In this document: piece after piece, positions 1 through 64,000 of the stretch
How the letters are laid out: every line of letters starts with the position of its first letter
Position numbering within the stretch: position 1 is the first letter of the stretch
Origin: Bacteroidaceae bacterium
Lineage (GTDB): Bacteria; Bacteroidota; Bacteroidia; Bacteroidales; Bacteroidaceae
Assembly: GCA_017453465.1 (NCBI GenBank)
Contig: JAFTEV010000028.1
Coordinates: forward strand, 40,492-104,491
Reading direction: 5' to 3'
Length of the DNA: 64,000 bases
The notes under the pieces: generated by a model
Database searches by the model: none
What the model saw: the letters and a program-made list of their open reading frames with translations, nothing else
What the model was told of the DNA's origin: nothing
Made by a program: the position numbers and the translations under genes

Positions 1-1764
1 GCGGGCACGGGTCATAGCCACGTTCATGCGGCGCAGGTCGCCAAGGAAACCTATTTGCCCTTGCTCGTTGCTGCGCACAAGGGAAATGATGATGATGTCG
101 CGCTCCTGCCCCTGAAAACCATCCACTGTGTTGACGGTGATGGCCTTGCGGAGTTGCTTCAGGCTGGGGTCGGCCTTGATGAGGGAGCGGATGTACTGGG
201 TCTGGACGCGGTAGGGGCTGATGATGCCGATGTCGAGCCGCTCGTCGAGGAAGCGGTGAAGGCCGATTTTCTCAATGTATGCCTTCAGCGTAGTGATGAG
301 CAGCTGGGCTTCTTCCTTATTGATGCGTCCGTGGTTTTCGCCGATAAATTCTTCCTGGAAGTCGTTGTCAACCCAAGTGATGGGCGTGTCGTAGTCCAGG
401 ACACCACGGTGCTGCACGCTGGGGTCGCTCTTGAGCCGTCCGCCGTAGAACCAGTCGCTGGAGAACTGCATGATGGCGTCGTTCATGCGGTACTGCACTT
501 GCAGCAGACTGACGGCCTTGGGCTGATTCTCCACAATGCGCTCCATCAGTGTCTTGCCCAGTCCGCCGCGCAGGGCTTCGTAGCACTTGATGGTGGGGGG
601 CAACTGCTGGTGGTCGCCCGCCAGAACAACGCGGCTGGCCCGGCGTATGGCAATCCAGCAGGCAGGCTCCAGTGCCTGGGCTGCTTCGTCAATGAACAGG
701 GTGGAGTAGTGTTGTCCCACCAGTATCTTGTTGGCACTGCCCACGAGGGTACAACTGATGACGCGAGCCTCGTTGAAGAGGTCTTCGCGGATGCGCATTT
801 CTATCTCGGTGGCACGTTCCCGCAGTCGGGCAATCTTCTGGTGGGTGCTGTCGCCGCCTTTGTGACTTTCGCGCAACTGGCGGATGGTGTTGCGAATGGC
901 CCACAACTGGGTATATTCGGGGTGCGACTCAAAGCGGCGCTCGTAGGTGAAGGACAGCATCTTGTCGTTCACACGAGTGGGGTTGCCAATGCGCAAGACG
1001 GGCACACCGTGGTCAACGAGCCGCTCGCTGATCCAATCCACAGCCATGTTGCTCTGTGCGCACACCAGCACCTGGGTTTCACGGCGCAGGGTTTCGTAGA
1101 TGGCTTCTACCAGCGTGGTGGTTTTGCCTGTGCCCGGAGGCCCATGCACAATCTGCACGTCCTTGGCTCGCAGCACTTCGTTGACGGCATCCTGCTGTGT
1201 GGCGTTGAGCCACGGAAAAGCCATCGGTGCTAATGCACGCTTTGCCGCCGGCTGCTGTCCGCTGAAGATGTCGCGCAGGTCTGCCAGACGGTTTTTCTGG
1301 GCTTTCATCACGGTGTCGAGGGCGTGGAACATGGTGCGGAAGCTGGTCTCGTCGAAGTAGAGCTGCACACCCAGGTCGGGGGCATTCTGCAGGTCGATGA
1401 CTGCCTGTGTGCTGGGCAGCGTGCAGACCATGCGGTCGCCATCGACAAAGCTGATGGTCGAAGTGAAAGGATAGTAGGAAGCCTCCCTTTGTGCCGTTCT
1501 GAAAAACTGCACAGGCCGTCCGTACTCAAACAGCGTGTCGATGTCGCTGTCTTCCTCATAGTCCTTGGTGATTTCCACCACCAGCTGGTTCAGCGAGTTG
1601 TAGTAGCTGCGCCCCACAGTGACGGGATACCAGCAGATGCCACGCCGCAGTTTGCGCTGAATGCCCATCCGTTCCGACTGGATGCGAAATTCTTCCTTCT
1701 CCGCTTCGTATTCCATCGTGAGCAGCTGGTGGAGCTTCTGTATGTAGAGTGTGGATGACTGCAA
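1..1764 (-). CDS. SF1 DNA/RNA helicase, AAA_12 type (3' end outside window)
   Basis: Superfamily 1 helicase of the IGHMBP2/Upf1-like bacterial group, expected to unwind nucleic acid with ATP. The minus strand reads open through the whole stretch. A Walker A motif [10 protein letters not shown] lies near residue 208, a Walker [12 protein letters not shown] near 358, then GDHQQLPPT (motif III), QYRMN (motif IV region), [10 protein letters not shown] (motif V) and MNVAMTRA (motif VI), where the window ends. The N-terminal 200 residues resemble the beta-barrel domain of this family. No good ATG lies at the expected N-terminus. A TTG at 1764 keeps the conserved YIQKLHQLL segment, while the first ATG is at 1716, so the start is uncertain. 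It follows the TPR gene by 34 bases on the same strand. The C-terminus is cut by the window edge. Confidence 0.9.
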
Positions 1765-1798
1765 AATTGAACAGTTTTACGATTTATGATTTGATAAA

Positions 1799-3904
1799 TT
1801 ACACATTGAACAGCACGGCATCGAAGTAAAGCTCTGCCACTTGCGGGGTGAGGATGGCGGCCTTGTAGTATGGCTGAGCCTCCTCATTGAAGTTCTGGGC
1901 AAAGGTGGTGGGGCTGTTTAGTTCGGAGTATGCCTTCTTCAGCTGTGCGTAAGCCTTGGTGGGGTTGCCGCCAATGATGTAGGCCATGCCTCGTGCCAGT
2001 GGGGTGTCGAGGAAACTGAGGCTTTTCTCGTACTCCTTATTTAATATAAGACAGGTGCCCAGCAGTCGGCGCACCTTCTGGGAGTCTGGCTCCAGGTAGT
2101 TGGCTTTGTGCAGAATGTCGATGGCATCGGCTGTCTGCCCCGTCTCCTTCAGACACTCGGCCCAGCGCAACAAGTAGCCTACGTTCTCTGGCTCCATCTG
2201 GCAAATCTGTTCGTAGCAGTCCTGGGCCGTGGCATAGTCGCCCTGCATGATGCACACACGCCCCAGGTGGGAGAGTGTCCACTTGGAGTCGGCCTTGATG
2301 CTGTCCGCCCGCTCGTAGTATTTCTGTGCCTCTGCCCACTGTTCGGTCTTTTGGTAGCAGAAACCAATCTTCTGGAAGAGTTCAGCTGTGTGCTCCTCGG
2401 TCTGCATGTAGAGCAGAAACTCGCTGAGAGCCTGTTCGTAGTAGCCTTTGCGCATGAGGAACTCGGCATGCTCCAGCAGCAGGGGCTTGTTCTCGGTGAG
2501 GCTGGGCAGGGCCGGAATGCTTTCGGGGCTGAAGATGTTCTTCTTGCCGTCGGCAAACGGATTGTAGAACTCCGAGCGGAAACCATAAATATAGAAGAAG
2601 CGGTAGAGGTCGAAGATGAAGTGGCGGCTGTATTCCTTCAGCTTCTTCTTGCGGTTGATGGACTTGCTGAGAGCCTCGTTCAGTTCGTCCTGGTCCAGGT
2701 CGGACATCTGGGCTTCCACCTGTGCGGCGATGGACTCAAAGCCCTGCTGCTCCAGTGTGGAAGTGAGCAGACAGAGCGAATACTTGTCGCTGTTGCAGAA
2801 GGGCGAACCTGCCAGCAGTGCGCGCATGAAGTCGCCGCTCTTGCTGCCAAAGTTCTGCTGCATGTTTTGCAGGGCAATGTCATCGTCGGTGAAGGGGTAG
2901 AACCAGTGGGCCATTTCGCCGAAGAACCTGTAGCCCTTCATCATGGCAAAGGTGGCCATGTAGATGTCCTCGCCCTCCAGCTGCATCTCCACCATCTCGC
3001 GCACCTTCTCCTCGGCCTTGCTGTCGTCGCTGTCGGTGGTCGGAAGCCATTCGGGATTCTCGCCGTTTTCAGACAGCTTGTTGCCCAGTTCCACCAGCCC
3101 CATGCGCTGCTTCATCATGCGGCTGCCCTTCACGATGTTGGGCATGATGTCCTCACGCATCTTGCTCGTAATCTTGTCGGTCATGGTGCTTATCTGCAAC
3201 TGCATCAGGATGGTGTAGATGTACTGCGTGAAGGCTTCGTCATCGCTCAGGATGTTCAGTCGGCTGGTGATTTCTGGGTAGTAGTTCAGCAGTTCGTGGT
3301 CTTTGCGCAGCGAGAGCACAATGCCCACCAGTGCGCGCTGCGACACCTCGTTATCTTCGTTGAGGTAGGCATCGAGCAGTAGCGTGAGTTTCCTTTCGTC
3401 GAAAAACTCCATCAGAGCCAATACCACCGCACTGATGAGCACGGCCTTGGCCTTGGGCGGCACTTGGCCGGAGTCCAGCATCTGCATGGCCACCTCGTAG
3501 TCGCCGTTTTGCCACTGGTCGCTCGTCCAGATGCGGCGGAAGAGCTTCACCATGCAGTCCTCCAGTTCAGCGGGTTCGCAAGGCACCTCCAGCCGCATGA
3601 GCAGATTGCCCAATTCGCTGTCGGAGCGCAGGGTAAGCAGGGCTATGCTGTATCGGCTGTTGGGTTTTTCCTTCAGGTACTTGATGCGCCGGATGCGCTG
3701 TCCTGTTGCCTGTGCCTGTGTCCAGAGCTGCTGCCCCAGTTGCTTGGCATTGGGGTCTTCCACGCCCTTGACCAGAAAACTCAACATATAATAATAGGTG
3801 GAACGCATCTGTTCGATGCTTTCGTTCAGCTCCCAGTTGTCGAGTGTCTGTGCCTGAGTTTGCAGATTGTTGATGAATGTGGAAAGGCTGGGGTTATTGG
3901 GCAT
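1799..3904 (-). CDS. Tetratricopeptide-repeat protein, function unknown
   Basis: A 701-residue protein with no signal peptide and no membrane segment, so probably cytoplasmic. The first 430 residues are helical and unrecognised. The C-terminal third (about 480-640) has clear TPR units, such as YYEQALSEFLLYMQ, QWAEAQKYYERADSI, DYATAQDCYEQICQ and TADAIDILHKANYLEP, which usually form a peptide-binding superhelix. Its start overlaps the end of the upstream substrate-binding lipoprotein gene by 11 bases, so translation is probably coupled. The helicase gene follows 34 bases downstream. The role is unknown; a scaffold is an inference from the TPRs only. Confidence 0.85.
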   Translation of the reverse strand: MPNNPSLSTFINNLQTQAQTLDNWELNESIEQMRSTYYYMLSFLVKGVEDPNAKQLGQQLWTQAQATGQRIRRIKYLKEKPNSRYSIALLTLRSDSELGNLLMRLEVPCEPAELEDCMVKLFRRIWTSDQWQNGDYEVAMQMLDSGQVPPKAKAVLISAVVLALMEFFDERKLTLLLDAYLNEDNEVSQRALVGIVLSLRKDHELLNYYPEITSRLNILSDDEAFTQYIYTILMQLQISTMTDKITSKMREDIMPNIVKGSRMMKQRMGLVELGNKLSENGENPEWLPTTDSDDSKAEEKVREMVEMQLEGEDIYMATFAMMKGYRFFGEMAHWFYPFTDDDIALQNMQQNFGSKSGDFMRALLAGSPFCNSDKYSLCLLTSTLEQQGFESIAAQVEAQMSDLDQDELNEALSKSINRKKKLKEYSRHFIFDLYRFFYIYGFRSEFYNPFADGKKNIFSPESIPALPSLTENKPLLLEHAEFLMRKGYYEQALSEFLLYMQTEEHTAELFQKIGFCYQKTEQWAEAQKYYERADSIKADSKWTLSHLGRVCIMQGDYATAQDCYEQICQMEPENVGYLLRWAECLKETGQTADAIDILHKANYLEPDSQKVRRLLGTCLILNKEYEKSLSFLDTPLARGMAYIIGGNPTKAYAQLKKAYSELNSPTTFAQNFNEEAQPYYKAAILTPQVAELYFDAVLFNV

Positions 3905-4892
3905 ACAAATCCTCCTTCTTGATGTCTTTTTTCAGTAATGTTCTTCCTTGGCACCAGCGTTTGGCCTGCGCAAAAGCCGAGTCGGTCGGCATCGATGCGT
4001 GCAGGAAGGTGGGGTACTTCACCAGTGTGTCGGGAATCTCGATGCTGCGGCTCTGCGGGAAATACCTCATCAGCTGTAGCTGGAGAGCATCCTCCGCTCC
4101 CGTCAGCGTGCTGTCGTTCTGTGCTTCCGCATATTGAGCCACCAGCTGGTTCAGTTGCTCTACAGCTATGTCGTAAGCCTGTTTCAGCTTAGGAATGTCT
4201 TCTTTATGTCGGGCCAGCACGCTGTCCTTCATAATGACAGCACTCAGGTTCAGGCCCAGTTCGGGTGTGCCAATGACGCGCCGCGCCCCCCGTGCTTCAC
4301 ACTCCGAGGCGTATGGCTCTGGCAGCAGTGCGCCGTCATACTGGTTCTGGTCCACCATGTAGCAGCGCAGCTTGATGTTATTGATTTGCGGTTTGTTGAG
4401 GTCGGTTGACTGAAACTTCGCACGGCTCAGGATGTAGTCCGCCGTGAGGTCCACCGCCGAATTGCGTGTGATGCCAATGATTTTCTCTTTCAGACTACTG
4501 ATTTGCCTGATGCGTGCACTGAAGGCCGTCATCAGGTAGAGGTCCAGCTGCGTAGCCATGACCACACGCACGCTGTCGCCCCGTCCCCGCCACACGCACG
4601 CCTTCACCATGTCGCTCCAGATGGCATCGGCAGTTGTGCCCATGAAGGCAGTGTCGGCATCCATCGCGGCGCGGTAGGTCTTCAGCTTCACCTTCACGCC
4701 CAGCGAGTCGAACAGCCCTTCCTCCTCGGCATAGTAGAAAGGCAGACAGTCCGCCGTGGACAATACAGCCAAGCGAATCGTCAGCGAGTCGTAGTCCGGC
4801 CCCTTCTGCGTCTGCTTCGCTTGCTCGCCACCACAAGCGCAGAGCAAAGCCACAGCCACGACGAGGCCCATGAGTGGTTTGAGTGGAAACAT
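3894..4892 (-). CDS. ABC-type substrate-binding lipoprotein, SsuA/THI5-like
   Basis: A periplasmic solute-binding lipoprotein of 332 residues. The N-terminus has a lipoprotein signal ending in LLCACGGE, with the lipidated Cys near residue 20. The mature part has the NMT1/SsuA fold signature: LAVLSTADCLPFYYAEEEGLF, then a domain with DAIWSDMV and a closing ALLPEPYASECEARG segment. Family members bind small nutrients such as aliphatic sulfonates, taurine or pyrimidine precursors; the ligand cannot be read here. No permease or ATPase gene is adjacent, only the TPR gene downstream (11-base overlap) and pgk upstream, so it may serve a distant transporter or have another role. A heptamer-repeat hairpin separates it from pgk. 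Confidence 0.8.
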   Translation of the reverse strand: MFPLKPLMGLVVAVALLCACGGEQAKQTQKGPDYDSLTIRLAVLSTADCLPFYYAEEEGLFDSLGVKVKLKTYRAAMDADTAFMGTTADAIWSDMVKACVWRGRGDSVRVVMATQLDLYLMTAFSARIRQISSLKEKIIGITRNSAVDLTADYILSRAKFQSTDLNKPQINNIKLRCYMVDQNQYDGALLPEPYASECEARGARRVIGTPELGLNLSAVIMKDSVLARHKEDIPKLKQAYDIAVEQLNQLVAQYAEAQNDSTLTGAEDALQLQLMRYFPQSRSIEIPDTLVKYPTFLHASMPTDSAFAQAKRWCQGRTLLKKDIKKEDLYAQ

Positions 4893-4899
4893 AGATGAT

Positions 4900-5001
4900 A
4901 AGTTAAAAGTTAAAAGTTAAAAGTTAAAAGTTAAAATGCCATGCGGAGTGTCAGTGTACTGCGCCAGCCCATTTTAACTTTTAACTTTTAACTTTTAACT
5001 T
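4900..5001. repeat. Heptamer tandem-repeat hairpin between pgk and the lipoprotein gene
   Basis: Five copies of AGTTAAA (4901-4935) face four copies of its complement TTTAACT (4973-5000), so transcripts can fold into a long A/U stem. The loop contains ATGCGGAGTG. The same heptamer followed by a nearly identical loop start (GTGCGGAGTG) reappears at the right edge of the window (63936 onward), so this is a dispersed element. It may end pgk transcription. Confidence 0.85.
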
Positions 5002-5014
5002 AAAAAAGTCCCGT

Positions 5015-6283
5015 TTATTCGCCCTTCACAGCGGCAACGCCTGGGAGCACCTTACCCTCGATGGCTTCGAGCAGTGCGCCGCCACCGGTAGAGATGTAAG
5101 ACACCTTGTCTTCCAAGCCGAACTTGTGTACACAAGCCACTGAGTCGCCACCACCGATGAGTGAGAATGCGCCTTCAGCAGTAGCCTTGGCCACAGCCTC
5201 GCCCACGGCACGTGAGCCGGCAGTGAAGTCGTCGCACTCGAAGCAGCCGGCAGGACCGTTCCAGAGGATAGTCTTTGCACCCTCGATGGCCTTGGCAAAC
5301 TTCTCGCGGCTGACAGGACCAGCGTCCAGTCCGTCCCAGCCAGCTTCGATGGCGTTGGATGGGAACACCTTGATCCGTGCGCCTGGCTTTACAGAGAAGG
5401 TGGAGAAGTCGTAGCCTGTGCAGCAGACAGAGTCTTCGCCCAGCACGAGTTCCACACCATTCTTCTTGGCCATTTCCTCTACGCCGAGAGCCACGTCCAG
5501 CTTGTCCAGCTCAACGATTGACTCGCCGATTTCGCCGCCGTGAGCCTTGGCAAACGTGTAGGTCATGCCACCGCAGAGGATGAGCTTGTCCACCTTGCCC
5601 AGCAAGTTCTCGATGATACCAATCTTGGTCGATACCTTCGAGCCGCCCATGATAGCCACGAATGGACGCTTGATGTTGCTCAGCACGTTGTCAACGGCCT
5701 GCACTTCCTTCTCCATCAAGAGACCCAGCATACGGTTGTCCTTGTCGAAGTAGTCAGCGATGACAGCCGTAGAGCCATGCTTGCGGTGAGCCGTGCCGAA
5801 AGCATCCATTACCCAGCAGTCTGCATAGCTGGCCAGCTTCTTGGCAAACTCCTTCTGGCTCTGCTTCATGGCCTTCTTAGCCTCGTCATACTCCGGTGTG
5901 CCTTTCTCCACACCCACTGGCTTGCCTTCCTCTTCGGGATAGTAGCGCAGGTTCTCCAGCAGCAACACTTCGCCTGGCTTCAGCGCAGCAGCCTGAGCAT
6001 CGGCCTTCTGGCAGTCGTCGGCAAACTGTACGGGCACACCCAGAGCCTCGCTCACGGCGGGCACAATCTGCTTCAGGCTCAGTTCGGGCTTTACCTTGCC
6101 CTTTGGCTTGCCCATGTGGGACATGATGATGAGGGCACCGCCCTTCTCCAGAATGAGCTTCAGTGTGGGCACAGCACCACGGATGCGGGTGTCGTCAGTA
6201 ATCTTGCCGTCCTGAAGAGGCACATTGAAATCTACACGAACAATTGCCTTCTTACCGGCAAAGTCATACTCTTGAATTGTCAT
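5015..6283 (-). CDS. pgk: Phosphoglycerate kinase
   Basis: Glycolytic enzyme that transfers phosphate from 1,3-bisphosphoglycerate to ADP in the cytoplasm. The 422 residues match the normal length. Visible signatures are [19 protein letters not shown] near residue 16, the substrate-binding [33 protein letters not shown], the nucleotide-site [10 protein letters not shown] and the C-terminal GGGDS and STGGGALLE loops. The ATG start at 6283 gives the usual N-terminus. A promoter-like TATTTTTG on the minus strand lies 53-60 bases upstream. The downstream neighbour on the same strand is the lipoprotein gene, beyond a repeat hairpin, so pgk is probably transcribed largely on its own. Confidence 0.98.
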
Positions 6284-6335
6284 AGTTCTACTGAGTTTAA
6301 AGTTATTTGTTTAGAAAGTTTGTTCAAATCAGCTG

Positions 6336-6343
6336 CAAAAATA
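6336..6343 (-). promoter_or_regulatory. Promoter -7 box for pgk
   Basis: The minus strand reads TATTTTTG, matching the Bacteroidetes -7 consensus TAnnTTTG, 53 bases before the pgk start. No clear -33 TTG is seen at the right distance. Confidence 0.5.
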
Positions 6344-6531
6344 CGAAAAAGAAATGAAGAATGAAGAATGAACCCAGAAGAATCTCGCTGTTTTTATCTT
6401 TTTTTGCAAATTGGCTGGTTCTCGTAGCTGTTCAGCGAATAATCTTTAGCGATATTTTTTAGAAACAAATGTGAACCAATGTTTTTTCTGGCACGTAGGT
6501 TATATTTATTGTTTTCAACACGAAAGTTATA

Positions 6532-6755
6532 TTTTTTCAACACGAATGACACGAATTTTCACGAAGTTCTTGCGGCGTGTTTATTTGGCTACGCCGAAGG
6601 TTCACGAAGCACCTCGACGGTGACGAATGTCACGAAGCTTGCCGGATAGTTCGTGCCATTGACTTCGTCGATCTAAAGGTTCGTAGCACCGCCCAAGGTG
6701 CTGTTCGTGCAATATGCATGGTTTGTGAAGTTTCGTGTCATTCGTGTTGAAAAAA
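6532..6755. repeat. 224-bp element with perfect 24-bp terminal inverted repeats
   Basis: The ends are exact inverted copies: TTTTTTCAACACGAATGACA onward at 6532-6555 and its complement at 6732-6755. Inside, CACGAA and TTCGTG recur many times in both directions, along with small hairpins such as TTGGCTACGCCGAA and GCACCGCCCAAGGTGC. There is no reading frame of note. A partial extra copy of TTTTCAACACGAA lies just left of the element (6513-6525). It may be a MITE-like or other palindromic element. It lies in the 1-kb gap between pgk and the toxin-antitoxin relic. Confidence 0.75.
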
Positions 6756-7007
6756 AAACATTGGTAGTACGACCTACGGATGATTATATAAAATTATTCA
6801 CATTCGTTTCCCTCTAAATTTACGCTAATTATTCTCGCCCTTACGCCCTGCTTACACATTATATATATTATAGACAAAAGCCTTGCTCCGTGAAGTCTGC
6901 CTCGCCGGGGGAAACTGTGCCGCCCGCCGCCGACAGGGATGCCCCTTCAGCCCGATTGAGAAACTTTTTTGCCCTTTGCCCTTCCCTTCTTTTTCTGTTA
7001 GGCAAGA
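6756..7007. other. Gene-free stretch between two repeat elements
   Basis: Nothing coding is supported here. The DNA is AT-rich to about 6870, then more GC-rich (6880-6960). A short minus-strand open frame from 7062 to 6868 has no protein-like composition and runs into the 95-base palindromic element, so it is not called. Confidence 0.5.
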
Positions 7008-7102
7008 AAAGTTGACGCAACGGCGTTGTTTTTGAAAACATCGCCGTTGTTTCTGAAAACAACGCTCGTTGTTTTTACAAACAACGCCGTTGCGTCAACT
7101 TT
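7008..7102. repeat. 95-bp palindromic element, copy 1
   Basis: Perfect 24-base terminal inverted repeats (7008-7031 and 7079-7102; left end AAAGTTGACGCAACG) enclose further near-palindromes of the form CGTTGTTT, 3-4 bases, AAAACA(A/T)CG. The GTTG(T/C) motif recurs at 7025, 7046, 7068 and 7089, a step of 21-22 bases. A second copy of identical length lies at 58587-58681. Open frames crossing it encode only low-complexity Lys/Asn/Thr peptides. Confidence 0.9.
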
Positions 7103-7173
7103 CATTGCGGACGTGAGCAGTTTTGCTCCTCAAAAGAGGCAATTTTGTTCTTCTGCGAGGCTTGAAATGGAGC

Positions 7174-7233
7174 GCAGTCCCAGTGCTACCGCAATGCAGT
7201 CTGCCTTCACCAGCAAAGCCTTGCCCATGCAGT
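7174..7233. repeat. Possible decayed fragment of the 22-bp repeat family
   Basis: GTCCCAGTGCTAC (7177-7189) and CGCAATGCAGTCTGCC (7190-7205), followed by CCATGCAGT (7225-7233), use the same hexamers and core (GTCCCA, TGCTAC, AATGCAGT) as the three large 22-base-step arrays, but without a clear period. It lies 20 bases upstream of the promoter of the antitoxin gene. Confidence 0.45.
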
Positions 7234-7253
7234 ATAATTTTCTTGCTGTTTTG

Positions 7254-7285
7254 TTTGGATGTTCCGAAATAAGGTTGTACTTTTG
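7254..7285 (+). promoter_or_regulatory. Promoter of the toxin-antitoxin relic
   Basis: TTTG at 7254-7257, a 20-base spacer, then TACTTTTG at 7278-7285 form a full Bacteroidetes-type promoter. The antitoxin ATG is 34 bases further on. Confidence 0.7.
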
Positions 7286-7318
7286 CATTCAATATTAAGG
7301 AATAAAACGGCAAAGAAC

Positions 7319-7534
7319 ATGGTAACAACCCAATTGACCCCCGCCCAACTGAACGTGCTGAGTCTGATGTCATATATCAACACGGAGCAAGAGCAGCAGG
7401 AACTTCAAGACATCCTGCTCCAGTTCTATCGCAAAAAGACCGACAATCTGCTTTTACAGTTCCAGCAGCAGAACAATATCACTCAACAGACACTGGACGA
7501 ATGGGCCAATCAGCACGAAAGGACACCATACTGA
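7319..7534 (+). CDS. Antitoxin-like small protein of a PIN toxin-antitoxin pair
   Basis: A 71-residue, Gln/Leu-rich, mostly helical protein ending in WANQHERTPY. It resembles the short partner proteins that precede PIN-domain toxins in Bacteroidales, which bind and silence the toxin and repress their own operon. An in-frame upstream start at 7259 would overlap the promoter, so ATG 7319 is chosen. Its TGA stop overlaps the ATG of the next frame by one base (TGATG), the usual coupling for such pairs. That next frame is only a broken PIN gene, so this antitoxin appears orphaned. Assignment rests on context and resemblance, not on a strict motif. Confidence 0.7.
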   Translation: MVTTQLTPAQLNVLSLMSYINTEQEQQELQDILLQFYRKKTDNLLLQFQQQNNITQQTLDEWANQHERTPY

Positions 7535-7629
7535 TGAAGATAGTCCTCGACACCAACTGCCTCGTCAACGTCATTATGCCAGGTACGATTTCCCGAAGGT
7601 TGATGTTTGCAAACTTTCCGAATTCCTAA
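7534..7629 (+). pseudogene. Truncated PIN-domain toxin remnant
   Basis: The frame begins MKIVLDTNCLVNVIMPG, the canonical N-terminal strand of a PIN ribonuclease with its first catalytic Asp (LDTN). After about 17 codons the sequence no longer resembles PIN proteins and reaches a stop after 31 codons. Normal PIN toxins are about 130-150 residues with three or four acidic residues, all but one missing here. The start is coupled to the antitoxin stop. The rest of the gene has been lost, so no nuclease activity is expected. Confidence 0.75.
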
Positions 7630-7718
7630 ACATCGTAAGAACACTTTAAGCCTCTTGTTATAACCAACCCGCCAACGCAATTACCCTTTGGCGAGACGCT
7701 GTCAATTACTGATTCCCC

Positions 7719-10124
7719 TTAAAACTCAAACAGCACGCGGGCATTGATGGTGCGGCCCGTGAGGTAGTTGGGCACGGCGTACTGGTTGTTCGTGATGTCG
7801 GTAATCCAGTAGTAGGAATTGACGTTGTTGATGCCGAGGACGTTGAAAGCATCCACGCCCAGCCAGATGTTCTTGAAGGCATTGCCAAAGGCAGAACGGA
7901 TGTGGTGGTCTTCATTGCTAAGCAGACGGTAAGACAGGCCAATATCGACACGGCGGTAGGCAGCCATACGGAACACCTGACGCTCGCGGCCAGCGTGGGG
8001 CGGACCGAAGGGCAGACCGCTGGCATAGTGGCCACGCACGGTAATCTTCCAGCGGTCGGTGTTGGGGAAGTAGTCGGAGAAGAAGAGAGAGACGTTCAGC
8101 CGCTGGTCGGTGGGGCGCGGCACCCACTGCCCGCCGTTGATTTGTTCTGCCGTCTTCATGATGCCCACACTGACCCAAGAGTCCGTGCCAGGCACAAACT
8201 CGCCGTAGAGCTTCAGGTCGAGACCCACGGCATAACCCTTGGCAATGTTTCCGCCATAGTAAATGACGCGCACGTTGTCGATGTTGTAGGGAATCAGGTT
8301 GCTCAGTGCCTTGTAGTACGCTTCAGCCGTAAACTTAAAAGGACGTTTTGCCACGCGGAACTTGTATTCTCCGCCCAGGAGGAAGTGAATACTGCGCTGC
8401 GACTTGATGTCCTCCTTTAGGTAGGCAAAAGTATTGCCGTTCACGGTGACGGTGTCGCGCATTTCTTTATAGAAAGGTGTCTGGTAGTAGAGACCCGTGG
8501 AGAACCGCAGTACCAGGTTCTCGTTGCTGGCAGGAATGAAGGCTACCGTGGCACGCGGACTGAAGAGCCATTCCTTGTTCCAGCTCCAGTGGGTCAGACG
8601 GGCACCGTAGTTGAGTACCAGTTCGCCGCTGTTGAACTCGTGCCGCCATGTGTCCTGTGCGTAAAGCTCCAGGTGGCGGCTCTTCTCTTCGTTCCTTGAT
8701 GCCATGTTGAAGATGAGGTCGAGCCGCTGGTCGGAGTGGGGCAGGCTGTAGCCCGCCGAGTCGCGAAACTCCCATTCGCGCATGGTCTCCTTCACGTTCT
8801 CAAACTTCATCAGTGCGCCATATCGGATGTCGTGGCCCGTCAGTCGGCTGCGCCCCGCCAAGCCCACGTTCACCATCGAGGCGTTCAGTCGGTTGCGGGC
8901 GTGCTCCATGTAGGTACCGATGCCCAGTCCGCCCTCCTGCTCGCCGTCCTGCGTGAGCCAGTACTGTCCGCTGATGTCGTATGCTTCGCGCTCGGTGGTC
9001 TTGAAGGCCGAGAGGTTGAAGGTCAGCGAATTGTTGCGGTTGAAGTTGTAGGTAGTGGAGAATGCGCCAAAATAGGTGTGGAACTTATCCTTCTCCTGTC
9101 CGTCGAAATACACCTTGAAGTCCTTGACGTTCTCCATGGTGCCAAATCGCGTCTCGCGGTCGGACGGCTTGAAGTTGTAGTCGTTGAGCGAAATCACGCC
9201 CATCAGGTCCACGGTCCAGCGTTGGTTGGGACTCCAGCTGATGTAGGTCTGGTAGTCGAAGTCGCGTGGGTCGTACTCACCCTTGGTCTGCATGGTGCCC
9301 AGCAGGTTCTTCATGGTCTTGTAGCGTATGCCGTGAATCATGGAGAAACGCTCTGTGCCGTAGCCCACGTAGCCGCTGGCTCCCAGCAGACTGGCCGAGA
9401 GGCTGGCCTCGAAGCCCTTCACCTTCTTGTAGTTGATGTCGAGCACGGACGACATCTTTTCGCCGTACTTTGCATCGAATCCGCCCGCCGAGAACTGTAT
9501 GCGCTCCACCATGTCGGGATTGATGATGGAGAGTCCCTCCTGCTGTCCGCTACGGATGAGCAAAGGGCGATAGACCTCGATGCCATTCATATAGACCGAG
9601 TTCTCGTCGAAAGAACCACCGCGCACGTTGTACTGGTTGCTCAGTTCGCTGTGGGTGCTCACGCCCGCCTGTGTAGCAATCACTTGCTCCACACCGCCGC
9701 CGCTCGCGTTGCCCATGTGCTTCAGGTCCTTGATGCTCACGTCCGCCATGTTGTTCGTCTGGCGGCGCACCTCTTTCACTTCCACCTCGCCCAGCTCGTA
9801 GCCCAGTTCGGGCAACATCAGGTTCAGCGTCACCGAGTCAGTGGGAGCCTTCAGCACGCGCTTGCGTGTTTCGTAGCCCACCATCGAAGCCACAATCACC
9901 ATAGAGTCCGTGGCCTCAGCCACAAAACGGTAGCGTCCCTTCAGGTCGCAGACCGCACCGAAGATAGTGCCCTCCACGCGCACCTGCGCCAGTTCGATGG
10001 GTTGCTTCTTGTCGTCAATCACGGTGCCTTTGATGACCACCGTCTGTGCCAGCACGTATGCACACAGGCTCCACATCAAGAGCACCGTCAGTATTCTGTT
10101 CCAAGTGTGTCTATTTCGTTCCAT
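7719..10124 (-). CDS. TonB-dependent outer-membrane receptor with carboxypeptidase-like N-terminal domain
   Basis: An 801-residue outer-membrane receptor that would import a ligand using TonB energy. The order is: signal peptide (LTVLLMWSLCAYVLAQ), CarboxypepD_reg-like domain (VIKGTVIDDKKQPIELAQVRVEGTIFGAVCDLKGRYRF, about 28-105), plug domain (VEQVIATQAGVSTHSELSNQYNVRGGSFDENSVYMNGIEVYRP, about 145-240), then a beta-barrel rich in aromatic strands ending in ARVLFEF, the typical C-terminal Phe. It is shorter than SusC proteins (about 1000 residues), and no SusD gene lies beside it, so a polysaccharide role is not implied. It stands alone, divergent from the sigma-factor operon across a 136-base gap. 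Ligand unknown. Confidence 0.92.
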   Translation of the reverse strand: MERNRHTWNRILTVLLMWSLCAYVLAQTVVIKGTVIDDKKQPIELAQVRVEGTIFGAVCDLKGRYRFVAEATDSMVIVASMVGYETRKRVLKAPTDSVTLNLMLPELGYELGEVEVKEVRRQTNNMADVSIKDLKHMGNASGGGVEQVIATQAGVSTHSELSNQYNVRGGSFDENSVYMNGIEVYRPLLIRSGQQEGLSIINPDMVERIQFSAGGFDAKYGEKMSSVLDINYKKVKGFEASLSASLLGASGYVGYGTERFSMIHGIRYKTMKNLLGTMQTKGEYDPRDFDYQTYISWSPNQRWTVDLMGVISLNDYNFKPSDRETRFGTMENVKDFKVYFDGQEKDKFHTYFGAFSTTYNFNRNNSLTFNLSAFKTTEREAYDISGQYWLTQDGEQEGGLGIGTYMEHARNRLNASMVNVGLAGRSRLTGHDIRYGALMKFENVKETMREWEFRDSAGYSLPHSDQRLDLIFNMASRNEEKSRHLELYAQDTWRHEFNSGELVLNYGARLTHWSWNKEWLFSPRATVAFIPASNENLVLRFSTGLYYQTPFYKEMRDTVTVNGNTFAYLKEDIKSQRSIHFLLGGEYKFRVAKRPFKFTAEAYYKALSNLIPYNIDNVRVIYYGGNIAKGYAVGLDLKLYGEFVPGTDSWVSVGIMKTAEQINGGQWVPRPTDQRLNVSLFFSDYFPNTDRWKITVRGHYASGLPFGPPHAGRERQVFRMAAYRRVDIGLSYRLLSNEDHHIRSAFGNAFKNIWLGVDAFNVLGINNVNSYYWITDITNNQYAVPNYLTGRTINARVLFEF

Positions 10125-10224
10125 ATAACTAATATAACGATGAAGCGCGTATTTTATTTTGTTTCGTTAACAGAAACACGCCGTGAAGGAGCCTTTGCTG
10201 GACGTTTTTTGCGAAAAAACTTCC

Positions 10225-10251
10225 TTGCAAGTGTAATGATTTGTAAATTTG
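10225..10251 (+). promoter_or_regulatory. Promoter of the sigma/anti-sigma/receptor operon
   Basis: TTG at 10225-10227, a 16-base spacer and TAAATTTG at 10244-10251 fit the Bacteroidetes pattern, with a shorter spacer than usual. The transcript would start near 10258, only a few bases before the ATG at 10261, or 24 before the ATG at 10282. Confidence 0.55.
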
Positions 10252-10260
10252 CGCCAATAT

Positions 10261-10863
10261 ATGAGTAGAAACACTTCGGGCATGAACAGTCATCATCAGA
10301 AAATAGAACAAGAGGACATACGCCTGATAGCACGCATACTGGCTGGCCACACCGACGACTATCGCCACCTGATGCGCCGACACCGAGCGGCGATGGTCAG
10401 TTTTGTGGGACGGATGTTGGCTCACCCTGCTGACGTGGAAGATGTGGTGCAGGATGTCTTTGTGGCGGCATACCAGAGTTTGCACACCTACGACGCAGGG
10501 AAGGCGGCGTTTCGGACGTGGCTCAGCAGGGTGGCATACTACACCGTGGTGCACCACCTGCGGCAATCGTCCCTGCCCATGAGTTCGCTTGACGAGGACG
10601 ACACGCTGCTGGAGACGGTGAGCGATGAAGCGGCAGACGGCCTGTGGCAAAGTGCGGGAGAAGAGGACGTGGACCGCATTGGGCTGGCTCTCGACATGTT
10701 GCAGCCAGCAGACAGGATGCTGGTCGATATGTTCTACTATGAAGGCCAGTCGCTCACGGAGATTGCCTACATCCTGGACTGCAAGGCCGGCACACTGGCA
10801 ACGAGGCTTTGTCGCATCAGAAAGAAACTTTATGTCATACTGAAAAATATGGAAAGGAGATGA
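10261..10863 (+). CDS. ECF RNA polymerase sigma factor
   Basis: A sigma-70 family factor of the extracytoplasmic-function class, about 200 residues, which directs RNA polymerase to target promoters when released from its anti-sigma factor. Region 2 is visible as MRRHRAAMVSFVGRMLAHPADVEDVVQDVFVAAYQSLHTYD with AFRTWLSRVAYYTV, and region 4 as ALDMLQPADRMLVDMFYYEGQSLTEIAYILDCKAGTLATRLCRIRKKL, ending in a recognition helix. The ATG at 10261 is used; ATG 10282 is equally possible given the promoter position. The stop overlaps the start of the anti-sigma gene (ATGA), after an AAAGGAG sequence. It heads a three-gene operon with the anti-sigma and an STN-type receptor, the FecI-FecR-FecA arrangement. 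Confidence 0.93.
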   Translation: MSRNTSGMNSHHQKIEQEDIRLIARILAGHTDDYRHLMRRHRAAMVSFVGRMLAHPADVEDVVQDVFVAAYQSLHTYDAGKAAFRTWLSRVAYYTVVHHLRQSSLPMSSLDEDDTLLETVSDEAADGLWQSAGEEDVDRIGLALDMLQPADRMLVDMFYYEGQSLTEIAYILDCKAGTLATRLCRIRKKLYVILKNMERR

Positions 10864-11429
10864 AAATGGACTCAAGAATCAGACAATCGCAGCCGTCCGC
10901 AGGGCCAGGCATCAGCGAGGCTTTGCGCCGACTGCATGAACGTGCGGAGAGCACTGTGCTTTCAGCCGATTTTGAAGACAAGGTGATGGCACGAATTGAA
11001 CTGACACCCCGCCGCCGCAGTGGTTTTGCTGTGCTTCGCGGATTCAGGAAGGTGGCTGCCATTTGGCTGCTTCTCTGCCTGATGGGTGGACTGAGCTACG
11101 CGGCATTCCGTGTGGTGAAAGGCCGTCCCAACCAGACTGCAGCTGTGGACACGTTAGCCCCTGCGCCCATTGTTCAACAGAAAGTCGTGCGCTTTGCTGG
11201 CCAGCCGCTCGACAGCATCCTGACGGTGGTGGCTGCACATTATCGGCGCGCCGTGTGTTTCCGCGACGAAGCACCACGCCAACTGCGTCTGCTCATCAGC
11301 TGGGACACAGGGGCACCGCTGGCTGACTTCGTGGAGAACCTGAACGAACTGGAGGGTGTGCTCATCGCTGACGAGCGCGACACGCTGTTTGTTTCATATA
11401 GAGAAGGGGAGGGCGACGGCGATGAATAA
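10860..11429 (+). CDS. Short membrane anti-sigma factor with STN/DUF4974-like periplasmic domain
   Basis: A 189-residue single-pass inner-membrane protein. Residues 1-60 are cytoplasmic and probably hold the sigma factor; residues about 65-84 (VAAIWLLLCLMGGLSYAAF) form the membrane segment. The periplasmic part ends in a domain (FAGQPLDSILTVVAAHYRRAV to LEGVLIADERDTLFV) like the C-terminal DUF4974 domain of FecR-type regulators. Typical FecR proteins are about 320 residues and carry a separate FecR domain before it; that domain is missing here. It overlaps the sigma gene by 4 bases and the receptor gene by 8, indicating a tightly coupled operon. It probably relays the receptor state to the sigma factor. 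Confidence 0.8.
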   Translation: MKMDSRIRQSQPSAGPGISEALRRLHERAESTVLSADFEDKVMARIELTPRRRSGFAVLRGFRKVAAIWLLLCLMGGLSYAAFRVVKGRPNQTAAVDTLAPAPIVQQKVVRFAGQPLDSILTVVAAHYRRAVCFRDEAPRQLRLLISWDTGAPLADFVENLNELEGVLIADERDTLFVSYREGEGDGDE

Positions 11430-14400
11430 TGTGTGGTGTTTTCTCCTGTGCTTCTGTTGTTTGGTGCTTAAAATTTCGGCACAGAGCCTGACCTTCGATT
11501 TCCACCAAGTGCCACTCTCCGAGGCCCTGTCTGCCATTGACCATGCTGCCGAGGACTACACGCTGACCTGCGTGCTGAGCGACCTGGAGCACCTGCGTGT
11601 ATCGGCTCGCATCAAAGGGCTTACTGCCCCCGAAGCTGTGGAACGCCTCTGCAAGGGACAGCCCGTGAAGGTGAAGACGAAGGGCAACCAAATCTTCATT
11701 CAATACAGGAAAAAGAAAGACCGCACCATTGCCCTTTGGGGACACGTGCGCGACTCGTTCACCAAGCGCGGCATTCTGAACGCCAAGATTACACTGACGA
11801 CCGAAGAGGGCTTTGTGCTCGACACCATGCGCACGTGGAAACCCAACAACGACTTTGCAGATGCCGTCTATCGTTTCGACGTGCCCGTTGCGCCGCAGAA
11901 GTATGTCATCATGGCCGAACATCCTGACTACGAGACCACCACTGTGGAGTACGACCTGCGCTACGTGGCTCGCAACACCTTCTTCGACGTGCCCCACCAC
12001 TTCATGCCCCGTCGCAGCAGGAACTCGCTCCTGGGCGGGCAGTTGCAGGAAGTGGTTGTCAAGGCCACGAAGGTGCAGATGGTCTATCGGGGCGACACCA
12101 TCATCTACAACGCCGATGCCTTCAATGTGCCGGAGGGCAGTATGCTGGATGCCCTCATTCGCCAGATGCCAGGCACGGAACTGAAAGAGAACGGCGAAAT
12201 CTATGTGCATGGGCGCAAGATTGACTACCTCACGCTGAACGGCGAGGACTTCTTCAAGGGCAAGAACAAGGTGATGCTGGAGAATCTGCCCTACTATGTG
12301 GTGCAGAACATCAAGGTCTATGACCGCCAGACGGAGAAGAGCGAATGGCTGGGCACAAGCGATGGGCCGAAGGACTACGTGATGGATGTCACACTGAAGC
12401 GGGAGTACAACCGTGGCTACATGGCCAATGCCGATGCTGGCTGGGGCACACACGACCGCTACATGGGGAAACTCTTCGGCGCACGCTTCACCGACCACTC
12501 GCGCATAGTTGCCTTTGTCAATGCGAACAACACCAACGAGACGCGACAGCCAGGCATGGAGGGCGACTGGAATCCGGCCAAGGACATGGGGAACGGTGTG
12601 AGGAAATACACCGACGCTGGTGCCCTGTTGGAAATCAACGACAAGGAAAAGCGGTGGAAGGAGAGGGCTGGTGCTGAGCTTCAGTGGAGCAACAGCCAGG
12701 CAGATGTGCAAAGAGCCAGAAAGTATTTCCAGTCCGCCACGGGCAACTACACACGTCAGCACGTCAGAAACGACGGTCGCGACTTTCGGCTTGGTGCCCA
12801 GAATGTCTTCACTCTGCGGAAGCCTTTCTGGTGGAACAACACCCTGTACGGAAAGTATTTCCGCAACACCGTGGATGCCAGAAACCGCACAGCCCGTTTC
12901 CTGTCCGACCCCTCGCGTTTTGGTAACACGGTGCAGGTGCTCGACTCGCTGCTGGCCGACCAAAGCGGCAGCCAGCTGTTGCCCTTAGTGGTTAACTTTT
13001 CCGACATCGACGCACGCTTGCACTACAGCAGTTGGGAATTGCAATACGACTTCAACCTGGACTACAAATTTCCTTGGGGCGATGACTTCGAGCTGGCTGG
13101 CAACATAGATTACACACGCGACAAGACAGAAGAGGCCGAGCGGCAAATGGCCAGTGGTGCTACCTCGGACAACCGACATTCCCACCTGTGGCAACGGGAA
13201 AGCGACTTCGACTGGTGGGTGCGGGCGAAATATACCATCCACACACTGGCCCGCTGGCATTACCGTGCTTTCTTGGCATATCAGCGACAGAACTTGCAGA
13301 ACGACTATGACCGCTACCGCCTGGACCAGCTTCCGCACTGGTTTGAAGAGGCATACACACTGGAGGCTTTGCCCTCCACCCGCGAGGCCATGCAGCAGGC
13401 ACTCGACCAGACCAATGCCTTCAATCAGCACACCCAGAAACAGCACTGGACACCGGGCCTGTTTGTCTATTACGAAAAGGAAGGGAAGGAGGGCAGCACC
13501 CGATTTACCGTTGAACTGCCCCTGCACCTGGAGCGTGTCCACACAGACTATCGTTCAGCCCTGCTCGATACTGTCTCCACCCGCCACTTCACTGTGCCCA
13601 CGCCGCAAGTAGAATTGACGCTGAAATGGCACAACTTCGACCGCTACCTGTGGCTGAAGTACGGAACATCTTACAGCTTCCCCAACGACCTGACATGGAT
13701 GGTGGCTTCGCGCAGGAGCACCAATCCGCTCTACGTCAGCCTGGGCAATCCCGACCTGAAACACACGTTCACGCACAAGTTTGTAGTGAACCTCTCCGAC
13801 CGCGTGCGTGCCATCAATCAGACCACAACCTTCTCTGGCGGCCTCGACATTGTGCAGAACGCTGCGGCCAACGGGCGCACTTACGACCCGCAGACGGGCA
13901 TCACCACCAACCAGTATGAGAATGTCAGCGGCAACTGGTCGGCCTGGGCGCAGGTGCAGTGGGGACGCAACCTCGACAAGGCCAATCATTTCTACGTGGA
14001 GGTCTTCCCCGTGGCCAGCTTTGACCACAGTGTGGATATCTCCGCAGTCACGTCGGAAGCAGACCGTCTCAGCAAGGTAAACACCTGGACACTCAAGAAC
14101 ACGGCGAGACTGCGCTACCAGTACGACCAGTTTTCTGTGGGGATAAACTGCGCCGTCAAGTATCTTGCCTCACGTTCTGAGCGAGCACACTTTCAGCCAC
14201 TGAACACGTGGGAATACAACTATGGCCTGACGGCACAATACACCTTTCCGTGGCGGTTGCAAGTGGCTACCGACCTAAAGATGTACAGTCGCCGAGGCTA
14301 CACGGACAGCAGCATGAACGCAGACGAACTGGTGTGGAATGCCAGCCTGTCCTATCCCTTCTGGAAGAACCGCTTTGTCCTGCGCCTCGAAGGGTTCGAC

Positions 14401-14535
14401 CTGCTCTCCAAGCTCTCCAATGTCTATTACAGCGTCAACGCACAGGGACAGACCGAGACGTGGCGCAACTGCGTGCCCTCCTACGTGATGCTCCACCTGC
14501 AATGGAAGTTCAACCATATACCAAAGAAAAAGTAG
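11422..14535 (+). CDS. TonB-dependent receptor with N-terminal STN signalling domain
   Basis: An outer-membrane receptor of about 1037 residues. After the signal peptide (CFLLCFCCLVLKISAQ) comes an STN (secretin/TonB short N-terminal) domain, SLTFDFHQVPLSEALSAIDH to VKTKGNQIFIQYR (about 22-95), then a carboxypeptidase-like regulatory domain (ALWGHVRDSFTKRGILNAKITLTTEEG). A plug-like region follows (LQEVVVKATKVQMVYRGDTIIYNADAF), then a large barrel of the OMP_b-brl_3 kind. STN domains contact periplasmic anti-sigma factors, which fits the two upstream genes. The ATG at 11422 overlaps the anti-sigma stop; a longer frame from 11356 lies inside that gene and is rejected. No SusD, hydrolase or transporter gene follows. 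Transcription probably ends at the hairpin at 14588. Ligand unknown. Confidence 0.88.
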   Translation: MNNVWCFLLCFCCLVLKISAQSLTFDFHQVPLSEALSAIDHAAEDYTLTCVLSDLEHLRVSARIKGLTAPEAVERLCKGQPVKVKTKGNQIFIQYRKKKDRTIALWGHVRDSFTKRGILNAKITLTTEEGFVLDTMRTWKPNNDFADAVYRFDVPVAPQKYVIMAEHPDYETTTVEYDLRYVARNTFFDVPHHFMPRRSRNSLLGGQLQEVVVKATKVQMVYRGDTIIYNADAFNVPEGSMLDALIRQMPGTELKENGEIYVHGRKIDYLTLNGEDFFKGKNKVMLENLPYYVVQNIKVYDRQTEKSEWLGTSDGPKDYVMDVTLKREYNRGYMANADAGWGTHDRYMGKLFGARFTDHSRIVAFVNANNTNETRQPGMEGDWNPAKDMGNGVRKYTDAGALLEINDKEKRWKERAGAELQWSNSQADVQRARKYFQSATGNYTRQHVRNDGRDFRLGAQNVFTLRKPFWWNNTLYGKYFRNTVDARNRTARFLSDPSRFGNTVQVLDSLLADQSGSQLLPLVVNFSDIDARLHYSSWELQYDFNLDYKFPWGDDFELAGNIDYTRDKTEEAERQMASGATSDNRHSHLWQRESDFDWWVRAKYTIHTLARWHYRAFLAYQRQNLQNDYDRYRLDQLPHWFEEAYTLEALPSTREAMQQALDQTNAFNQHTQKQHWTPGLFVYYEKEGKEGSTRFTVELPLHLERVHTDYRSALLDTVSTRHFTVPTPQVELTLKWHNFDRYLWLKYGTSYSFPNDLTWMVASRRSTNPLYVSLGNPDLKHTFTHKFVVNLSDRVRAINQTTTFSGGLDIVQNAAANGRTYDPQTGITTNQYENVSGNWSAWAQVQWGRNLDKANHFYVEVFPVASFDHSVDISAVTSEADRLSKVNTWTLKNTARLRYQYDQFSVGINCAVKYLASRSERAHFQPLNTWEYNYGLTAQYTFPWRLQVATDLKMYSRRGYTDSSMNADELVWNASLSYPFWKNRFVLRLEGFDLLSKLSNVYYSVNAQGQTETWRNCVPSYVMLHLQWKFNHIPKKK

Positions 14536-14587
14536 CAAGACGCAAATGTCTCGCTACCAGAATGGAAAGATTAGTTAAGCAAGCGGG

Positions 14588-14614
14588 CTCACGCTGTCGA
14601 GATGACAGCGTGAG
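14588..14614. terminator. Bidirectional terminator between convergent genes
   Basis: A perfect 11-bp stem (CTCACGCTGTC, loop GAGAT, GACAGCGTGAG) is followed by TCTTTTCTT on the plus strand. It lies between the receptor gene and the convergent GH97 gene. Confidence 0.85.
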
Positions 14615-14621
14615 TCTTTTC

Positions 14622-16637
14622 TTATTCCTTGATGAGCTTCATGGCCAATCCGCCGCCGCTGGCGAGGTGAATGGTCTGCGGAGCTGAAGGGGCGTGGAGT
14701 GTGGTCTGCTGTTGCCGGTAGTCGGTGGCTGTGTGGTCGGCGTTGGGGCCGTCGGCAAAGGTGGTGACGCGGTAGTTGCCGGCGGGCAGGAAACTAAGGT
14801 CCAGCTGGATGTCGTGTGCGTCCCAGTTGGTCTGTGCGCCGATGTACCAGTCATTGCCCTGGCGACGGGCAATGACGATGTATTGTCCCATCTTGCCGTC
14901 GATGCAGCACATTTCGTCGTAGGTGGTTGGCAGCGAAGCAATGAAGTCGGTGCAGGGCTGCTCCTGCATGTAGGCAGTGGGATTGTCGGCCAGCATGGTG
15001 AGCGGACTTTCGTGGACGATGTAGCAAGCCAGCTGGTGGCAGCGTGTGCCCATCGTCAGGGGATTGTTGTAGATGGGCTGGAAGTCGGCTCGTGTGGCGT
15101 TGCGCATTCCGCCGGGGGTGAAATCCACTGGGCCAACCATGCCACGGATGTAGGGGAAGGTAACGTCATACTGCGGCATGTCCTTGCTGGGCACATTGGC
15201 AGCCTTGTCGCGCTCGGTCCATTTCACTTCTTCCATGCCAAAGACAGCCTCGAAGTTGATGACGTTGGGCCATGTGCGGGTGATGCCCTGTGGGGCAAAG
15301 ATGCCGTGATAGTCGAGCACCAGGTGGCTCTCGGCGCAGCGGCGTGCTATGCGGTAAATCATGTCGGTGGCCTCCTGGTCGTAGCGGTCCATGAAATCTA
15401 CTTTGAAGCCCTTGATGCCCATGGCTGCATATCGGCTGCAAGCCTCGTCCAGCTGTGCGTCGAGCACATTGAAGACTGTCCAGAGGATGATGCCCACACC
15501 GCGCTGCTGACCATACTGCACCAGTTCGGGCAGGTTGAGCGCAGGAATCACGCTGAGCATGTCGCCGCTCTTGGGATTGTACCAGCCCTCGTCCAGAATG
15601 ATGTACTGCAAGTGGTTCTTGGCTGCGAAGTCGATGTAATACTTATAGGTGTCTTGATTGATGCCAGCCTTGAAGGAGACACCCGCAATGCCCCAGTCGT
15701 TCCACCAGTCCCAAGCCACCTTGCCGGGCCGAATCCAGCTCTGGTCGCCCTTAATGCGGCTGGGGGAAGCCAGCTGATAGGCCAGTGTGTGGGTGGGCAT
15801 TTCGGTGTCGCTGTGGGTGATGGCCACCACACGCCAAGGGAAGGTGCGATTGCCGCGCCCCTGTGCTATGTACTTTTCGGTTTCCTTCACGTACTTCTGC
15901 ACACGCCAGGGGTAGTAGTCGAAAGTCTTGGGGTAGGGGGCAAAGCAGCCTTGCAGACCGTATGTGCCCTTGCCGTTTGCTGGCAGCAGAAACATGCCAG
16001 GGTAGCTTTCCACATCGGTCTCGAAGAGGGTCACCTTGGCCGTGCCGCAGTCAACCGTTGCTGGCAAGAAGGCTTCGAGATGTTGGGTCTGCGAGAGTGG
16101 AGCCACATCGTAGGTTGCCTGAAAAGCCATCGCCTTGGGATTCTTTGGGTTGGTGGAGTAGGGCAGGTAGGCAGTGTGGTCGGCACTGAAGTTGAATTGC
16201 GCCACCTCGTTCAGCACCTTCCAGTCTTTCTTTGTGGCGGTGGTGAAAAATCGGTAGGCCACGCCGCTGTTGTAGGCACGGAACTCCACGTTCACGCCGT
16301 TTCGGTTCTTCACAACGACTTGGTTGTATTCGTCGTCGAAGGTGGTGAACTTGTAGTTCGTTGCATTAAAATGTTCCTTCACCCGTTTCGGGGCGGAGAC
16401 TGCGGTGTATTTCCCTTCGGCCACGCCCTCGAACTGCAGGGCAATGGCGTTATCTTTAGCGTAGATGGTGCCTGCTTCCGTAATGCTGTAAGTCAGCAGT
16501 CCGTTGCTGGCCTGGATGCTGATGTTCAGTCTGCCGTCGGGCGAGGTGAAAGTTCTCTCCAAGCCTTCCCCCTTTGGGGTGGCTTTCAGTGACAAAGTGG
16601 TTGCCAGCAAGAAGAGGATGGTAGATAGATGTTTCAT
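14622..16637 (-). CDS. Glycoside hydrolase family 97 (alpha-glucosidase or alpha-galactosidase)
   Basis: A secreted or periplasmic 671-residue enzyme with signal peptide MKHLSTILFLLATTLSLKA. The GH97 order is visible: N-terminal beta-sandwich (about 30-280), then a (beta/alpha)8 barrel with VAWDWWNDWGIAGVSFKAGIN, LQYIILDEGWY, GVGIILWTVFNVLD, MGIKGFKVDFMDRYDQ, HLVLDYHGIFAPQGI, NFEAVFGMEEVKW and TPGGMRNAT, and a C-terminal sheet domain. The family contains inverting alpha-glucosidases (SusB) and retaining alpha-galactosidases, differing in their catalytic acids. The Asp in KVDFMDR could be a retaining nucleophile, but I cannot settle the mechanism by eye. It lies downstream of a peptidase-like gene on the same strand, across a 115-base gap filled by heptamer repeats. 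No polysaccharide-utilisation genes are adjacent. Confidence 0.93.
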   Translation of the reverse strand: MKHLSTILFLLATTLSLKATPKGEGLERTFTSPDGRLNISIQASNGLLTYSITEAGTIYAKDNAIALQFEGVAEGKYTAVSAPKRVKEHFNATNYKFTTFDDEYNQVVVKNRNGVNVEFRAYNSGVAYRFFTTATKKDWKVLNEVAQFNFSADHTAYLPYSTNPKNPKAMAFQATYDVAPLSQTQHLEAFLPATVDCGTAKVTLFETDVESYPGMFLLPANGKGTYGLQGCFAPYPKTFDYYPWRVQKYVKETEKYIAQGRGNRTFPWRVVAITHSDTEMPTHTLAYQLASPSRIKGDQSWIRPGKVAWDWWNDWGIAGVSFKAGINQDTYKYYIDFAAKNHLQYIILDEGWYNPKSGDMLSVIPALNLPELVQYGQQRGVGIILWTVFNVLDAQLDEACSRYAAMGIKGFKVDFMDRYDQEATDMIYRIARRCAESHLVLDYHGIFAPQGITRTWPNVINFEAVFGMEEVKWTERDKAANVPSKDMPQYDVTFPYIRGMVGPVDFTPGGMRNATRADFQPIYNNPLTMGTRCHQLACYIVHESPLTMLADNPTAYMQEQPCTDFIASLPTTYDEMCCIDGKMGQYIVIARRQGNDWYIGAQTNWDAHDIQLDLSFLPAGNYRVTTFADGPNADHTATDYRQQQTTLHAPSAPQTIHLASGGGLAMKLIKE

Positions 16638-16740
16638 GGAATTAGGAATTAGGAATGTGGAATTAGGAATGTGGAATTAGGAATGGCTACTGTGTGTTTT
16701 TCAGTATCAATTCCTCATTCCTAATTCCTCATTCCTAATT
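16638..16740. repeat. GGAATTA/GGAATGA heptamer repeats in inverted arms
   Basis: The left arm (16638-16685) holds tandem seven-base units GGAATTA and GGAATGT. The right arm (16709-16740) holds the complement, ATTCCTCATTCCTAATTCC, and begins with GTATC. The arms can form a long hairpin. The complement of the right arm, GGAATGAGGAATTGATAC, is found exactly at 61.9-62.0 kb. It fills the gap before the GH97 gene. Confidence 0.85.
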
Positions 16741-16752
16741 GATTGTGAGTTG

Positions 16753-17979
16753 TCATTTGATTTTATACTTGTAAACACGGCGGGCTTCTTCTTTGTGTTC
16801 GTAGGGATTGCCCACAATGGGTTTGTAACCGTCCTTCGGGTAAGCCACGATGACACGGTACAGTTTTTCCGTGTCTTCGGGCACCTTGAACTGTGTCTTG
16901 CCGCTGGTCACAATGCCTGAGTAGGTGGCCTGGGCGTTCTTGCGGGCTGCAACCAGCTGGTAGGCAAAGCCGTCGTTCTCCGTTTCTGGCTTAATGCTCA
17001 TTGTGGCTTTCTTGCCTTTGATTTCCATGGGAATGACGTTCACGCCGTAGGTCATCAGTGGCCCGTCGTTCACCAGCTGGTTGGCGTACTTCTTGCACAC
17101 CTCATGCACACGCGGATAGTCGAAGGTGATGAGTCGGCTGTAGGCATCGCAGATTTCCTTGGCAAACTGCTCCTCGTCCAGCCCGAACTTGCGCATGTAG
17201 GTCTGTGCTGGGTCTTCGCCCCGTTTGCCTTCGCGGAAGAGGTCGGCAATCACGGTTTTGCCGTGCTTCTCGCTCCAGTATTCCAGCACGTAGGGCGAAT
17301 GGTAGATGTTTTCGCCAGCCAGGAATGGCAGGTTTGCCCCTTCGATGAAGCCCTTCCAGTGGAAATACTCGTCGTCAATCCAGTGCGGATTCACCTGCCA
17401 GAGCATCCACTGGCTGGTCATCTCGAAGATGCCGCCTCCGCCCCAGCTCTGCCCCGTGCCGTCGCTGCCAATCTGACTTTGGAACGAATGGCCTATTTCG
17501 TGGGCGATGGCATTCAGGTTTTTGTCCTTCACGCGGTTGGGCGCAATCCACAGCGCGCCAATGGTCTCGTCGTAGTCGCCGCCGTATGCCGTGCCCTCCA
17601 GCGAGTAGTTCAGCATGGCCATCATGCGATATTTCTCCGACTTGCTGCCTGGCAAGACGAAACGCAGACTATCCTTGTAGAAGCTGTAGAACTGCTCCAG
17701 CTTGGTGGTCAGGTTCTGCAGGTCCACCGTCATGTCAGTGCCCTCCAGCTGTGGAGCCTTGCTTAGGTCGCGGCCAAAGCCCTTCTCCCAGAACACCACG
17801 AAGTTGGGCGTTGTGGCCATGCGGTAATAGCTCCACTGCGAATCCTCCTTTGTGAAGTCATTCTCCCTTAAATCCTTCGGAATGTAAATCTCTTTTCCCG
17901 TCGGCAACTGATAGTCCTGTGCCGACACACTTAGGCAGAAAGCTGCACACAGCACACTGCCCAGCAGATGTTTTCTCAT
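16753..17979 (-). CDS. Secreted zinc-metallopeptidase-like protein (DUF6055-like)
   Basis: A 408-residue exported protein with signal peptide MRKHLLGSVLCAAFCLSVSAQ. The central LNAIAHEIGHSFQSQIG is a clear HExxH zinc site, with the following WGGGGIFEMTSQWMLWQ supplying a possible third ligand (Glu), as in gluzincin or DUF6055 families. The C-terminal 90 residues (IKGKKATMSIKPETENDGFAYQLVAAR and on) look like an Ig-like sheet domain. Substrate unknown. A full promoter lies 50-80 bases upstream, and GH97 follows downstream on the same strand, so they may be co-transcribed. Confidence 0.8.
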   Translation of the reverse strand: MRKHLLGSVLCAAFCLSVSAQDYQLPTGKEIYIPKDLRENDFTKEDSQWSYYRMATTPNFVVFWEKGFGRDLSKAPQLEGTDMTVDLQNLTTKLEQFYSFYKDSLRFVLPGSKSEKYRMMAMLNYSLEGTAYGGDYDETIGALWIAPNRVKDKNLNAIAHEIGHSFQSQIGSDGTGQSWGGGGIFEMTSQWMLWQVNPHWIDDEYFHWKGFIEGANLPFLAGENIYHSPYVLEYWSEKHGKTVIADLFREGKRGEDPAQTYMRKFGLDEEQFAKEICDAYSRLITFDYPRVHEVCKKYANQLVNDGPLMTYGVNVIPMEIKGKKATMSIKPETENDGFAYQLVAARKNAQATYSGIVTSGKTQFKVPEDTEKLYRVIVAYPKDGYKPIVGNPYEHKEEARRVYKYKIK

Positions 17980-18028
17980 ACTGTAAACGCAATCAAAAAT
18001 TATTTTATTTTAAAATTGATTTTGTGCG

Positions 18029-18059
18029 CAAATGTAATAAGAATAATTGAACTCCACAA
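18029..18059 (-). promoter_or_regulatory. Promoter of the peptidase-like gene
   Basis: On the minus strand TTG (18059-18057), a 20-base spacer and TACATTTG (18036-18029) match the Bacteroidetes consensus; the ATG is 49 bases further. Confidence 0.7.
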
Positions 18060-18178
18060 CTTTTAATTAACAATTAACAATTAAACAATTCACGATTAAC
18101 AATTCACAATTTGAGTATGGACAAGCAAGCCACAGATACTCAATTGTGAATTGTGAATTGATTAATTGGTAATTAGAG
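18060..18178. repeat. AATTGTG/AATTAAC heptamer repeats with inverted centre
   Basis: Seven-base units (AATTAAC, AATTCAC) run from 18064 to 18111 and their complements (AATTGTG, AATTGAT) from 18148 to 18175. At the inner ends GAGTAT (18113-18118) and ATACTC (18136-18141) pair around an 18-base loop. The units recur at 62.03-62.07 kb. It lies at the 3' end of the CcsBA gene. Confidence 0.8.
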
Positions 18179-18179
18179 T

Positions 18180-20330
18180 TTAAGCGTAGCTGTGCATTCC
18201 GCCGAGGAAGAAGTTTACGCCGAAGTAGGTCATGAGGATGGTGAGGAAGGAGAAGAGTAGGTAGAGGTGGTAGTGGCGCGGACTGCGGAACCAGGTGAAG
18301 GAAGTGCTGTGGAGGGGCACTGCATAGACCATCATGGTGATGAGAGCCCAGACTTCCTTGGGGTCCCAGCCCCAGTAGCGACCCCATGAGACGTTGGCCC
18401 AGATTGCTCCGATGAAGATGCCGGCGGAGAGCAGGGCGAGGGCGGGGTAGAGCAAGAGGAGGCTGAGCTGGTGCATTTCGTCGGCTTTGCTGGAAACCAA
18501 TAGGCCGTAGGCAGCACAGGCTGCGGTGATGGCGAGCAAGGCGTAGGCCATCATGACGGCACTGACGTGGATGCTGAGCAATGGGGATGAGAGGACGGGC
18601 ATGATGTTGCTAATCTTCGGGTCCATTTGTCCCAGATGGCTGACAAGCAAGAGGAAGCCCGCCAGCAAAAGGCCAAAACTGAGCACAACAGGGAAGCGGC
18701 GATAGGACAACAGGGATGCGAGCATGACGGCCCAGGCCATCACCAGCATGGTTTCGTAGCCGTTTGACATGGGGACTGTGCCGCTCACCATCCAGCGCAG
18801 GGCGAGGCAGAGCGTGAGCATGAGGAACGAAAGACGAATGACGAATGACGAAATCCGAAAGACCCAACGGTGGCGCAGGAAGGAGAGCAGTCCCACCGTG
18901 AGGCACAGCATGAAGAGCACCGTGGCAAAGGGCACGGCGTTGTAGAGGCGTTCTGCCTGGAGCCGCACAGATGACGGTATGTCGGCGGCACCGTAGGTTT
19001 GCTGGTATTTCAGCATCTTGGCGAGCATTTCCTCGGCTGTGTCGGTCTGGCCGTCGCGATAATAGGAACCGAGCAGCGAAAGGGCATTGGCAAAGTATGC
19101 ACTGCGGTCTGGCTCAATGCCGCTGGGCAGCGGGTCGGCTGGGGCATACCAGTTGCCTCGGTAGGGAAAGATTTTCAGCAGACGGCCATGGGTGAGCTGC
19201 ATGATGAGCATGAGCTTCTCGTCCAGCTTCATCACGTCCTGGTGCAGTTTGTCGCTGTTGCCCATGAAGTATTCCTGAATGGCAGGGCCAAGGATGTACT
19301 GGTGGGAATCGCTGCTGAAAAGCATTGCCACCGAGACGTATGCGGGCAGACCGAAGTGCTGCTGAACGGCTTTCGACTTGACACGAATCACGGGTTCGCG
19401 TTCCCATTCATCTTTATAAAAAAGGAAACCTGCCAAGACCTGTTCGGCAGTGTAGTCCTGGTAGTGCCGCTTACCATAAAGCTTGCGCGTGAAGTCCAGT
19501 GCCTGGGTTTGCAGGGGGCAGATGCGGTCGGCGTAGAGCACATTGAGACGGCCCAGCTGGTCGGCTTGTTCAGCGGAAAGGCTCGTCTGCGCCGTGGTGC
19601 TTCCACAGCCCATGCCCCACAGGAGCACAGCCAGAAGTGCCGACTGCTTCAGTGACGGAGCGGAGAGAATGTGGCGGAAACGTCCCTTGGGGTCAATGAG
19701 CATCCAGAGCCAACTAATGAAGAGCAGGGCGTAACCCAAGTAGGTGACGGGTATGCCCCAAGGGTCGCAATTGACAGAGAGAGTTGTGCCCTGCATGTCA
19801 TCGTCGTAACTGCTCTGGTAGAGCCGCATATTGCCAGCGGTGTATATGTTGTTCATCGATACTTGCCCCTTGCGGCTACCGTCTTTGTCCTTGATGGTGA
19901 AGTGGGAAATGTAGTCGGCGGCAGCCTGTGTGCCGTTGTAGTATCTGATGGAAAAGGTGTCGAGTTGGATGGTGAACGGCAGTGACTTCGCTTCGTGAAG
20001 GCCGTCGGGAGATTCTATTACGCAAGCAGATTGAATTTCACCCTTGCGTAGGTGAATGTAGCCTTGCCAGGCAGTGAGGTGGGTAAGCAGTGCGCCCAGC
20101 AGGATGATGAGCAGCGAGGCGTGCAGGGCCAGTGTGTTCAGCCGCCGAATCTTGCGCCTGAGGATGTAGGCAATGGCTGACACTGCCATCAGCATCCACA
20201 GCAGACAGAACCACCATGAGCCGTAGATGCTCTGCTGTACAAAGCCAGTGCCTCGGTACTTTTCTATGAAAGTAGCCATAGCCATCACAAGGATGACTAT
20301 GGCATAGAGAGAAAATGTTATACGCTTCAT
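18180..20330 (-). CDS. ccsBA: Fused cytochrome c assembly protein CcsBA (ResB-ResC fusion)
   Basis: System II cytochrome c synthetase: carries haem across the inner membrane and attaches it to CxxCH motifs of exported cytochromes. The 716-residue chain starts with a ResB/CcsB-like part (membrane segments at about 7-20, 38-56 and 68-88, then a periplasmic domain and one near 185-200). It ends with CcsA, whose tryptophan-rich haem-handling motif WGRYWGWDPKEVWALI lies near residue 650, with several membrane segments on both sides. It follows the di-heme cytochrome gene by 33 bases and is probably in the same operon, supplying the maturation machinery for that protein. The periplasmic ResB part is shorter than in separate ResB proteins. 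Confidence 0.9.
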   Translation of the reverse strand: MKRITFSLYAIVILVMAMATFIEKYRGTGFVQQSIYGSWWFCLLWMLMAVSAIAYILRRKIRRLNTLALHASLLIILLGALLTHLTAWQGYIHLRKGEIQSACVIESPDGLHEAKSLPFTIQLDTFSIRYYNGTQAAADYISHFTIKDKDGSRKGQVSMNNIYTAGNMRLYQSSYDDDMQGTTLSVNCDPWGIPVTYLGYALLFISWLWMLIDPKGRFRHILSAPSLKQSALLAVLLWGMGCGSTTAQTSLSAEQADQLGRLNVLYADRICPLQTQALDFTRKLYGKRHYQDYTAEQVLAGFLFYKDEWEREPVIRVKSKAVQQHFGLPAYVSVAMLFSSDSHQYILGPAIQEYFMGNSDKLHQDVMKLDEKLMLIMQLTHGRLLKIFPYRGNWYAPADPLPSGIEPDRSAYFANALSLLGSYYRDGQTDTAEEMLAKMLKYQQTYGAADIPSSVRLQAERLYNAVPFATVLFMLCLTVGLLSFLRHRWVFRISSFVIRLSFLMLTLCLALRWMVSGTVPMSNGYETMLVMAWAVMLASLLSYRRFPVVLSFGLLLAGFLLLVSHLGQMDPKISNIMPVLSSPLLSIHVSAVMMAYALLAITAACAAYGLLVSSKADEMHQLSLLLLYPALALLSAGIFIGAIWANVSWGRYWGWDPKEVWALITMMVYAVPLHSTSFTWFRSPRHYHLYLLFSFLTILMTYFGVNFFLGGMHSYA

Positions 20331-20363
20331 GATTAGCTAAACGCTAAACGCTTATTCTTTATT

Positions 20364-22145
20364 TTATATGGATTGCAAGAATTTCACGACTGCGTCGCGT
20401 TCTTCCTTCGTAAGGTTGTAGAACTTCAGTGCACTTTCGTAAGCATCGGAGTCCTTGCTGTATGCGTGCCACATGATAGCCTCAATCTCGTTGCGGGCAC
20501 GGCAGTCGTGCAGACGGTCCTGTGCACCTGTCAACATGAGCGAGAGGCCACGGCCCCAGAGCGGTGTGGTGCGACACCAGCCTGTGCGAATGTCGTTCTC
20601 CATGAAGAGTCGGTGCTGCACCATGTCGGTATAGGGATAGATGGTCTGGTAGGGGAATCGGGGCAAGATGTTGTTCGCATCCTTGCCGACTGAGGCTGCA
20701 TACGCCTTGATGCTGTTGTCCACCCAGTAGTTGTCGGCACCCGTTGTCCACGACGGACGGTGACAAGCCTCGCAGCCCATTTGCTTGAAGAGCTTCTTGC
20801 CTTGCTTCACTGTGGCATCGTCCAAGTCGCGTGCGGCTGGAACGGCAAGGCCACGGTGCCAAACCATGAAGTCGTAGTAGTCTTTGTCCGACATTTCGGG
20901 AGCACCAAAAGCCTCAGTGTAGTTGTCGCCGCCCTTAGCTGCCGTGTTCATGCCCAGCAGTGTCTCCACCTTGGCAGCAATCTCTGCATCGGTCTCGGCA
21001 TAGTAGGGATGGAGCAGGGAAGAAGTCGAAGCACCGTGCTGCTTGATGTAGCTGATGACTTCAGGGTCTTCTGCCTGAGCCTTAGCCCATGCGGGCGTGC
21101 TGTAGAGGTAGCGGCGGTCGGAGCGGGTCACATTGGTGATGTTCCAAATGGCGTTGGCACCAGCACCGTCTTGCAGTGAGGCACGGGTCATAGCGTAGGT
21201 AAACTTCTTCACGGCCTTTGTTCCGTCGGCCAGGGTGTACCATGCGCCGGCTGCCCAGTCGTTGGCGTTTGCGTCCCACATGTTTGGATTCAGTTTGTCA
21301 GTCTTTCCAATGCTCTTGAAGTAATTGCTCTCGGCTGCGTACTGAGCCTTCATGTCTTCCTGGCTGATGGCATCGAGCAAGCCTGTGCCATAAACGCCGA
21401 TGGTGCTTTCAAGGCGCACTTCGTAGTCTGTAGGGCGTGGGTTGGTGTTGAAAGCCATCTGGTCGATGGTGATGACTGGATAAATCAGCTCGTAGGCTTC
21501 GCCGTCGGGAAAGTGGAGAGGCAGTCCGCTGGGCATCTGAGTGACTTTAGGCCAGCTGATGTGTATGCCGTCCTCGTTGATAGGAGCCTTAAAGGGAGCC
21601 ATGGCCTTGGTCTGCGGCATACCTGTCACTTCGCTGATGTAGGGCGAAGCCAGGGTTGTGTAGCGCACGCCATCGGAGGTGTAGGCTTCTGTGGGATGAT
21701 AGACAACGAGCAGATAGCCATTGCCGATGGTGTTGGCCTTGTACTCGTCCTGACGTTTGCCATGGCCATAGGACGGATGGCAGTGGATGCAGCTGGAGCG
21801 CACCCAGGCTGGACCTAGACCTTTGCGTGGTTCCTGCGAGTAGGTGTAGAGGTGTTCAAAGAAGTCCTCACCGTGCTTGAACAGGGCCTGTCCGTTGCTG
21901 ATGACATCTACGGCTGGAACGGGGTCGGAGTAGCTCTTCAGCTCTGTTGTGCCGAGCTGCCCTCCGGGGTACCACTCGGCTGCGGAGAAGACATCGTTGG
22001 CCACGCCAAACTTCGAGTCTCCGTTCACCAATCGGCCCAGCTCATTGTTGTTCTCCTCTTCACACTCTTCACTGCTACACGATGCGAGGAACAGCGAGCT
22101 GCTTAGTGCTGATAAGCACAGCATGAAACTGATTTCTTTCTTCAT
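20364..22145 (-). CDS. Di-heme oxidoreductase lipoprotein (DHOR / thiol-oxidoreductase-like)
   Basis: A 593-residue c-type cytochrome. The signal ends in LASCSSEE, with the lipidated Cys at about 23. Two haem-attachment motifs are visible: CIHCH near residues 119-123 (SSCIHCHPSYGHG) and CEACH near 457-461 (MGCEACHRPSWTTG). A tail typical of the family (TPLWGRGLSLMLTGAQDRLHDCRARNEIEAIMWH) includes a probable axial-ligand region. DHOR proteins are often encoded beside imelysin-type proteins in iron-uptake clusters, as here: imelysin lies 99 bases upstream and CcsBA 33 bases downstream. A redox step in iron capture is an inference from this context. Confidence 0.88.
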   Translation of the reverse strand: MKKEISFMLCLSALSSSLFLASCSSEECEEENNNELGRLVNGDSKFGVANDVFSAAEWYPGGQLGTTELKSYSDPVPAVDVISNGQALFKHGEDFFEHLYTYSQEPRKGLGPAWVRSSCIHCHPSYGHGKRQDEYKANTIGNGYLLVVYHPTEAYTSDGVRYTTLASPYISEVTGMPQTKAMAPFKAPINEDGIHISWPKVTQMPSGLPLHFPDGEAYELIYPVITIDQMAFNTNPRPTDYEVRLESTIGVYGTGLLDAISQEDMKAQYAAESNYFKSIGKTDKLNPNMWDANANDWAAGAWYTLADGTKAVKKFTYAMTRASLQDGAGANAIWNITNVTRSDRRYLYSTPAWAKAQAEDPEVISYIKQHGASTSSLLHPYYAETDAEIAAKVETLLGMNTAAKGGDNYTEAFGAPEMSDKDYYDFMVWHRGLAVPAARDLDDATVKQGKKLFKQMGCEACHRPSWTTGADNYWVDNSIKAYAASVGKDANNILPRFPYQTIYPYTDMVQHRLFMENDIRTGWCRTTPLWGRGLSLMLTGAQDRLHDCRARNEIEAIMWHAYSKDSDAYESALKFYNLTKEERDAVVKFLQSI

Positions 22146-22172
22146 GATAAGTTGGTTTTTTTTAGCCTCGCA

Positions 22173-22210
22173 GAGCGTTCACCCGTCTGCTGAGAGACAG
22201 GTGGACGCTC
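22173..22210. promoter_or_regulatory. Intra-operon hairpin between imelysin and DHOR genes
   Basis: GAGCGTTCACC (22173-22183) pairs with GGTGGACGCTC (22200-22210) with one G-U pair. No U-run follows on the minus strand, so it is more likely an mRNA-processing or stability element than a terminator. Confidence 0.45.
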
Positions 22211-22244
22211 CATGGGGGAAGTTTATAATATGTTTATGAATGTC

Positions 22245-23642
22245 TTATTCGGGAATTTCAACAACTTCGTCATCCTCGAACTTCTTGCCTGAGAGTGTTT
22301 CCACATACTTTACGAAGGGGTAGGGCATACCAGCGATGTTGCTGATAGCATCGGTGATGGCCTGCTCCATAGACTTGGCAGTTTCGGGTGCCACCTGTGT
22401 AAAGAAGTTGTGGAAGCTGTGCTCGGCTGTGCCGGCAGCACCCTGTGGGTTGCCGTACCAAATGTTCTCGATGGAACGGATGTTGTTGCGGAAGTCAACG
22501 ATAGAGTTGTAGCTGTAGGGTGACTCTACATAGAAGATGTAGCCGTCAGCAAACGGGTGACCGATTTTGCCCGATCCTACTTCGTCGGCAATGGCTACAC
22601 AGCTGCCTTCCGATGTGTTGAGCAACTGCTGCAGTGCATCGGTGAGGTTGGCGAATGTGGTTCCGCTTCCGCTTACACCTGCGTTAATCATGTTCCAACC
22701 AAAGGAAAGTTTGTTCTTGGTCTGGTAGTCCAGTCCGGCAGCCTTCACTACAGCCAGGCGGTCAGCCGTGGGAGTGAGTTCCCATGACACTTGCAGCTGG
22801 TAGCAACGGTTCACCAGTTGCTTGGCCACAGCCTGTGCATACTTCAGCTCTTCGGCTGCGGGCACGCTTTCAAAACCTTTGTAGGTGTCGTTAGCCTGAA
22901 ATTCTGCCACCTGGCGGTTCTGTCCGTTACGGAAGAGAACGAACTCCAGCGCGTGGAAACCAAGGATGCTGGCGTCCTCCAGAGCCTCATCGCTGTACTT
23001 GCCAGTGGTGAAATAGCTGAGCAGGAGGTCACGGTCGAGTGGCCAAGAGTCAATTGTGGGGTCAATGTCGAACTCGCTGGCTGCACCGCCAAGGAAGGCT
23101 TCGCTCTTTTCCCACCAAGCGCGGGCTACCTTGAAAGCGTCACAAGCGTCATCGATGTTGCTCTGCTTGATTTCGCTGGCTGAGAGGTCGCCCAGGGCCT
23201 GCTGGAGTTTCTGAGCAGCGTTAGCCAGTTGTGTGTAAGTAGGAATGATGACGTGGCAGACGGTGGCTGCGATGGTGGTCTGGAGTTCATCCTTCTGTGC
23301 CTGAGTCAGGTTGCTCTTCAGCACGGCCTTGGTAGCTTCGTTCAGCTGGTTGATGAGTTCGTCGCAACCGTTCATGGCCGCTTCACCGAAAGCGTGGTTT
23401 GAGTAGTCGGCAGAGACCCAGGTCTTTGCAGCGATGTCCTTGTCCATATCCAGCGTGTAGTTGGGTGCAGAGGCATCGCCAATCTTCTCTTCCAGAATCT
23501 CCTCGGCAGTCTTTGTTGTTTCGGCAGGAGTGGGGTCTGGACCGTTGTTGTCATCATCGTCCTTACTGCTGCAAGCAGTGAAGCTCAGTGTCATGGTGCT
23601 TACGGCTGCAAGCGCCAGTGCATAGTTGAAAATCTTTTTCAT
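22245..23642 (-). CDS. Imelysin-like (M75 family) iron-associated lipoprotein
   Basis: A 465-residue surface or periplasmic lipoprotein with signal MKKIFNYALALAAVSTMTLSFTAC and Cys at about 24, followed by an Asp-rich linker (DDDDNNGPDPTP). The body is all helical with the imelysin signature GxHxxE, seen as LGFHALEFVLFRNG, thought to bind metal. Relatives include Prevotella/Porphyromonas imelysins, EfeO and IrpA, which act in iron uptake; peptidase activity is doubtful for the family. It sits between a porin-like gene (62 bases upstream) and the di-heme cytochrome gene, in the same orientation. Confidence 0.9.
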   Translation of the reverse strand: MKKIFNYALALAAVSTMTLSFTACSSKDDDDNNGPDPTPAETTKTAEEILEEKIGDASAPNYTLDMDKDIAAKTWVSADYSNHAFGEAAMNGCDELINQLNEATKAVLKSNLTQAQKDELQTTIAATVCHVIIPTYTQLANAAQKLQQALGDLSASEIKQSNIDDACDAFKVARAWWEKSEAFLGGAASEFDIDPTIDSWPLDRDLLLSYFTTGKYSDEALEDASILGFHALEFVLFRNGQNRQVAEFQANDTYKGFESVPAAEELKYAQAVAKQLVNRCYQLQVSWELTPTADRLAVVKAAGLDYQTKNKLSFGWNMINAGVSGSGTTFANLTDALQQLLNTSEGSCVAIADEVGSGKIGHPFADGYIFYVESPYSYNSIVDFRNNIRSIENIWYGNPQGAAGTAEHSFHNFFTQVAPETAKSMEQAITDAISNIAGMPYPFVKYVETLSGKKFEDDEVVEIPE

Positions 23643-23704
23643 TACGTTTGTGTAGTTTTTAATTAGTAGTTATTGGTGTTTAAGTGAAATGTCAATCCTG
23701 TGGA

Positions 23705-25018
23705 TTAGAGGAACCATCCGGCGTAGGCCACACCGATGTTGACGGAAGGTTCATTGTTGTACTTGCTCTTGAGGAATCGCTGCGAGTATTCGGCCTTGAC
23801 GCAGACCTGCGGCAGTGGGTAGTAGTTGAGGCCGACAGCCATGCGCTTCACGTCGGTATAGTCGTAAGAGGCGTTGAGCACCTTTTCGGCGTAGGGATTG
23901 TACTGCTCGTAGCGGCCAAAGACATAGAGCTTCTGTTTGCTGTTGCGCGTCTTGTGAATCTGCGAGAACACATCGTAGCCGGCCTCGATGCCTATGGCGT
24001 ATGCCTTGCTGCTCACGATGCGTGTGCTGTGGTGGTAGGGCGACTGCTTGTTGATGCGGTTGTACATGCTGTTCAGCTGCTCTGCATCGCCCAGGTGTCC
24101 GTAGTCGGCCTGTCCGCGCACAATCCAGTTGTGGTCGTTGTATGTGAAGTCAAAGGAGCCTATAAACACTGCGCCCTTGTTGGTGGCCGTGATGCCCGAA
24201 GCCTCGCGTGGGGCGGAGTTGCCGATGCTGTGACCATAGTAGGCACTAAGTCCCAATCGCAGACCGGGCACACTGAAGTTATCTACGCGCACGGCTGTGC
24301 CAAACTTGTTAGCTATTTCGTATTCCAGCGGCGAGGCTGCACCCTTGTGAATCCAGCCCACGTTGGTAAACTGGTCGGCATTGAGTCCGCCCAGCAGCTG
24401 GGCTTCGTAACGCCACTGACCTGCACGGCCCCAGAAGCTGATGCCCGTCTGGTGCCACGTGGAGGGCAAAATGTTGTTCTCGCCCTCAGGACGATATACG
24501 GTAAAGAAATTAAGGGGTTCGTGGTGCGCGTTGTTCAGTCCCACGGGCACGACGATGTGGCCCACGCGCAGGTTGGCAAAGGGTGCGAATGACTTCTGAA
24601 TCCAGAACTGCTCTATTTCCACTTCGCCGCCTTTCTCTGTTTCCTGTTCCCATTCGCCAAACTCATCGTACTCCAGTTCGTAGGCCGTACCTGTGCCGCC
24701 GTGTTCAAACTCAATCTCGCTGCCCATTGTCCAGCCCTTGCCGAAGTCGTAGCCGATGTTGATGACAACATGAGGAATGTCGAAGCGGCCATGACTGGGG
24801 TCGTTCTTGTGTTCGTCTGCATTGACGTAACGCTTGGAGTTGTCGCTGTAGAAGTTGCGGCTCAGTGCCACCTCACCATAACCTCCGAGCGAGAGTCGCG
24901 AGAGTGCTTTTGTCAGTTTCGACACTTTCTCTGTTTCCGTGTTTTGCGCTGTGGCTGTGAGTGTGCACACAGTAGCGGCCAGGACCGCAGTGCCTTTTAA
25001 TACCTTGTTCAATTTCAT
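23705..25018 (-). CDS. Outer-membrane porin-like protein
   Basis: A 437-residue beta-barrel with signal peptide MKLNKVLKGTAVLAATVCTLTATAQ. The sequence is a run of amphipathic strands (LSLGGYGEVALSRNFY, HVVINIGYDFGKGWTMGSEIEFEH, IEQFWIQKSFAPFANLRVGHIVVPVG and so on) and resembles the phosphate-selective-porin fold. The open frame extends back to 25369 through the 22-base repeats, but ATG 25018 follows a good promoter and starts a proper signal peptide. As first gene of the imelysin, DHOR and CcsBA operon it may admit the iron-containing ligand; that role is inferred. Confidence 0.88.
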   Translation of the reverse strand: MKLNKVLKGTAVLAATVCTLTATAQNTETEKVSKLTKALSRLSLGGYGEVALSRNFYSDNSKRYVNADEHKNDPSHGRFDIPHVVINIGYDFGKGWTMGSEIEFEHGGTGTAYELEYDEFGEWEQETEKGGEVEIEQFWIQKSFAPFANLRVGHIVVPVGLNNAHHEPLNFFTVYRPEGENNILPSTWHQTGISFWGRAGQWRYEAQLLGGLNADQFTNVGWIHKGAASPLEYEIANKFGTAVRVDNFSVPGLRLGLSAYYGHSIGNSAPREASGITATNKGAVFIGSFDFTYNDHNWIVRGQADYGHLGDAEQLNSMYNRINKQSPYHHSTRIVSSKAYAIGIEAGYDVFSQIHKTRNSKQKLYVFGRYEQYNPYAEKVLNASYDYTDVKRMAVGLNYYPLPQVCVKAEYSQRFLKSKYNNEPSVNIGVAYAGWFL

Positions 25019-25081
25019 TTTTACCTTGTTGACAAATCTGTCTGTTTTTGTTAAATATTTGCAAATATAAGTTTTCGACTG

Positions 25082-25112
25082 CAAAATTACTGCCAAATCA
25101 ACACAGCCGCAA
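25082..25112 (-). promoter_or_regulatory. Promoter of the porin-imelysin-cytochrome operon
   Basis: On the minus strand TTG (25112-25110), a 20-base spacer and TAATTTTG (25089-25082) fit the consensus. A second -7-like box TATATTTG lies at 25069-25062. The array of 22-base repeats starts about 35 bases further upstream. Confidence 0.65.
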
Positions 25113-25147
25113 TACTCTATTTGCGTTATTGCAGACCCCGCCATTGA

Positions 25148-25445
25148 GTATTTGGCTGGGGGGCGATACTCACTTTTTGTGCCCGATACCCACTCCGACG
25201 GGCGTGATACCCAATTTTGGGTACAGTGGCACTGCACTCCCGTTGCCGTGGCACTGCACTCCCACTTTCGTCCCACTGCACTCCCACTGCCGTGGCAATG
25301 CAGTGCCGCCGCAGTCCCACTGTAGTGTGCCAGAAGTCCCACTGCATTGTGCCAGAAGTCCCACTGCATTGTGACGGAAGTCCCATTGTGTTGTGACGGG
25401 AATCACACCGCAGTGGGAGAGAAATTTCAGTGCAGTGTTGGTAGA
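25148..25445. repeat. 22-bp-step near-palindromic repeat array A
   Basis: Ten units of exactly 22 bases start at 25226, 25248, 25270, 25292, 25314, 25336, 25358, 25380, 25402 and 25424. Most begin GTGGCA or GTCCCA, share a centre ACTGCA(C/T)T, and end with a variable linker. Three earlier related units (25148-25225) share GATACTCAC / GATACCCA at a 20-21-base step. Units 5 to 7 are nearly identical (GTCCCACTGCATTGTG) and lead into progressively diverged copies. The last unit overlaps the -33 element of the kinase promoter. There are no spacers, so it is not a CRISPR. It lies between the divergent porin operon and kinase operon. Confidence 0.9.
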
Positions 25446-25469
25446 TATGGACTGAATTTTGTATCTTTG
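25438..25469 (+). promoter_or_regulatory. Promoter of the double-kinase operon
   Basis: TTG at 25438-25440, 21 bases, then TATCTTTG at 25462-25469; the ATG is 30 bases on. The -33 part falls inside the last unit of repeat array A. Confidence 0.7.
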
Positions 25470-25498
25470 CACGCAGTTTTCAAACACAACCCACACAG

Positions 25499-28400
25499 AT
25501 GTCCCGTCTCTACAACACCATCATGCTCTTGCTATGCCTCCTCATGGGGGGGCTGCTGACGCTGTGCACCACCGAGGGCGAGAGCCGCCTGGAGGAGGCC
25601 CAGCTCGACAGTGCGCGCACGGCCATGCTTCAGCGCATGGACTACGGCAAGGCTGAGGACATCTACCGCCAGTTGCGTGGCAAGACGCGCAACAAGCTCA
25701 CCCGTCTGCGTGCCGATGAGGGGCTGATGAAGTTGTGTCAAATCTGTTCGCGCAGTAAGGAGTTCTACGACTACCGCTCGGATGCGGAGCGGCTCATGGC
25801 CGAACTGCGCACGGCGGAGCAGCACATGGACGCACGGAACGACTCGATTTGGCTGGCAGCCCAGCAGGAGTTCAGAGAGGTGTCGGCGGTGTACTACTAC
25901 AACCTGCGCGACTTCGACCGCGCACGCGAGATTCTGGGCATTCCCCGCGAGCAGATGATGGGGCTGAAACCCTTCATGGCCCAATACATCGGGGCCGGCA
26001 CCTACTATTACCGCTCGATGCAGAAGAAGTGGGCTGCCGACGCGCTCACAGACCAGGGCCGCTACGACGAGGCTCTGGACTCGCTGGCTGCGGCTCTCTA
26101 CCTCGTCAACGAACATCACCGGAAGTACAGTTTCACGGGACTGGCTGACACATTATATATATATAATAGCGCCCCCGACACAATCTCCACCGAAATGCGC
26201 TGGATTCAAACCCCAGGGCTGATGTGTGTGCCGGAGTGGATGGCCTCGGTGCGCGACCAGCTGAGCATCACCCTCGGCGCAATGGGACGCAAGGCGGAGT
26301 CGGACTATAACCATAACATCTACTTCGACATCCTCGATGCCACCCGTCAGGATATGCTCATGGAGCAGCAGCTGGATGCACTGGAACGGCACGAGCAGTT
26401 CTTCCACATCCTGCTGGTAATCATTGCTGCCTTTGCCCTGCTACTGGTGTCGCTCGCAGTCAGCCTGTATCGACGACGCACGCGAACCGCTCAGCAACGG
26501 GTGGCACAACTGCGCAGCGACATCGAGCACGAATTGCAGGCCCTGCCAGCGCGGTGGCTGGAGCAGAGCGGAACCACTGTTGGCGAGATTGAAGACCAGA
26601 TGGAGTATGCCGACGATGAACGCCGCGCCGCCGAAATGGAGATTGAGCAGAACAAGCGAGGCTATGTGGACAAGGCTACAAGCGTGGCCATCGCCAACGG
26701 CATTGTGCCCTTCCTGGACCGCGCCTTGCACGTGGCCGACAGGTCGTTTGACCGCGACTACCTGCTGGAACTGATTGACAAGATAAATGACTACAACGAG
26801 GTGCTGGGACACTGGGTCAAGATTCGTCAGGGAAGCGTGTCGCTCAGCATCGAGAGTTTTTCGCTGGAAGACCTCTTTGCGGTGGTCAGGAAAGCCACAC
26901 GCCTATATGAAAGCAGCGGTTTAACTTTGTCTGTGCAACAGACTGATTCCGTAGTGAAAGCAGACAAGGCTCTCACGCTCTTCATGATTAACACGCTGAT
27001 GGACAACGCACGGAAGTTCACGCCGCAGGGAGGCCGTGTCAGCGTGGCGGCAACGGAGACGGAAGACTACGTGGAAGTATCGGTAGAGGACACGGGCTAT
27101 GGCATGACGGAGCAGGACACACGTGAGGTGGTGACGGCAAAGAAGGGCCACGGTTTCGGACTGATGAACTGCCGTGGCATCATTGAGAAGTACAAGAAGA
27201 CCAACCGACTCTTCAGCGTGTGCACATTCGGTGTAGAGAGCCAACTGAACAAGGGGAGCCGCTTCTACTTCCGACTGCCCAAGGGACTGAAACGGACTCT
27301 CATGCTGATTGCCGTGCTGACACTCTCTTGCAGGGGCTATGCCTTCCAGCCCGAAGACCCCAATCTGACCAAGGCACGGATGTATGCCGACAGCGTGTTC
27401 TATGCCAACACGCAGGGGCAGTATGGGCGCGCCATCGACTACGGAGACTCTGTGCTCACGGCCCTGAACTATTTCTACATGGAGCAGACTGGACGCACCG
27501 ACCACTTGCTGCTCATCGAGGGCGAAAGCAGCGATATGCCGGAGGTCAGGCTGTGGCAAGAGCGGTTCGACACAGACTATGGCATCATCGTGGATGTGCG
27601 CAACGAAATGGCCATTGCAGCCCTTTCGCTCAACCGCAAGCACCTGTATCGCTACAACAGTGATGTGTTCACACGGATGTATCAATTGCTTTCGCAGGAC
27701 GAAAGCCTCTCTGAGCGCATTGCCCGGCTGGAGCGTACCAACGCCAACAAGGGGCTGGTGGTCAACATGAGCGTGTTGCTGCTGCTGCTGTTTGTGCCGC
27801 TGCTCTTCATGTACTACTATCACAAACACCTGCTGCCCCTGTTCAACCTGCGGCAGGTAAAGGGGCTGATGGAGACACTGTTCACTACGCCACGCGAACA
27901 GTTCATGCCCACCCTGCAAAGAGGCGTTAACGACCTGGTGCCAGTGGATGATGTCTGCCTGGGAATCTATGACAAAGACCAGCGCGGACTACTTTTCCAC
28001 CACGCCCGCCACAATGCCGACGAGAGCCTGCAGCAGTTCATGAACTACGCCTATTTGGACGGCAAGGAGATTAAAGACCAGAAACTGGGCGTGGCAGCCT
28101 TTCCGCTCAGCGCGAGGGTGGGGGACGACGTGCAGACGGTGGGTGTGATGGGACTCAAACTGCACTCCAACCGCCTGACGAACACAGAGGCAGAACTGAT
28201 GGAGTGGGTTGCCCAAAGTGTGGCACAGTATGTGTACAGCACCGACACCCGCATCGAAGAACTCCAGCACGACTTGGAACTGCGGCAAGACGAGGTTCGG
28301 CGTGCCGATGCGGAACTGAGCCGCATCCATGTGCAAAACATGATTCTCGACAATTGCTTGAGCACCATCAAGCACGAGACCATGTATTACCCCAATCGCA

Positions 28401-29065
28401 TCAAAGACCTCCTGCTCCGCAACCTCACTGCCGAGGACAACTCGGCCCAGCAAGAGGTATCGGAGCTTATACATTATTATAAAGAAGTGTTCACTGTGCT
28501 CAGCCAGTGTGCCATGAAGCAGCTGGAGCGCACCGTGTTCCGCCGCCGCCAGATTCCTGTGCGCCAGCTGACGGACTACGCCGCAGAGCGGGCCCGCCAC
28601 TACCAGGAACGCCAGTTCACTGGGCTGCGCTTCGCAGCAGACAGCCCGGAAAAACCGGGAAAACCGGATATTTCGGTCATTCCGGAAAGCCCGCCGCCTC
28701 CCGCCCAGCCCACCATCCTGGGCGACCCCGTAATGTTGCAATACATGCTCGACACACTGCTGCAAGCCGCCTACAGCGTTAAAGAATGTGGAGAATTGAA
28801 GCTGGATTTTGCCGTTTCCGAGCAATTCTGTACCTTTGCACTGACTGACAGCCGCCGCCACTGGACTGCGGACGAAATGCGCACCCTCTTCTATGCCGAC
28901 ACACTGCGCTACGACTCGCAGGAGGACCGTCTCATCGGCTCGGAATACTTGCTCTGCAAACAAATCATACGCGAGCACGACGAGCACTGCGGCATTCGCG
29001 GCTGCCGCATTTATGCCACTGACGGCAACACCGTAGTGTTTACTTTACCAATGAAAACTAAATAG
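25499..29065 (+). CDS. Double histidine-kinase-like membrane protein (DUF5112/DUF5113-like)
   Basis: An 1188-residue signalling protein made of two similar halves. Half 1: export signal (about 5-23), helical TPR-like periplasmic domain, membrane segment about 303-325, coiled coil, then an HATPase with N-box NTLMDNARKF (about 498), DTGYGM (531) and GHGFGLMNC (550). Its H-box region (KATSVAIANGIVPFLDRAL) has no phospho-accepting His. Half 2: membrane segment near 601-617, short periplasmic helical region, membrane segment about 757-777, GAF-like stretch, then an H-box CLSTIKHETMYYPNRI with His 959, but an ATPase domain lacking DxGxG and a clear N-box. So one half seems to keep ATP binding and the other the His. 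The response regulator follows 6 bases downstream. Signal unknown. Confidence 0.85.
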   Translation: MSRLYNTIMLLLCLLMGGLLTLCTTEGESRLEEAQLDSARTAMLQRMDYGKAEDIYRQLRGKTRNKLTRLRADEGLMKLCQICSRSKEFYDYRSDAERLMAELRTAEQHMDARNDSIWLAAQQEFREVSAVYYYNLRDFDRAREILGIPREQMMGLKPFMAQYIGAGTYYYRSMQKKWAADALTDQGRYDEALDSLAAALYLVNEHHRKYSFTGLADTLYIYNSAPDTISTEMRWIQTPGLMCVPEWMASVRDQLSITLGAMGRKAESDYNHNIYFDILDATRQDMLMEQQLDALERHEQFFHILLVIIAAFALLLVSLAVSLYRRRTRTAQQRVAQLRSDIEHELQALPARWLEQSGTTVGEIEDQMEYADDERRAAEMEIEQNKRGYVDKATSVAIANGIVPFLDRALHVADRSFDRDYLLELIDKINDYNEVLGHWVKIRQGSVSLSIESFSLEDLFAVVRKATRLYESSGLTLSVQQTDSVVKADKALTLFMINTLMDNARKFTPQGGRVSVAATETEDYVEVSVEDTGYGMTEQDTREVVTAKKGHGFGLMNCRGIIEKYKKTNRLFSVCTFGVESQLNKGSRFYFRLPKGLKRTLMLIAVLTLSCRGYAFQPEDPNLTKARMYADSVFYANTQGQYGRAIDYGDSVLTALNYFYMEQTGRTDHLLLIEGESSDMPEVRLWQERFDTDYGIIVDVRNEMAIAALSLNRKHLYRYNSDVFTRMYQLLSQDESLSERIARLERTNANKGLVVNMSVLLLLLFVPLLFMYYYHKHLLPLFNLRQVKGLMETLFTTPREQFMPTLQRGVNDLVPVDDVCLGIYDKDQRGLLFHHARHNADESLQQFMNYAYLDGKEIKDQKLGVAAFPLSARVGDDVQTVGVMGLKLHSNRLTNTEAELMEWVAQSVAQYVYSTDTRIEELQHDLELRQDEVRRADAELSRIHVQNMILDNCLSTIKHETMYYPNRIKDLLLRNLTAEDNSAQQEVSELIHYYKEVFTVLSQCAMKQLERTVFRRRQIPVRQLTDYAAERARHYQERQFTGLRFAADSPEKPGKPDISVIPESPPPPAQPTILGDPVMLQYMLDTLLQAAYSVKECGELKLDFAVSEQFCTFALTDSRRHWTADEMRTLFYADTLRYDSQEDRLIGSEYLLCKQIIREHDEHCGIRGCRIYATDGNTVVFTLPMKTK

Positions 29066-29071
29066 CGAGAT

Positions 29072-29788
29072 ATGGAGAAGTTCAAAGTAATTATTGTAGA
29101 AGACGTAAAACTGGAGCTGAAGGGTACGGAGCAAATCTTCCGTGCCGACATTCCGCTGGCAGAAGTGGTGGGCACAGCCATGACCGAGACTGAGCTGTGG
29201 CCGCTGATGAACAGCAATACGCCCGACCTGGTACTGCTCGACCTGGGACTGGGGGGCAGTACGACGGTGGGAGTGGACATCTGTAAGCAACTCAGGCGAA
29301 GGTATCCGCAGGTACACGTGCTCATATTCACGGGTGAGGTGCTCAACGAGCGGCTTTGGGTGGATGTGCTCGATGCAGGAGCCGACGGCATTGTGCTGAA
29401 GAGCGGCGAACTGCTCACGCCCGACCTTGTCTATAGTGTGATGGAGGGCAAAAAGTTTGTGTTCAACCGCCCGATACTGGAGAAAATTGTGCAGCGGTTC
29501 CGCCAGTCGGTGCTCACAGAGAGCCGCCGCAGCGAGGCCCTTTTGGACTACGACATCGACGAATACGATGAGCGGCTGCTCCGCCACCTTGCGCTGGGCT
29601 ATACGAAGGACATGATAGCCAACCTGCGCACCATGCCTTTCGGCGTGAAAAGCCTGGAAAAGCGGCAGGTGGACCTTGTGTCGCGCCTCTTTGGTGAGGG
29701 GCAGACGGGCGTGAACGCCACGCGGCTGGTGACGAAAGCCCTGCAACTGGGCATCATCAATCTTGACAACCTGACCCCCGATGACTAA
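29072..29788 (+). CDS. Response regulator with LuxR-type output
   Basis: A 238-residue regulator expected to receive phosphate from the upstream kinase and bind DNA. The receiver domain (1-125) has the acidic pair ED at 10-11, phospho-acceptor Asp57 in LVLLDLGLGG, Thr87 in LIFTGE and Lys110 in GIVLKSG. The C-terminal part (DEYDERLLRHLALGYTKDMIANLRTMPFGVKSLEKRQVDLVSRLF and on) matches a LuxR/NarL-like helix-turn-helix with an unusual ending (NATRLVTKALQLGIINLDNL). It overlaps the membrane-protein gene by 8 bases. Confidence 0.9.
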   Translation: MEKFKVIIVEDVKLELKGTEQIFRADIPLAEVVGTAMTETELWPLMNSNTPDLVLLDLGLGGSTTVGVDICKQLRRRYPQVHVLIFTGEVLNERLWVDVLDAGADGIVLKSGELLTPDLVYSVMEGKKFVFNRPILEKIVQRFRQSVLTESRRSEALLDYDIDEYDERLLRHLALGYTKDMIANLRTMPFGVKSLEKRQVDLVSRLFGEGQTGVNATRLVTKALQLGIINLDNLTPDD

Positions 29789-30371
29789 GCTACTGCTGAA
29801 ATGGTTGCTTCTGCTTGAGCTGTTGGCCTTTCCGCTCATTGCCATCTCTTCGTGGGTGGTGAGCATATACAACAGCGGAGCCAACAATTTGCTGGCTCCC
29901 AATGGGCTGCGCTGGCTGTTGACGAGCTTCGTGAGCAACTTTGCCCGTCTGCCGTGGGCCGAGATTCTGCTGGGGCTGATAGCACTGTCGGTGTTGCAGT
30001 TTTCGGGCATTGCCGACTGCGTAGTGCATCGCCCCACACAGAAGCAACAACGCGCACTGCTGTTTGCCTTGGCTGCCCTGGTCAGCATGGTGGTGGCTGT
30101 GGGGGCACTGACTGTATTGCCGCCCTACATTCTGCTCAATTTCTTTGGCGGCACGGCGCAGTCGCCCTTGACAGACAGCCTGCCGGGGCTGCTTTTCATC
30201 ACAGCCGAAGTGGTGGCTTGCGTCTATGGCTACACGTCGGGAAAGATGGTTACTATCGAGGACTTTTCGGTGGCACACTCGCAACTCATCGTGCAACTTT
30301 CACCCTTATTTATCCACGCCTTTTTGCTGTCACAAGTCTTTGAGTGGATTAAATATTCTTATTTTTTATGA
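29781..30371 (+). CDS. Multi-pass membrane protein of the kinase operon
   Basis: A 196-residue integral membrane protein with about five hydrophobic segments (LLLKWLLLLELLAFPLIAIS, LPWAEILLGLIALSVLQF, LLFALAALVSMVVAVGALTVLPPYILL, LPGLLFITAEVVACVYGY, QLSPLFIHAFLLSQVF). I do not recognise a family with confidence; the layout loosely recalls a fragment of AbgT-type transporters. Its start overlaps the response-regulator stop, so it belongs to the kinase operon and could be an accessory sensor or a target-side component. Confidence 0.8.
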   Translation: MTKLLLKWLLLLELLAFPLIAISSWVVSIYNSGANNLLAPNGLRWLLTSFVSNFARLPWAEILLGLIALSVLQFSGIADCVVHRPTQKQQRALLFALAALVSMVVAVGALTVLPPYILLNFFGGTAQSPLTDSLPGLLFITAEVVACVYGYTSGKMVTIEDFSVAHSQLIVQLSPLFIHAFLLSQVFEWIKYSYFL

Positions 30372-30401
30372 ATAATGTGCCGCAGTTGCACTGAAAAATC
30401 G

Positions 30402-30409
30402 TACATTTG
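30402..30409 (+). promoter_or_regulatory. Promoter -7 box for the RIC-LuxR regulator
   Basis: TACATTTG matches TAnnTTTG. The nearest TTG (30386-30388) is too close for a standard -33. A leader of about 90 bases would follow. Confidence 0.5.
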
Positions 30410-30506
30410 CAGCAAAAATAATTGGTTTACGTAGTTCTCACAGTTGTTTAATATGGTCACAACATAACACTTGAGAATTATGATTAGTATTAAAGGACGA
30501 AGAATT

Positions 30507-31463
30507 ATGGCTGGACAGTACAAGCCTACAGATAAGTTGAGCTTCGTGATAGCCAATGACTATCGACTCTTGCAGATTATGAGTCGATTTGGCATTTCGT
30601 TGGGATTCGGCGAAAAGACTATCATGGAGGTGTGCCGACAATGTGGAGTGGATGCCGACACGTTTATTACGGTTATCAATTATGTGAAGGACGGTGCAGA
30701 GGATCATCCCCAGCACGTGGAGCACGTCAATGTGTCGGCAGTTTTGAATTATCTGAAGCAGACGCACCGCTATTTCCTGGACTACTTGCTGCCCACTATA
30801 CGCTTCAATCTGCTTAACAGCATCGACTGTTCGGTGCAGAACGAGATTGCCTTCCTTGTACTGAAATTCTTCGATGAATACGTGGAGGAAGTGCGCAAGC
30901 ACATGGAGTACGAAGAGAACACCGTGTTCAGCTATGTGCAACAACTCATCGACGGCGAGGTGGTGGACATTGAGGGCGGACATTTGCTTTCGCGCCATCA
31001 CAGCAGCATCGAAAGCAAACTGAAGGAACTCAAAAAGCTTTTCATTCAGTACTACCCTCAGCAGGAGAACAACGAGAAGTTGAACTCGGTCATCATCTCA
31101 ATCTATCAGGCCGAGGAAGAGCTTAGCATCCACTGTCTGGTGGAGGACAACATCTTTTCGCCCGCAGTGCGCCGGCTGGAGCACCACAACAAGCAGAACC
31201 GTAGCACACAGTCGGACAAAAGCAGCGATGAGACTCCGACGGCTGCCGACGAACAGCTGTCGGAACGAGAAAAGGAAATCGTGGTGTGCGTAGCGAAGGG
31301 AATGGCCAACAAGGAAATTGCCGACAAACTCTTCCTGAGCATCAACACCGTGACGACACACCGCCGCAACATCGCCCGCAAACTGCACATCCACTCCTCA
31401 GCTGGCATTACCATCTATGCCATTGTCAACAAACTGGTGACGCTGGAGGAAGTGAACATGTAG
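30507..31463 (+). CDS. Transcription regulator: RIC-like di-iron (hemerythrin) domain fused to LuxR helix-turn-helix
   Basis: About 318 residues. The N-terminus (ANDYRLLQIMSRFGISLGFGEKTIMEVCRQCGVDADTFITVI) matches the ScdA/DUF542 domain of RIC (YtfE), the iron-centre repair protein, with its conserved Cys. Next comes a hemerythrin-like helical bundle with likely iron ligands in TQ THRYFLDYLL, KHMEYEENTVF, LSRHHSSIE and SIHCLVEDNIF. The C-terminus (LSEREKEIVVCVAKGMANKEIADKLFLSINTVTTHRRNIARKLHIHS) is a full LuxR/GerE DNA-binding domain. A role as an oxygen- or nitric-oxide-responsive regulator is inferred from the parts. ATG 30507 follows AAAGGACG; ATG 30480 is an alternative. The nitroreductase gene follows after 42 bases and could be a target. 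Confidence 0.88.
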   Translation: MAGQYKPTDKLSFVIANDYRLLQIMSRFGISLGFGEKTIMEVCRQCGVDADTFITVINYVKDGAEDHPQHVEHVNVSAVLNYLKQTHRYFLDYLLPTIRFNLLNSIDCSVQNEIAFLVLKFFDEYVEEVRKHMEYEENTVFSYVQQLIDGEVVDIEGGHLLSRHHSSIESKLKELKKLFIQYYPQQENNEKLNSVIISIYQAEEELSIHCLVEDNIFSPAVRRLEHHNKQNRSTQSDKSSDETPTAADEQLSEREKEIVVCVAKGMANKEIADKLFLSINTVTTHRRNIARKLHIHSSAGITIYAIVNKLVTLEEVNM

Positions 31464-31505
31464 TGGCATTTTATAAACAGACAAATTACAATTCAATCAT
31501 TGAAT

Positions 31506-32030
31506 ATGGACTTCAAAGAACTCGTACAGAAGCGCCGCAGTGTGCGCAAATTCACAGACCAAGAGATTAGCCCCGAAGCCTTGCAGACCATCCTGCGCAG
31601 TGCACTGATGGCTCCCACCAGCAAGGGCACACGGGCATGGCACTTCATCGTGGTGGACGACAAGCCGATGCTGGAGAAAATCTCGATGTGTCGCGAACTG
31701 GGCAGCCAATTTGTGGCAGGCGCAGCTGTAGCCATTGTGGTGCTGGGCGACCGTGAAGTGACCGACGCATGGACCGAGGATGCCGCCATAGCAGCCGTTA
31801 CTATGCAATATCAGGCCGCAGATTTGGGACTGGGAAGCTGTTGGTGCCACATCCGCAACCGTTTCATGGAGAACGGCGAGCCTTCAGACAACATCCTGCG
31901 CTTCCTTCTGGGCTATCCCGAAAACCTTACTGCCGAATGTGTCATTGGCCTGGGCTATCCTGCCATTGAACGCAAACCGCAGGATGAAGACAAGCTGAAA
32001 TGGGAAAATGTCAGCATCTATAAACCGTAA
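31506..32030 (+). CDS. Nitroreductase family flavoprotein
   Basis: A 174-residue FMN-dependent NAD(P)H oxidoreductase of the nitroreductase fold. Signatures are [44 protein letters not shown] (FMN phosphate and active-site region), [12 protein letters not shown], and the C-terminal [14 protein letters not shown] and [16 protein letters not shown]. The physiological substrate is not evident. It starts 42 bases after the RIC-LuxR gene and is 8 bases before kdsC, so it may be co-transcribed with either. Confidence 0.93.
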
Positions 32031-32038
32031 TAGAACGC

Positions 32039-32557
32039 ATGATAAACTACGACCTCACCAAGATACGCGCACTCTTCTTTGACGTGGATGGGGTGCTCTC
32101 TGCGGAAACCATCCCACAGCATCCCGACGGCGAGCCAATGCGCACAGTGAACATCAAGGACGGCTATGCCTTGCAGCACGCTGTGAAGCAGGGACTGATT
32201 ATAGCCATCATCAGCGGCGGGCGAACCAAGAGTGTGCGCAAGCGATACGAAGGTCTCGGCGTGAAGGAAGTTCACCTTGGTGTGGCTGTCAAGATTGAGA
32301 AGTATCGCGAACTAAAAGAACGTCTCGGATTGGCCGATGAAGAGATACTCTACATGGGTGACGACATTCCCGACTATGAGGTGATGCAGCAATGCGGCTT
32401 GCCTTGCTGCCCGGCTGATGCCGCTCCCGAAATCAAGGAAATCTCACGCTACATTTCCCAAAAGAAAGGCGGAATGGGTTGCGGACGCGATGTGCTGGAA
32501 CAAGTGCTCAAGGCCCAGGGACTCTGGATGCACAATGCGCAGGCTTTTGGCTGGTAA
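32039..32557 (+). CDS. kdsC: 3-deoxy-D-manno-octulosonate 8-phosphate phosphatase
   Basis: HAD-family phosphatase that removes the phosphate from Kdo-8-phosphate in lipopolysaccharide core synthesis, in the cytoplasm. The 172 residues are the normal KdsC length. Motif I is FFDVDGVLS (about 13-21), motif [14 protein letters not shown], the Lys region VAVKIEKY and motif [16 protein letters not shown]. The tail [18 protein letters not shown] is typical of the family. maf follows 40 bases downstream. Confidence 0.95.
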
Positions 32558-32597
32558 TTGGGCGCAGAGACTTTTCTCCTCCACAACAAACAGAACT

Positions 32598-33179
32598 ATG
32601 CTCGAAAATCTACAGAATTACAACATCATATTAGCATCAAACTCGCCACGCCGCAAGGAACTGCTCAAGGGATTGGGTGTGCCCTTCCAGGTGCGTGTGT
32701 TGCAGGACATTGACGAGACTTATCCCGCAGACCTCCATGGCGAGGACATCGCCCTATATATTTCGCGAAAGAAGGCCGAGGCTTATCGGAGCACAATGGC
32801 CGACAACGAACTCATTATCACAGCCGACACAATAGTCTGTGTGAATCGCGAAGTGCTGGGCAAACCAGTGGACAAGGCCGATGCCGCCCGCATGTTTCAC
32901 ATGATGAGCGAACGCGAACACCAAGTCATTACGGGCGTGTGCATCGTTACGAAAGAAAAGACGGTGCAGTTTGCATCCACAACGGACGTGACTTTTGCTC
33001 AGCTCACTGAGGAGGAAATCGACCACTACATTGATTGTTACCATCCCTTCGACAAAGCTGGTGCCTATGGCATACAGGAATGGATTGGGTATATCGGCAT
33101 TACTGGCATAAGGGGATCGTTTTTCAACGTTGTCGGACTTCCCGTGCAACGTCTTTACACTGCACTGAAACAGTTTTAA
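32598..33179 (+). CDS. maf: Maf-family nucleoside triphosphate pyrophosphatase
   Basis: A 193-residue Maf protein that hydrolyses non-canonical or UTP/dTTP-type nucleotides to monophosphates. The signature IILASNSPRRKELLKGLG opens the chain, followed by ISRKKAEAY, ITADTIVCVNREVLGKP (catalytic Asp) and HPFDKAGAYGIQEWIG. The ATG at 32598 gives the standard N-terminus; the longer open frame starts inside kdsC and is rejected. The gene pair kdsC-maf is common in Bacteroidales. Confidence 0.95.
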   Translation: MLENLQNYNIILASNSPRRKELLKGLGVPFQVRVLQDIDETYPADLHGEDIALYISRKKAEAYRSTMADNELIITADTIVCVNREVLGKPVDKADAARMFHMMSEREHQVITGVCIVTKEKTVQFASTTDVTFAQLTEEEIDHYIDCYHPFDKAGAYGIQEWIGYIGITGIRGSFFNVVGLPVQRLYTALKQF

Positions 33180-33229
33180 GTATTAACTGACTTTTTCCTA
33201 AACATAAAGATTTTTTCATTCTATATTCT

Positions 33230-33706
33230 ATGCCTATGACTACCGTACACGAACTCGATGAAACCGACATACAGATATTGCGCCTTCTGCAAGAAGACTG
33301 CCGACTCACAACCAAGGAACTTGCCTTGAAAATACACCTTTCCGTTTCGCCCACATATGAACGTCAGCGCAGGCTGGAACGGCAAGGATTCATCAAGAAA
33401 TATGTGGCCATTCTGGATGCAGACCATTTGGAACGCGCATTCTTGGTTTATTGCACTGTGAGCATGAAGCAAATCAATCACGACATTGCAGTGAACTTTG
33501 CCGAGACTGTGGCAGAGTGGGGCGAAGTGACCGAATGCTACAACATTTCGGGCGATGGTGACTACATGCTCAAAGTATGCGTGGGCAGTATGCACCAGTA
33601 TCAACAATTCATACTTAATAAGCTGGGCACGCTGGGCTATGTGGGCCACATTCGCTCAGTCTTTGTTATGGACACTTTAAAACTCAGTTATGGACTACCG
33701 CTTTAA
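33230..33706 (+). CDS. Lrp/AsnC-family transcription regulator
   Basis: A 158-residue regulator with an N-terminal helix-turn-helix (LDETDIQILRLLQEDCRLTTKELALKIHLSVSPTYERQRRLERQGFI) and a C-terminal RAM ligand-binding domain (VYCTVSMKQIN to GDGDYMLKVCVGSMHQYQQF). Family members sense amino acids and control their metabolism; the ligand is not predictable here. Its 3' end overlaps the next gene by 17 bases in another frame. Confidence 0.95.
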   Translation: MPMTTVHELDETDIQILRLLQEDCRLTTKELALKIHLSVSPTYERQRRLERQGFIKKYVAILDADHLERAFLVYCTVSMKQINHDIAVNFAETVAEWGEVTECYNISGDGDYMLKVCVGSMHQYQQFILNKLGTLGYVGHIRSVFVMDTLKLSYGLPL

Positions 33707-34940
33707 TTACAAAACGGGGCGTTACAAAGCCCTTGCCTTTGTCTGTCTTTGCTTCTTCACGCCGACAGCTTATGCGCAGGATACGTATAAAAAGTCTGCC
33801 TTCATCAAGGAAATCAAATCGAACATGAAGAACAAGGCTTACGCACGTGTCACCGACAATGTGCGCAGTGCCTTGCAGAAGTTTCCCGATGTCGTCAGCA
33901 TAGACCCCGAATACTACTATTACAACATACAGGCTTGCCATGCACTGGCACTTGAAGAGGAGAAAAAGATGTACCTCGGCCAGAAAGCCGATACGGTCAA
34001 ATACTTTGACTACGTCTATACCGTTTTCACTGATGGCACACGTTGCGACAGCTTAGCTAACATACCGAACCAAAAGGGCAGGGTAGTCAACAGCTACTAT
34101 AAGCATATTCTCTCGCTCATTTCTGACAACATGGCGAAACTGCCTGCGGGAGCCAGATTTTCCTTTCAGAAAAAGAATTATCAGCGTGCCTACGACTATG
34201 CCACCATGTTTCTCCGCATCGCTGAAGATTCGCTCAGGTTTCAGCAGTGTAAAGCTCCAGCTGCCGAAGTTCACTCCACATCGGCCATTGCAGTACTGTC
34301 TGCCTACGCACAAGGAAAGTATCGGGATGCCCTTCCACATTTGCCCATGGCTTTGAATGAAAACACACGCCACCGCCAAATTCTGGAAATTGCCTGCCGA
34401 TGCTACGAGGGAGTCGGCGACACCCTTCATTTCGAGCACTCACTGAGCGACGGAGTCAGCCGATACCCTTCCGACTCCTACTTCTTCCTATCCCTGGTCA
34501 AACTTTATAATGACCAGCATCGCTATGCAGATGTGTTGGAGCAGACGAAAAGAATGCTCCAGATAGATTCGCAGAACCGTGACCTTTGGTACATACGAGG
34601 CAAAGAGGAAACTTATCTCAGTCGCGACGATGAAGCACTGCAGTCCTTTGTCACGGCGACAGAAATCAAGACTGACGATGCCGAATCGTACTCGGCCATC
34701 GGCAACATCTATCTCAATATGTCGCGCAAGGCATACGAACAGCAGAGTGGACTCACGGGAAAAAATCTGCAAAATAAGAAAAACGAATTACATAATCTGT
34801 ACCTCAAGTCAAAAGCTGCATTTGAAAGTGCACGCCAGTACAAGCCGCAAGACACAGCCCTTTGGCTATCCGGACTTAAAGAAATCTACTTCAAACTAAA
34901 CATGGGCAAAGAGCTTAAAGCCATAGAAAAAATGAGGTGA
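33690..34940 (+). CDS. Exported TPR-repeat protein
   Basis: A 416-residue protein with an N-terminal signal (YKALAFVCLCFFTPTAYAQ) after 12 charged residues, then helical pairs with TPR-like spacing (KYRDALPHLPMALNENTRHRQILEIACRCYEG, DDEALQSFVTATEIKTDDAESYSAIGNIYLN, AAFESARQYKPQDTALWLSGLKEIY). Probably periplasmic, acting in protein contacts. It starts inside the Lrp gene and is followed 46 bases later by ispE. Function unknown. Confidence 0.85.
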   Translation: MDYRFNYKTGRYKALAFVCLCFFTPTAYAQDTYKKSAFIKEIKSNMKNKAYARVTDNVRSALQKFPDVVSIDPEYYYYNIQACHALALEEEKKMYLGQKADTVKYFDYVYTVFTDGTRCDSLANIPNQKGRVVNSYYKHILSLISDNMAKLPAGARFSFQKKNYQRAYDYATMFLRIAEDSLRFQQCKAPAAEVHSTSAIAVLSAYAQGKYRDALPHLPMALNENTRHRQILEIACRCYEGVGDTLHFEHSLSDGVSRYPSDSYFFLSLVKLYNDQHRYADVLEQTKRMLQIDSQNRDLWYIRGKEETYLSRDDEALQSFVTATEIKTDDAESYSAIGNIYLNMSRKAYEQQSGLTGKNLQNKKNELHNLYLKSKAAFESARQYKPQDTALWLSGLKEIYFKLNMGKELKAIEKMR

Positions 34941-34986
34941 AAACAAACTCTTTTATTAACGCTACATCATCCAAATCAAAATCCAC

Positions 34987-35820
34987 ATGGTTTTATTTCC
35001 AAACGCAAAAATCAATATCGGGCTTAACATCACAGAGCGACGCAACGATGGCTACCATAATCTTGAAAGCATATTTTATCCCGTCAACATCTACGACCGT
35101 TTGCAGGTCGATATCAATACAGAGGAACACGCCTTTGGATGTACGATTACACTCGACGGAATTGAAATAGAAGGCCGTCCAGAAGACAATCTGGTAGTGC
35201 GAGCCTACACACTCCTGGCCGAGAAGTACAATCTGAAACCAGTGCGAGTGAAGTTGCAGAAACTCATACCAATGGGAGCGGGACTTGGCGGAGGTTCGAG
35301 CGATGCCGCCTTCATGTTGAAAGCACTCAATGAGCTTTTTCAGCTTGAACTCAGCGACCAACAACTCGAAACCTTTGCTACACGCCTGGGCGCAGACTGT
35401 GCCTTCTTCATCAAAAACCAGCCTGTGTATGCCACTGGCATTGGCAATGTGTTCCACTACGATATGCCTATTCCCTCATTGTCGGGCAACACGCTCCTGC
35501 TGGTCAAGCCCGATGTGTTTGTTTCCACACGCGATGCCTATTCACTCGTAAAACCTGCCAAACCCAGCCACCCACTCATTGAATGTGTCAATGCACCCTT
35601 AAGCCAGTGGAAAGGACTGATAACAAACGATTTCGAGGCAAGTGTGTTCCCTAAATTTCCCATTATTCAGGCAGTAAAAGAAAAACTCTACCTAATGGGT
35701 GCAACTTATGCCAGCATGTCGGGCAGCGGTTCCAGCGTCTTTGGACTCTTCAGCCATCGCCCCCAAATAGAACTTGACAATCTTTTCCCCGATATGTTCT
35801 CGGTTACATTAAACTTATAA
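34987..35820 (+). CDS. ispE: 4-diphosphocytidyl-2-C-methyl-D-erythritol kinase
   Basis: GHMP-family kinase of the non-mevalonate isoprenoid pathway, phosphorylating CDP-methylerythritol. The 277 residues match the family. Signatures are the N-terminal FPNAKINIGLNITERRNDGYHNLESIFYPV, the ATP loop PMGAGLGGGSSDAAFMLKALN near residues 97-115, and the C-terminal MSGSGSSVFGLF. Neighbours (TPR gene upstream, aminotransferase 19 bases downstream) are not part of the pathway. Confidence 0.97.
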   Translation: MVLFPNAKINIGLNITERRNDGYHNLESIFYPVNIYDRLQVDINTEEHAFGCTITLDGIEIEGRPEDNLVVRAYTLLAEKYNLKPVRVKLQKLIPMGAGLGGGSSDAAFMLKALNELFQLELSDQQLETFATRLGADCAFFIKNQPVYATGIGNVFHYDMPIPSLSGNTLLLVKPDVFVSTRDAYSLVKPAKPSHPLIECVNAPLSQWKGLITNDFEASVFPKFPIIQAVKEKLYLMGATYASMSGSGSSVFGLFSHRPQIELDNLFPDMFSVTLNL

Positions 35821-35839
35821 CCTCACAATCTTCCACTTC

Positions 35840-36931
35840 ATGATTCCATTTCTCGACCTTCAGGCCATCAACCATTCCTTTGGGCAGCCGCTCATTGATG
35901 CAGCCACTCAGACCATCCGCTCAGGCTGGTATCTGCATGGTAACGAGACTGCTGCATTCGAAGCAGAGTGGGGCGAATACTGTGGGGCACCTTATGTCAT
36001 TGGCGTTGGCAATGGATTGGATGCCCTGCGACTCACGTTGCAAGCCTGGAAGATTATGTTAAATTGGGAGGATGGCGACGAAGTCATAGTTCCCGCAAAC
36101 ACCTTCATCGCCACGCCATTAGCCGTTTCGCAAGTAGGGCTGAAGCCTGTCTTCTGTGAAGTAAACTTCAGTAACGCGCTCATCCGCACAGATTCGTCCT
36201 ATCTGAAGACACTGCTGACACCGCGCACCCGCTGCATCATTCCTGTTCACTTATACGGACAACTGGCCAATCTGACTGAAATCTACCGCTTTGCGCAACG
36301 CCATCTGCTGCAAGTGCTGGAGGATGCTTGTCAGGCCCACGGTGCACGCTCTATATATAATAATAATGTACGCACGTGCGCGTACAGTTTTTATCCAGGC
36401 AAGAATCTGGGTGCACTGGGCGACGGCGGCTGTGTGACGACCCACGACGGAGAGCTTGCCGCGCTGGTGCGCAACCTTGCCAACTATGGGCAGACTGAGA
36501 AATACATCCACGACTACAAAGGCATCAATTCGCGCCTGGACGAACTTCAGGCAGCCATCCTCCGTGTGAAACTGCGTCGGCTCGACGCTGACAATCGGCG
36601 CAGACAGCAGATAGCCCAATTCTACGCAGAACAATTTGCCGCCGAACAGCCAGCTGCTGTGCAGGACGGAACCCATGTTTACCACGTTTATCCGTATCTG
36701 GCAAAAGACCGCACACGGTTGCAGCAGCATCTGCAAACCTGCGGAGTCCAGACGCAGATACATTATCCCGTGCCGTGTCACCAACAGAAAGCCTACGCCG
36801 ACGCGGAGTCCGTTTCATTGCCAGCGGTTGAATATTGGTGCAGCCACGAATTGTCCTTGCCAATCTCACCAGTCCTGACCGACGAGCAAGCCGAACACGT
36901 GGTCAAATCTGTGCAGTCCTTTCAAATTTGA
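35840..36931 (+). CDS. DegT/DnrJ/EryC1-type sugar aminotransferase
   Basis: A 363-residue PLP-dependent aminotransferase that places an amino group on nucleotide-linked keto-sugars for surface glycans. Signatures: MIPFLDLQAIN, SGWYLHGNETAAFEAEWGEYCG, GVGNGLDALRLTLQAW, VIVPANTFIATPLAV, VLEDACQAHGA (PLP-binding Asp), and FYPGKNLGALGDGG with the Schiff-base Lys. It is closest by eye to the FdtB/QdtB group (3-keto-6-deoxyhexose). No other sugar-nucleotide gene is adjacent, so the final product is unknown. Repeat array B starts 18 bases after its stop. Confidence 0.92.
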   Translation: MIPFLDLQAINHSFGQPLIDAATQTIRSGWYLHGNETAAFEAEWGEYCGAPYVIGVGNGLDALRLTLQAWKIMLNWEDGDEVIVPANTFIATPLAVSQVGLKPVFCEVNFSNALIRTDSSYLKTLLTPRTRCIIPVHLYGQLANLTEIYRFAQRHLLQVLEDACQAHGARSIYNNNVRTCAYSFYPGKNLGALGDGGCVTTHDGELAALVRNLANYGQTEKYIHDYKGINSRLDELQAAILRVKLRRLDADNRRRQQIAQFYAEQFAAEQPAAVQDGTHVYHVYPYLAKDRTRLQQHLQTCGVQTQIHYPVPCHQQKAYADAESVSLPAVEYWCSHELSLPISPVLTDEQAEHVVKSVQSFQI

Positions 36932-36948
36932 ATGGAGATTATGTTAAA

Positions 36949-37168
36949 TCGAGAATGCAGTGCCACAGCTGTGGGAGAACTTTCCTACCTGCGTGGCACT
37001 GCATTCTCTTTTCTGTGGCAATGCAGTGGGACTTCAGTGGCAATGCACTCCCGCTGCGGTAGCAATGCAGTTTCACTGCGGTGGCAATGCAGTGCTACTG
37101 CAACGAGACTGCATTGCTACTGAAGTCCCACAGTTTTCCCGTTTGGCCGAGAAAGTTCTCTCGCTGCA
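36949..37168. repeat. 22-bp-step near-palindromic repeat array B
   Basis: Ten units of exactly 22 bases start at 36949 and every 22 bases to 37147. The best units read GTGGCA-ATGCAG-TGGGAC (37015), GTGGCA-ATGCAC-TCCCGC (37037) and GTGGCA-ATGCAG-TGCTAC (37081), each plus a four-base linker. A longer inverted repeat, GTGGGACTTCAGT(A/G)GC extended by AATGCA, joins 37026-37047 with 37111-37132. It shares hexamers with arrays A and C. It fills the gap between the aminotransferase and the promoter of the Rid gene. Confidence 0.9.
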
Positions 37169-37230
37169 ACAACAAACCTATGTGGTAAAAGTTTTTTCGC
37201 ACTTCAAATGAGTATTTCAGTTTTTTTCCG

Positions 37231-37238
37231 TAACTTTG
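37231..37238 (+). promoter_or_regulatory. Promoter -7 box for the Rid-family gene
   Basis: TAACTTTG, only 10 bases before the ATG at 37248. Transcription would begin within a few bases of the start codon, suggesting a nearly leaderless mRNA. No strict -33 TTG is seen. Confidence 0.6.
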
Positions 37239-37247
37239 CAGCCGTTT

Positions 37248-38414
37248 ATGGAATATCGGAGATTATATAATGAGGAGACCGGAGCTCAGCTTCAGTTTTC
37301 TGTCTTTAGGCCAACAGACGGATTGGCAGAGTATCATGCCATGATACAGATTGAGCCTCGTGGCGACAACTTCCAAGCCCAACTGGAGCGGATTCAGTTG
37401 GCCGAGGCAACCTTGATGGGACAACCCGAACTGAGGGGTGCAGTCCCAGTGTTTATGCGCTACTTTCTTTCCGATTCCACAAACCAGCAGACCCTCGTCA
37501 AGAACAAATTGCAAGCGGACGGCCAGCCGCATTGCACGATTTCGTTCATCCAGCAATCTCCGCTCAACGGTTCGAAGATTGCCCTCTGGGTGTACCTTGT
37601 AGGCGCAGAGGCAGAGGTCAGGAACGAGGCTGACGACCTGCATTCCACGCTGATGATTCATAACGGATACCAACACGTGTGGACCATGGGCTTGTCGAGC
37701 AACGAGGGAACTTCGGGCGAACAAACAACGACACTGCTGAATCGCTATGAGCAGCTGCTGGCTGACTACGGCGGCACATTGGCCGAAAACTGCATCCGCA
37801 CGTGGTTCTTTGTGCGCGATGTCGATACACAATACCACGGGCTGGTCGTTGCACGCCGCGAAAACTTTGCGCAGCAAGGGCTGACCGCTCAGACCCACTA
37901 CATTGCCTCGACAGGCATAGGCGGTAATCCTGCCGACCCAAAGGCTATTATTCAGCTGGGCTGCTATGCCCTACTCGGTTTTCAGCCAGCGCAGCAACGC
38001 TATCTGTACGCTCCCACCCACCTGAACCGAACTTACGAATACGGCGTGACCTTTGAACGCGGCACGCTGATGGAGTATGGCGACCGTGGACACATCTACA
38101 TTTCGGGCACGGCTTCTATCAACAACAAGGGCGAAGTGATGCACGTGGGCGACGTAGCATTGCAGACGCGCCGAATGTGGGAGAACGTGGAGCAGTTGCT
38201 GGCCGAAGGCGGGATGACTTACGACAATGTGATGCAAATCATCGTGTATTTGCGCGACATAGCAGACTATCAACTGGTTGACCGTATGTTTAAAGAACGT
38301 TTTCCGCAGATTCCCCGTGTCATTACGCTGGCTCCCGTGTGCCGCCCGACATGGCTCATCGAGATGGAGTGCATAGCCGTAGATGCTCGGCAGACCGATT
38401 TCCCGCGCTTCTGA
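37248..38414 (+). CDS. Rid/YjgF-family protein with extended N-terminal domain
   Basis: A protein of 388 residues, about three times the usual RidA length. The C-terminal 130 residues (GDRGHIYISGTASINNKGEVMHVGDVALQTRRMWENVEQLLAEGGMTYDNVMQIIVYLRD to ECIAV) carry the Rid fold, and the N-terminal part includes a second related region, as in chorismatase-like FkbO/Hyg5 proteins. RidA proteins hydrolyse reactive enamines; members with this longer layout have varied or unknown roles. The arrangement suggests a stand-alone gene behind its own promoter. Confidence 0.8.
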   Translation: MEYRRLYNEETGAQLQFSVFRPTDGLAEYHAMIQIEPRGDNFQAQLERIQLAEATLMGQPELRGAVPVFMRYFLSDSTNQQTLVKNKLQADGQPHCTISFIQQSPLNGSKIALWVYLVGAEAEVRNEADDLHSTLMIHNGYQHVWTMGLSSNEGTSGEQTTTLLNRYEQLLADYGGTLAENCIRTWFFVRDVDTQYHGLVVARRENFAQQGLTAQTHYIASTGIGGNPADPKAIIQLGCYALLGFQPAQQRYLYAPTHLNRTYEYGVTFERGTLMEYGDRGHIYISGTASINNKGEVMHVGDVALQTRRMWENVEQLLAEGGMTYDNVMQIIVYLRDIADYQLVDRMFKERFPQIPRVITLAPVCRPTWLIEMECIAVDARQTDFPRF

Positions 38415-38458
38415 CTCCAAATACCTACTCGGCAGCCACCTTTCACAAAATCTGAGTA

Positions 38459-38489
38459 TTGCACAGTTGGAAAAGTTGCCGTACCTTTG
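38459..38489 (+). promoter_or_regulatory. Promoter of the candidate small RNA
   Basis: TTG at 38459-38461, a 20-base spacer and TACCTTTG at 38482-38489: a full Bacteroidetes promoter, but with no reading frame behind it for 300 bases. Confidence 0.65.
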
Positions 38490-38496
38490 CAGCGTA

Positions 38497-38657
38497 AAAA
38501 AACGAATCTTTACTCATAATGATATTAAGTCCGTGCCGTGAGGCACCATATCTTAGCGGAAGCTAAGTTCTTTAGAATTACGTAAACCATAAAATGTTAG
38601 AGAAACAATGGCCGTTCATCTCTTCGTGACGAAAAGACGAAACGGCCACTCTTTTTG
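38497..38657 (+). ncRNA. Candidate structured small RNA or long nagB leader
   Basis: Starting 7 bases after a good promoter, this non-coding stretch contains two neighbouring hairpins with GNRA tetraloops: GTGCC-GTGA-GGCAC (38533-38546) and CTTAGC-GGAA-GCTAAG (38552-38567). It ends with a terminator-like stem TGGCCGTT (38609-38616) / AACGGCCA (38641-38648) followed by CTCTTTTT. A second, independent promoter for nagB lies further on, which argues that this is a separate transcript of about 160 bases. A hairpin CTCTTTTTG/CAAAAAGAG (38649-38669) could compete with the terminator. It matches no family I know. It may alternatively be a regulatory leader read through to nagB. Confidence 0.5.
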
Positions 38658-38699
38658 TGACAAAAAGAGCGGAAAACTCAAAAAAAAGCGAGCAAATTC

Positions 38700-38730
38700 T
38701 TTGTGGAATCAGAGAAACAATGTATTTTTG
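38700..38730 (+). promoter_or_regulatory. Promoter of nagB
   Basis: TTTG at 38700-38703, 19 bases, then TATTTTTG at 38723-38730, with the nagB ATG at 38812 after a leader of about 75 bases. Confidence 0.7.
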
Positions 38731-38811
38731 CAATAGTTTTAATTCATGCAGACCATTTTCAGAATGCACACACAAAGAAGAACTATTTAACCCTATAAAA
38801 AGTAATACTAT

Positions 38812-39603
38812 ATGCGAGTTATCATTGAACCTAACTACGAAGCCCTGTCAAAGTGGGCTGCCACCTATGTGGCAAACCGAATCATCGAGTCGAACCCCAC
38901 TCCCGAAAAGCCCTTTGTGCTGGGCTGCCCCACAGGGTCTTCACCGCTGGGACTCTACAAGGAATTGATTCGGATGTATGAGGAAGGCAAATTGTCGTTC
39001 CAGAACGTTGTCACCTTCAACATGGACGAATATGTGAAACTGCCAGAAGACCACCCGGAGTCTTACCACAGCTTCATGTGGAAAAATTTCTTCAGTCACA
39101 TCGACATCAAACCCGAAAATGTGCACATCCTGAACGGCAATGCGCCCGACCTGATTGCAGAGTGCGAACACTACGAAAGGATGATTGCCGAGGCTGGAGG
39201 CATTGACCTCTTCATGGGAGGCATTGGTCCCGACGGCCACTTGGCATTCAACGAGCCTGGCTCTTCACTCTCGTCGCGCACACGCATCAAGACGCTGACC
39301 ACAGACACCATTCACGCCAACAGCCGATTCTTTGACGGCGACCTCAGCCTTGTTCCCAAGCAGGCTCTGACTGTGGGCATCGGCACCGTGATGGACGCTA
39401 AGGAAGTGCTCATCGTGGTGAATGGCCACAACAAGGCACGTGCGTTGCAGCACGTGATTGATGGCGAAGTTTCCCACAAATGGACTGCCTCCATGCTCCA
39501 GATGCACCCCCATGCCATCGTAGTGTGTGACGAGGCCGCTTGCGATGAACTGACCGTGGGCACCTACAAGTATTATCTTGACAAAGAGCGTGGTAATCTG
39601 TAA
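38812..39603 (+). CDS. nagB: Glucosamine-6-phosphate deaminase
   Basis: Converts glucosamine-6-phosphate to fructose-6-phosphate and ammonia, feeding amino sugars into glycolysis. The 263 residues match hexameric NagB. Signatures are [15 protein letters not shown] (phosphate loop), [22 protein letters not shown] with the catalytic Asp, [25 protein letters not shown] with the active-site Asp-His, and the allosteric-type C-terminus. It has its own promoter and a strong terminator and appears monocistronic. Confidence 0.97.
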
Positions 39604-39630
39604 ACAGAAACGAACTGAAACGTCGATAAT

Positions 39631-39674
39631 AAAGAATCCGTGCGGCGGGAACATCCCTGTCGCACGGATTCTTT
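39631..39674. terminator. Bidirectional terminator between nagB and clpB
   Basis: A perfect 14-bp stem (AAAGAATCCGTGCG with its complement at 39661-39674) encloses a smaller GGGA-ACA-TCCC hairpin. The A-run and T-run flanks suit both directions. Confidence 0.9.
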
Positions 39675-39718
39675 ATTTATGTAAACGTCAAGTCTGAGTT
39701 CATGGCTGACCGTCGCGC

Positions 39719-41800
39719 TTAACTGAATAGCAGTTCGTCGGCTGTGGCACTGACCTCGATAGGCTTCTCTCGGCTGACTTCGCCACTGAGCATTTTCTTC
39801 GACAACTCGTTGAGCAACTTGTCCTGGATAGCACGCTTGACCGGACGTGCACCGAATTGCGGGTCGAAACCAGCCTTTGCGATGTAATCTACAGCCTTGT
39901 CGTCCACGTGGAGCGTTACACCGTTCTGGGCTACCATCTGTGTGACCTTGTCGATTTGCAGTTTCACAATCTGGCGGATTTCACTCTCGCCCAGCGGTGT
40001 GAACTCAATGATTTCATCGACACGATTCAGAAATTCCGGGCGGAAAATGCTGAAGAGTGAGTCGCGTGGTGCATTGCTGGTCATGATGATGATGGTGTTC
40101 TTGAAGTTCACGGTTCTGCCCTTGTTGTCGGTCAGACGGCCATCGTCGAGCACTTGCAGCAGTACGTTGAAGAAATCAGGGTGTGCCTTTTCAATCTCAT
40201 CGAAGAGCACGACCGAATAGGGCTTACGGCGCACGGCTTCGGTCAGTTGCCCACCCTCTTCATAGCCGATGTAGCCCGGAGGAGCACCCACCAGCCGGCT
40301 GACGGTATGCTTTTCCTGATACTCCGACATATCGATTCGGGTCATCATCGATTCATCGTCAAACAGGTAGTCAGCCAGTGCCTTGGCCAGCTCAGTCTTT
40401 CCCACGCCCGTCGTACCAAGGAAAATGAAGCTGCCGATAGGTCGTTTCGGGTCTTGCAGTCCAGCCCGGCTGCGGCGCACAGCATCACTCACGGCCTTGA
40501 TAGCCTTGTCCTGGCCAACGACACGCCTGTGCAGTTCTTCCTCCAAACGGAGAAGTTTCTCGCGCTCCGAAGTCTGCATCTTGCTTACAGGGATTCCCGT
40601 CCAGCGGCTCACCACGTCGGCGATGTCGTCGCTGGTCACTTCCTCCTTCACCAGTGCATTGCCGTCCTGGGCTTCAGCCAGTTTTGTCTGGATGGTACGT
40701 ATGTCCTCCTCCAGCTGTTGCAGTTTGCCATAGCGGATTTCAGCTACCTTGGCGTAGTTTCCCTCGCGTTCTGCCTTGTCGGCCTCGAACTTCAGGCTCT
40801 CTATCTGCTGTTTGTCGCTCTGGATTTGGTTCAGCAGTGCGCGCTCCCCTTCCCACTTCTGCTTCTGTTTTTGTTCGTCGGCCTTCAGTGTGGAAATGAT
40901 GGCGTTGAGTTCGTCCAACTTCTTCTGGTCGTTTTCACGCTTGATAGCCTCGCGCTCGATTTCGAGCTGCTTGATGCGGCGGCTCAGTTCGTCCAGTTCT
41001 TCAGGCAGTGAATCGCGCTCCATACGAAGTTTTGCTGCGGCTTCGTCCATCAAGTCGATGGCTTTATCGGGCAAAAATCGCTCCGTAATGTATCGGTTCG
41101 AGAGTTCCACTGCGGCGATGATGGCCTCGTCCTTAATGCGCACCTTGTGGTGATTCTCGTAACGCTCCTTCAGACCACGCAAAATGGAGATGCTACTGAG
41201 CACATCCGGCTCGCTCACCATGACGGTCTGGAAGCGGCGTTCCAGTGCCTTGTCTTTTTCAAAGTATTTCTGGTACTCGTCCAGTGTGGTGGCACCGATG
41301 CTGCGAAGTTCTCCCCGCGCCAGGGCAGGCTTCAAGATGTTGGCGGCATCCATGGCTCCCTGCGTCTGGCCAGCACCCACGAGGGTGTGAATCTCGTCTA
41401 TGAACAGGATGATTTGCCCATTCGACTTCACTACGGCATTGATGACACCCTTCAATCGCTCTTCAAATTCGCCCTGATACTTAGCTCCCGCAATGAGCGC
41501 ACCCATGTCGAGGCTGTAGAGTTGCTTGTCTTTCAGGTTGTCGGGCACATCGCCGCGCAAGATTCGCCCTGCCAATCCCTCAACGATAGCCGTCTTTCCC
41601 GTACCTGGTTCACCGATGAGGATAGGATTATTCTTTGTCCGGCGCGAGAGGATTTGCAGTATTCTTCGTATTTCTTCGTCACGGCCAATGACCGGATCGA
41701 GCTTGCCGTTCCGTGCGAGTTCTATGAGGTTGGTTGCATATTTCTCCAGAACCTCACGCTCGTCTTGTGGCTGAGTGTTTTGATTGTTGTTGAAGTTCAT
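39719..41800 (-). CDS. clpB: ClpB-type disaggregase lacking the N-terminal domain
   Basis: An AAA+ chaperone that threads aggregated proteins with DnaK. Visible: first Walker A GEPGTGKT and [15 protein letters not shown], coiled-coil M domain (about 250-390, [22 protein letters not shown]), second Walker [15 protein letters not shown] and [12 protein letters not shown], and the Arg finger in [11 protein letters not shown]. Length is 693 residues against about 860 for full ClpB. The N-domain (about 150 residues) is absent: [21 protein letters not shown] leads straight into the linker. In the second ATPase domain the stretch between MTSN and RPEF is about 20 residues shorter than in E. coli ClpB. 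Both changes are in-frame. It resembles the short ClpB isoform made elsewhere by internal initiation. A terminator-like hairpin lies upstream. Confidence 0.93.
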
Positions 41801-41884
41801 AAATTCTATGCGTTTTTTAGGTTATACATCAGTTTGTTCTCACGATTTGCCCTGCCCCAAAGCAATCTGCATACCCTACAACAA

Positions 41885-41919
41885 AAAAGGGACAGAAAGT
41901 CACAGCTTTCTGCCCTTTT
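41885..41919 (-). terminator. Terminator after the PIN toxin gene
   Basis: AAAAGGG-AC-AGAAAG and CTTTCT-G-CCCTTTT form an interrupted stem with loop TCACAG. On the minus strand it is followed by a run of T. Confidence 0.7.
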
Positions 41920-41959
41920 GTCCCACTGCGGGGATATTTTGCTGACGTTTTGTCTCCGA

Positions 41960-42376
41960 TTAGTTCTCGATTAACTCAAGTCCCTGTCTGCGGTAATAAG
42001 GAAAACGAGTATCGCTGGAGATGAGTGGAAGGTGTTCCGTCAGTGCGTGGGATATGACCATGTGGTCATAAGGGTCTTTGTGTCCCTGAGCTGAATTGAG
42101 CTGCAAGCGGGCATAAGTCCGCACATGCTCCTGCCCCACTGGGAGAATCTTGATAGCGTAGTCTCGCTCTATCGATACAATCATTTCGTCCGCTGTCTTC
42201 CAGTATTTTGACAGCAGGTTCTTGTTATTGTAGGCTATGACAAGCTCTTGTGCCGAGACGGAACTAATGTAGAGCAGGTTCTCTGGGTCGTCAATGATTT
42301 CATAAACGTCCTCCGTCAGCATATCCCTATCTGTAGCCAAATAAATAAAGATATTTGTATCCAGCAAGTACCGCAT
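41960..42376 (-). CDS. PIN-domain toxin (VapC-like ribonuclease)
   Basis: A 138-residue PIN-domain protein, probable RNase toxin of a type II toxin-antitoxin pair. Conserved acids are in MRYLLDTNIFIYL (Asp6), SVSAQELVIAY (Glu), DPYDHMVISHAL (Asp) and LISSDTRFPYY (Asp). The start at 42376 is chosen because it gives the canonical MRYLLDTN and lies four bases after the antitoxin stop; the longer frame overlaps the antitoxin. Unlike the relic at 7534, this toxin is complete. Confidence 0.9.
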   Translation of the reverse strand: MRYLLDTNIFIYLATDRDMLTEDVYEIIDDPENLLYISSVSAQELVIAYNNKNLLSKYWKTADEMIVSIERDYAIKILPVGQEHVRTYARLQLNSAQGHKDPYDHMVISHALTEHLPLISSDTRFPYYRRQGLELIEN

Positions 42377-42380
42377 AATC

Positions 42381-42536
42381 TCAATGGAACAATGCAGGGT
42401 CGTTGACAATAATCATGTGTTTGTGCTCAGTAGCAAATATCATCGTTTTGCTTCTGGGCACTTTCTTCGAGTTCAGAGCAATGTTTTCTTCTCTGGTTAA
42501 CTTCTTTTTTCTTCTGGTAGTAGTCGTTGTTGGCAT
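42381..42536 (-). CDS. Short basic antitoxin partner of the PIN toxin
   Basis: A 51-residue, strongly basic protein (MPTTTTTRRKKKLTREENIALNSKKVPRSKT and on), directly upstream of the PIN gene with a four-base gap, the typical position of an antitoxin. A promoter box lies 33 bases upstream. Its family is not recognised, but the Arg/Lys-rich start suggests DNA contact and autorepression. Longer starts upstream would overlap the promoter and encode hydrophobic residues. Confidence 0.75.
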   Translation of the reverse strand: MPTTTTTRRKKKLTREENIALNSKKVPRSKTMIFATEHKHMIIVNDPALFH

Positions 42537-42568
42537 GGGTTTAATGGATTTAAGTGTGTTTTCGGGTG

Positions 42569-42576
42569 CAAAGATA
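42569..42576 (-). promoter_or_regulatory. Promoter -7 box for the PIN toxin-antitoxin operon
   Basis: The minus strand reads TATCTTTG 33 bases before the antitoxin ATG. No -33 TTG at standard spacing. Confidence 0.55.
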
Positions 42577-42653
42577 ATGATTTTAGAAAATACAGAAAAG
42601 TAAAAGGCTAAGAATTTGAAAAAGTCCATCACAGGACTGCCCCTCGGTCTCCC

Positions 42654-43952
42654 CTACTCTTCATCGTCAAACATAGCGTAGAGTGTGGCGAGGAAGAGCA
42701 CTTCGTAGGGGTCGCCAAACTCCTTCATGTAGAGAAGGAGATTGCTGTTCGACTCGCTCAGGGTGTAATTGGGCGTGAGCGAATTATACAGATAGTTGTC
42801 GCCGCCATCGGATACGTAGGCCACGGCAGGGTACAGCTGGTGGCCGAAGGCTGAACCCACGTGCTGGGTCAACACGTTCTGCCCCTTGGTGGGATTCCCT
42901 ATCAGGATGACATTGTCTTCACCCAGCGTGTTCTTCAACGAGCGTATGAGCCACTCGGCAGCCCCTTGCGTGTAGTTGCTCACAATAATGAACACGCGGG
43001 AAAGCTCCAGACTGCCCAGCGTCGTGTCATAGTCAAAAGTCTGGTTGTTTGCAGCATAGCGGTCGTTCCATTGGGTCTTGGCAAAGGGCACATTCCTGCG
43101 GTTTAGCGGCACGATATAACTGGCCAGCCGGCGAGCCACCTCCAGTGTGCCGTAGTTGCAGAAGCGCAGGTCGAGCACAAATTCAGTGGGCTGCTCCTCC
43201 AGGAAGTATTGCATGTGTTCGTCAAGCTGCTTCAGGTACTTGTCGCCCTCAGTCTGAATCTCGTCGGGATAGGCCATGAGGCGGTTGCACATGAGGTAGC
43301 CAATCCACGAGCCCCGATAGTTGAGGAAATTGCGCACGGGGAAAGCCTGTTCCTCCACGTAGGCAGAGGCTGGCAGGGTCACAGTCGTGGTATCGACCCA
43401 CCCCAGTGTGTCGCCGCTGATGGTGTCGATGTGGTGGAAGACCACTGTGTGGCTGCTGCCGCTCTCCAGGTATTTGCTGGCGTTGGAAGTGGTCAGCCGG
43501 GTGTTGTCCACCACAGAGATGAAGTCGTTGCGATGCAGTCCACACTGTTCGGCAACCGACCCCGGTGCCACGTAAGTGACGCGGGCAAACGAGCGCGAAG
43601 TCATCTTCGTGGGGTCTGTTATCATCGTGATGTCCAGGCCGTAGGTGTCCAGGTGGTTGAAGAATCCACGCATATGCGGGTCTGTAGCCACGCTGTCAAG
43701 CAGGCAGTAGGACCACGAGTCGGCTTTGTTCACACTGCTGACGAGGGTGGAAAAGAACTTCGTCCCGTCGTAGAAGTACGCCTTGTAGTTTTGCTCTGCG
43801 ATGAGGTCGCCCCAGAGATACTTGTCCTTCATCACCCCATACATCCACGTGTTGTGTTCCGTCAGTTCCACATACTCGTGCGTGCGGTCTTCGCCACATG
43901 AAGTAACAAGTATCAAGAAGAGTAATAAAAGTGTATATTTCAGCTGTTTCAT
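42654..43952 (-). CDS. S41-like PDZ lipoprotein, catalytic Ser apparently missing
   Basis: A 432-residue lipoprotein (signal LLLLFLILVTSCGEDR, lipidated Cys at about 19). It has an N-terminal helical domain, a PDZ domain (FARVTYVAPGSVAEQCGLHRNDFISVVDNTRL) and an S41/C-terminal-processing-protease core (SWIGYLMCNRL, FVLDLRFCNYGTLEVARRLASYI, VFIIVSNYTQGAAEWLIRSLKNTLGEDNVILIGNPTKGQ). At the active site the family has TxSASE; here the run is YTQGAAE, so the nucleophilic Ser is replaced by Gly. The GNPTKGQ Lys region is kept. It may be a binding or scaffold protein rather than an enzyme. It is 39 bases upstream of rlmH's end on the same strand. Confidence 0.85.
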   Translation of the reverse strand: MKQLKYTLLLLFLILVTSCGEDRTHEYVELTEHNTWMYGVMKDKYLWGDLIAEQNYKAYFYDGTKFFSTLVSSVNKADSWSYCLLDSVATDPHMRGFFNHLDTYGLDITMITDPTKMTSRSFARVTYVAPGSVAEQCGLHRNDFISVVDNTRLTTSNASKYLESGSSHTVVFHHIDTISGDTLGWVDTTTVTLPASAYVEEQAFPVRNFLNYRGSWIGYLMCNRLMAYPDEIQTEGDKYLKQLDEHMQYFLEEQPTEFVLDLRFCNYGTLEVARRLASYIVPLNRRNVPFAKTQWNDRYAANNQTFDYDTTLGSLELSRVFIIVSNYTQGAAEWLIRSLKNTLGEDNVILIGNPTKGQNVLTQHVGSAFGHQLYPAVAYVSDGGDNYLYNSLTPNYTLSESNSNLLLYMKEFGDPYEVLFLATLYAMFDDEE

Positions 43953-43991
43953 CTGTGTTGTTAACTTTTTGCTTCAATCGGTCCGCGCCGT

Positions 43992-44465
43992 CTATTCATG
44001 GTGGTAAGGCTCCCCTCGCATGATGGTCATGGCGCGATAGAGCTGCTCCACGAAGAGGAGCCGCACCATCTGGTGGGAGAAGGTCATTTGCGACAGACTG
44101 AGCATCTCGTTTGCCGCCGCATACACCTCAGCCGAGAATCCGTAGGGACCACCTATCACGAAGACCAGACGCTTGCCCACGGTCTGCATCTTCCGCTCCA
44201 TCCAGGCCGAAAACTCCACACTGCGCAGTTCGCGTCCGTGCTCGTCGAGCAAGACCACATGGTCGCCAGCCTGCAGCTGCTTCAGTATCAGTTCGCCCTC
44301 GGTTCGTTTCTGCTGCTCTGCCGTCAGTGCCTTCGTGTTCTTCAGTTCGGGTATGGTGCAGACCTCAAAACTGACATAGTGGCGCAGCCTATCAGCATAC
44401 TCGTCGATAAGCTCCACAAAGTGTCGGTTCACAGTCTTGCCAACCTGTATCAGCGTAACTTTCAT
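43992..44465 (-). CDS. rlmH: 23S rRNA pseudouridine-1915 N3-methyltransferase
   Basis: SPOUT-family methyltransferase that modifies helix 69 of 23S rRNA. The 157 residues match RlmH length. Signatures: MKVTLIQVGKT, HVVLLDEHGRELRSVEFS, LVFVIGGPYGFSAEVY (SAM knot), and the C-terminal LSLSQMTFSHQMVRLLFVEQLYRAMTIMRGEPYHHE. ATG 44465 is used, 29 bases after a promoter box; the longer frame to 44555 runs into the repeat array. Confidence 0.97.
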   Translation of the reverse strand: MKVTLIQVGKTVNRHFVELIDEYADRLRHYVSFEVCTIPELKNTKALTAEQQKRTEGELILKQLQAGDHVVLLDEHGRELRSVEFSAWMERKMQTVGKRLVFVIGGPYGFSAEVYAAANEMLSLSQMTFSHQMVRLLFVEQLYRAMTIMRGEPYHHE

Positions 44466-44493
44466 GTCTGGTTCGCAGTTCGTTTTCAGCGTG

Positions 44494-44501
44494 CAAAGGT
44501 A
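44494..44501 (-). promoter_or_regulatory. Promoter -7 box for rlmH
   Basis: The minus strand reads TACCTTTG. Repeat array C begins 37 bases upstream of it. Confidence 0.6.
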
Positions 44502-44537
44502 GCAATTCAAAACCAAAGAAAAAAGTCTGTGCGCGGA

Positions 44538-44757
44538 AAAGTGTCCCAGTGGCACAAAATCGGGACTTCAGTGCCGTTGCGGTGGCACAGTTCTCCCGCT
44601 TCTGCGGCACTGCATTGCCACTGACGTGGGAGAGCTGTGCCACTGCCGTAGCAATGCAGTGCTACTGCGGCGAGAGAACTGTGCCACCGAGACGGCAATG
44701 CAGTGCGCCAGCGGCGGGAGAACTCTCCCACGGAAGCGGGACTTAATCCGCAATGCT
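44538..44757. repeat. 22-bp-step near-palindromic repeat array C
   Basis: Nine or ten 22-base units start at 44560, 44582, 44604, 44626, 44648, 44670, 44692, 44714 and 44736 (with a degenerate one at 44538). The unit at 44648 is a perfect palindrome of half-sites, GTAGCA-ATGCAG-TGCTAC. Others are GCGGCA-CTGCAT-TGCCAC (44604) and GCGGGA-GAACTC-TCCCAC (44714). The last unit includes the stop codon and last codons of the symporter gene. Units share hexamers with arrays A and B. It lies between the symporter and the promoter of rlmH. Confidence 0.9.
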
Positions 44758-45999
44758 TTCCTTGTACTGCGTGCGGGCATAGCACCACACTACGGCGAAA
44801 GCCAGAAGGGGTATGACGAAGGGGACAATGTAGCCCGCAACGTCGGCAACGTAGCCCACGAGCAGGAAGACACAGCCGCCCACGGGTGCCATCATAAGGA
44901 CGGAGCTGGCCGACTTGGTGAGACCGCCCAGCCCCTTGATGGCCAGCGAGAAAATAGTGGGAAACATGATGGCTTCACACACATAATTGAGCAGCAGAAA
45001 GCAGAGCGGCAGGTATTTCAGCCACGAATCTGCGCCCTGCACTGCATAGGCCGACACGATAACGCCAACGATGCTGAAGAGCGAGCCTGTGGTGCAGATG
45101 TAGAGTGCCTTTTCTGCGGTCATATACTGCATCACCCATGAGCCGACAAACCTGCCTGCCATGAAGAACATCAAGGCAAAGCCCAGGATGATTGAGGCAT
45201 TGCCGGCGGTGAGCATTTCCACGCCCGTGGTGAACAGCACAAAGTAGCTGTTGATGCTGATTTCTGCCACCTCGTAGGCCAAAAGCGCACAGGCTCCGAA
45301 GACGAACATCTTGTTCCGCAACAGCTTTGCGTAGGGCGACCGAACCGCAGTTTCTGCCTTGAGAGCGGTTTCTGCTTCAGCCGACTCTTCGCTGCGGATT
45401 TCGGGCAACCGCGAGAAGGAGAAGACAATGGCCACGATGACCACCACCACACCCATGATGACGTAGGGGATGCTGATGTCTGCCGACTGGCCGTTTGCAA
45501 ACAGGAAACTGCCCACAATGACCGGAGCCAGGCAGGAACCCAGTCCGTTGAACGACTGAGCGAAGTTCAGTCGCGAGGCAGCCGTTTCTTTCGCTCCCAG
45601 CTGGGCTGCGTAGGGATTGGCAGAGGTTTCCAGCAGGGCCAGACCACAGGCAATGACGAAGAGGCACACAAGGAAAGCCCCCAGTGTGCCCATCCTGCCG
45701 CACGGAAGAAAGAGGAATGCCCCCAGCGCATAGAGCACCAGGCCGAACACCACACCACGCTTGTAGCCAAAACGGTTGATGAACAGGCCGGCGGGAATGG
45801 CCATGAGGAAGTAGCCCATGTAGGTTGTCACCTGAATCAGTGCAGACTCGGCAATGCTGATGTTCAGCGACTCGCGGAAATGTTGGTTCAGCACGTCGAG
45901 GATGGCACGTGCAAAACCCCAGAGGAAAAACAGCGACGTGACCAGCGTAAAGGGCACGATGAAGTGTTTGGATGTGAGTGTCTCGCGTTGATGTATCAT
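44743..45999 (-). CDS. Fucose/hexose:proton symporter of the FucP family
   Basis: A 418-residue major-facilitator-superfamily transporter with twelve predicted membrane segments. FucP-family markers are FFLWGFARAILDVLNQHF near residue 24, the inter-helix MAIPAGLFINRFGYKRGVVFG, and LALLETSANPYAAQLGAKETAASRLNFAQSFNGLGS. Relatives carry L-fucose, glucose or galactose with protons; the exact sugar is not determined here. Its start overlaps the stop of the GH10-like gene by 4 bases (ATGA), so the two are translationally coupled, and it probably imports the sugar released by that enzyme. Confidence 0.92.
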   Translation of the reverse strand: MIHQRETLTSKHFIVPFTLVTSLFFLWGFARAILDVLNQHFRESLNISIAESALIQVTTYMGYFLMAIPAGLFINRFGYKRGVVFGLVLYALGAFLFLPCGRMGTLGAFLVCLFVIACGLALLETSANPYAAQLGAKETAASRLNFAQSFNGLGSCLAPVIVGSFLFANGQSADISIPYVIMGVVVVIVAIVFSFSRLPEIRSEESAEAETALKAETAVRSPYAKLLRNKMFVFGACALLAYEVAEISINSYFVLFTTGVEMLTAGNASIILGFALMFFMAGRFVGSWVMQYMTAEKALYICTTGSLFSIVGVIVSAYAVQGADSWLKYLPLCFLLLNYVCEAIMFPTIFSLAIKGLGGLTKSASSVLMMAPVGGCVFLLVGYVADVAGYIVPFVIPLLAFAVVWCYARTQYKESIAD

Positions 46000-47687
46000 T
46001 TCTTTTTCTTTTTTGATTTCTTCTGCTTTTTCTGCTGCTTCTGTCCCTTCAGGTCGGGATTGATGAGGCGGCTCACGTTCAGCAGCTTCACGGTGGTCTG
46101 TCCCTGGGGCGTGTCCTGCACGGCGGTGCTTTCGTTGCCAAAGCGGTCACAGGCGGTCACGGCAAAGTAGCGCATCCGCACAGCCCTGCCGCTGAGTTCG
46201 TAGCTGGCCGACGCTACACGCACGGCCAGCAGATTCTCGGCTCTCGTCACGTCCACAGGCCACTGGTTACTGCCATATATATTATAATAAGGTGCCCCAC
46301 CCTGCCATCGCAGGCAGCCCTCGCTGTAGTGCACATGGGTTGGCGGCTGTGGCTGGAGGCTGTCGGTGCCCATCCACGTCATGCGCGGAGTGAGTGCCGG
46401 GAAGGGGAAGAACTCTTCGGCACAGCAGTCGTACAGGCCCTTCACGTTGTGTGTGAGGAAGTCGCTGCGGTAGAAAGCCATTCCGCCGATGCCGCTACTG
46501 CGGGCTGTGTGCATCTGGGCACGCACCTGGTTGAGCGTCCACTTGCCCTCACGCGGGTCCAGAAAGTATATGCCCAGTCCGGGAACGACGGGGTGTCCGC
46601 TGCTGTGTTCGAGCCAATCGAACAGGAATGGGTAGAAGTGGTTGCCCTGAAAGTACATCATCGGGAACAGCATGTCTTGCAAGTTCTCCTTGAGCCAGAG
46701 TTGCGGGTCCTGGAACACAGCGTTGTAGCAGTTCCACCCACCCGAAGAGTAGCGGCTCAGGTTTCCATACTTGCCAATGGGCGAACTGCTCAGCCTTACC
46801 CAAGGTTTCAGCGGCTTCACAACGTCGTGCACGCGGCGCACAATGCGGGTGATGTTCTCCCTGCGCCAGTCGGCCAGCTGAGCGGCAGAGGCTTTCGGGA
46901 CGGCAGTCCTTTTGCCCCTCCTTTTCGCCGAGCCTTTCTTCTTGCCGTGGCTGACGGTCGCCGCTGGGTCGGCAGCTGTCTGACTGCTGCCTGGGGCTAC
47001 ATACAGGTTGTCGTCGGAGAACTTATACACGCTCTCAGGATAGCGGATGTAGTCGAGCGAAATGCCGTCAATGTCGTATTTCTCTGTGATTTCGCGGCAG
47101 AGCGAAGCCATGTAGTCCGCCGTGGCAGACTGGCCCGGAACCATGAAGACTTCTTGCCCCACGGTCTTGCACAACGCTGGCTGTCGGCGCACGATGCTCT
47201 CTGCGCCGTACAGCTTTTGCTTGGCGGCCTTGCCCAGTGGGATGCAGACCAGCCAGGCATGGAGTTCCATGCCGCGCCGATGGCATTCGTCGATGCAGAA
47301 CTGCAGTGGGTCGTAGCCGGGACTTTTGCCCGGATGCCCCGTCAGACATTCGTCCCACGGCTCATACTGCGAGGGGTAAATCACGGTGCCTCGTATGCGG
47401 GTTTGGAGGATAACGGTGTTGATGTGAATCCGTTGCAGTCGGTCCAGAATCTCGCACAGCTCGGCCTGCTGCCTGGCTACACTGGCAGCGTCGTTGGCCT
47501 TCGTGCGCGGCCAGTCCAGACCGCTGATGGTGGTCAGCCACACTGCACGGATTTCGCGCTTGGGCTGCTTCTGATTGTAAAAATCAATGAAATTGTCTGG
47601 GGTGTTTCCTTCGTTCTGAGCCGCAGTTTTGCCGCTAAAAATGACGAAAAAGACGGTAAACACCGCAATCTTATAGAGATAAAACAT
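45996..47687 (-). CDS. Glycosyl hydrolase-like protein (GHL10/DUF187 family)
   Basis: A 563-residue exported protein with signal MFYLYKIAVFTVFFVIFSGKTAAQ. The body matches the family-10-like glycosyl hydrolase group: KREIRAVWLTTISGLDWPRT, INTVILQTRIRGTVIYPSQYEPW, DECHRRGMELHAWLV, KYDIDGISLDYIRYPE, WRRENITRIVRRVHDVVKPLKPWVRLSSSPIG and ENLQDMLFPMMYFQ. Characterised relatives cleave glycans, but the substrate here is unknown. A fibronectin-III-like domain follows (APYYNIYGSNQWPVDVTRAENLL and on). Odd features: an extra basic loop (SHGKKKGSAKRRGKRTAVPK) and a C-terminal tail of nearly pure Lys and Gln. It overlaps the symporter gene by 4 bases. Confidence 0.88.
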   Translation of the reverse strand: MFYLYKIAVFTVFFVIFSGKTAAQNEGNTPDNFIDFYNQKQPKREIRAVWLTTISGLDWPRTKANDAASVARQQAELCEILDRLQRIHINTVILQTRIRGTVIYPSQYEPWDECLTGHPGKSPGYDPLQFCIDECHRRGMELHAWLVCIPLGKAAKQKLYGAESIVRRQPALCKTVGQEVFMVPGQSATADYMASLCREITEKYDIDGISLDYIRYPESVYKFSDDNLYVAPGSSQTAADPAATVSHGKKKGSAKRRGKRTAVPKASAAQLADWRRENITRIVRRVHDVVKPLKPWVRLSSSPIGKYGNLSRYSSGGWNCYNAVFQDPQLWLKENLQDMLFPMMYFQGNHFYPFLFDWLEHSSGHPVVPGLGIYFLDPREGKWTLNQVRAQMHTARSSGIGGMAFYRSDFLTHNVKGLYDCCAEEFFPFPALTPRMTWMGTDSLQPQPPTHVHYSEGCLRWQGGAPYYNIYGSNQWPVDVTRAENLLAVRVASASYELSGRAVRMRYFAVTACDRFGNESTAVQDTPQGQTTVKLLNVSRLINPDLKGQKQQKKQKKSKKKKK

Positions 47688-47705
47688 TATAAATCCTTAA
47701 ATTTG

Positions 47706-47736
47706 TTGCAAAGGTAACAATTTATTACTACTTTTG
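47706..47736 (+). promoter_or_regulatory. Promoter of cstA, overlapping a divergent promoter
   Basis: TTG at 47706-47708, 20 bases, TACTTTTG at 47729-47736, with the cstA ATG 30 bases on. On the minus strand TACCTTTG (47716-47709) lies inside this spacer and would serve the GH10-like gene, whose ATG is 21 bases away. The two transcription starts therefore compete for the same DNA. Confidence 0.65.
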
Positions 47737-47766
47737 CCGAACTTTTAAAAGATTTTAGACAAAATA

Positions 47767-49242
47767 ATGATTACTTTTACCACTTCTTTACTGCTCCTGC
47801 TCATAGGCTACCTGCTCTACGGGAGCGTGGTTGACCGTGTTTTCGGAGCCGATGCAAACCGCAAAACACCTTGTTTCACATCGACCGATGGCGTTGACTA
47901 CATCCCCATGCCTACATGGAAGGTGTTCCTCATCCAGTTCCTCAACATTGCCGGCACGGGTCCTATCTTCGGAGCCATTCAGGGCATCCTGTTCGGCCCT
48001 GCAGCCTACTTCTGGATTGTCTTGGGCTGCATCTTCGGCGGAGCCGTCCACGACTACTTTTCCGGCATGATTTCCATCCGCATGAATGGAGCCAGCCTGC
48101 CCGAAATCATCGGTGACAACCTGGGCCAACTGCCTCGTCTGCTGATGCGTGTGCTGTCGCTCGGCCTGATGATACTGGTGGGAGCCGTCTTTGTCACCAC
48201 TCCTGCCGACATCTTGGACGGCATGATGGCCGACGAGGGCTTTCTCTGGTCAAAGAATTTCTGGGTCATCCTCATCTTCTGCTACTATGTGCTGGCCACC
48301 CTGCTGCCTATCGACAAGCTGATAGGCCGCATTTATCCCATCTTCGGCTGTGCGCTACTCCTCATGGCCTTAGGCATTGTTTACGGACTATACACACAGC
48401 CGGGCAATATACCCGAAATTACCGATGCCTTCACCAATCACCACCCCTCTTCCGCCATTCCCCTCTTCCCCGGACTCTTCATCACCATTGCGTGCGGAGC
48501 CGTGAGCGGATTCCACGCCACACAGTCGCCCATGATGGCACGCTGCCTTCAGAACGAGAAATATGGCCGTCCCATCTTCTATGGAGCCATGATTACCGAG
48601 GGTGTGGTAGCACTCATCTGGGCCGCAGCAGCCATTAAGTTTGCCGACAGCCTGAATGTGGACGGAGCTACGCCTTACGAGAAACTGCTCAACGCCATGG
48701 TCAATCCCGAAACGGGAAAGCCCTCTCCCGCCATCCTCGTCAATCTCATCTGCAAGAACTGGTTGGGTGGCATAGGTGCAGTGCTGGCTGTGCTGGGCGT
48801 GGTGGCTGCACCCATCACCAGCGGCGACACGGCTTTCCGCTCGGCCCGACTGATTGCTGCCGACTTTACGCACTATAAGCAGAACAAGGTCTATAAGCGC
48901 ATCCTGCTCTCCGTGCCCCTGTTTGTCCTGTCTGGCATACTGATGCTGCTCAACTTTGAAGTTCTGTGGCGTTACTTTGCATGGTCCAATCAGACGCTTT
49001 CCGTGTTCACACTCTGGGCTATCACCATTTGGCTGTCGCTTCGCCAACGAAGGGGAGAACTCAACTTAGCCTGTGTTCTCATCCCCCTGGTTCCAGCCCT
49101 GTGGATGACACTGGTCAGCACCACTTACATCTTGGTCGCTCCTGAGGGCTTCAATCTTGAACACACATTCTCCTACTGCATAGGTGCTCTTGTCACCATC
49201 GCATTTCTTGGCAGTTACATTGCTTGGTACAAACGTATATGA
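47767..49242 (+). CDS. cstA: Carbon-starvation protein CstA family (peptide/pyruvate transporter)
   Basis: A 491-residue inner-membrane protein with more than ten membrane segments. CstA signatures: VDYIPMPTWKVFLIQFLNIAGTGPIFGAIQGILFGPAAYFWIVLGCIFGGAVHDYFSGMISIRMNGASLPE and GAVSGFHATQSPMMARCLQNE. Family members transport peptides or pyruvate during carbon starvation. It is shorter than E. coli CstA (about 700 residues) but of normal length for Bacteroidales. The small membrane protein gene overlaps its stop, and the pair is probably one operon. Confidence 0.95.
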   Translation: MITFTTSLLLLLIGYLLYGSVVDRVFGADANRKTPCFTSTDGVDYIPMPTWKVFLIQFLNIAGTGPIFGAIQGILFGPAAYFWIVLGCIFGGAVHDYFSGMISIRMNGASLPEIIGDNLGQLPRLLMRVLSLGLMILVGAVFVTTPADILDGMMADEGFLWSKNFWVILIFCYYVLATLLPIDKLIGRIYPIFGCALLLMALGIVYGLYTQPGNIPEITDAFTNHHPSSAIPLFPGLFITIACGAVSGFHATQSPMMARCLQNEKYGRPIFYGAMITEGVVALIWAAAAIKFADSLNVDGATPYEKLLNAMVNPETGKPSPAILVNLICKNWLGGIGAVLAVLGVVAAPITSGDTAFRSARLIAADFTHYKQNKVYKRILLSVPLFVLSGILMLLNFEVLWRYFAWSNQTLSVFTLWAITIWLSLRQRRGELNLACVLIPLVPALWMTLVSTTYILVAPEGFNLEHTFSYCIGALVTIAFLGSYIAWYKRI

Positions 49243-49421
49243 AAAAGTACATCTGGCTGCCCTGCGCTTTTTTCAGCGTCGGGCTGCTCTTCTATATATA
49301 TTATGGTATCAAGTGGAATGCTTGGCTTCTGAACCTGCCCAACATCCTCATCTACCTTGTCATCGTCCTCGCACTCTCCTGGGCGCACTGGAAGAAAGAA
49401 CAATTGAGAAACAAATCTTAG
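49239..49421 (+). CDS. Small two-span membrane protein, CstA companion
   Basis: A 60-residue protein with two hydrophobic segments (YIWLPCAFFSVGLLFYIYYG and LPNILIYLVIVLALSWAHW) and a basic tail KKEQLRNKS. It starts in the stop codon of cstA (ATGA overlap), like the small YbdD/YjiX-type partners of CstA, though it is longer and hydrophobic. Function unknown; partnership with CstA is inferred from overlap. Confidence 0.8.
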   Translation: MKKYIWLPCAFFSVGLLFYIYYGIKWNAWLLNLPNILIYLVIVLALSWAHWKKEQLRNKS

Positions 49422-49448
49422 TCATTAACAAATAAACTACCATTCATC

Positions 49449-49931
49449 ATGAAAAAACTATTCTTGGCTGCTATCCTCGCAGTAATGGGCATTGCCAATG
49501 CTTCGGCACAGTTTGAAAAGGGAAAGTTCTACGGTGGTGCCTCGGCATCAGGACTGGGCATATCCTATAGCGAAACTACCAAATTTGCCTTTGGCTTCGA
49601 TGCGCTCGGCGGCTACCTGTTTGCCAACAACTGGATGGCTATGGCCGAACTGGGCTACAACTTCCACAACTCCGACACACACTCGGTTTCGGCTGGACTC
49701 CGTTGCCGCTACTACATTGTGCAGAACGGCCTCTTCCTCAGCCTCGGTGCTAAGTACCTGCACGAATTTAGCAGTTACAACGACTTCTTCCTTACTCCCG
49801 AAGTCGGCTACTGCTTCTTCCTCAACCGCAACGTCACACTGGAACCCAGCATCTACTACAACATGTCGCTCACCGACTTCGGTAACAAGAGTCGATTTGG
49901 CTTGAAAGTCGGCTTCGGATTCTTCTTCTAA
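49449..49931 (+). CDS. Outer-membrane beta-barrel protein
   Basis: A 160-residue protein with signal MKKLFLAAILAVMGIANASAQ and eight amphipathic strands (GKFYGGASASGLGISYS, FAFGFDALGGYLFANNWMAMAELGYNF, AGLRCRYYIVQNGLFLSLGAKYLHEF, NVTLEPSIYYNMSLTDF, GLKVGFGFFF) ending in Phe, as expected for a small OmpW/OmpX-like barrel. It lies between the CstA pair and nadC. Function unknown. Confidence 0.85.
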   Translation: MKKLFLAAILAVMGIANASAQFEKGKFYGGASASGLGISYSETTKFAFGFDALGGYLFANNWMAMAELGYNFHNSDTHSVSAGLRCRYYIVQNGLFLSLGAKYLHEFSSYNDFFLTPEVGYCFFLNRNVTLEPSIYYNMSLTDFGNKSRFGLKVGFGFFF

Positions 49932-49955
49932 ACCACATTAACCACACTCAGCCTC

Positions 49956-50834
49956 ATGTTATCAGTAACTGAACTTAACGACCGACTTATAGACCTCGCC
50001 TTTGCCGAAGACATCGGCGACGGCGACCACACCACCCTCTGCTGCATCCCAGCCGACAAGGAGGGCGAAAGCCTACTGCTCATCAAGGAAGAAGGCATCT
50101 TTGCCGGTGTGGAGATAGCCAAGCAAGTGTTCCACCGCTTCGACCCCACCATGCAGGTAGAGGTCTTCATCCAGGACGGAGCACACGTGAAGCCCGGCGA
50201 CATTGTGATGTCCGTCAAGGGCAAAGAACAGTCGCTCCTGCAAACCGAGCGTCTCATGCTCAACATACTGCAACGTATGTCGGGCATCGCCACGATGACA
50301 CACCGATACCAACAGGCACTCATCGATGCAGGAACCAAGACCCGCGTGCTCGACACCCGAAAGACCACGCCCGGAATGAGAATGCTGGAGAAAGAAGCCG
50401 TGAAGATTGGCGGCGGCATGAACCATCGCATCGGCCTCTTCGACATGATTCTGCTCAAAGACAACCACATCGACTTCTGCGGCGGAGTGCACAACGCCAT
50501 CAGCCGCGCCAAGCAATACTGCAAGGACAAAGGCAAGGACCTGAAGATAGAATGTGAAGTGCGCAACTGGAAAGAACTCGAAGAAGCCCTGGCAGAGGGT
50601 TGCGACCGCATCATGTTCGACAATTTCACGCCCGAAGACACAGCCCGCGCCGTGCAGCTCGTGGCTGGCCGCGCCGAGACTGAATCCTCAGGCGGCATTA
50701 CCTACGACACCATGATTCCCTACGCCAAGGCTGGCGTTGACTTCATCTCTTTCGGCGCACTCACCCACTCCGTCAAGGGACTCGATATGTCGTTCAAAGC
50801 CAAAGGCAGCGACAAACTCATCATCAAAAAATGA
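49956..50834 (+). CDS. nadC: Nicotinate-nucleotide pyrophosphorylase (quinolinate phosphoribosyltransferase)
   Basis: Converts quinolinate and PRPP to nicotinate mononucleotide in NAD synthesis. The 292 residues match the family. Signatures: DIGDGDHTTLCCIPADKEG, ETERLMLNILQRMSGIATMTHRYQ in spirit (LLQTERLMLNILQRMSGIAT), RVLDTRKTTPGMRMLEKEAVKIGGGMNHR (substrate-binding), FDMILLKDNHIDFCG, and DRIMFDNFTPED near the C-terminus. The next gene starts inside its stop codon (ATGA). Confidence 0.97.
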   Translation: MLSVTELNDRLIDLAFAEDIGDGDHTTLCCIPADKEGESLLLIKEEGIFAGVEIAKQVFHRFDPTMQVEVFIQDGAHVKPGDIVMSVKGKEQSLLQTERLMLNILQRMSGIATMTHRYQQALIDAGTKTRVLDTRKTTPGMRMLEKEAVKIGGGMNHRIGLFDMILLKDNHIDFCGGVHNAISRAKQYCKDKGKDLKIECEVRNWKELEEALAEGCDRIMFDNFTPEDTARAVQLVAGRAETESSGGITYDTMIPYAKAGVDFISFGALTHSVKGLDMSFKAKGSDKLIIKK

Positions 50835-51601
50835 CCCTTTGGGACAACATCCATGGCAGCAGAGAGCGGCGCACCATCCTACTGCTCTCTGCTGTTGTGC
50901 TCTTTCTTCTGGGCTACATACTTGTTTCCCGTGAGAAAGAAAACCATTCAGAACCTCAGGGCACCACAGTCCCGCAGACCCAGGGCCACACGGCTACCAA
51001 CACGGATTACCAACAGAAACGAGCCGAGCGCATTCGCCGCCAGGAAGAGCACTACCGTCTGCAAGCCGAATACTACGACCAGAAAGACCGCTTCTACCGA
51101 CAGGAAATCAGGCACTACAAGGCTCTCAACGCAAAGCGAACCCACATCCAGCCTGAAGCACCTCAGACGGACAGCGAGGAAACCAGTTTCATCGGCAAGT
51201 TCGCCACGCAAACGACCATCGATGCCAACACTGCCGACTCCATCACACTGCGGCGCATCCCCGGCATTGGCAGGGCAATATCGAGCAGCATACTGCGCTA
51301 CCGTCAGCTACTGGGCGGTTTCTACAGCCTGCAGCAACTCATGGAGTGCAAGTTCTTCACAGCCGACCTGCTCCCCTGGTTCACGCTCGATTCAGTGCCA
51401 CAACTAAAGAAAATCCGCCTCAATGCAAGCTCCTTCTACCAGCTCGTCCGTCATCCCTACATCAGCAAGCCGCAGACCCAAGACCTGCTCGAATACATCC
51501 GCATCTACGGACCCATCCAGGACTCCACCCAACTCAGCACCACGGGCATCTTCACCACAGCCGAACTGCAACGGCTCATGCCCTACCTCGACTTTGAATA
51601 A
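50831..51601 (+). CDS. Membrane-anchored helix-hairpin-helix protein
   Basis: A 256-residue protein with one N-terminal membrane segment (TILLLSAVVLFLLGYILV), a Glu/Arg/Tyr-rich coiled-coil (QQKRAERIRRQEEHYRLQ and on), then two ComEA-like helix-hairpin-helix regions: NTADSITLRRIPGIGRAISSSILRYRQLLGGFYSLQQL and a second near 205-250 (NASSFYQLVRHPYISKPQTQDLLEYIR). Helix-hairpin-helix domains bind DNA without sequence specificity; related proteins serve DNA uptake, but no other competence gene is near. It overlaps nadC by 4 bases. Confidence 0.85.
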   Translation: MTLWDNIHGSRERRTILLLSAVVLFLLGYILVSREKENHSEPQGTTVPQTQGHTATNTDYQQKRAERIRRQEEHYRLQAEYYDQKDRFYRQEIRHYKALNAKRTHIQPEAPQTDSEETSFIGKFATQTTIDANTADSITLRRIPGIGRAISSSILRYRQLLGGFYSLQQLMECKFFTADLLPWFTLDSVPQLKKIRLNASSFYQLVRHPYISKPQTQDLLEYIRIYGPIQDSTQLSTTGIFTTAELQRLMPYLDFE

Positions 51602-51620
51602 CCATAAAACAACAATAACA

Positions 51621-53291
51621 ATGAAAAGACTCATCACATTAATTATTATTCTTTCAGCACTGTCCATGATGCCATCCTCCGCCTGCACCAATCTCATCGT
51701 GGGCAAAGAAGCCTCAGGCGGCAAGTCCGTCTTTATCACCTACTCCGCCGACAACTACGGCACCTTCGGCAGCATGTACTTCCACCGGGGCGGCAAACAC
51801 GCCAAAGGCGAAATGCGCAAAATCTACGACGGCGACACCAACCGTCACTGGGGCGAAATCCCACAAGCAGACTCGACCTACCGCGTCATTGGGCAGATGA
51901 ACGAACACCAGGTCACTGTCTGCGAAACCACATTCGGCGGACGCGAGGAACTCTGCGACACCACCGGCATCATCGACTACACCTCCCTCATGCAACTGGC
52001 ACTGGAGCGAGCCACCACAGCCCGCGAAGCCATCAAGATTATGACCGACCTCGTAGCAGAGTACGGCTACAACTCCGAGGGTGAATCCTTCTCCATCGGC
52101 GACAAAAACGAAGTTTGGATCATGGAGATGATAGGCAAAGGCCCTGGTGTAAAGGGAGCCAATTGGGTAGCAGTCCGCATTCCCGACGACTGCATTTGCG
52201 CCCACGCCAACCAAAGCCGCATCACACGTTTTAACTTGAAAGACAAGAAGAACGTGCTCTACTCCAAGGACATCATCAAGTTTGCCCGCGCAAAAGGCTA
52301 CTTCACAGGCAAGAATGATGCAGACTTCTCCTTCCGCGATGCCTTTGCCCCCAGCGATTTCAGTGCCACCCGCTACTGCGAAGCCCGTGTCTGGAGCCTC
52401 TTCAACCGTTTCTACAGCGGCATGGCCCCCTACACCGACTACGCCTTTGGCCTTGTGCCCATCACCGACCCCACAGCCCGCTACACCGAAATGCCGCTCT
52501 ACGTCAAGCCCGACAAGCCCGTCACCCTCGAAAAAGTCATTGCCGCCATGCGCGACCACTACGAAGACACACCCCTCGACTTCCGCGACCAGCCCGGTGC
52601 TGGACCCTACCAGATGCCCTACCTGCCAACACCGCTCTCCTGGGAACTCGACGGACAGAAATACTTCAACGAGCGACCCGTCTCCACCCAGCAAGCCAGC
52701 TTCTGCGTCGTATGCCAAATGCGCAGCAACCTGCCCGACGCCATCGGCGGCATCGTCTGGTTCACCAACGACGACCCCAACATGGCCCCCTTCACCCCAG
52801 TCTATTGCGGCAGCAACGAAGTGCCCATCTGCTACCGCCGCATTCCCGGCAAGCAGGACGACCTCCACTACAGCATGAAGAGCGCCTTCTGGCTGCAAAA
52901 CACCGTCAGCAACTACGTCTATCCCTACTACAGCAAAATATTCCCCGACCTCCAGCAAGTGCGCGACTCCTTTGAGGTCGCGACCATCAAGGAGAAAAAG
53001 ATGATAGAAGACATAGCCATGGGAGCCCAGAAGACCCACCCCGACAAATACACCAAGGTCCTCACCGACTACTCCAAGCAGCAAGCCGACCGCATGATGA
53101 AACGCTGGCAACAGCTCTTCGACTTCCTCATGGTCAAGCACATCGACATGGCCGTCCGTCCACAGAACCCCGACGGCACCTTCAAGAAGAATCCCTACGG
53201 CCTCTCTGCACCCGTCCTGCGTCCCGGCTATCCCGAATCCTACCGCCGCCGCATCGTCAAGGAGACGAGAGACAGATACAGGATGAAGTAG
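51621..53291 (+). CDS. C69-family dipeptidase
   Basis: A 556-residue Ntn-hydrolase of peptidase family C69, which cleaves dipeptides. The catalytic Cys is at residue 22 (SSACTNLIVGKEASGGKSV), revealed after cleavage of the signal (MKRLITLIIILSALSMMPSSA). Other markers: TYSADNYGTF, QMNEHQVTVCETTFGGREEL, EYGYNSEGESFSIGDKNEVWIMEMIGKG, WVAVRIPDDCICAHANQSRI, and FCVVCQMRSNLPDAIGGIVWF. The ATG at 51621 follows the HhH stop by 19 bases; the longer frame lies in that gene. A very long minus-strand open frame opposite it is a GC-bias shadow. Confidence 0.93.
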   Translation: MKRLITLIIILSALSMMPSSACTNLIVGKEASGGKSVFITYSADNYGTFGSMYFHRGGKHAKGEMRKIYDGDTNRHWGEIPQADSTYRVIGQMNEHQVTVCETTFGGREELCDTTGIIDYTSLMQLALERATTAREAIKIMTDLVAEYGYNSEGESFSIGDKNEVWIMEMIGKGPGVKGANWVAVRIPDDCICAHANQSRITRFNLKDKKNVLYSKDIIKFARAKGYFTGKNDADFSFRDAFAPSDFSATRYCEARVWSLFNRFYSGMAPYTDYAFGLVPITDPTARYTEMPLYVKPDKPVTLEKVIAAMRDHYEDTPLDFRDQPGAGPYQMPYLPTPLSWELDGQKYFNERPVSTQQASFCVVCQMRSNLPDAIGGIVWFTNDDPNMAPFTPVYCGSNEVPICYRRIPGKQDDLHYSMKSAFWLQNTVSNYVYPYYSKIFPDLQQVRDSFEVATIKEKKMIEDIAMGAQKTHPDKYTKVLTDYSKQQADRMMKRWQQLFDFLMVKHIDMAVRPQNPDGTFKKNPYGLSAPVLRPGYPESYRRRIVKETRDRYRMK

Positions 53292-53349
53292 GGGCTGTAA
53301 TATCATTATTCCTATAGGCATAGAATAAGCCTTACAAATATAATATAAA

Positions 53350-53385
53350 GAGGTTGTGTCAAAAGTAACAGACACGACCTCTTGT
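53350..53385. terminator. Terminator after the C69 gene
   Basis: AAGAGGTTGTGTC (53350-53362) pairs with GACACGACCTCTT (53373-53385) with one G-U pair. It also faces the end of the convergent methyltransferase gene. Confidence 0.8.
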
Positions 53386-53413
53386 TTGACTGACATTTCT
53401 TTTCGTAAGCAGC

Positions 53414-54952
53414 TTATTCTTTCTCCCAAATTGTAATACTTTTGCGAAGGGCAACACGTCCATATTTTGCCATTTGCTGACTGCTATTGCCTTTCTGTTG
53501 CCTTAACGTATATATTTTGACAGGTTTGAAACCAGTCTGTTCTGCAATATTTGTACTAAGATAATCGACAGGTATCACTTCTCCTGCATATCGCACATTA
53601 TCATTAACAAAGGCCACATGTGCCCCTGGTTTGCAGACTCGGAATAATTCTGAATACAAAAAGGCTAATTCCATAAAGTAGCCTTCCACCATGCGTAAGA
53701 CACCCTTATTGTTAATTTCGCCATTCGCATTTCTTGCCCGTAATGCTCCTTTAATTTCATTAAGAACTTTATTGTCTGTAACAATTGAGAGAACCTTCTC
53801 GCAATCGTCCTGCCTACCTATATCTACATAATGCCTTTTCAGCATTTCAATCTTTGTCTTGCTTTCAACTGTACAAGACAGAAGTTTTTGACGAAGTTGC
53901 TTGACTTGGTTGTCATCCACACCTAAATAAGCTAATTCCAGACCATAAGTTCGAGTGTAATCATAACGATTGCAGTATGGAGGTGAAGTTATAACACCAG
54001 ATATAGTATTATCATGAACTTTTGCTATCTCAAACAACACGCTGCCCTCTGTATATTTGCATGTAGCATTGAAGGCAGAGTCTTTACTTTGAAGAAATAT
54101 AACGTCCTCTACCATTTGGGCGAATTCTAAAGTAAGTGCCTCCTTCAATGTGGGCAATACCCCCTTGTCGTTTTTATTGACAAAAGGCTTTTTTCCAGCT
54201 TCTACCCGCAATCTATTTATTTCAATAATCTTTGGGCATCTATGGTCCCACCCCAGATATTGTCCTGACTTAATAGTGTAACTGATTTTCTCAAGAGAAT
54301 TTAAGATACACAATTTCACCAAATTCTTTGCAATGTCAGAATATTGAGATTCTGCAAAGTATTCCGTATAATAAGCTATAGCTCTGCTTTCTGTCTCAGG
54401 ATAGGCTCCACTTGTTATCGACAAAAACGGGGTGCATTTTGTATAATTATCGGGGATTTCCAAGGTTTTAATGTCTTCCAAAACTTGCTGAAGTTCAATG
54501 ATGCTATAATTATATACTGATGTTTTCGCAAGAATGGACAGTTTAGACATAGGTAAGACATCATAGCCTATGCTATTGATGCCCCTCAAAGCACAAACTA
54601 AAGCTGTTGTGCCAGATCCCATAAAGGGATCCATCACTAAATCGCCCTCTCCCACCTCAAACTCGTCCAGCAGCATCTTTACCAACTGCGACGAGAATCC
54701 TTCTTTATATTTTAGCCATCTGTGTAAACAGTCCTTTTTACTTAACTGATAACTTACACTCTGCCGATTAAACTTGTCTGTTATTTCTGTTATCGGCCAA
54801 TATTTTTCTTCCAGCTTGATGCGTTCTTCGTCAGAATAAAAATTGTTAGCAGAAAAACTATTGAGTTTCCATTCTTCAGCCTTTATAGTATCTATCCATT
54901 CCGCATCAGGAAATAAAATAAAAGAGTTATTTATTATAGTCTTACCAGCCAT
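53414..54952 (-). CDS. DNA methyltransferase of an AvaI/BsoBI-type restriction-modification system
   Basis: A 512-residue DNA methyltransferase that should protect the host from the partner nuclease. SAM-binding motif I is DPFMGSGTT (about 108-116), and the catalytic motif IV is TSPPYCNRYDY (about 322-332). SPPY is the form found in cytosine-N4 methyltransferases, and motif I precedes motif IV. The recognition region is probably between residues 330 and 460. It overlaps the nuclease gene by 19 bases (the nuclease gene is upstream). The DNA is far more AT-rich than the surrounding genes (about 38% G+C in one sampled 60-base line), which suggests acquisition by transfer. Confidence 0.9.
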   Translation of the reverse strand: MAGKTIINNSFILFPDAEWIDTIKAEEWKLNSFSANNFYSDEERIKLEEKYWPITEITDKFNRQSVSYQLSKKDCLHRWLKYKEGFSSQLVKMLLDEFEVGEGDLVMDPFMGSGTTALVCALRGINSIGYDVLPMSKLSILAKTSVYNYSIIELQQVLEDIKTLEIPDNYTKCTPFLSITSGAYPETESRAIAYYTEYFAESQYSDIAKNLVKLCILNSLEKISYTIKSGQYLGWDHRCPKIIEINRLRVEAGKKPFVNKNDKGVLPTLKEALTLEFAQMVEDVIFLQSKDSAFNATCKYTEGSVLFEIAKVHDNTISGVITSPPYCNRYDYTRTYGLELAYLGVDDNQVKQLRQKLLSCTVESKTKIEMLKRHYVDIGRQDDCEKVLSIVTDNKVLNEIKGALRARNANGEINNKGVLRMVEGYFMELAFLYSELFRVCKPGAHVAFVNDNVRYAGEVIPVDYLSTNIAEQTGFKPVKIYTLRQQKGNSSQQMAKYGRVALRKSITIWEKE

Positions 54953-55893
54953 TCACAATAATTGGTTAGATGTTCATTATACGTCAAGTTTGCGGCATTT
55001 GATAGTATGCCATTCTCCAGCTGTTCAAATATCTCTCCGGCCATATTCTTTTCAATAGCCGCACCTACAAATGATGTCTTTAATTTGTAATCCCTAAAGG
55101 CTGTTCTTATTCTTGTTAACGAGGTATTAGCTGTTTTCCAATGTTCATCTGCCCCTGCTGGGTCAATGCCTCCCTTCAGTTCTCCAAACATTACAGCCTT
55201 TTCATCACAGATGACAATCTTTCCAGCATCATAGCTACTGGGAGTTCCTTGATATAAGCATATATCTACGTTCTTTTGAACCAATGGGATTATGGCATTA
55301 AAAAACAAAACACGATTCTTTTCTCCTACACTCCAACTAATAGCACATATTTCATCGACCATAGAAAAAGCATCTTCGTAAGACACACTTGTCCATCTGT
55401 TGGCTGCCTTATTTTGTTTTTGAAGGATACAATACTTTTTCTGTTGAAGAGACAATACAGACAAGAGTTTTCTCTTCAATTTCATTTCTGCAATTGTACC
55501 TGTCAGGTTCCGCATAGAACCACCTAATGAATCGCCACGAATAAGCAGGTAGCGATACACTAATTCATCCACAAATCCGTTTCCTGCTGGTACTAAAAAT
55601 TCTTCAATCATCTTCTTAATAGCATCCATTTTGTCGGTGTCACTGAAATATTTCAATGATTTGTCGGATAATCCTGATGCTGTAAGCACTCCCTGACGGA
55701 TATTTGTCATTGTCAACAAATCCCAAGGACTTTTAGCTTTAGAAGCACACGCCTTTAAGGTTTTGGCATCTTCTATATATGGCAATGCCTTTCTGTTCTT
55801 TTCTAACGCTGCCTCAATAAACCCCGCTCTCGTTTGTTCACGGGTTGTGATTAAATCATCAGCACTGCTGATGCAGCCATTATGTATAGCCAT
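54934..55893 (-). CDS. Type II restriction endonuclease, AvaI/BsoBI family
   Basis: A 319-residue type II restriction enzyme. It matches the AvaI/BsoBI family along its length, with segments such as TREQTRAGFIEAALEKNRKAL, LTASGLSDKSLKYF and GELKGGIDPAGADEHWKTANT. In BsoBI the catalytic residues are Asp212, Glu240, Lys242 and His253; here Asp210, Glu238, Lys240 and His251 keep exactly the same spacing. The family cuts at CYCGRG, so that target is likely but not proven. Its gene overlaps the methyltransferase gene by 19 bases and has the same AT-rich composition. The promoter-like box lies 30 bases upstream. Confidence 0.93.
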   Translation of the reverse strand: MAIHNGCISSADDLITTREQTRAGFIEAALEKNRKALPYIEDAKTLKACASKAKSPWDLLTMTNIRQGVLTASGLSDKSLKYFSDTDKMDAIKKMIEEFLVPAGNGFVDELVYRYLLIRGDSLGGSMRNLTGTIAEMKLKRKLLSVLSLQQKKYCILQKQNKAANRWTSVSYEDAFSMVDEICAISWSVGEKNRVLFFNAIIPLVQKNVDICLYQGTPSSYDAGKIVICDEKAVMFGELKGGIDPAGADEHWKTANTSLTRIRTAFRDYKLKTSFVGAAIEKNMAGEIFEQLENGILSNAANLTYNEHLTNYCEWLVRL

Positions 55894-55922
55894 ATTACAT
55901 TTTCTTATTACTTATCTAAGTG

Positions 55923-55930
55923 CAAAGTTA
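55923..55930 (-). promoter_or_regulatory. Promoter -7 box of the restriction-modification operon
   Basis: The minus strand reads TAACTTTG, 30 bases before the nuclease ATG. No standard -33 is visible. Confidence 0.5.
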
Positions 55931-56061
55931 CTGAAATTTCAGCATTCATTGATAAAAGAAACAAACTTTAACGGCTTAAAAGCGACTATACGCATTCCTG
56001 AAACAGCTAATTCCGTGAAATTCTAATAAAACGACCCACCGTGGCGTTAATCAAATCTAAA

Positions 56062-56109
56062 TTTCTAAAGTTTTAGAAAACATAGCTTGCATTTTCTAAT
56101 AGTTTAGAA
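56062..56109 (+). promoter_or_regulatory. Two operator palindromes of the BlaI-type repressor
   Basis: TTTCTAAA-GT-TTTAGAAA (56062-56079) and TTCTAA-TAGT-TTAGAA (56094-56109) share the half-site TTCTAA. Their centres are 31 bases apart, three helical turns. The second lies inside the promoter between the -33 and -7 boxes, so binding would block transcription. Confidence 0.75.
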
Positions 56110-56117
56110 TAACTTTG
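56087..56117 (+). promoter_or_regulatory. Promoter of the BlaI/BlaR-like operon
   Basis: TTG at 56087-56089, 20 bases, TAACTTTG at 56110-56117; ATG 38 bases on. The spacer contains the second operator. Confidence 0.75.
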
Positions 56118-56154
56118 CGGCGAACTTTGTTACACATCCCTAAAAACTGTCACA

Positions 56155-56535
56155 ATGAAAGAACAAAAGCAAATCACGAAAGCCGAAATGCTCATCATGG
56201 ACGCACTATGGAGTTTGTCGGCACAGGGCGTAGGTTCGGCAGACATCATGCAAGCACTGCCCGACCCGAAACCTGCCATCACGACCCTGCTGACACACCT
56301 GAAAATCCTTACAGAGAAAGGCTTTGTCGAGACAGAAAAGCACGGAAAGCTGCTCAGTTTCAAACCCCTCATCTCACGTGAAGCCTACACGCGCCGATTC
56401 ATGAAGGACGTGAAGAACACGTTCTTCGGCGGCTCCCCGCTCTCGCTCCTTTCCTTCTTCGTCCACGAAGAAAAGCTCACCAACGAGCAGCTGGACGAAC
56501 TGGAAGAAATCATTCGTCGGAAAAAACAACTCTAA
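56155..56535 (+). CDS. BlaI/MecI/CopY-family transcriptional repressor
   Basis: A 126-residue winged-helix repressor (TKAEMLIMDALWSLSAQGVGSADIMQAL to TTLLTHLKILTEKGFVETEKHGKLLSFKPL) with a C-terminal dimerisation helix. Members bind palindromic operators and are inactivated by cleavage when the partner membrane protease senses a signal. Two palindromes in the promoter are its likely operators, implying autoregulation. The M56-type gene follows 16 bases downstream, the standard BlaI-BlaR pairing. Confidence 0.93.
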   Translation: MKEQKQITKAEMLIMDALWSLSAQGVGSADIMQALPDPKPAITTLLTHLKILTEKGFVETEKHGKLLSFKPLISREAYTRRFMKDVKNTFFGGSPLSLLSFFVHEEKLTNEQLDELEEIIRRKKQL

Positions 56536-56551
56536 CCAAAACCACCCCACC

Positions 56552-58396
56552 ATGTACACATTAGAATACGGGTTATACCCCATTGCCAGCATCCTGCTAT
56601 GCGGCTGTCTTTATGCCATCTACCGTCATGCCTTGCAGCTGAAATGCACCGCTCGCATGGCACAAATGTTTATCCTCGCCTCCCTCTTGGCTACCACGGC
56701 TTGCACCCTGCTGAGCGTTGTCAAGCTGAAAGAACCTTACGCGCAAGAGGAACACGGCAGTGGTAAGCTCAATGCTCCAGCCCCGACCGTGAAGAAATAC
56801 TTTACCCTTGCAGCCATCCACAACGATGCCCCGCTCCTGGTCGTACAGCCCGAACTGCCCGACCACAAGCTGATGAATCCCGAAGCCAAGCACCACATCG
56901 TTGTAAATGCTCAATATCCCTTCCTCTCCTTTATTCTCAGCAATATGCATTCCCTGCTGGGTAGCATCTACTGGGGTGGCATGGCTATCGCGCTGAGCTA
57001 CTTCCTCGCGCAGATTGGCTATCTTCTGCTTTTGCGTCGAAACTTACGCCCCACACGGCAGCGGAACGGAGCCACCATCTATGAAACAAGCCGCATCCGC
57101 CAGCCTTTCTCCTTTGGCCACAACATCTTCCTACCCAGCACGTTGACGGCCACCGTGCGCCATCATGTGTTGACACACGAACTGGCACACGTAGGCCACC
57201 GCCACTCCCTTTGGCTCTGCCTGCTGGCCAGTCTTGTCTGCCTCAGCTGGTTCAATCCTTTCGCCTGGCTGTTGTTCTTTGAAATGCAGCTGATGCAGGA
57301 ACTCGAAGTCGATGCAGACGTGCTCCAGACGGGCATAGACCGTCAGCAATATCAGCAGAGCCTCGTCATGCTCGGCACGGTGGCGGGTGGATGGCTCCTG
57401 ACGAAGCACGCCTTCCTGGGGCATCCCCTGAAGAAGCGCCTGCTCTTCATGAACTCACAGCTCACGGTAACCCATGCCCGCCTCCACCTGCTTACGGCCT
57501 CCGCTGCTGCTTGCCTCGTGTGCTCGGTGTTTGTGATTGCATCTTGCAATGTGAACAAAAAGGACAAGCAACACCCCTTGCAGGGATGCTGGAAGCTGGA
57601 AAGCAGCAACCAATCTGACCAGCACAATGCCAACATCCCCAGCGCCATACAGTATAAATTCTTCGGCGATTATGGCGAACTGAATTTCATTTCAGAAAGC
57701 TTCGACGGACAGAACTGTCACGATTTTGAAATGTACGGCATTGGCCACGAAATGCGTGGCGATACTCTGTTCAACAGCCGTGAAGAACCCATCGAATACC
57801 AACTCACGGACAGCCGCCACCTTGTTTGGCACTGGACAGTGAAAGAGCCCTACTTCCCCTACCCCGAAGGCACCCAACTCACCGAGCATTGGCAACGGGC
57901 CGAACCTGCACCCCGACTCATCAGCCTCTTCCGTGCCATCGACCAAATAGACAGCCCCACCGCCACACCAACCCACAAGCTCATGGGCACATGGCATCTT
58001 GACTCACTGAAGATTCAAGGCGACATCAACACAGACTGGGACAACACCCTGCCTTGGGAGAATGTTGGCCTTATCAACCCCGCCTTCCTCTTCTTCACCG
58101 ACTCGCTCTACATGTACCTGGACTACATTGAAAACCCTGGCAACAAACTGCAGAACTTCTATGCAGCCGGCCACTGCGGAACCTACAGCCAGCCCACCGA
58201 CACCACCATCCAACTGACCAACGGACTCTACAGGTGTCAGCCCACACCCGACACCGACCACCTTGCGCTGGAACTGAATCCCAGCTTGAATCCCACCGAC
58301 AGATACTGCGGACTCATCTTCTACTACAGCCGCGCCACACTGCCCGACCTGCTCCGTGGCCTCTTCCGTCCCGCCCTGACCGAAGTCCCCAACTGA
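56552..58396 (+). CDS. BlaR1-like M56 membrane metallopeptidase with lipocalin-like sensor
   Basis: A 614-residue protein. Membrane segments occur near 5-23, 32-50, 125-150, 210-232 and about 310-330. The zinc protease site is VLTHELAHVGHRHS (HExxH) followed by ELEVDADVLQ with the third ligand, as in M56 peptidases such as BlaR1. The C-terminal 280 residues lie in the periplasm. Instead of a penicillin-binding or TonB-type domain they hold two related lipocalin/DUF4488-like units, beginning LQGCWKLESSNQS and LMGTWHLDSLKIQG. These probably bind a small ligand and trigger cleavage of the repressor; what they sense is unknown. No beta-lactamase gene follows. Confidence 0.9.
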   Translation: MYTLEYGLYPIASILLCGCLYAIYRHALQLKCTARMAQMFILASLLATTACTLLSVVKLKEPYAQEEHGSGKLNAPAPTVKKYFTLAAIHNDAPLLVVQPELPDHKLMNPEAKHHIVVNAQYPFLSFILSNMHSLLGSIYWGGMAIALSYFLAQIGYLLLLRRNLRPTRQRNGATIYETSRIRQPFSFGHNIFLPSTLTATVRHHVLTHELAHVGHRHSLWLCLLASLVCLSWFNPFAWLLFFEMQLMQELEVDADVLQTGIDRQQYQQSLVMLGTVAGGWLLTKHAFLGHPLKKRLLFMNSQLTVTHARLHLLTASAAACLVCSVFVIASCNVNKKDKQHPLQGCWKLESSNQSDQHNANIPSAIQYKFFGDYGELNFISESFDGQNCHDFEMYGIGHEMRGDTLFNSREEPIEYQLTDSRHLVWHWTVKEPYFPYPEGTQLTEHWQRAEPAPRLISLFRAIDQIDSPTATPTHKLMGTWHLDSLKIQGDINTDWDNTLPWENVGLINPAFLFFTDSLYMYLDYIENPGNKLQNFYAAGHCGTYSQPTDTTIQLTNGLYRCQPTPDTDHLALELNPSLNPTDRYCGLIFYYSRATLPDLLRGLFRPALTEVPN

Positions 58397-58491
58397 ACAG
58401 TCTGCCTACCATCATCACCTGAACAAGAACCCACATTCTCCCCTGAAAGCTTTAAAAATCAAAACAACAATTAGTTAAGACAAGCGCGCAC

Positions 58492-58523
58492 CCCTATCAT
58501 ACGCCGTGAGGCATGTGATAGGG
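58492..58523 (+). terminator. Terminator after the BlaR-like gene
   Basis: CCCTATCA (58492-58499) pairs with TGATAGGG (58516-58523), with an inner GCC-GTGA-GGC hairpin, followed by TTTTCTTTT. Confidence 0.85.
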
Positions 58524-58586
58524 TTTTCTTTTCCTTTCATTCCAAAAACCTAATGACAAGAAGAAAAATCATTCCCTCTTAAAACA

Positions 58587-58681
58587 AAAGTTGACGCAAC
58601 GGCGTTGTTTGTAAAAACATCGCTCATTGTTTTTAAAAACAACGCCGTTGTTTACAAAAACAACGGCGTTGCGTCAACTTT
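58587..58681. repeat. 95-bp palindromic element, copy 2
   Basis: Same length and ends as the copy at 7008-7102; its own arms match with one mismatch. TTG recurs at 58605, 58627, 58648 and 58669, a step of 21-22 bases, and the internal near-palindromes CGTTGTTT and AAAACAACG are the same with changed spacers. It lies between convergent genes. Confidence 0.9.
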
Positions 58682-58755
58682 CCTTTGCACACCCATCCAT
58701 TTCCCTTCTCCATCCCTTGTTTTTTGGACAGAACCACCCTCCTTCTTGCATCGAA

Positions 58756-58820
58756 TTGCCACCCTGCATAGACTGCATTCTGCCCAGCCCAATACTGCAT
58801 TATCAGCTTGCTGAAGTCCC
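58756..58820. repeat. Possible decayed fragment of the 22-bp repeat family
   Basis: ACTGCATT occurs twice at exactly 22 bases' distance (58772 and 58794) and GAAGTCCC follows (58813-58820), all motifs of arrays A and B. It lies 75 bases after the second 95-base element, as the other fragment (7174) does after the first. Confidence 0.5.
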
Positions 58821-58833
58821 TACATTATTATAT

Positions 58834-58878
58834 ATAGAAACCACCCCGAAGCCAGGATTGCTTCGGGGTGGTTTCTAT
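58834..58878 (-). terminator. Terminator of the C10 protease gene
   Basis: A perfect 18-bp stem (58834-58851 and 58861-58878; core ACCACCCCGAAG) with a nine-base loop, 17 bases past the protease stop. Confidence 0.85.
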
Positions 58879-58895
58879 CTGGGTGTTCGGGTGGT

Positions 58896-61800
58896 TTATT
58901 CGCCGAGGTATTTTTCTATGAGCAGGGCGATGTCTTCGACGGTGAGCTGGCCGTCGCCGTCGAGGTCGATGCCTGTGGGGGCTTCGGGGGTGAGGTAGGC
59001 ATCGATGAGGGTGGTGATGTCGATCAGGTCGAAGTTGCCGTCACCGTTGATGTCGTAATTGGGTGTTTCCTCCTCGCGGGTTTGCTTATAGGTTTCGCCC
59101 AGGGCAAGCAGGTTGTCGGCGTATGTGGTGATGAGCTTGGCGGAAGTCAGCTCGGTGTCGGCACGATGGGAGAACTCGTGTTCGGCAGCACGGATGGCGG
59201 CGGCGTAGTCTGCGTAGGCAGCCACGGTGACGCTGTCTTTGTATTCGTCCAGCATGTCGTGGGCTTGCTGAATGGCCTTAGCCAGTTCGACGTAGGCTGG
59301 GTCGATGAGCAAGCTGGGATAGGCGCGGAAAGTCTTGGTCAGTTTCTCATCGTAGAAATAGCCACCGAGGGCTTCGACGGGAGTGCCTTCGGCTGCGGGC
59401 ACGAAGTATTGCTTCTCTTCGGAGTTGAGCAGTTGTGCCTTGGCGGGTGTGACGGTAGCCGTGTAGGTGCCCACGATGGCGGGGTCGACGTTGGTCTGCG
59501 GAGCAGCAAGTACGGGTGTGCTCCTGGCTCCAGAAAGGGAGATGAGTTCTGTGTTGCCAAGCGATGAAGTCATAATGAGGTAAGTCTGACCTGCGTCGAG
59601 TGTGTCGAGGTCGGTGACAGACTTCGTGGTGAGGCCCGTGGTTTTGTGTGAATCAATGCGGCGGGCAATGATTCCGTCGGGCACATAGGCACGGAAGGGC
59701 ACGGTGACGAGGTGCCAGCGGGCTGTCTCGGTGCCGAGGTCGAGTGTGGCGTTCCACGCAGAAAAGTCGGACAGGGGGCGGAAGTCGTAGCCAACCGTGA
59801 GGCGGAGAACGGGACAGGCGTTGTTGCTGAGGACATTGGCTGTGGTGTAGCTGCGTCCTTCAGGTGCATAAACCAAGGCATTGGGACACGGAAGGACGGC
59901 GGGGTCGAAGTTGTCGGTGAAGGATTCCACGCTGGTGAGGTCGTAGTTCTGTGCCGTCTTGTTGGTTGTGCGCTTCACAATGGTCTCAAAGGTTGACTTG
60001 TCCCAGTGGCCGTTGAAGACAAGAAGTCCGTCGGAGAGTTTGGCGGTGAGGTCGCTGCTGCCTGTCACCACGAAGTAGGCACGCTCTGTGGCCGTGGGTG
60101 AAATGTCGAGCGTGTCTTTAGAGACCAACGTGCTCCACTGATTGCAGATTTCGGCGCAGTACAGTTTGCCTGCCTCGATGGGACAACTGCTGGTGCTGGA
60201 GACGCTGAAGGTGATGGGGGTGTTCTGGTGGGCTGGCAGCAGGATGCCCGTGGCACTCTTGGTGCCGTTGAGTGTCCAGGCGGCGGCGGCTTCGTCATAG
60301 ACGTAGATGTTCAGTCGGCCTGTGCCCTCGTAGTCAATGTTTCCAGCGTTATAGACGTAGGCTGTGACGGAGGCTTTGTCGCTATAGAACTTCTGGTACA
60401 GAATGTCGTCGTGCACCTCGCTGTCGGCAGAGCCGTTGGCCTTGATGTCTGTGAAGACGAGTTGGGCCGTTGCCAGTTCTGGCTGGACTTCTATCTGCTG
60501 CAAGATGTTGAGGTTTTCGTCGGTCAGTGTGATGTACCATGTCTTGGTGCTGGTGGGCTTGCAGGTGAGGCGCAATGTGGCCGAAGTGCCTGTGGGGATG
60601 ATGGTCTCGGTGTCGGACGACTTTGCGTCCTTCAGGGCTGTGGGCTTCGTCTTGCTGGTGGCGGCAAAGAGGTAGAAGCCGCTCTGGGGCAATGTGGAAT
60701 TGTTCTGCACGGTCACTTCAAATTCGTTAGTGCGCTGTGCATAAACGGTACCTGCGGGCTTGAGGCTTACGTCCATGTTCCAGTGGGCGGGAATGGCACC
60801 TATGAGTGCCGACTGATAGTCCTTGAAGCCGTTCATGCCTGTGGAGGTGTCCACCGTGTAGTAGCCGTCGGACTGTCCGCCCCAGCCAAAGTTGAACCAG
60901 AAGAGGTCCTTGGTCTTCTGGTAGCCATGAACCACGACGGCGTGTCCGCCCTGGTCGGGGTGTTGCCCCGTGTACATGACGGGGCGGCCAGCAAGGAGTT
61001 CGTTGTAGAGCAGTTGCACCCAGGCTTCCTGTCCGTAGGAGGAGCGGTAGTGCACTGTGCCGCCCTTCATGCCATAGTAGGCACTGAAGGTGTAGGGAAT
61101 TTTCTCGATGTTGCCCGATGTGCTGCTGCCGTATGTGAGCCATGTGGCAGCACCTGTGGCAAAGACAAATTCGGCCACGGCTTCACGCGAAGCGGCTGAC
61201 TCGCCACTGCCATAGCTGTCCTTCATCAGGTCCCAATGCAGTTCGGTGCCTTGGGGTACACTCTCTGTGACGGGTGCATCGCCGTAGCCGTAGGTAGGAG
61301 TGGTGGCCTGGAGTGTGGCGGGCAGGTCTTTGCGCCAATAGTAGAGCACCTGGCTGGCAGCCGTGGCTACGCATCCTGTGACGGCTCGGTTCTGGGTGCC
61401 AGTGAGGTATGGACACCTGTCGTTGTAGGGGCTGCTCTGGTGCCAATGGCTCGTCATGAGGGGAGAAATGTTCACGCGGTCGGCTGCAGCACGGCGTTGC
61501 TTGGCTTCGGACTGTTTCGGCTGGTTGGTGCCCGTGAGCTGTGCTTCCTCTACAGCTTGAGTCCAGGCGTTGAACATGTCCTGCAGTCCTTCGGGGATGT
61601 TGTTCTCGTCGAAGTCGCCCTGTTCGGTGTAGCCCAGGATGTCGGGCATACAGTCGTCGCCAGCCACGATGATATAGCCCCGCCCTGCCCCACGGCTGTA
61701 GATGTAGAAAGGAGCTGTAGCTGCCACGGCGGGACTGAGCTTGCGGGCTTTGGTCTCAGTGCGTTGTGCTTTCTTTACCAATGTCAGGTTGTCTTGACCC

Positions 61801-61904
61801 AAGAAGTCTGCGGCCAACAGCCTTGCTGCATCGGCATCCACAGGGTCGGCACTGGCATTCACTGCTGCCAGCGCAAAGGTCAGTAAGGATAGTAGTTTTT
61901 TCAT
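58896..61904 (-). CDS. C10-family (streptopain-like) cysteine protease with dockerin-like tail
   Basis: A secreted 1002-residue protease. Signal MKKLLSLLTFALAAVNASA; then an inhibitory prodomain (about 20-140); catalytic domain with Cys178 in AVTGCVATAASQVLYYW and His321 in GGHAVVVHGY, followed by the FWFNFGWGGQSDGYY motif. Its architecture recalls interpain A of Prevotella. After several Ig-like domains the tail (NYDINGDGNFDLIDITTLIDAYLTP and GIDLDGDGQLTVEDIALLIEKYLGE) forms two calcium-binding repeats of a type I dockerin. Dockerins attach enzymes to cohesin scaffolds; none is in the window. The tail could instead serve as a surface or stability module. Confidence 0.92.
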   Translation of the reverse strand: MKKLLSLLTFALAAVNASADPVDADAARLLAADFLGQDNLTLVKKAQRTETKARKLSPAVAATAPFYIYSRGAGRGYIIVAGDDCMPDILGYTEQGDFDENNIPEGLQDMFNAWTQAVEEAQLTGTNQPKQSEAKQRRAAADRVNISPLMTSHWHQSSPYNDRCPYLTGTQNRAVTGCVATAASQVLYYWRKDLPATLQATTPTYGYGDAPVTESVPQGTELHWDLMKDSYGSGESAASREAVAEFVFATGAATWLTYGSSTSGNIEKIPYTFSAYYGMKGGTVHYRSSYGQEAWVQLLYNELLAGRPVMYTGQHPDQGGHAVVVHGYQKTKDLFWFNFGWGGQSDGYYTVDTSTGMNGFKDYQSALIGAIPAHWNMDVSLKPAGTVYAQRTNEFEVTVQNNSTLPQSGFYLFAATSKTKPTALKDAKSSDTETIIPTGTSATLRLTCKPTSTKTWYITLTDENLNILQQIEVQPELATAQLVFTDIKANGSADSEVHDDILYQKFYSDKASVTAYVYNAGNIDYEGTGRLNIYVYDEAAAAWTLNGTKSATGILLPAHQNTPITFSVSSTSSCPIEAGKLYCAEICNQWSTLVSKDTLDISPTATERAYFVVTGSSDLTAKLSDGLLVFNGHWDKSTFETIVKRTTNKTAQNYDLTSVESFTDNFDPAVLPCPNALVYAPEGRSYTTANVLSNNACPVLRLTVGYDFRPLSDFSAWNATLDLGTETARWHLVTVPFRAYVPDGIIARRIDSHKTTGLTTKSVTDLDTLDAGQTYLIMTSSLGNTELISLSGARSTPVLAAPQTNVDPAIVGTYTATVTPAKAQLLNSEEKQYFVPAAEGTPVEALGGYFYDEKLTKTFRAYPSLLIDPAYVELAKAIQQAHDMLDEYKDSVTVAAYADYAAAIRAAEHEFSHRADTELTSAKLITTYADNLLALGETYKQTREEETPNYDINGDGNFDLIDITTLIDAYLTPEAPTGIDLDGDGQLTVEDIALLIEKYLGE

Positions 61905-61916
61905 TTATAATTGTGA

Positions 61917-62068
61917 ATGAGGAATTAGGAATTAGGAATTGATACTCTAAGGAATGAGGAATTAGGAATGAGGAATTAGGAATTGATACTCTAAGGAAAG
62001 AGGAATTAGGAATGAGGAATTGATACTCCAATTGTGAATTGTTAATTGTGAATTGTTAATTGTGAATT
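61917..62068. repeat. Composite heptamer repeats, GGAATTA/GGAATGA then AATTGTG/AATTGTT
   Basis: Tandem seven-base units GGAATTA, GGAATGA (61919-62027) are interrupted three times by GATACTC, and the third passes in phase into AATTGTG/AATTGTT units (62029-62066). The first part matches the repeat at 16.7 kb and the second that at 18.1 kb, so this locus joins two families. It fills the gap between the protease start and the lepA end. Confidence 0.85.
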
Positions 62069-62080
62069 ATGCATTATGAA

Positions 62081-63892
62081 TCAATCATCGTCCAGCTTGA
62101 GCACAGCGAGGAAGGCTTTCTGTGGCACAGACACATTGCCAATCTGCTTCATGCGCTTCTTGCCCCGCTTCTGTTTCTCCAGCAACTTGCGCTTGCGGCT
62201 TACGTCGCCACCATAACACTTGGCCAGCACATCTTTGCGTACCTGCTTCACCGTTTCGCGGGCCACAATCTTGCCGCCAATGGCTGCTTGGATGGCGATG
62301 TCGAACTGCTGACGAGGCAGCAAGTCCTTCAGTCGCTCACACATGCGGCGACCCAGCGTGACAGCGTTGTCAACATGGGTCAGCGTGGAGAGCGCATCGA
62401 CCGATTCGCCGTTGAGCAGGATGTCGAGCTTCACCAACTTTGAGGGACGGAAACCTGCGGGATGGTAGTCGAAGCTGGCATAGCCACGGCTCACGCTCTT
62501 CAGCTTGTCGTAGAAGTCAATCACGATTTCGCCCAGCGGCATGAGGTACTCTATCTCCACACGATTGCCCGCAATGAAGTCCTGCTTCACCAGTTCGGCC
62601 CGCTTGCCCAGACAGAGCGTCATGATGGGGCCGATGTAGTTGGCCGTCGTGATGACCGTGGCGCGGATGTAGGGTTCTTCCACGTGTTCAATGAGTGTGG
62701 GGTCGGGCATACCCGACGGGTTGTGCACCTCTTCTGCATTGCCATGCTTGTCGTACACCATGTAGGACACGTTGGGCACGGTCGTGATGACATCCATGTT
62801 GAACTCGCGGTCGAGCCGCTCCTGCACAATCTCCATGTGGAGCAGTCCCAGAAATCCGCAACGGAAACCGAAGCCCAGCGCAGCCGATGACTCGTGCTGG
62901 AATGTGAGCGAAGCATCGTTCAGCTGCAACTTCTCCAGGCTGGTGCGCAGGTTCTCGTAGTCTTCCGTCTCGATGGGATAGATACCCGCAAAGACCATGG
63001 GCTTCACTTCCTGGAATCCCTGTATGGCTTGGTCTGTGGGGTTGGCCACGGTGGTGATGGTGTCGCCCACCTTCACTTCCACCGCATTCTTGATGCCCGT
63101 CACGATGTAACCCACATCGCCCGTGCGCAGTTCCTTCTTGGGCACCATGTCCATCTTGAGCGTGCCAATCTCTTCGGCCAGGTATTCCTTCTTGGTATTG
63201 ATGAAGCGCACTTTTTCGCCGGGACGCATCACGCCGTTGATAATCTTGAAGTAGGCAATGATGCCACGATAGCTGTTGAACACAGAGTCGAAAATCAAGG
63301 CTTGCAACGGAGCCTCTTCGTCACCCACGGGGTGCGGAATGCGCTCCACGACGGCTCGCAGAATGTCGTCCACACCCTCGCCCGTCTTGCCCGAAGCATA
63401 GATAATGTCATCGGGGTCGCAGCCGATGAGATCCACAATCTCGTCGGCCACCTCTTCGGGCATGGCGTTGGGCATATCAATCTTGTTGATGACAGGGATG
63501 ATTTCCAGGTCGTGGTCGATGGCCATATAGAGGTTGCTGATGGTCTGTGCCTGCACACCCTGTGTGGCATCTACCACCAGCAGGGCACCCTCGCACGCCG
63601 CAATGCTTCGGCTCACTTCGTAAGAGAAGTCCACGTGTCCTGGCGTGTCAATCAGGTTCAGCACATAGCGGCCAGCGGCCAGTCCTTCCTTGCAGGGAGC
63701 ACCATAGTCATACTCCATCTGGATGGCGTGGCTCTTGATGGTGATACCACGCTCCTGCTCCAGGTCCATGTCATCCAACATCTGCCCCTGCGTAATCTGA
63801 ATCGTCTTCGTCCGTTCCAGCAAACGGTCGGCCAACGTGGATTTCCCGTTGTCAATATGTGCAATAATACAAAAATTACGGATATTCTTCAT
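62081..63892 (-). CDS. lepA: Elongation factor 4 (LepA)
   Basis: Ribosome-binding GTPase that remodels stalled or mispositioned elongation complexes. The 603 residues match LepA. GTP motifs: [15 protein letters not shown] (G1), [15 protein letters not shown] (G3), NKIDMP (G4), [10 protein letters not shown] (G5). C-terminal LepA domain includes [28 protein letters not shown] and [33 protein letters not shown]. In G1, Asn replaces the usual His before GKST. ATG 63892 gives the standard [12 protein letters not shown] start. Confidence 0.98.
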
Positions 63893-63916
63893 GCTATAAC
63901 AATCAGATTTCGGGCC

Positions 63917-63924
63917 CAAAGATA
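63917..63924 (-). promoter_or_regulatory. Promoter -7 box of lepA
   Basis: The minus strand reads TATCTTTG, 25 bases before the ATG; upstream is the AGTTAAA repeat. Confidence 0.6.
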
Positions 63925-63935
63925 CGGCTTTTTTT

Positions 63936-64000
63936 AGTTATAAGTTAAAAGTTAAAAGTTAAAATCCCGTGCGGAGTGCTTTTTTAGTGAAAAAGTTAAA
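63936..64000. repeat. AGTTAAA heptamer repeat, cut by window end
   Basis: AGTTAAA units (63942-63963) are followed by CCCGTGCGGAGTG, nearly the same as ATGCGGAGTG after the same units at 4.93 kb. A second AGTTAAA lies at the last bases. Confidence 0.8.

Follow-up and report, generated by a model that had tools for sequence, protein, structure and literature searches.

Upstream of a histidine-kinase gene in the Bacteroidaceae genome studied here (G000), near-palindromic units follow one another every 22 bases towards a promoter. Is this array an operator of that promoter, a structured RNA, or one copy of something more widespread? We addressed the question in the window, the whole 64,000-nucleotide stretch of DNA analysed, and in related genomes. 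The local features are as follows.

25226–25423, no strand assigned: array A, alpha type, nine in-register 22-bp near-palindromic units, defined by a weight matrix
25424–25445, no strand assigned: doubtful tenth unit, named in an earlier sequence-only reading and not counted by the matrix
25462–25469, plus strand: TATCTTTG, a -7-type promoter box before the DUF5112/DUF5113 histidine-kinase gene, kept in the congener G004 despite the other array type there
25499–29065, plus strand: histidine-kinase gene (DUF5112, HATPase_c, DUF5113) that follows array A, given as context

A strict 22-bp register of near-palindromic units

The repeat in array A is real. Identity at a lag of 22 reached 71 of 88 positions versus a maximum of 45 across 40 first-order Markov versions of the window, which bears out the fixed 22-base step claimed by the sequence-only reading. 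That reading had counted ten units, a generous figure: the weight matrix places nine in strict register and leaves the tenth uncounted. The described near-identity of units 5–7 is evident at 25314, 25336 and 25358. The described starts (GTGGCA or GTCCCA) and core (ACTGCA) are correct, and the fuller description of the alpha unit is an 18-bp dyad, GTGGCAVTG followed directly by CABTGCCAC, plus a 4-bp linker near TGCA. An 11-bp half-step is also visible. The analysis likewise supported the claims that the units are near-palindromic and non-coding and that they form an array of sites. A CRISPR was rejected, in agreement with the earlier view, because the units are contiguous and separated by nothing more than the degenerate 4-bp linker, with no unique spacers between repeats.

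Array A is dispersed through two genomes

Two further alpha arrays lie in the window.

36949–37168, no strand assigned: array B, ten units on the 22-bp step, lying between an aminotransferase gene (35840–36931) and the gene at 37236
44560–44735, no strand assigned: array C, eight units on the 22-bp step, ending 7 bp short of the stop codon at the end of an MFS gene (44743–45999, minus strand)

Searched with a sequence-only unit model of 44 positions, the window's genome returned 188 matches at E ≤ 1, among them 34 further array loci, which refutes the possibility that only these copies exist. With the three window arrays, the genome holds at least 37 alpha loci, and the congener G004 at least 48. 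Across 41 genomes (25 of the genus, including G000, and 16 of the order), the alpha model matched in three: G000 (125 matches), G004 (169) and G015 (2). Scanned for exact 18-mers, the species-genome collection returned 52 stretches, four of them in RUG14757; the other 48 were single sites per contig, at about the chance level.

Array statistics were computed on 77 arrays with 531 units, 37 from G000 (34 fetched plus the three of the window) and 40 from G004; eight further G004 arrays (L140–L147) were scanned outside this set, and second copies on contigs C81, C4 and C12 were left out. The array-defining matrix was built from the window arrays and symmetrised, so that it favours dyad units and does not impose polarity. 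Arrays hold 3–10 units, with 7 or 8 in 48 of the 77, and the core tetramer is TGCA in 183 units, AGTT in 143 and AACT in 118. The lattice is strict: among 391 neighbouring unit hits, 347 fell at phase 0 of 22, 38 at phase 11 and six elsewhere. The G000 assembly seems to contain duplicated contigs (C81/C106, C4/C85 and C12/C92); the copies of arrays A and B on C81 are identical to those on C106, so that these duplicates are uninformative about short-term evolution.

Units are ordered inward, and pairing is not the conserved property

Alpha arrays have a polarity. AGTT units precede AACT units in 171 ordered pairs versus 15, an order favoured by 43 arrays and reversed in 3; permuting unit order gave 93 pairs (sd 9.5), and 171 was never reached in 2000 trials. 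This order implies that the GGCACAG-type half tends to face outward at both sides, an inward arrangement like that of inverted binding sites.

Dyad units with inward polarity could also belong to RNA or DNA hairpins of the REP/BIME kind, serving as terminators or in transcript stability in 3' regions, and several arrays do lie directly behind stop codons; the G015 elements described below have a 12-bp inverted pair at their >< junction. The pairing tests, run like the folding test on 67 arrays of six or more units, argue against this. Complementarity between the halves of a unit equals the cross-array background (0.571 for both), and mirrored units reach 0.586, not above unit-order shuffles (0.594 within type, 0.592 over all). 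Judged by inspection and without a count, the 261 of 531 units whose core is AGTT or AACT are typically GGCACAG-TTCTCCC, whose halves are unpaired at positions 4 and 6. A small signal in the opposite direction is that fold energy lies slightly below that of unit-order shuffles (mean z -0.30 and -0.41 for the two strands; combined Z -2.5 and -3.3), which polarity may explain. Rfam gave no match at gathering score within the window. Pairing is thus not the conserved property despite the residual fold-energy signal, there is little support for a hairpin, and the structured RNA suggested by the sequence-only reading was rejected as the conserved property.

REP/BIME elements consist of palindromic units scattered between genes, in many cases close to gene ends. 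The alpha arrays resemble them in dispersal, palindromy and position near gene ends, and many units start with GTGG or GTAG; they differ in their contiguous fixed-step arrangement and in showing no excess hairpin pairing. The Y1 transposase family (PF01797) is matched twice in G004 and gave no match in the G000 genome, which is 85% complete. A REP system with a RAYT is doubtful for the window's genome, and we regard the hairpin reading as a whole as distinctly improbable.

The kinase promoter is probably a bystander

The array had been read as ending inside the kinase promoter, its last unit covering the -33 element. We take TATCTTTG at 25462 to be a -7-type box. The nine clear units stop 38 bp upstream of it, and given the box at this position, the doubtful tenth may touch the -33 element; so much of the claimed overlap stands. 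An operator array regulating the kinase operon could account for an array that ends near the box. A special link to this promoter was not supported, since G004 keeps the TATCTTTG box while its array there has other letters and ends farther away, about 110 bp upstream. The genome also carries at least 36 other array loci. A promoter-specific operator was rejected on these grounds and is, in our judgement, extremely improbable; the overlap looks incidental and the kinase promoter is probably a bystander.

Gene context more broadly was derived from greedy ORF calls, which gave genes on both sides for 68 of the 77 arrays and miscalled the left neighbour of array A. Array positions also speak against an operator: only 56 of the 136 flanking sides are starts, at a median distance of 171 bp, and 80 are stops. 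Convergent gaps number 22 and divergent gaps 10 among the 68, a modest preference, and several arrays begin within 10 bases of a stop codon. By the same calls alpha arrays are intergenic, although some (for example L049 and L055) overlap long ORFs of uncertain reality.

A different family occupies the same sites in G004

The regions of arrays A and C are syntenic between the window and G004. At both sites G004 has, on a 22-bp step, an array built from a different half-site, beta (GTGGTAAAA; GTGGTAAAACTTTACCAC plus linker), so that one family stands in place of the other on the same step. Among 45 genus genomes, the beta model matched 27 times in G000, 86 in G004, 21 in G042 (a third, shorter type) and once in G053; a pattern search in the loci found a perfect beta palindrome at one of them, L038. 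Half-site chimeras connect the alpha and beta types. Of 12 foreign units inside alpha or beta arrays, 11 keep to phase 0 or 11. Six of the 12 have a forced phase, being chimeras or containing a half from the other family; five of the remaining six are in phase.

Occupancy of these sites is not general. Synteny with G004 at array B breaks between window positions 36949 and 37231, and the flanking G004 stretches gave no alpha unit hit. At or near the A, B and C sites in six other congeners (L272–L288), Tandem Repeats Finder detected a 21–24-bp array in one of 17 stretches, the 23-bp array of L272 in G014, and none in the G015 stretch at site A. This low occupancy counts against reading the arrays as sites of a protein. 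A single G004 contig carries both sides of the array B break, with about 58 kb between them.

The geometry recurs across the genus with other sequences

Array A is one case of a genus-wide, intergenic, MITE/minisatellite-like class that preserves geometry rather than sequence: its families share a 21–23-bp step, and their letters differ between species. Confinement of the arrays to G000 and G004 was rejected; the alpha model matched in three of 41 genomes, but other families occur elsewhere.

Tandem Repeats Finder reported 42 non-overlapping rows of period 22/23 in 784 kb (the window plus eight congener samples), where a row is not an array, because array A alone yields two and neighbouring congener rows may be parts of one array. 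Four rows were in the window; stretches on contigs met in earlier searches gave 9 (G003), 7 (G014, whose C86 was already known to bear an array), 11 (G020) and 1 (G007), and stretches taken blind gave 2 (G002), 4 (G016), 0 (G055, 20 kb) and 4 (G059). Other non-triplet periods between 10 and 50, with 44 and 46 omitted, gave 17 rows in the same nine samples, and three outgroup genomes gave a single period 22/23 row in 302 kb. Palindromy exceeded z = 2 in 10 of 38 congener 22/23-bp units and in none of 14 units of other periods.

One such family is specific to G015. Its own 12-bp site, ACGCAGWACTCT, recurs at exact 22-bp steps, with 96 + 105 pair matches at up to three mismatches, 201 in all, from which about 100 elements are estimated; no site pair was found in the other 44 genomes. 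Among the 21 elements with at least three sites, eight read >>>< and seven ><<<, another five have sites on two sides that face inward, and the last has a single orientation. The inward order is thus found in G015 as in alpha.

Another family, gamma, is an 89-bp element of the window's genome with 21-bp internal steps and the ends GTTGACGCAACG...CGTTGCGTCAAC. These ends gave 32 + 36 matches, or about 33 copies, and none in the other 44 congener genomes. The window holds two copies.

7011–7099: gamma element copy
58590–58678: gamma element copy

In 18 distinct copies inspected, the outer flanks retain weak information in further steps. A weak alpha-like match at 7170–7207 (E 0.002) adjoins a gamma element.

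Not every family is directional: the 23-bp GGTGTGASTCACACC family of G020 shows no polarity (6 versus 5 pairs; 8 arrays in three genomes). This, and the 28 of 38 congener 22/23-bp units that do not exceed z = 2 for palindromy, again weigh against a protein-site reading. Related species share the architecture and not the sequence, so that sequence searches miss the class. In G042, L154, L157, L160, L169 and L175 are short elements that string together two or three GTGGCAAACGTTTGCCA-like palindromes at a step close to 22 bp. G003 and G020 contain non-palindromic 23-bp rows with ACGAGC/GATGACGAG words (L324 2502–2912, L331 6612–6819 and L332 19692–19927).

Spread of the arrays and comparison with known elements

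Block copying was seen in one group of four loci. Unit swap occurs as well. L035 and L083 share their flank and first units exactly and differ, as one block, in the core of unit 3. In both gamma and G015 elements the two ends match. At 154 alpha array ends there is no conserved sequence past the decaying units. Target-site duplication, tested on 18 gamma and 20 G015 elements, gave a best value of 5 of 18 versus 1.2 expected, with no standout among the many boundaries tried. With neither a clear duplication in gamma and G015 nor conserved sequence flanking the alpha units, transposition is no more than a candidate mode of spread.

Enzymes of the MuA/TnsB type bind several inward sites per transposon end. 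The arrays resemble such ends in having sites near 22 bp, several to an end and facing inward; at the gamma and G015 elements no clear target duplication was seen. The arrays could be MITEs in the strict sense, that is, the ends of non-autonomous transposons on whose inward sites a MuA/TnsB-like transposase would sit. The directional inward sites, the 3+1 arrangement of 15 of the 21 G015 elements, the high copy number in G015, and the fixed 89-bp length and matching ends of gamma would fit this. Against it stand the absence of a clear target duplication at the 18 gamma and 20 G015 elements and, for alpha, of any terminal repeat beyond the units themselves; we consider such MITEs quite unlikely.

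Porphyromonas gingivalis also belongs to the Bacteroidales. Its BrickBuilt elements are tandem 23-nt units without spacers, always intergenic, at 19 loci and restricted to the species; they have leader and tail parts that carry terminal inverted repeats, their repeats number from 1 to 22.8, and indels inside one element reach 6% (PMC4596501). Alpha is likewise a dispersed, intergenic, spacer-free tandem array, but has 3–10 dyad units, inward polarity and no leader or tail. The BrickBuilt consensus given there had no window match at up to three mismatches and no exact match in 375 loci. BrickBuilt is the nearest described kind found, and the earlier statement that no known element fits was too strong. 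In the open literature we found no paper on 22-bp arrays of the alpha kind.

A proposed reading as phased sites of a dimeric protein

The most likely reading, to which we give about an even chance, is that the arrays are phased sites of a putative dimeric DNA-binding protein, carried by a dispersed element whose geometry is kept while its specificity drifts. Array A would then be one copy of a dispersed, non-coding, intergenic alpha element with units exactly two DNA turns apart, within a wider genus class whose families appear to keep a 21–23-bp step, often as dyads, with letters differing by species. The putative sequence-specific dimer would contact each half-site from the same DNA face and might load along the array in a cooperative manner. 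The step and the dyads may be maintained by selection or by a copying process while specificity drifts, and the elements would spread and turn over like MITE or minisatellite repeats, probably via block copying and unit exchange. Dimeric sites on one DNA face would explain the step, the dyad, the inward order and the module exchange, and would not alone explain dispersal. The putative protein may be a mobilising enzyme or a host protein of the nucleoid or insulator type.

The main rival, possible though rather unlikely, is a neutral or selfish minisatellite that has no protein reader and is tolerated between genes, its near-two-turn step being a product of replication slippage and of short gene conversion via palindromes. 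It fits the near-identical neighbouring units, a 44-bp super-period (left-half identity 0.65 at lag 2 and 0.628 at lag 1), the unit swaps and block copies, the species restriction of families and the excess of stops over starts on the flanking sides. Against it, phase-shifted units are almost absent (6 of 391), pure slippage does not predict the inward order of orientations, a different family at the same site again takes a 22-bp step, and G015 conserves a 12-bp site with fixed-length spacers.

The protein-site reading can be carried further, to a genus-wide site-array system in which geometry is selected and the sequence that is recognised keeps being replaced, both in place and across the genome, as it follows a fast-evolving putative protein in an arms race like that of centromeres or recombination hotspots; this is speculative and, we think, unlikely. 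Sequence is the usual means of recognising intergenic repeats in bacteria; the feature shared here is the architecture. Should a protein read the arrays, the change in its specificity could be traced from one species of the genus to the next; should there be no such reader, the arrays would reveal a mutational process that measures in steps of two turns.

Other repeats beside the arrays

At L051, L056 and L059 a second repeat of TGACAGGT/ACCTGTCA words follows a copied alpha block. The alpha array of L042 ends, from about 2497, beside a CRISPR-like array (about 30-nt repeats plus spacers, by eye). Heptamer tandem repeats of the GGAATTA and AAGTTAA types occur in the window at 4900–5001, 16638–16740, 18065–18111 and 61915–62081, and such heptamers also lie close to the G015 counterpart of the array A site (L136).
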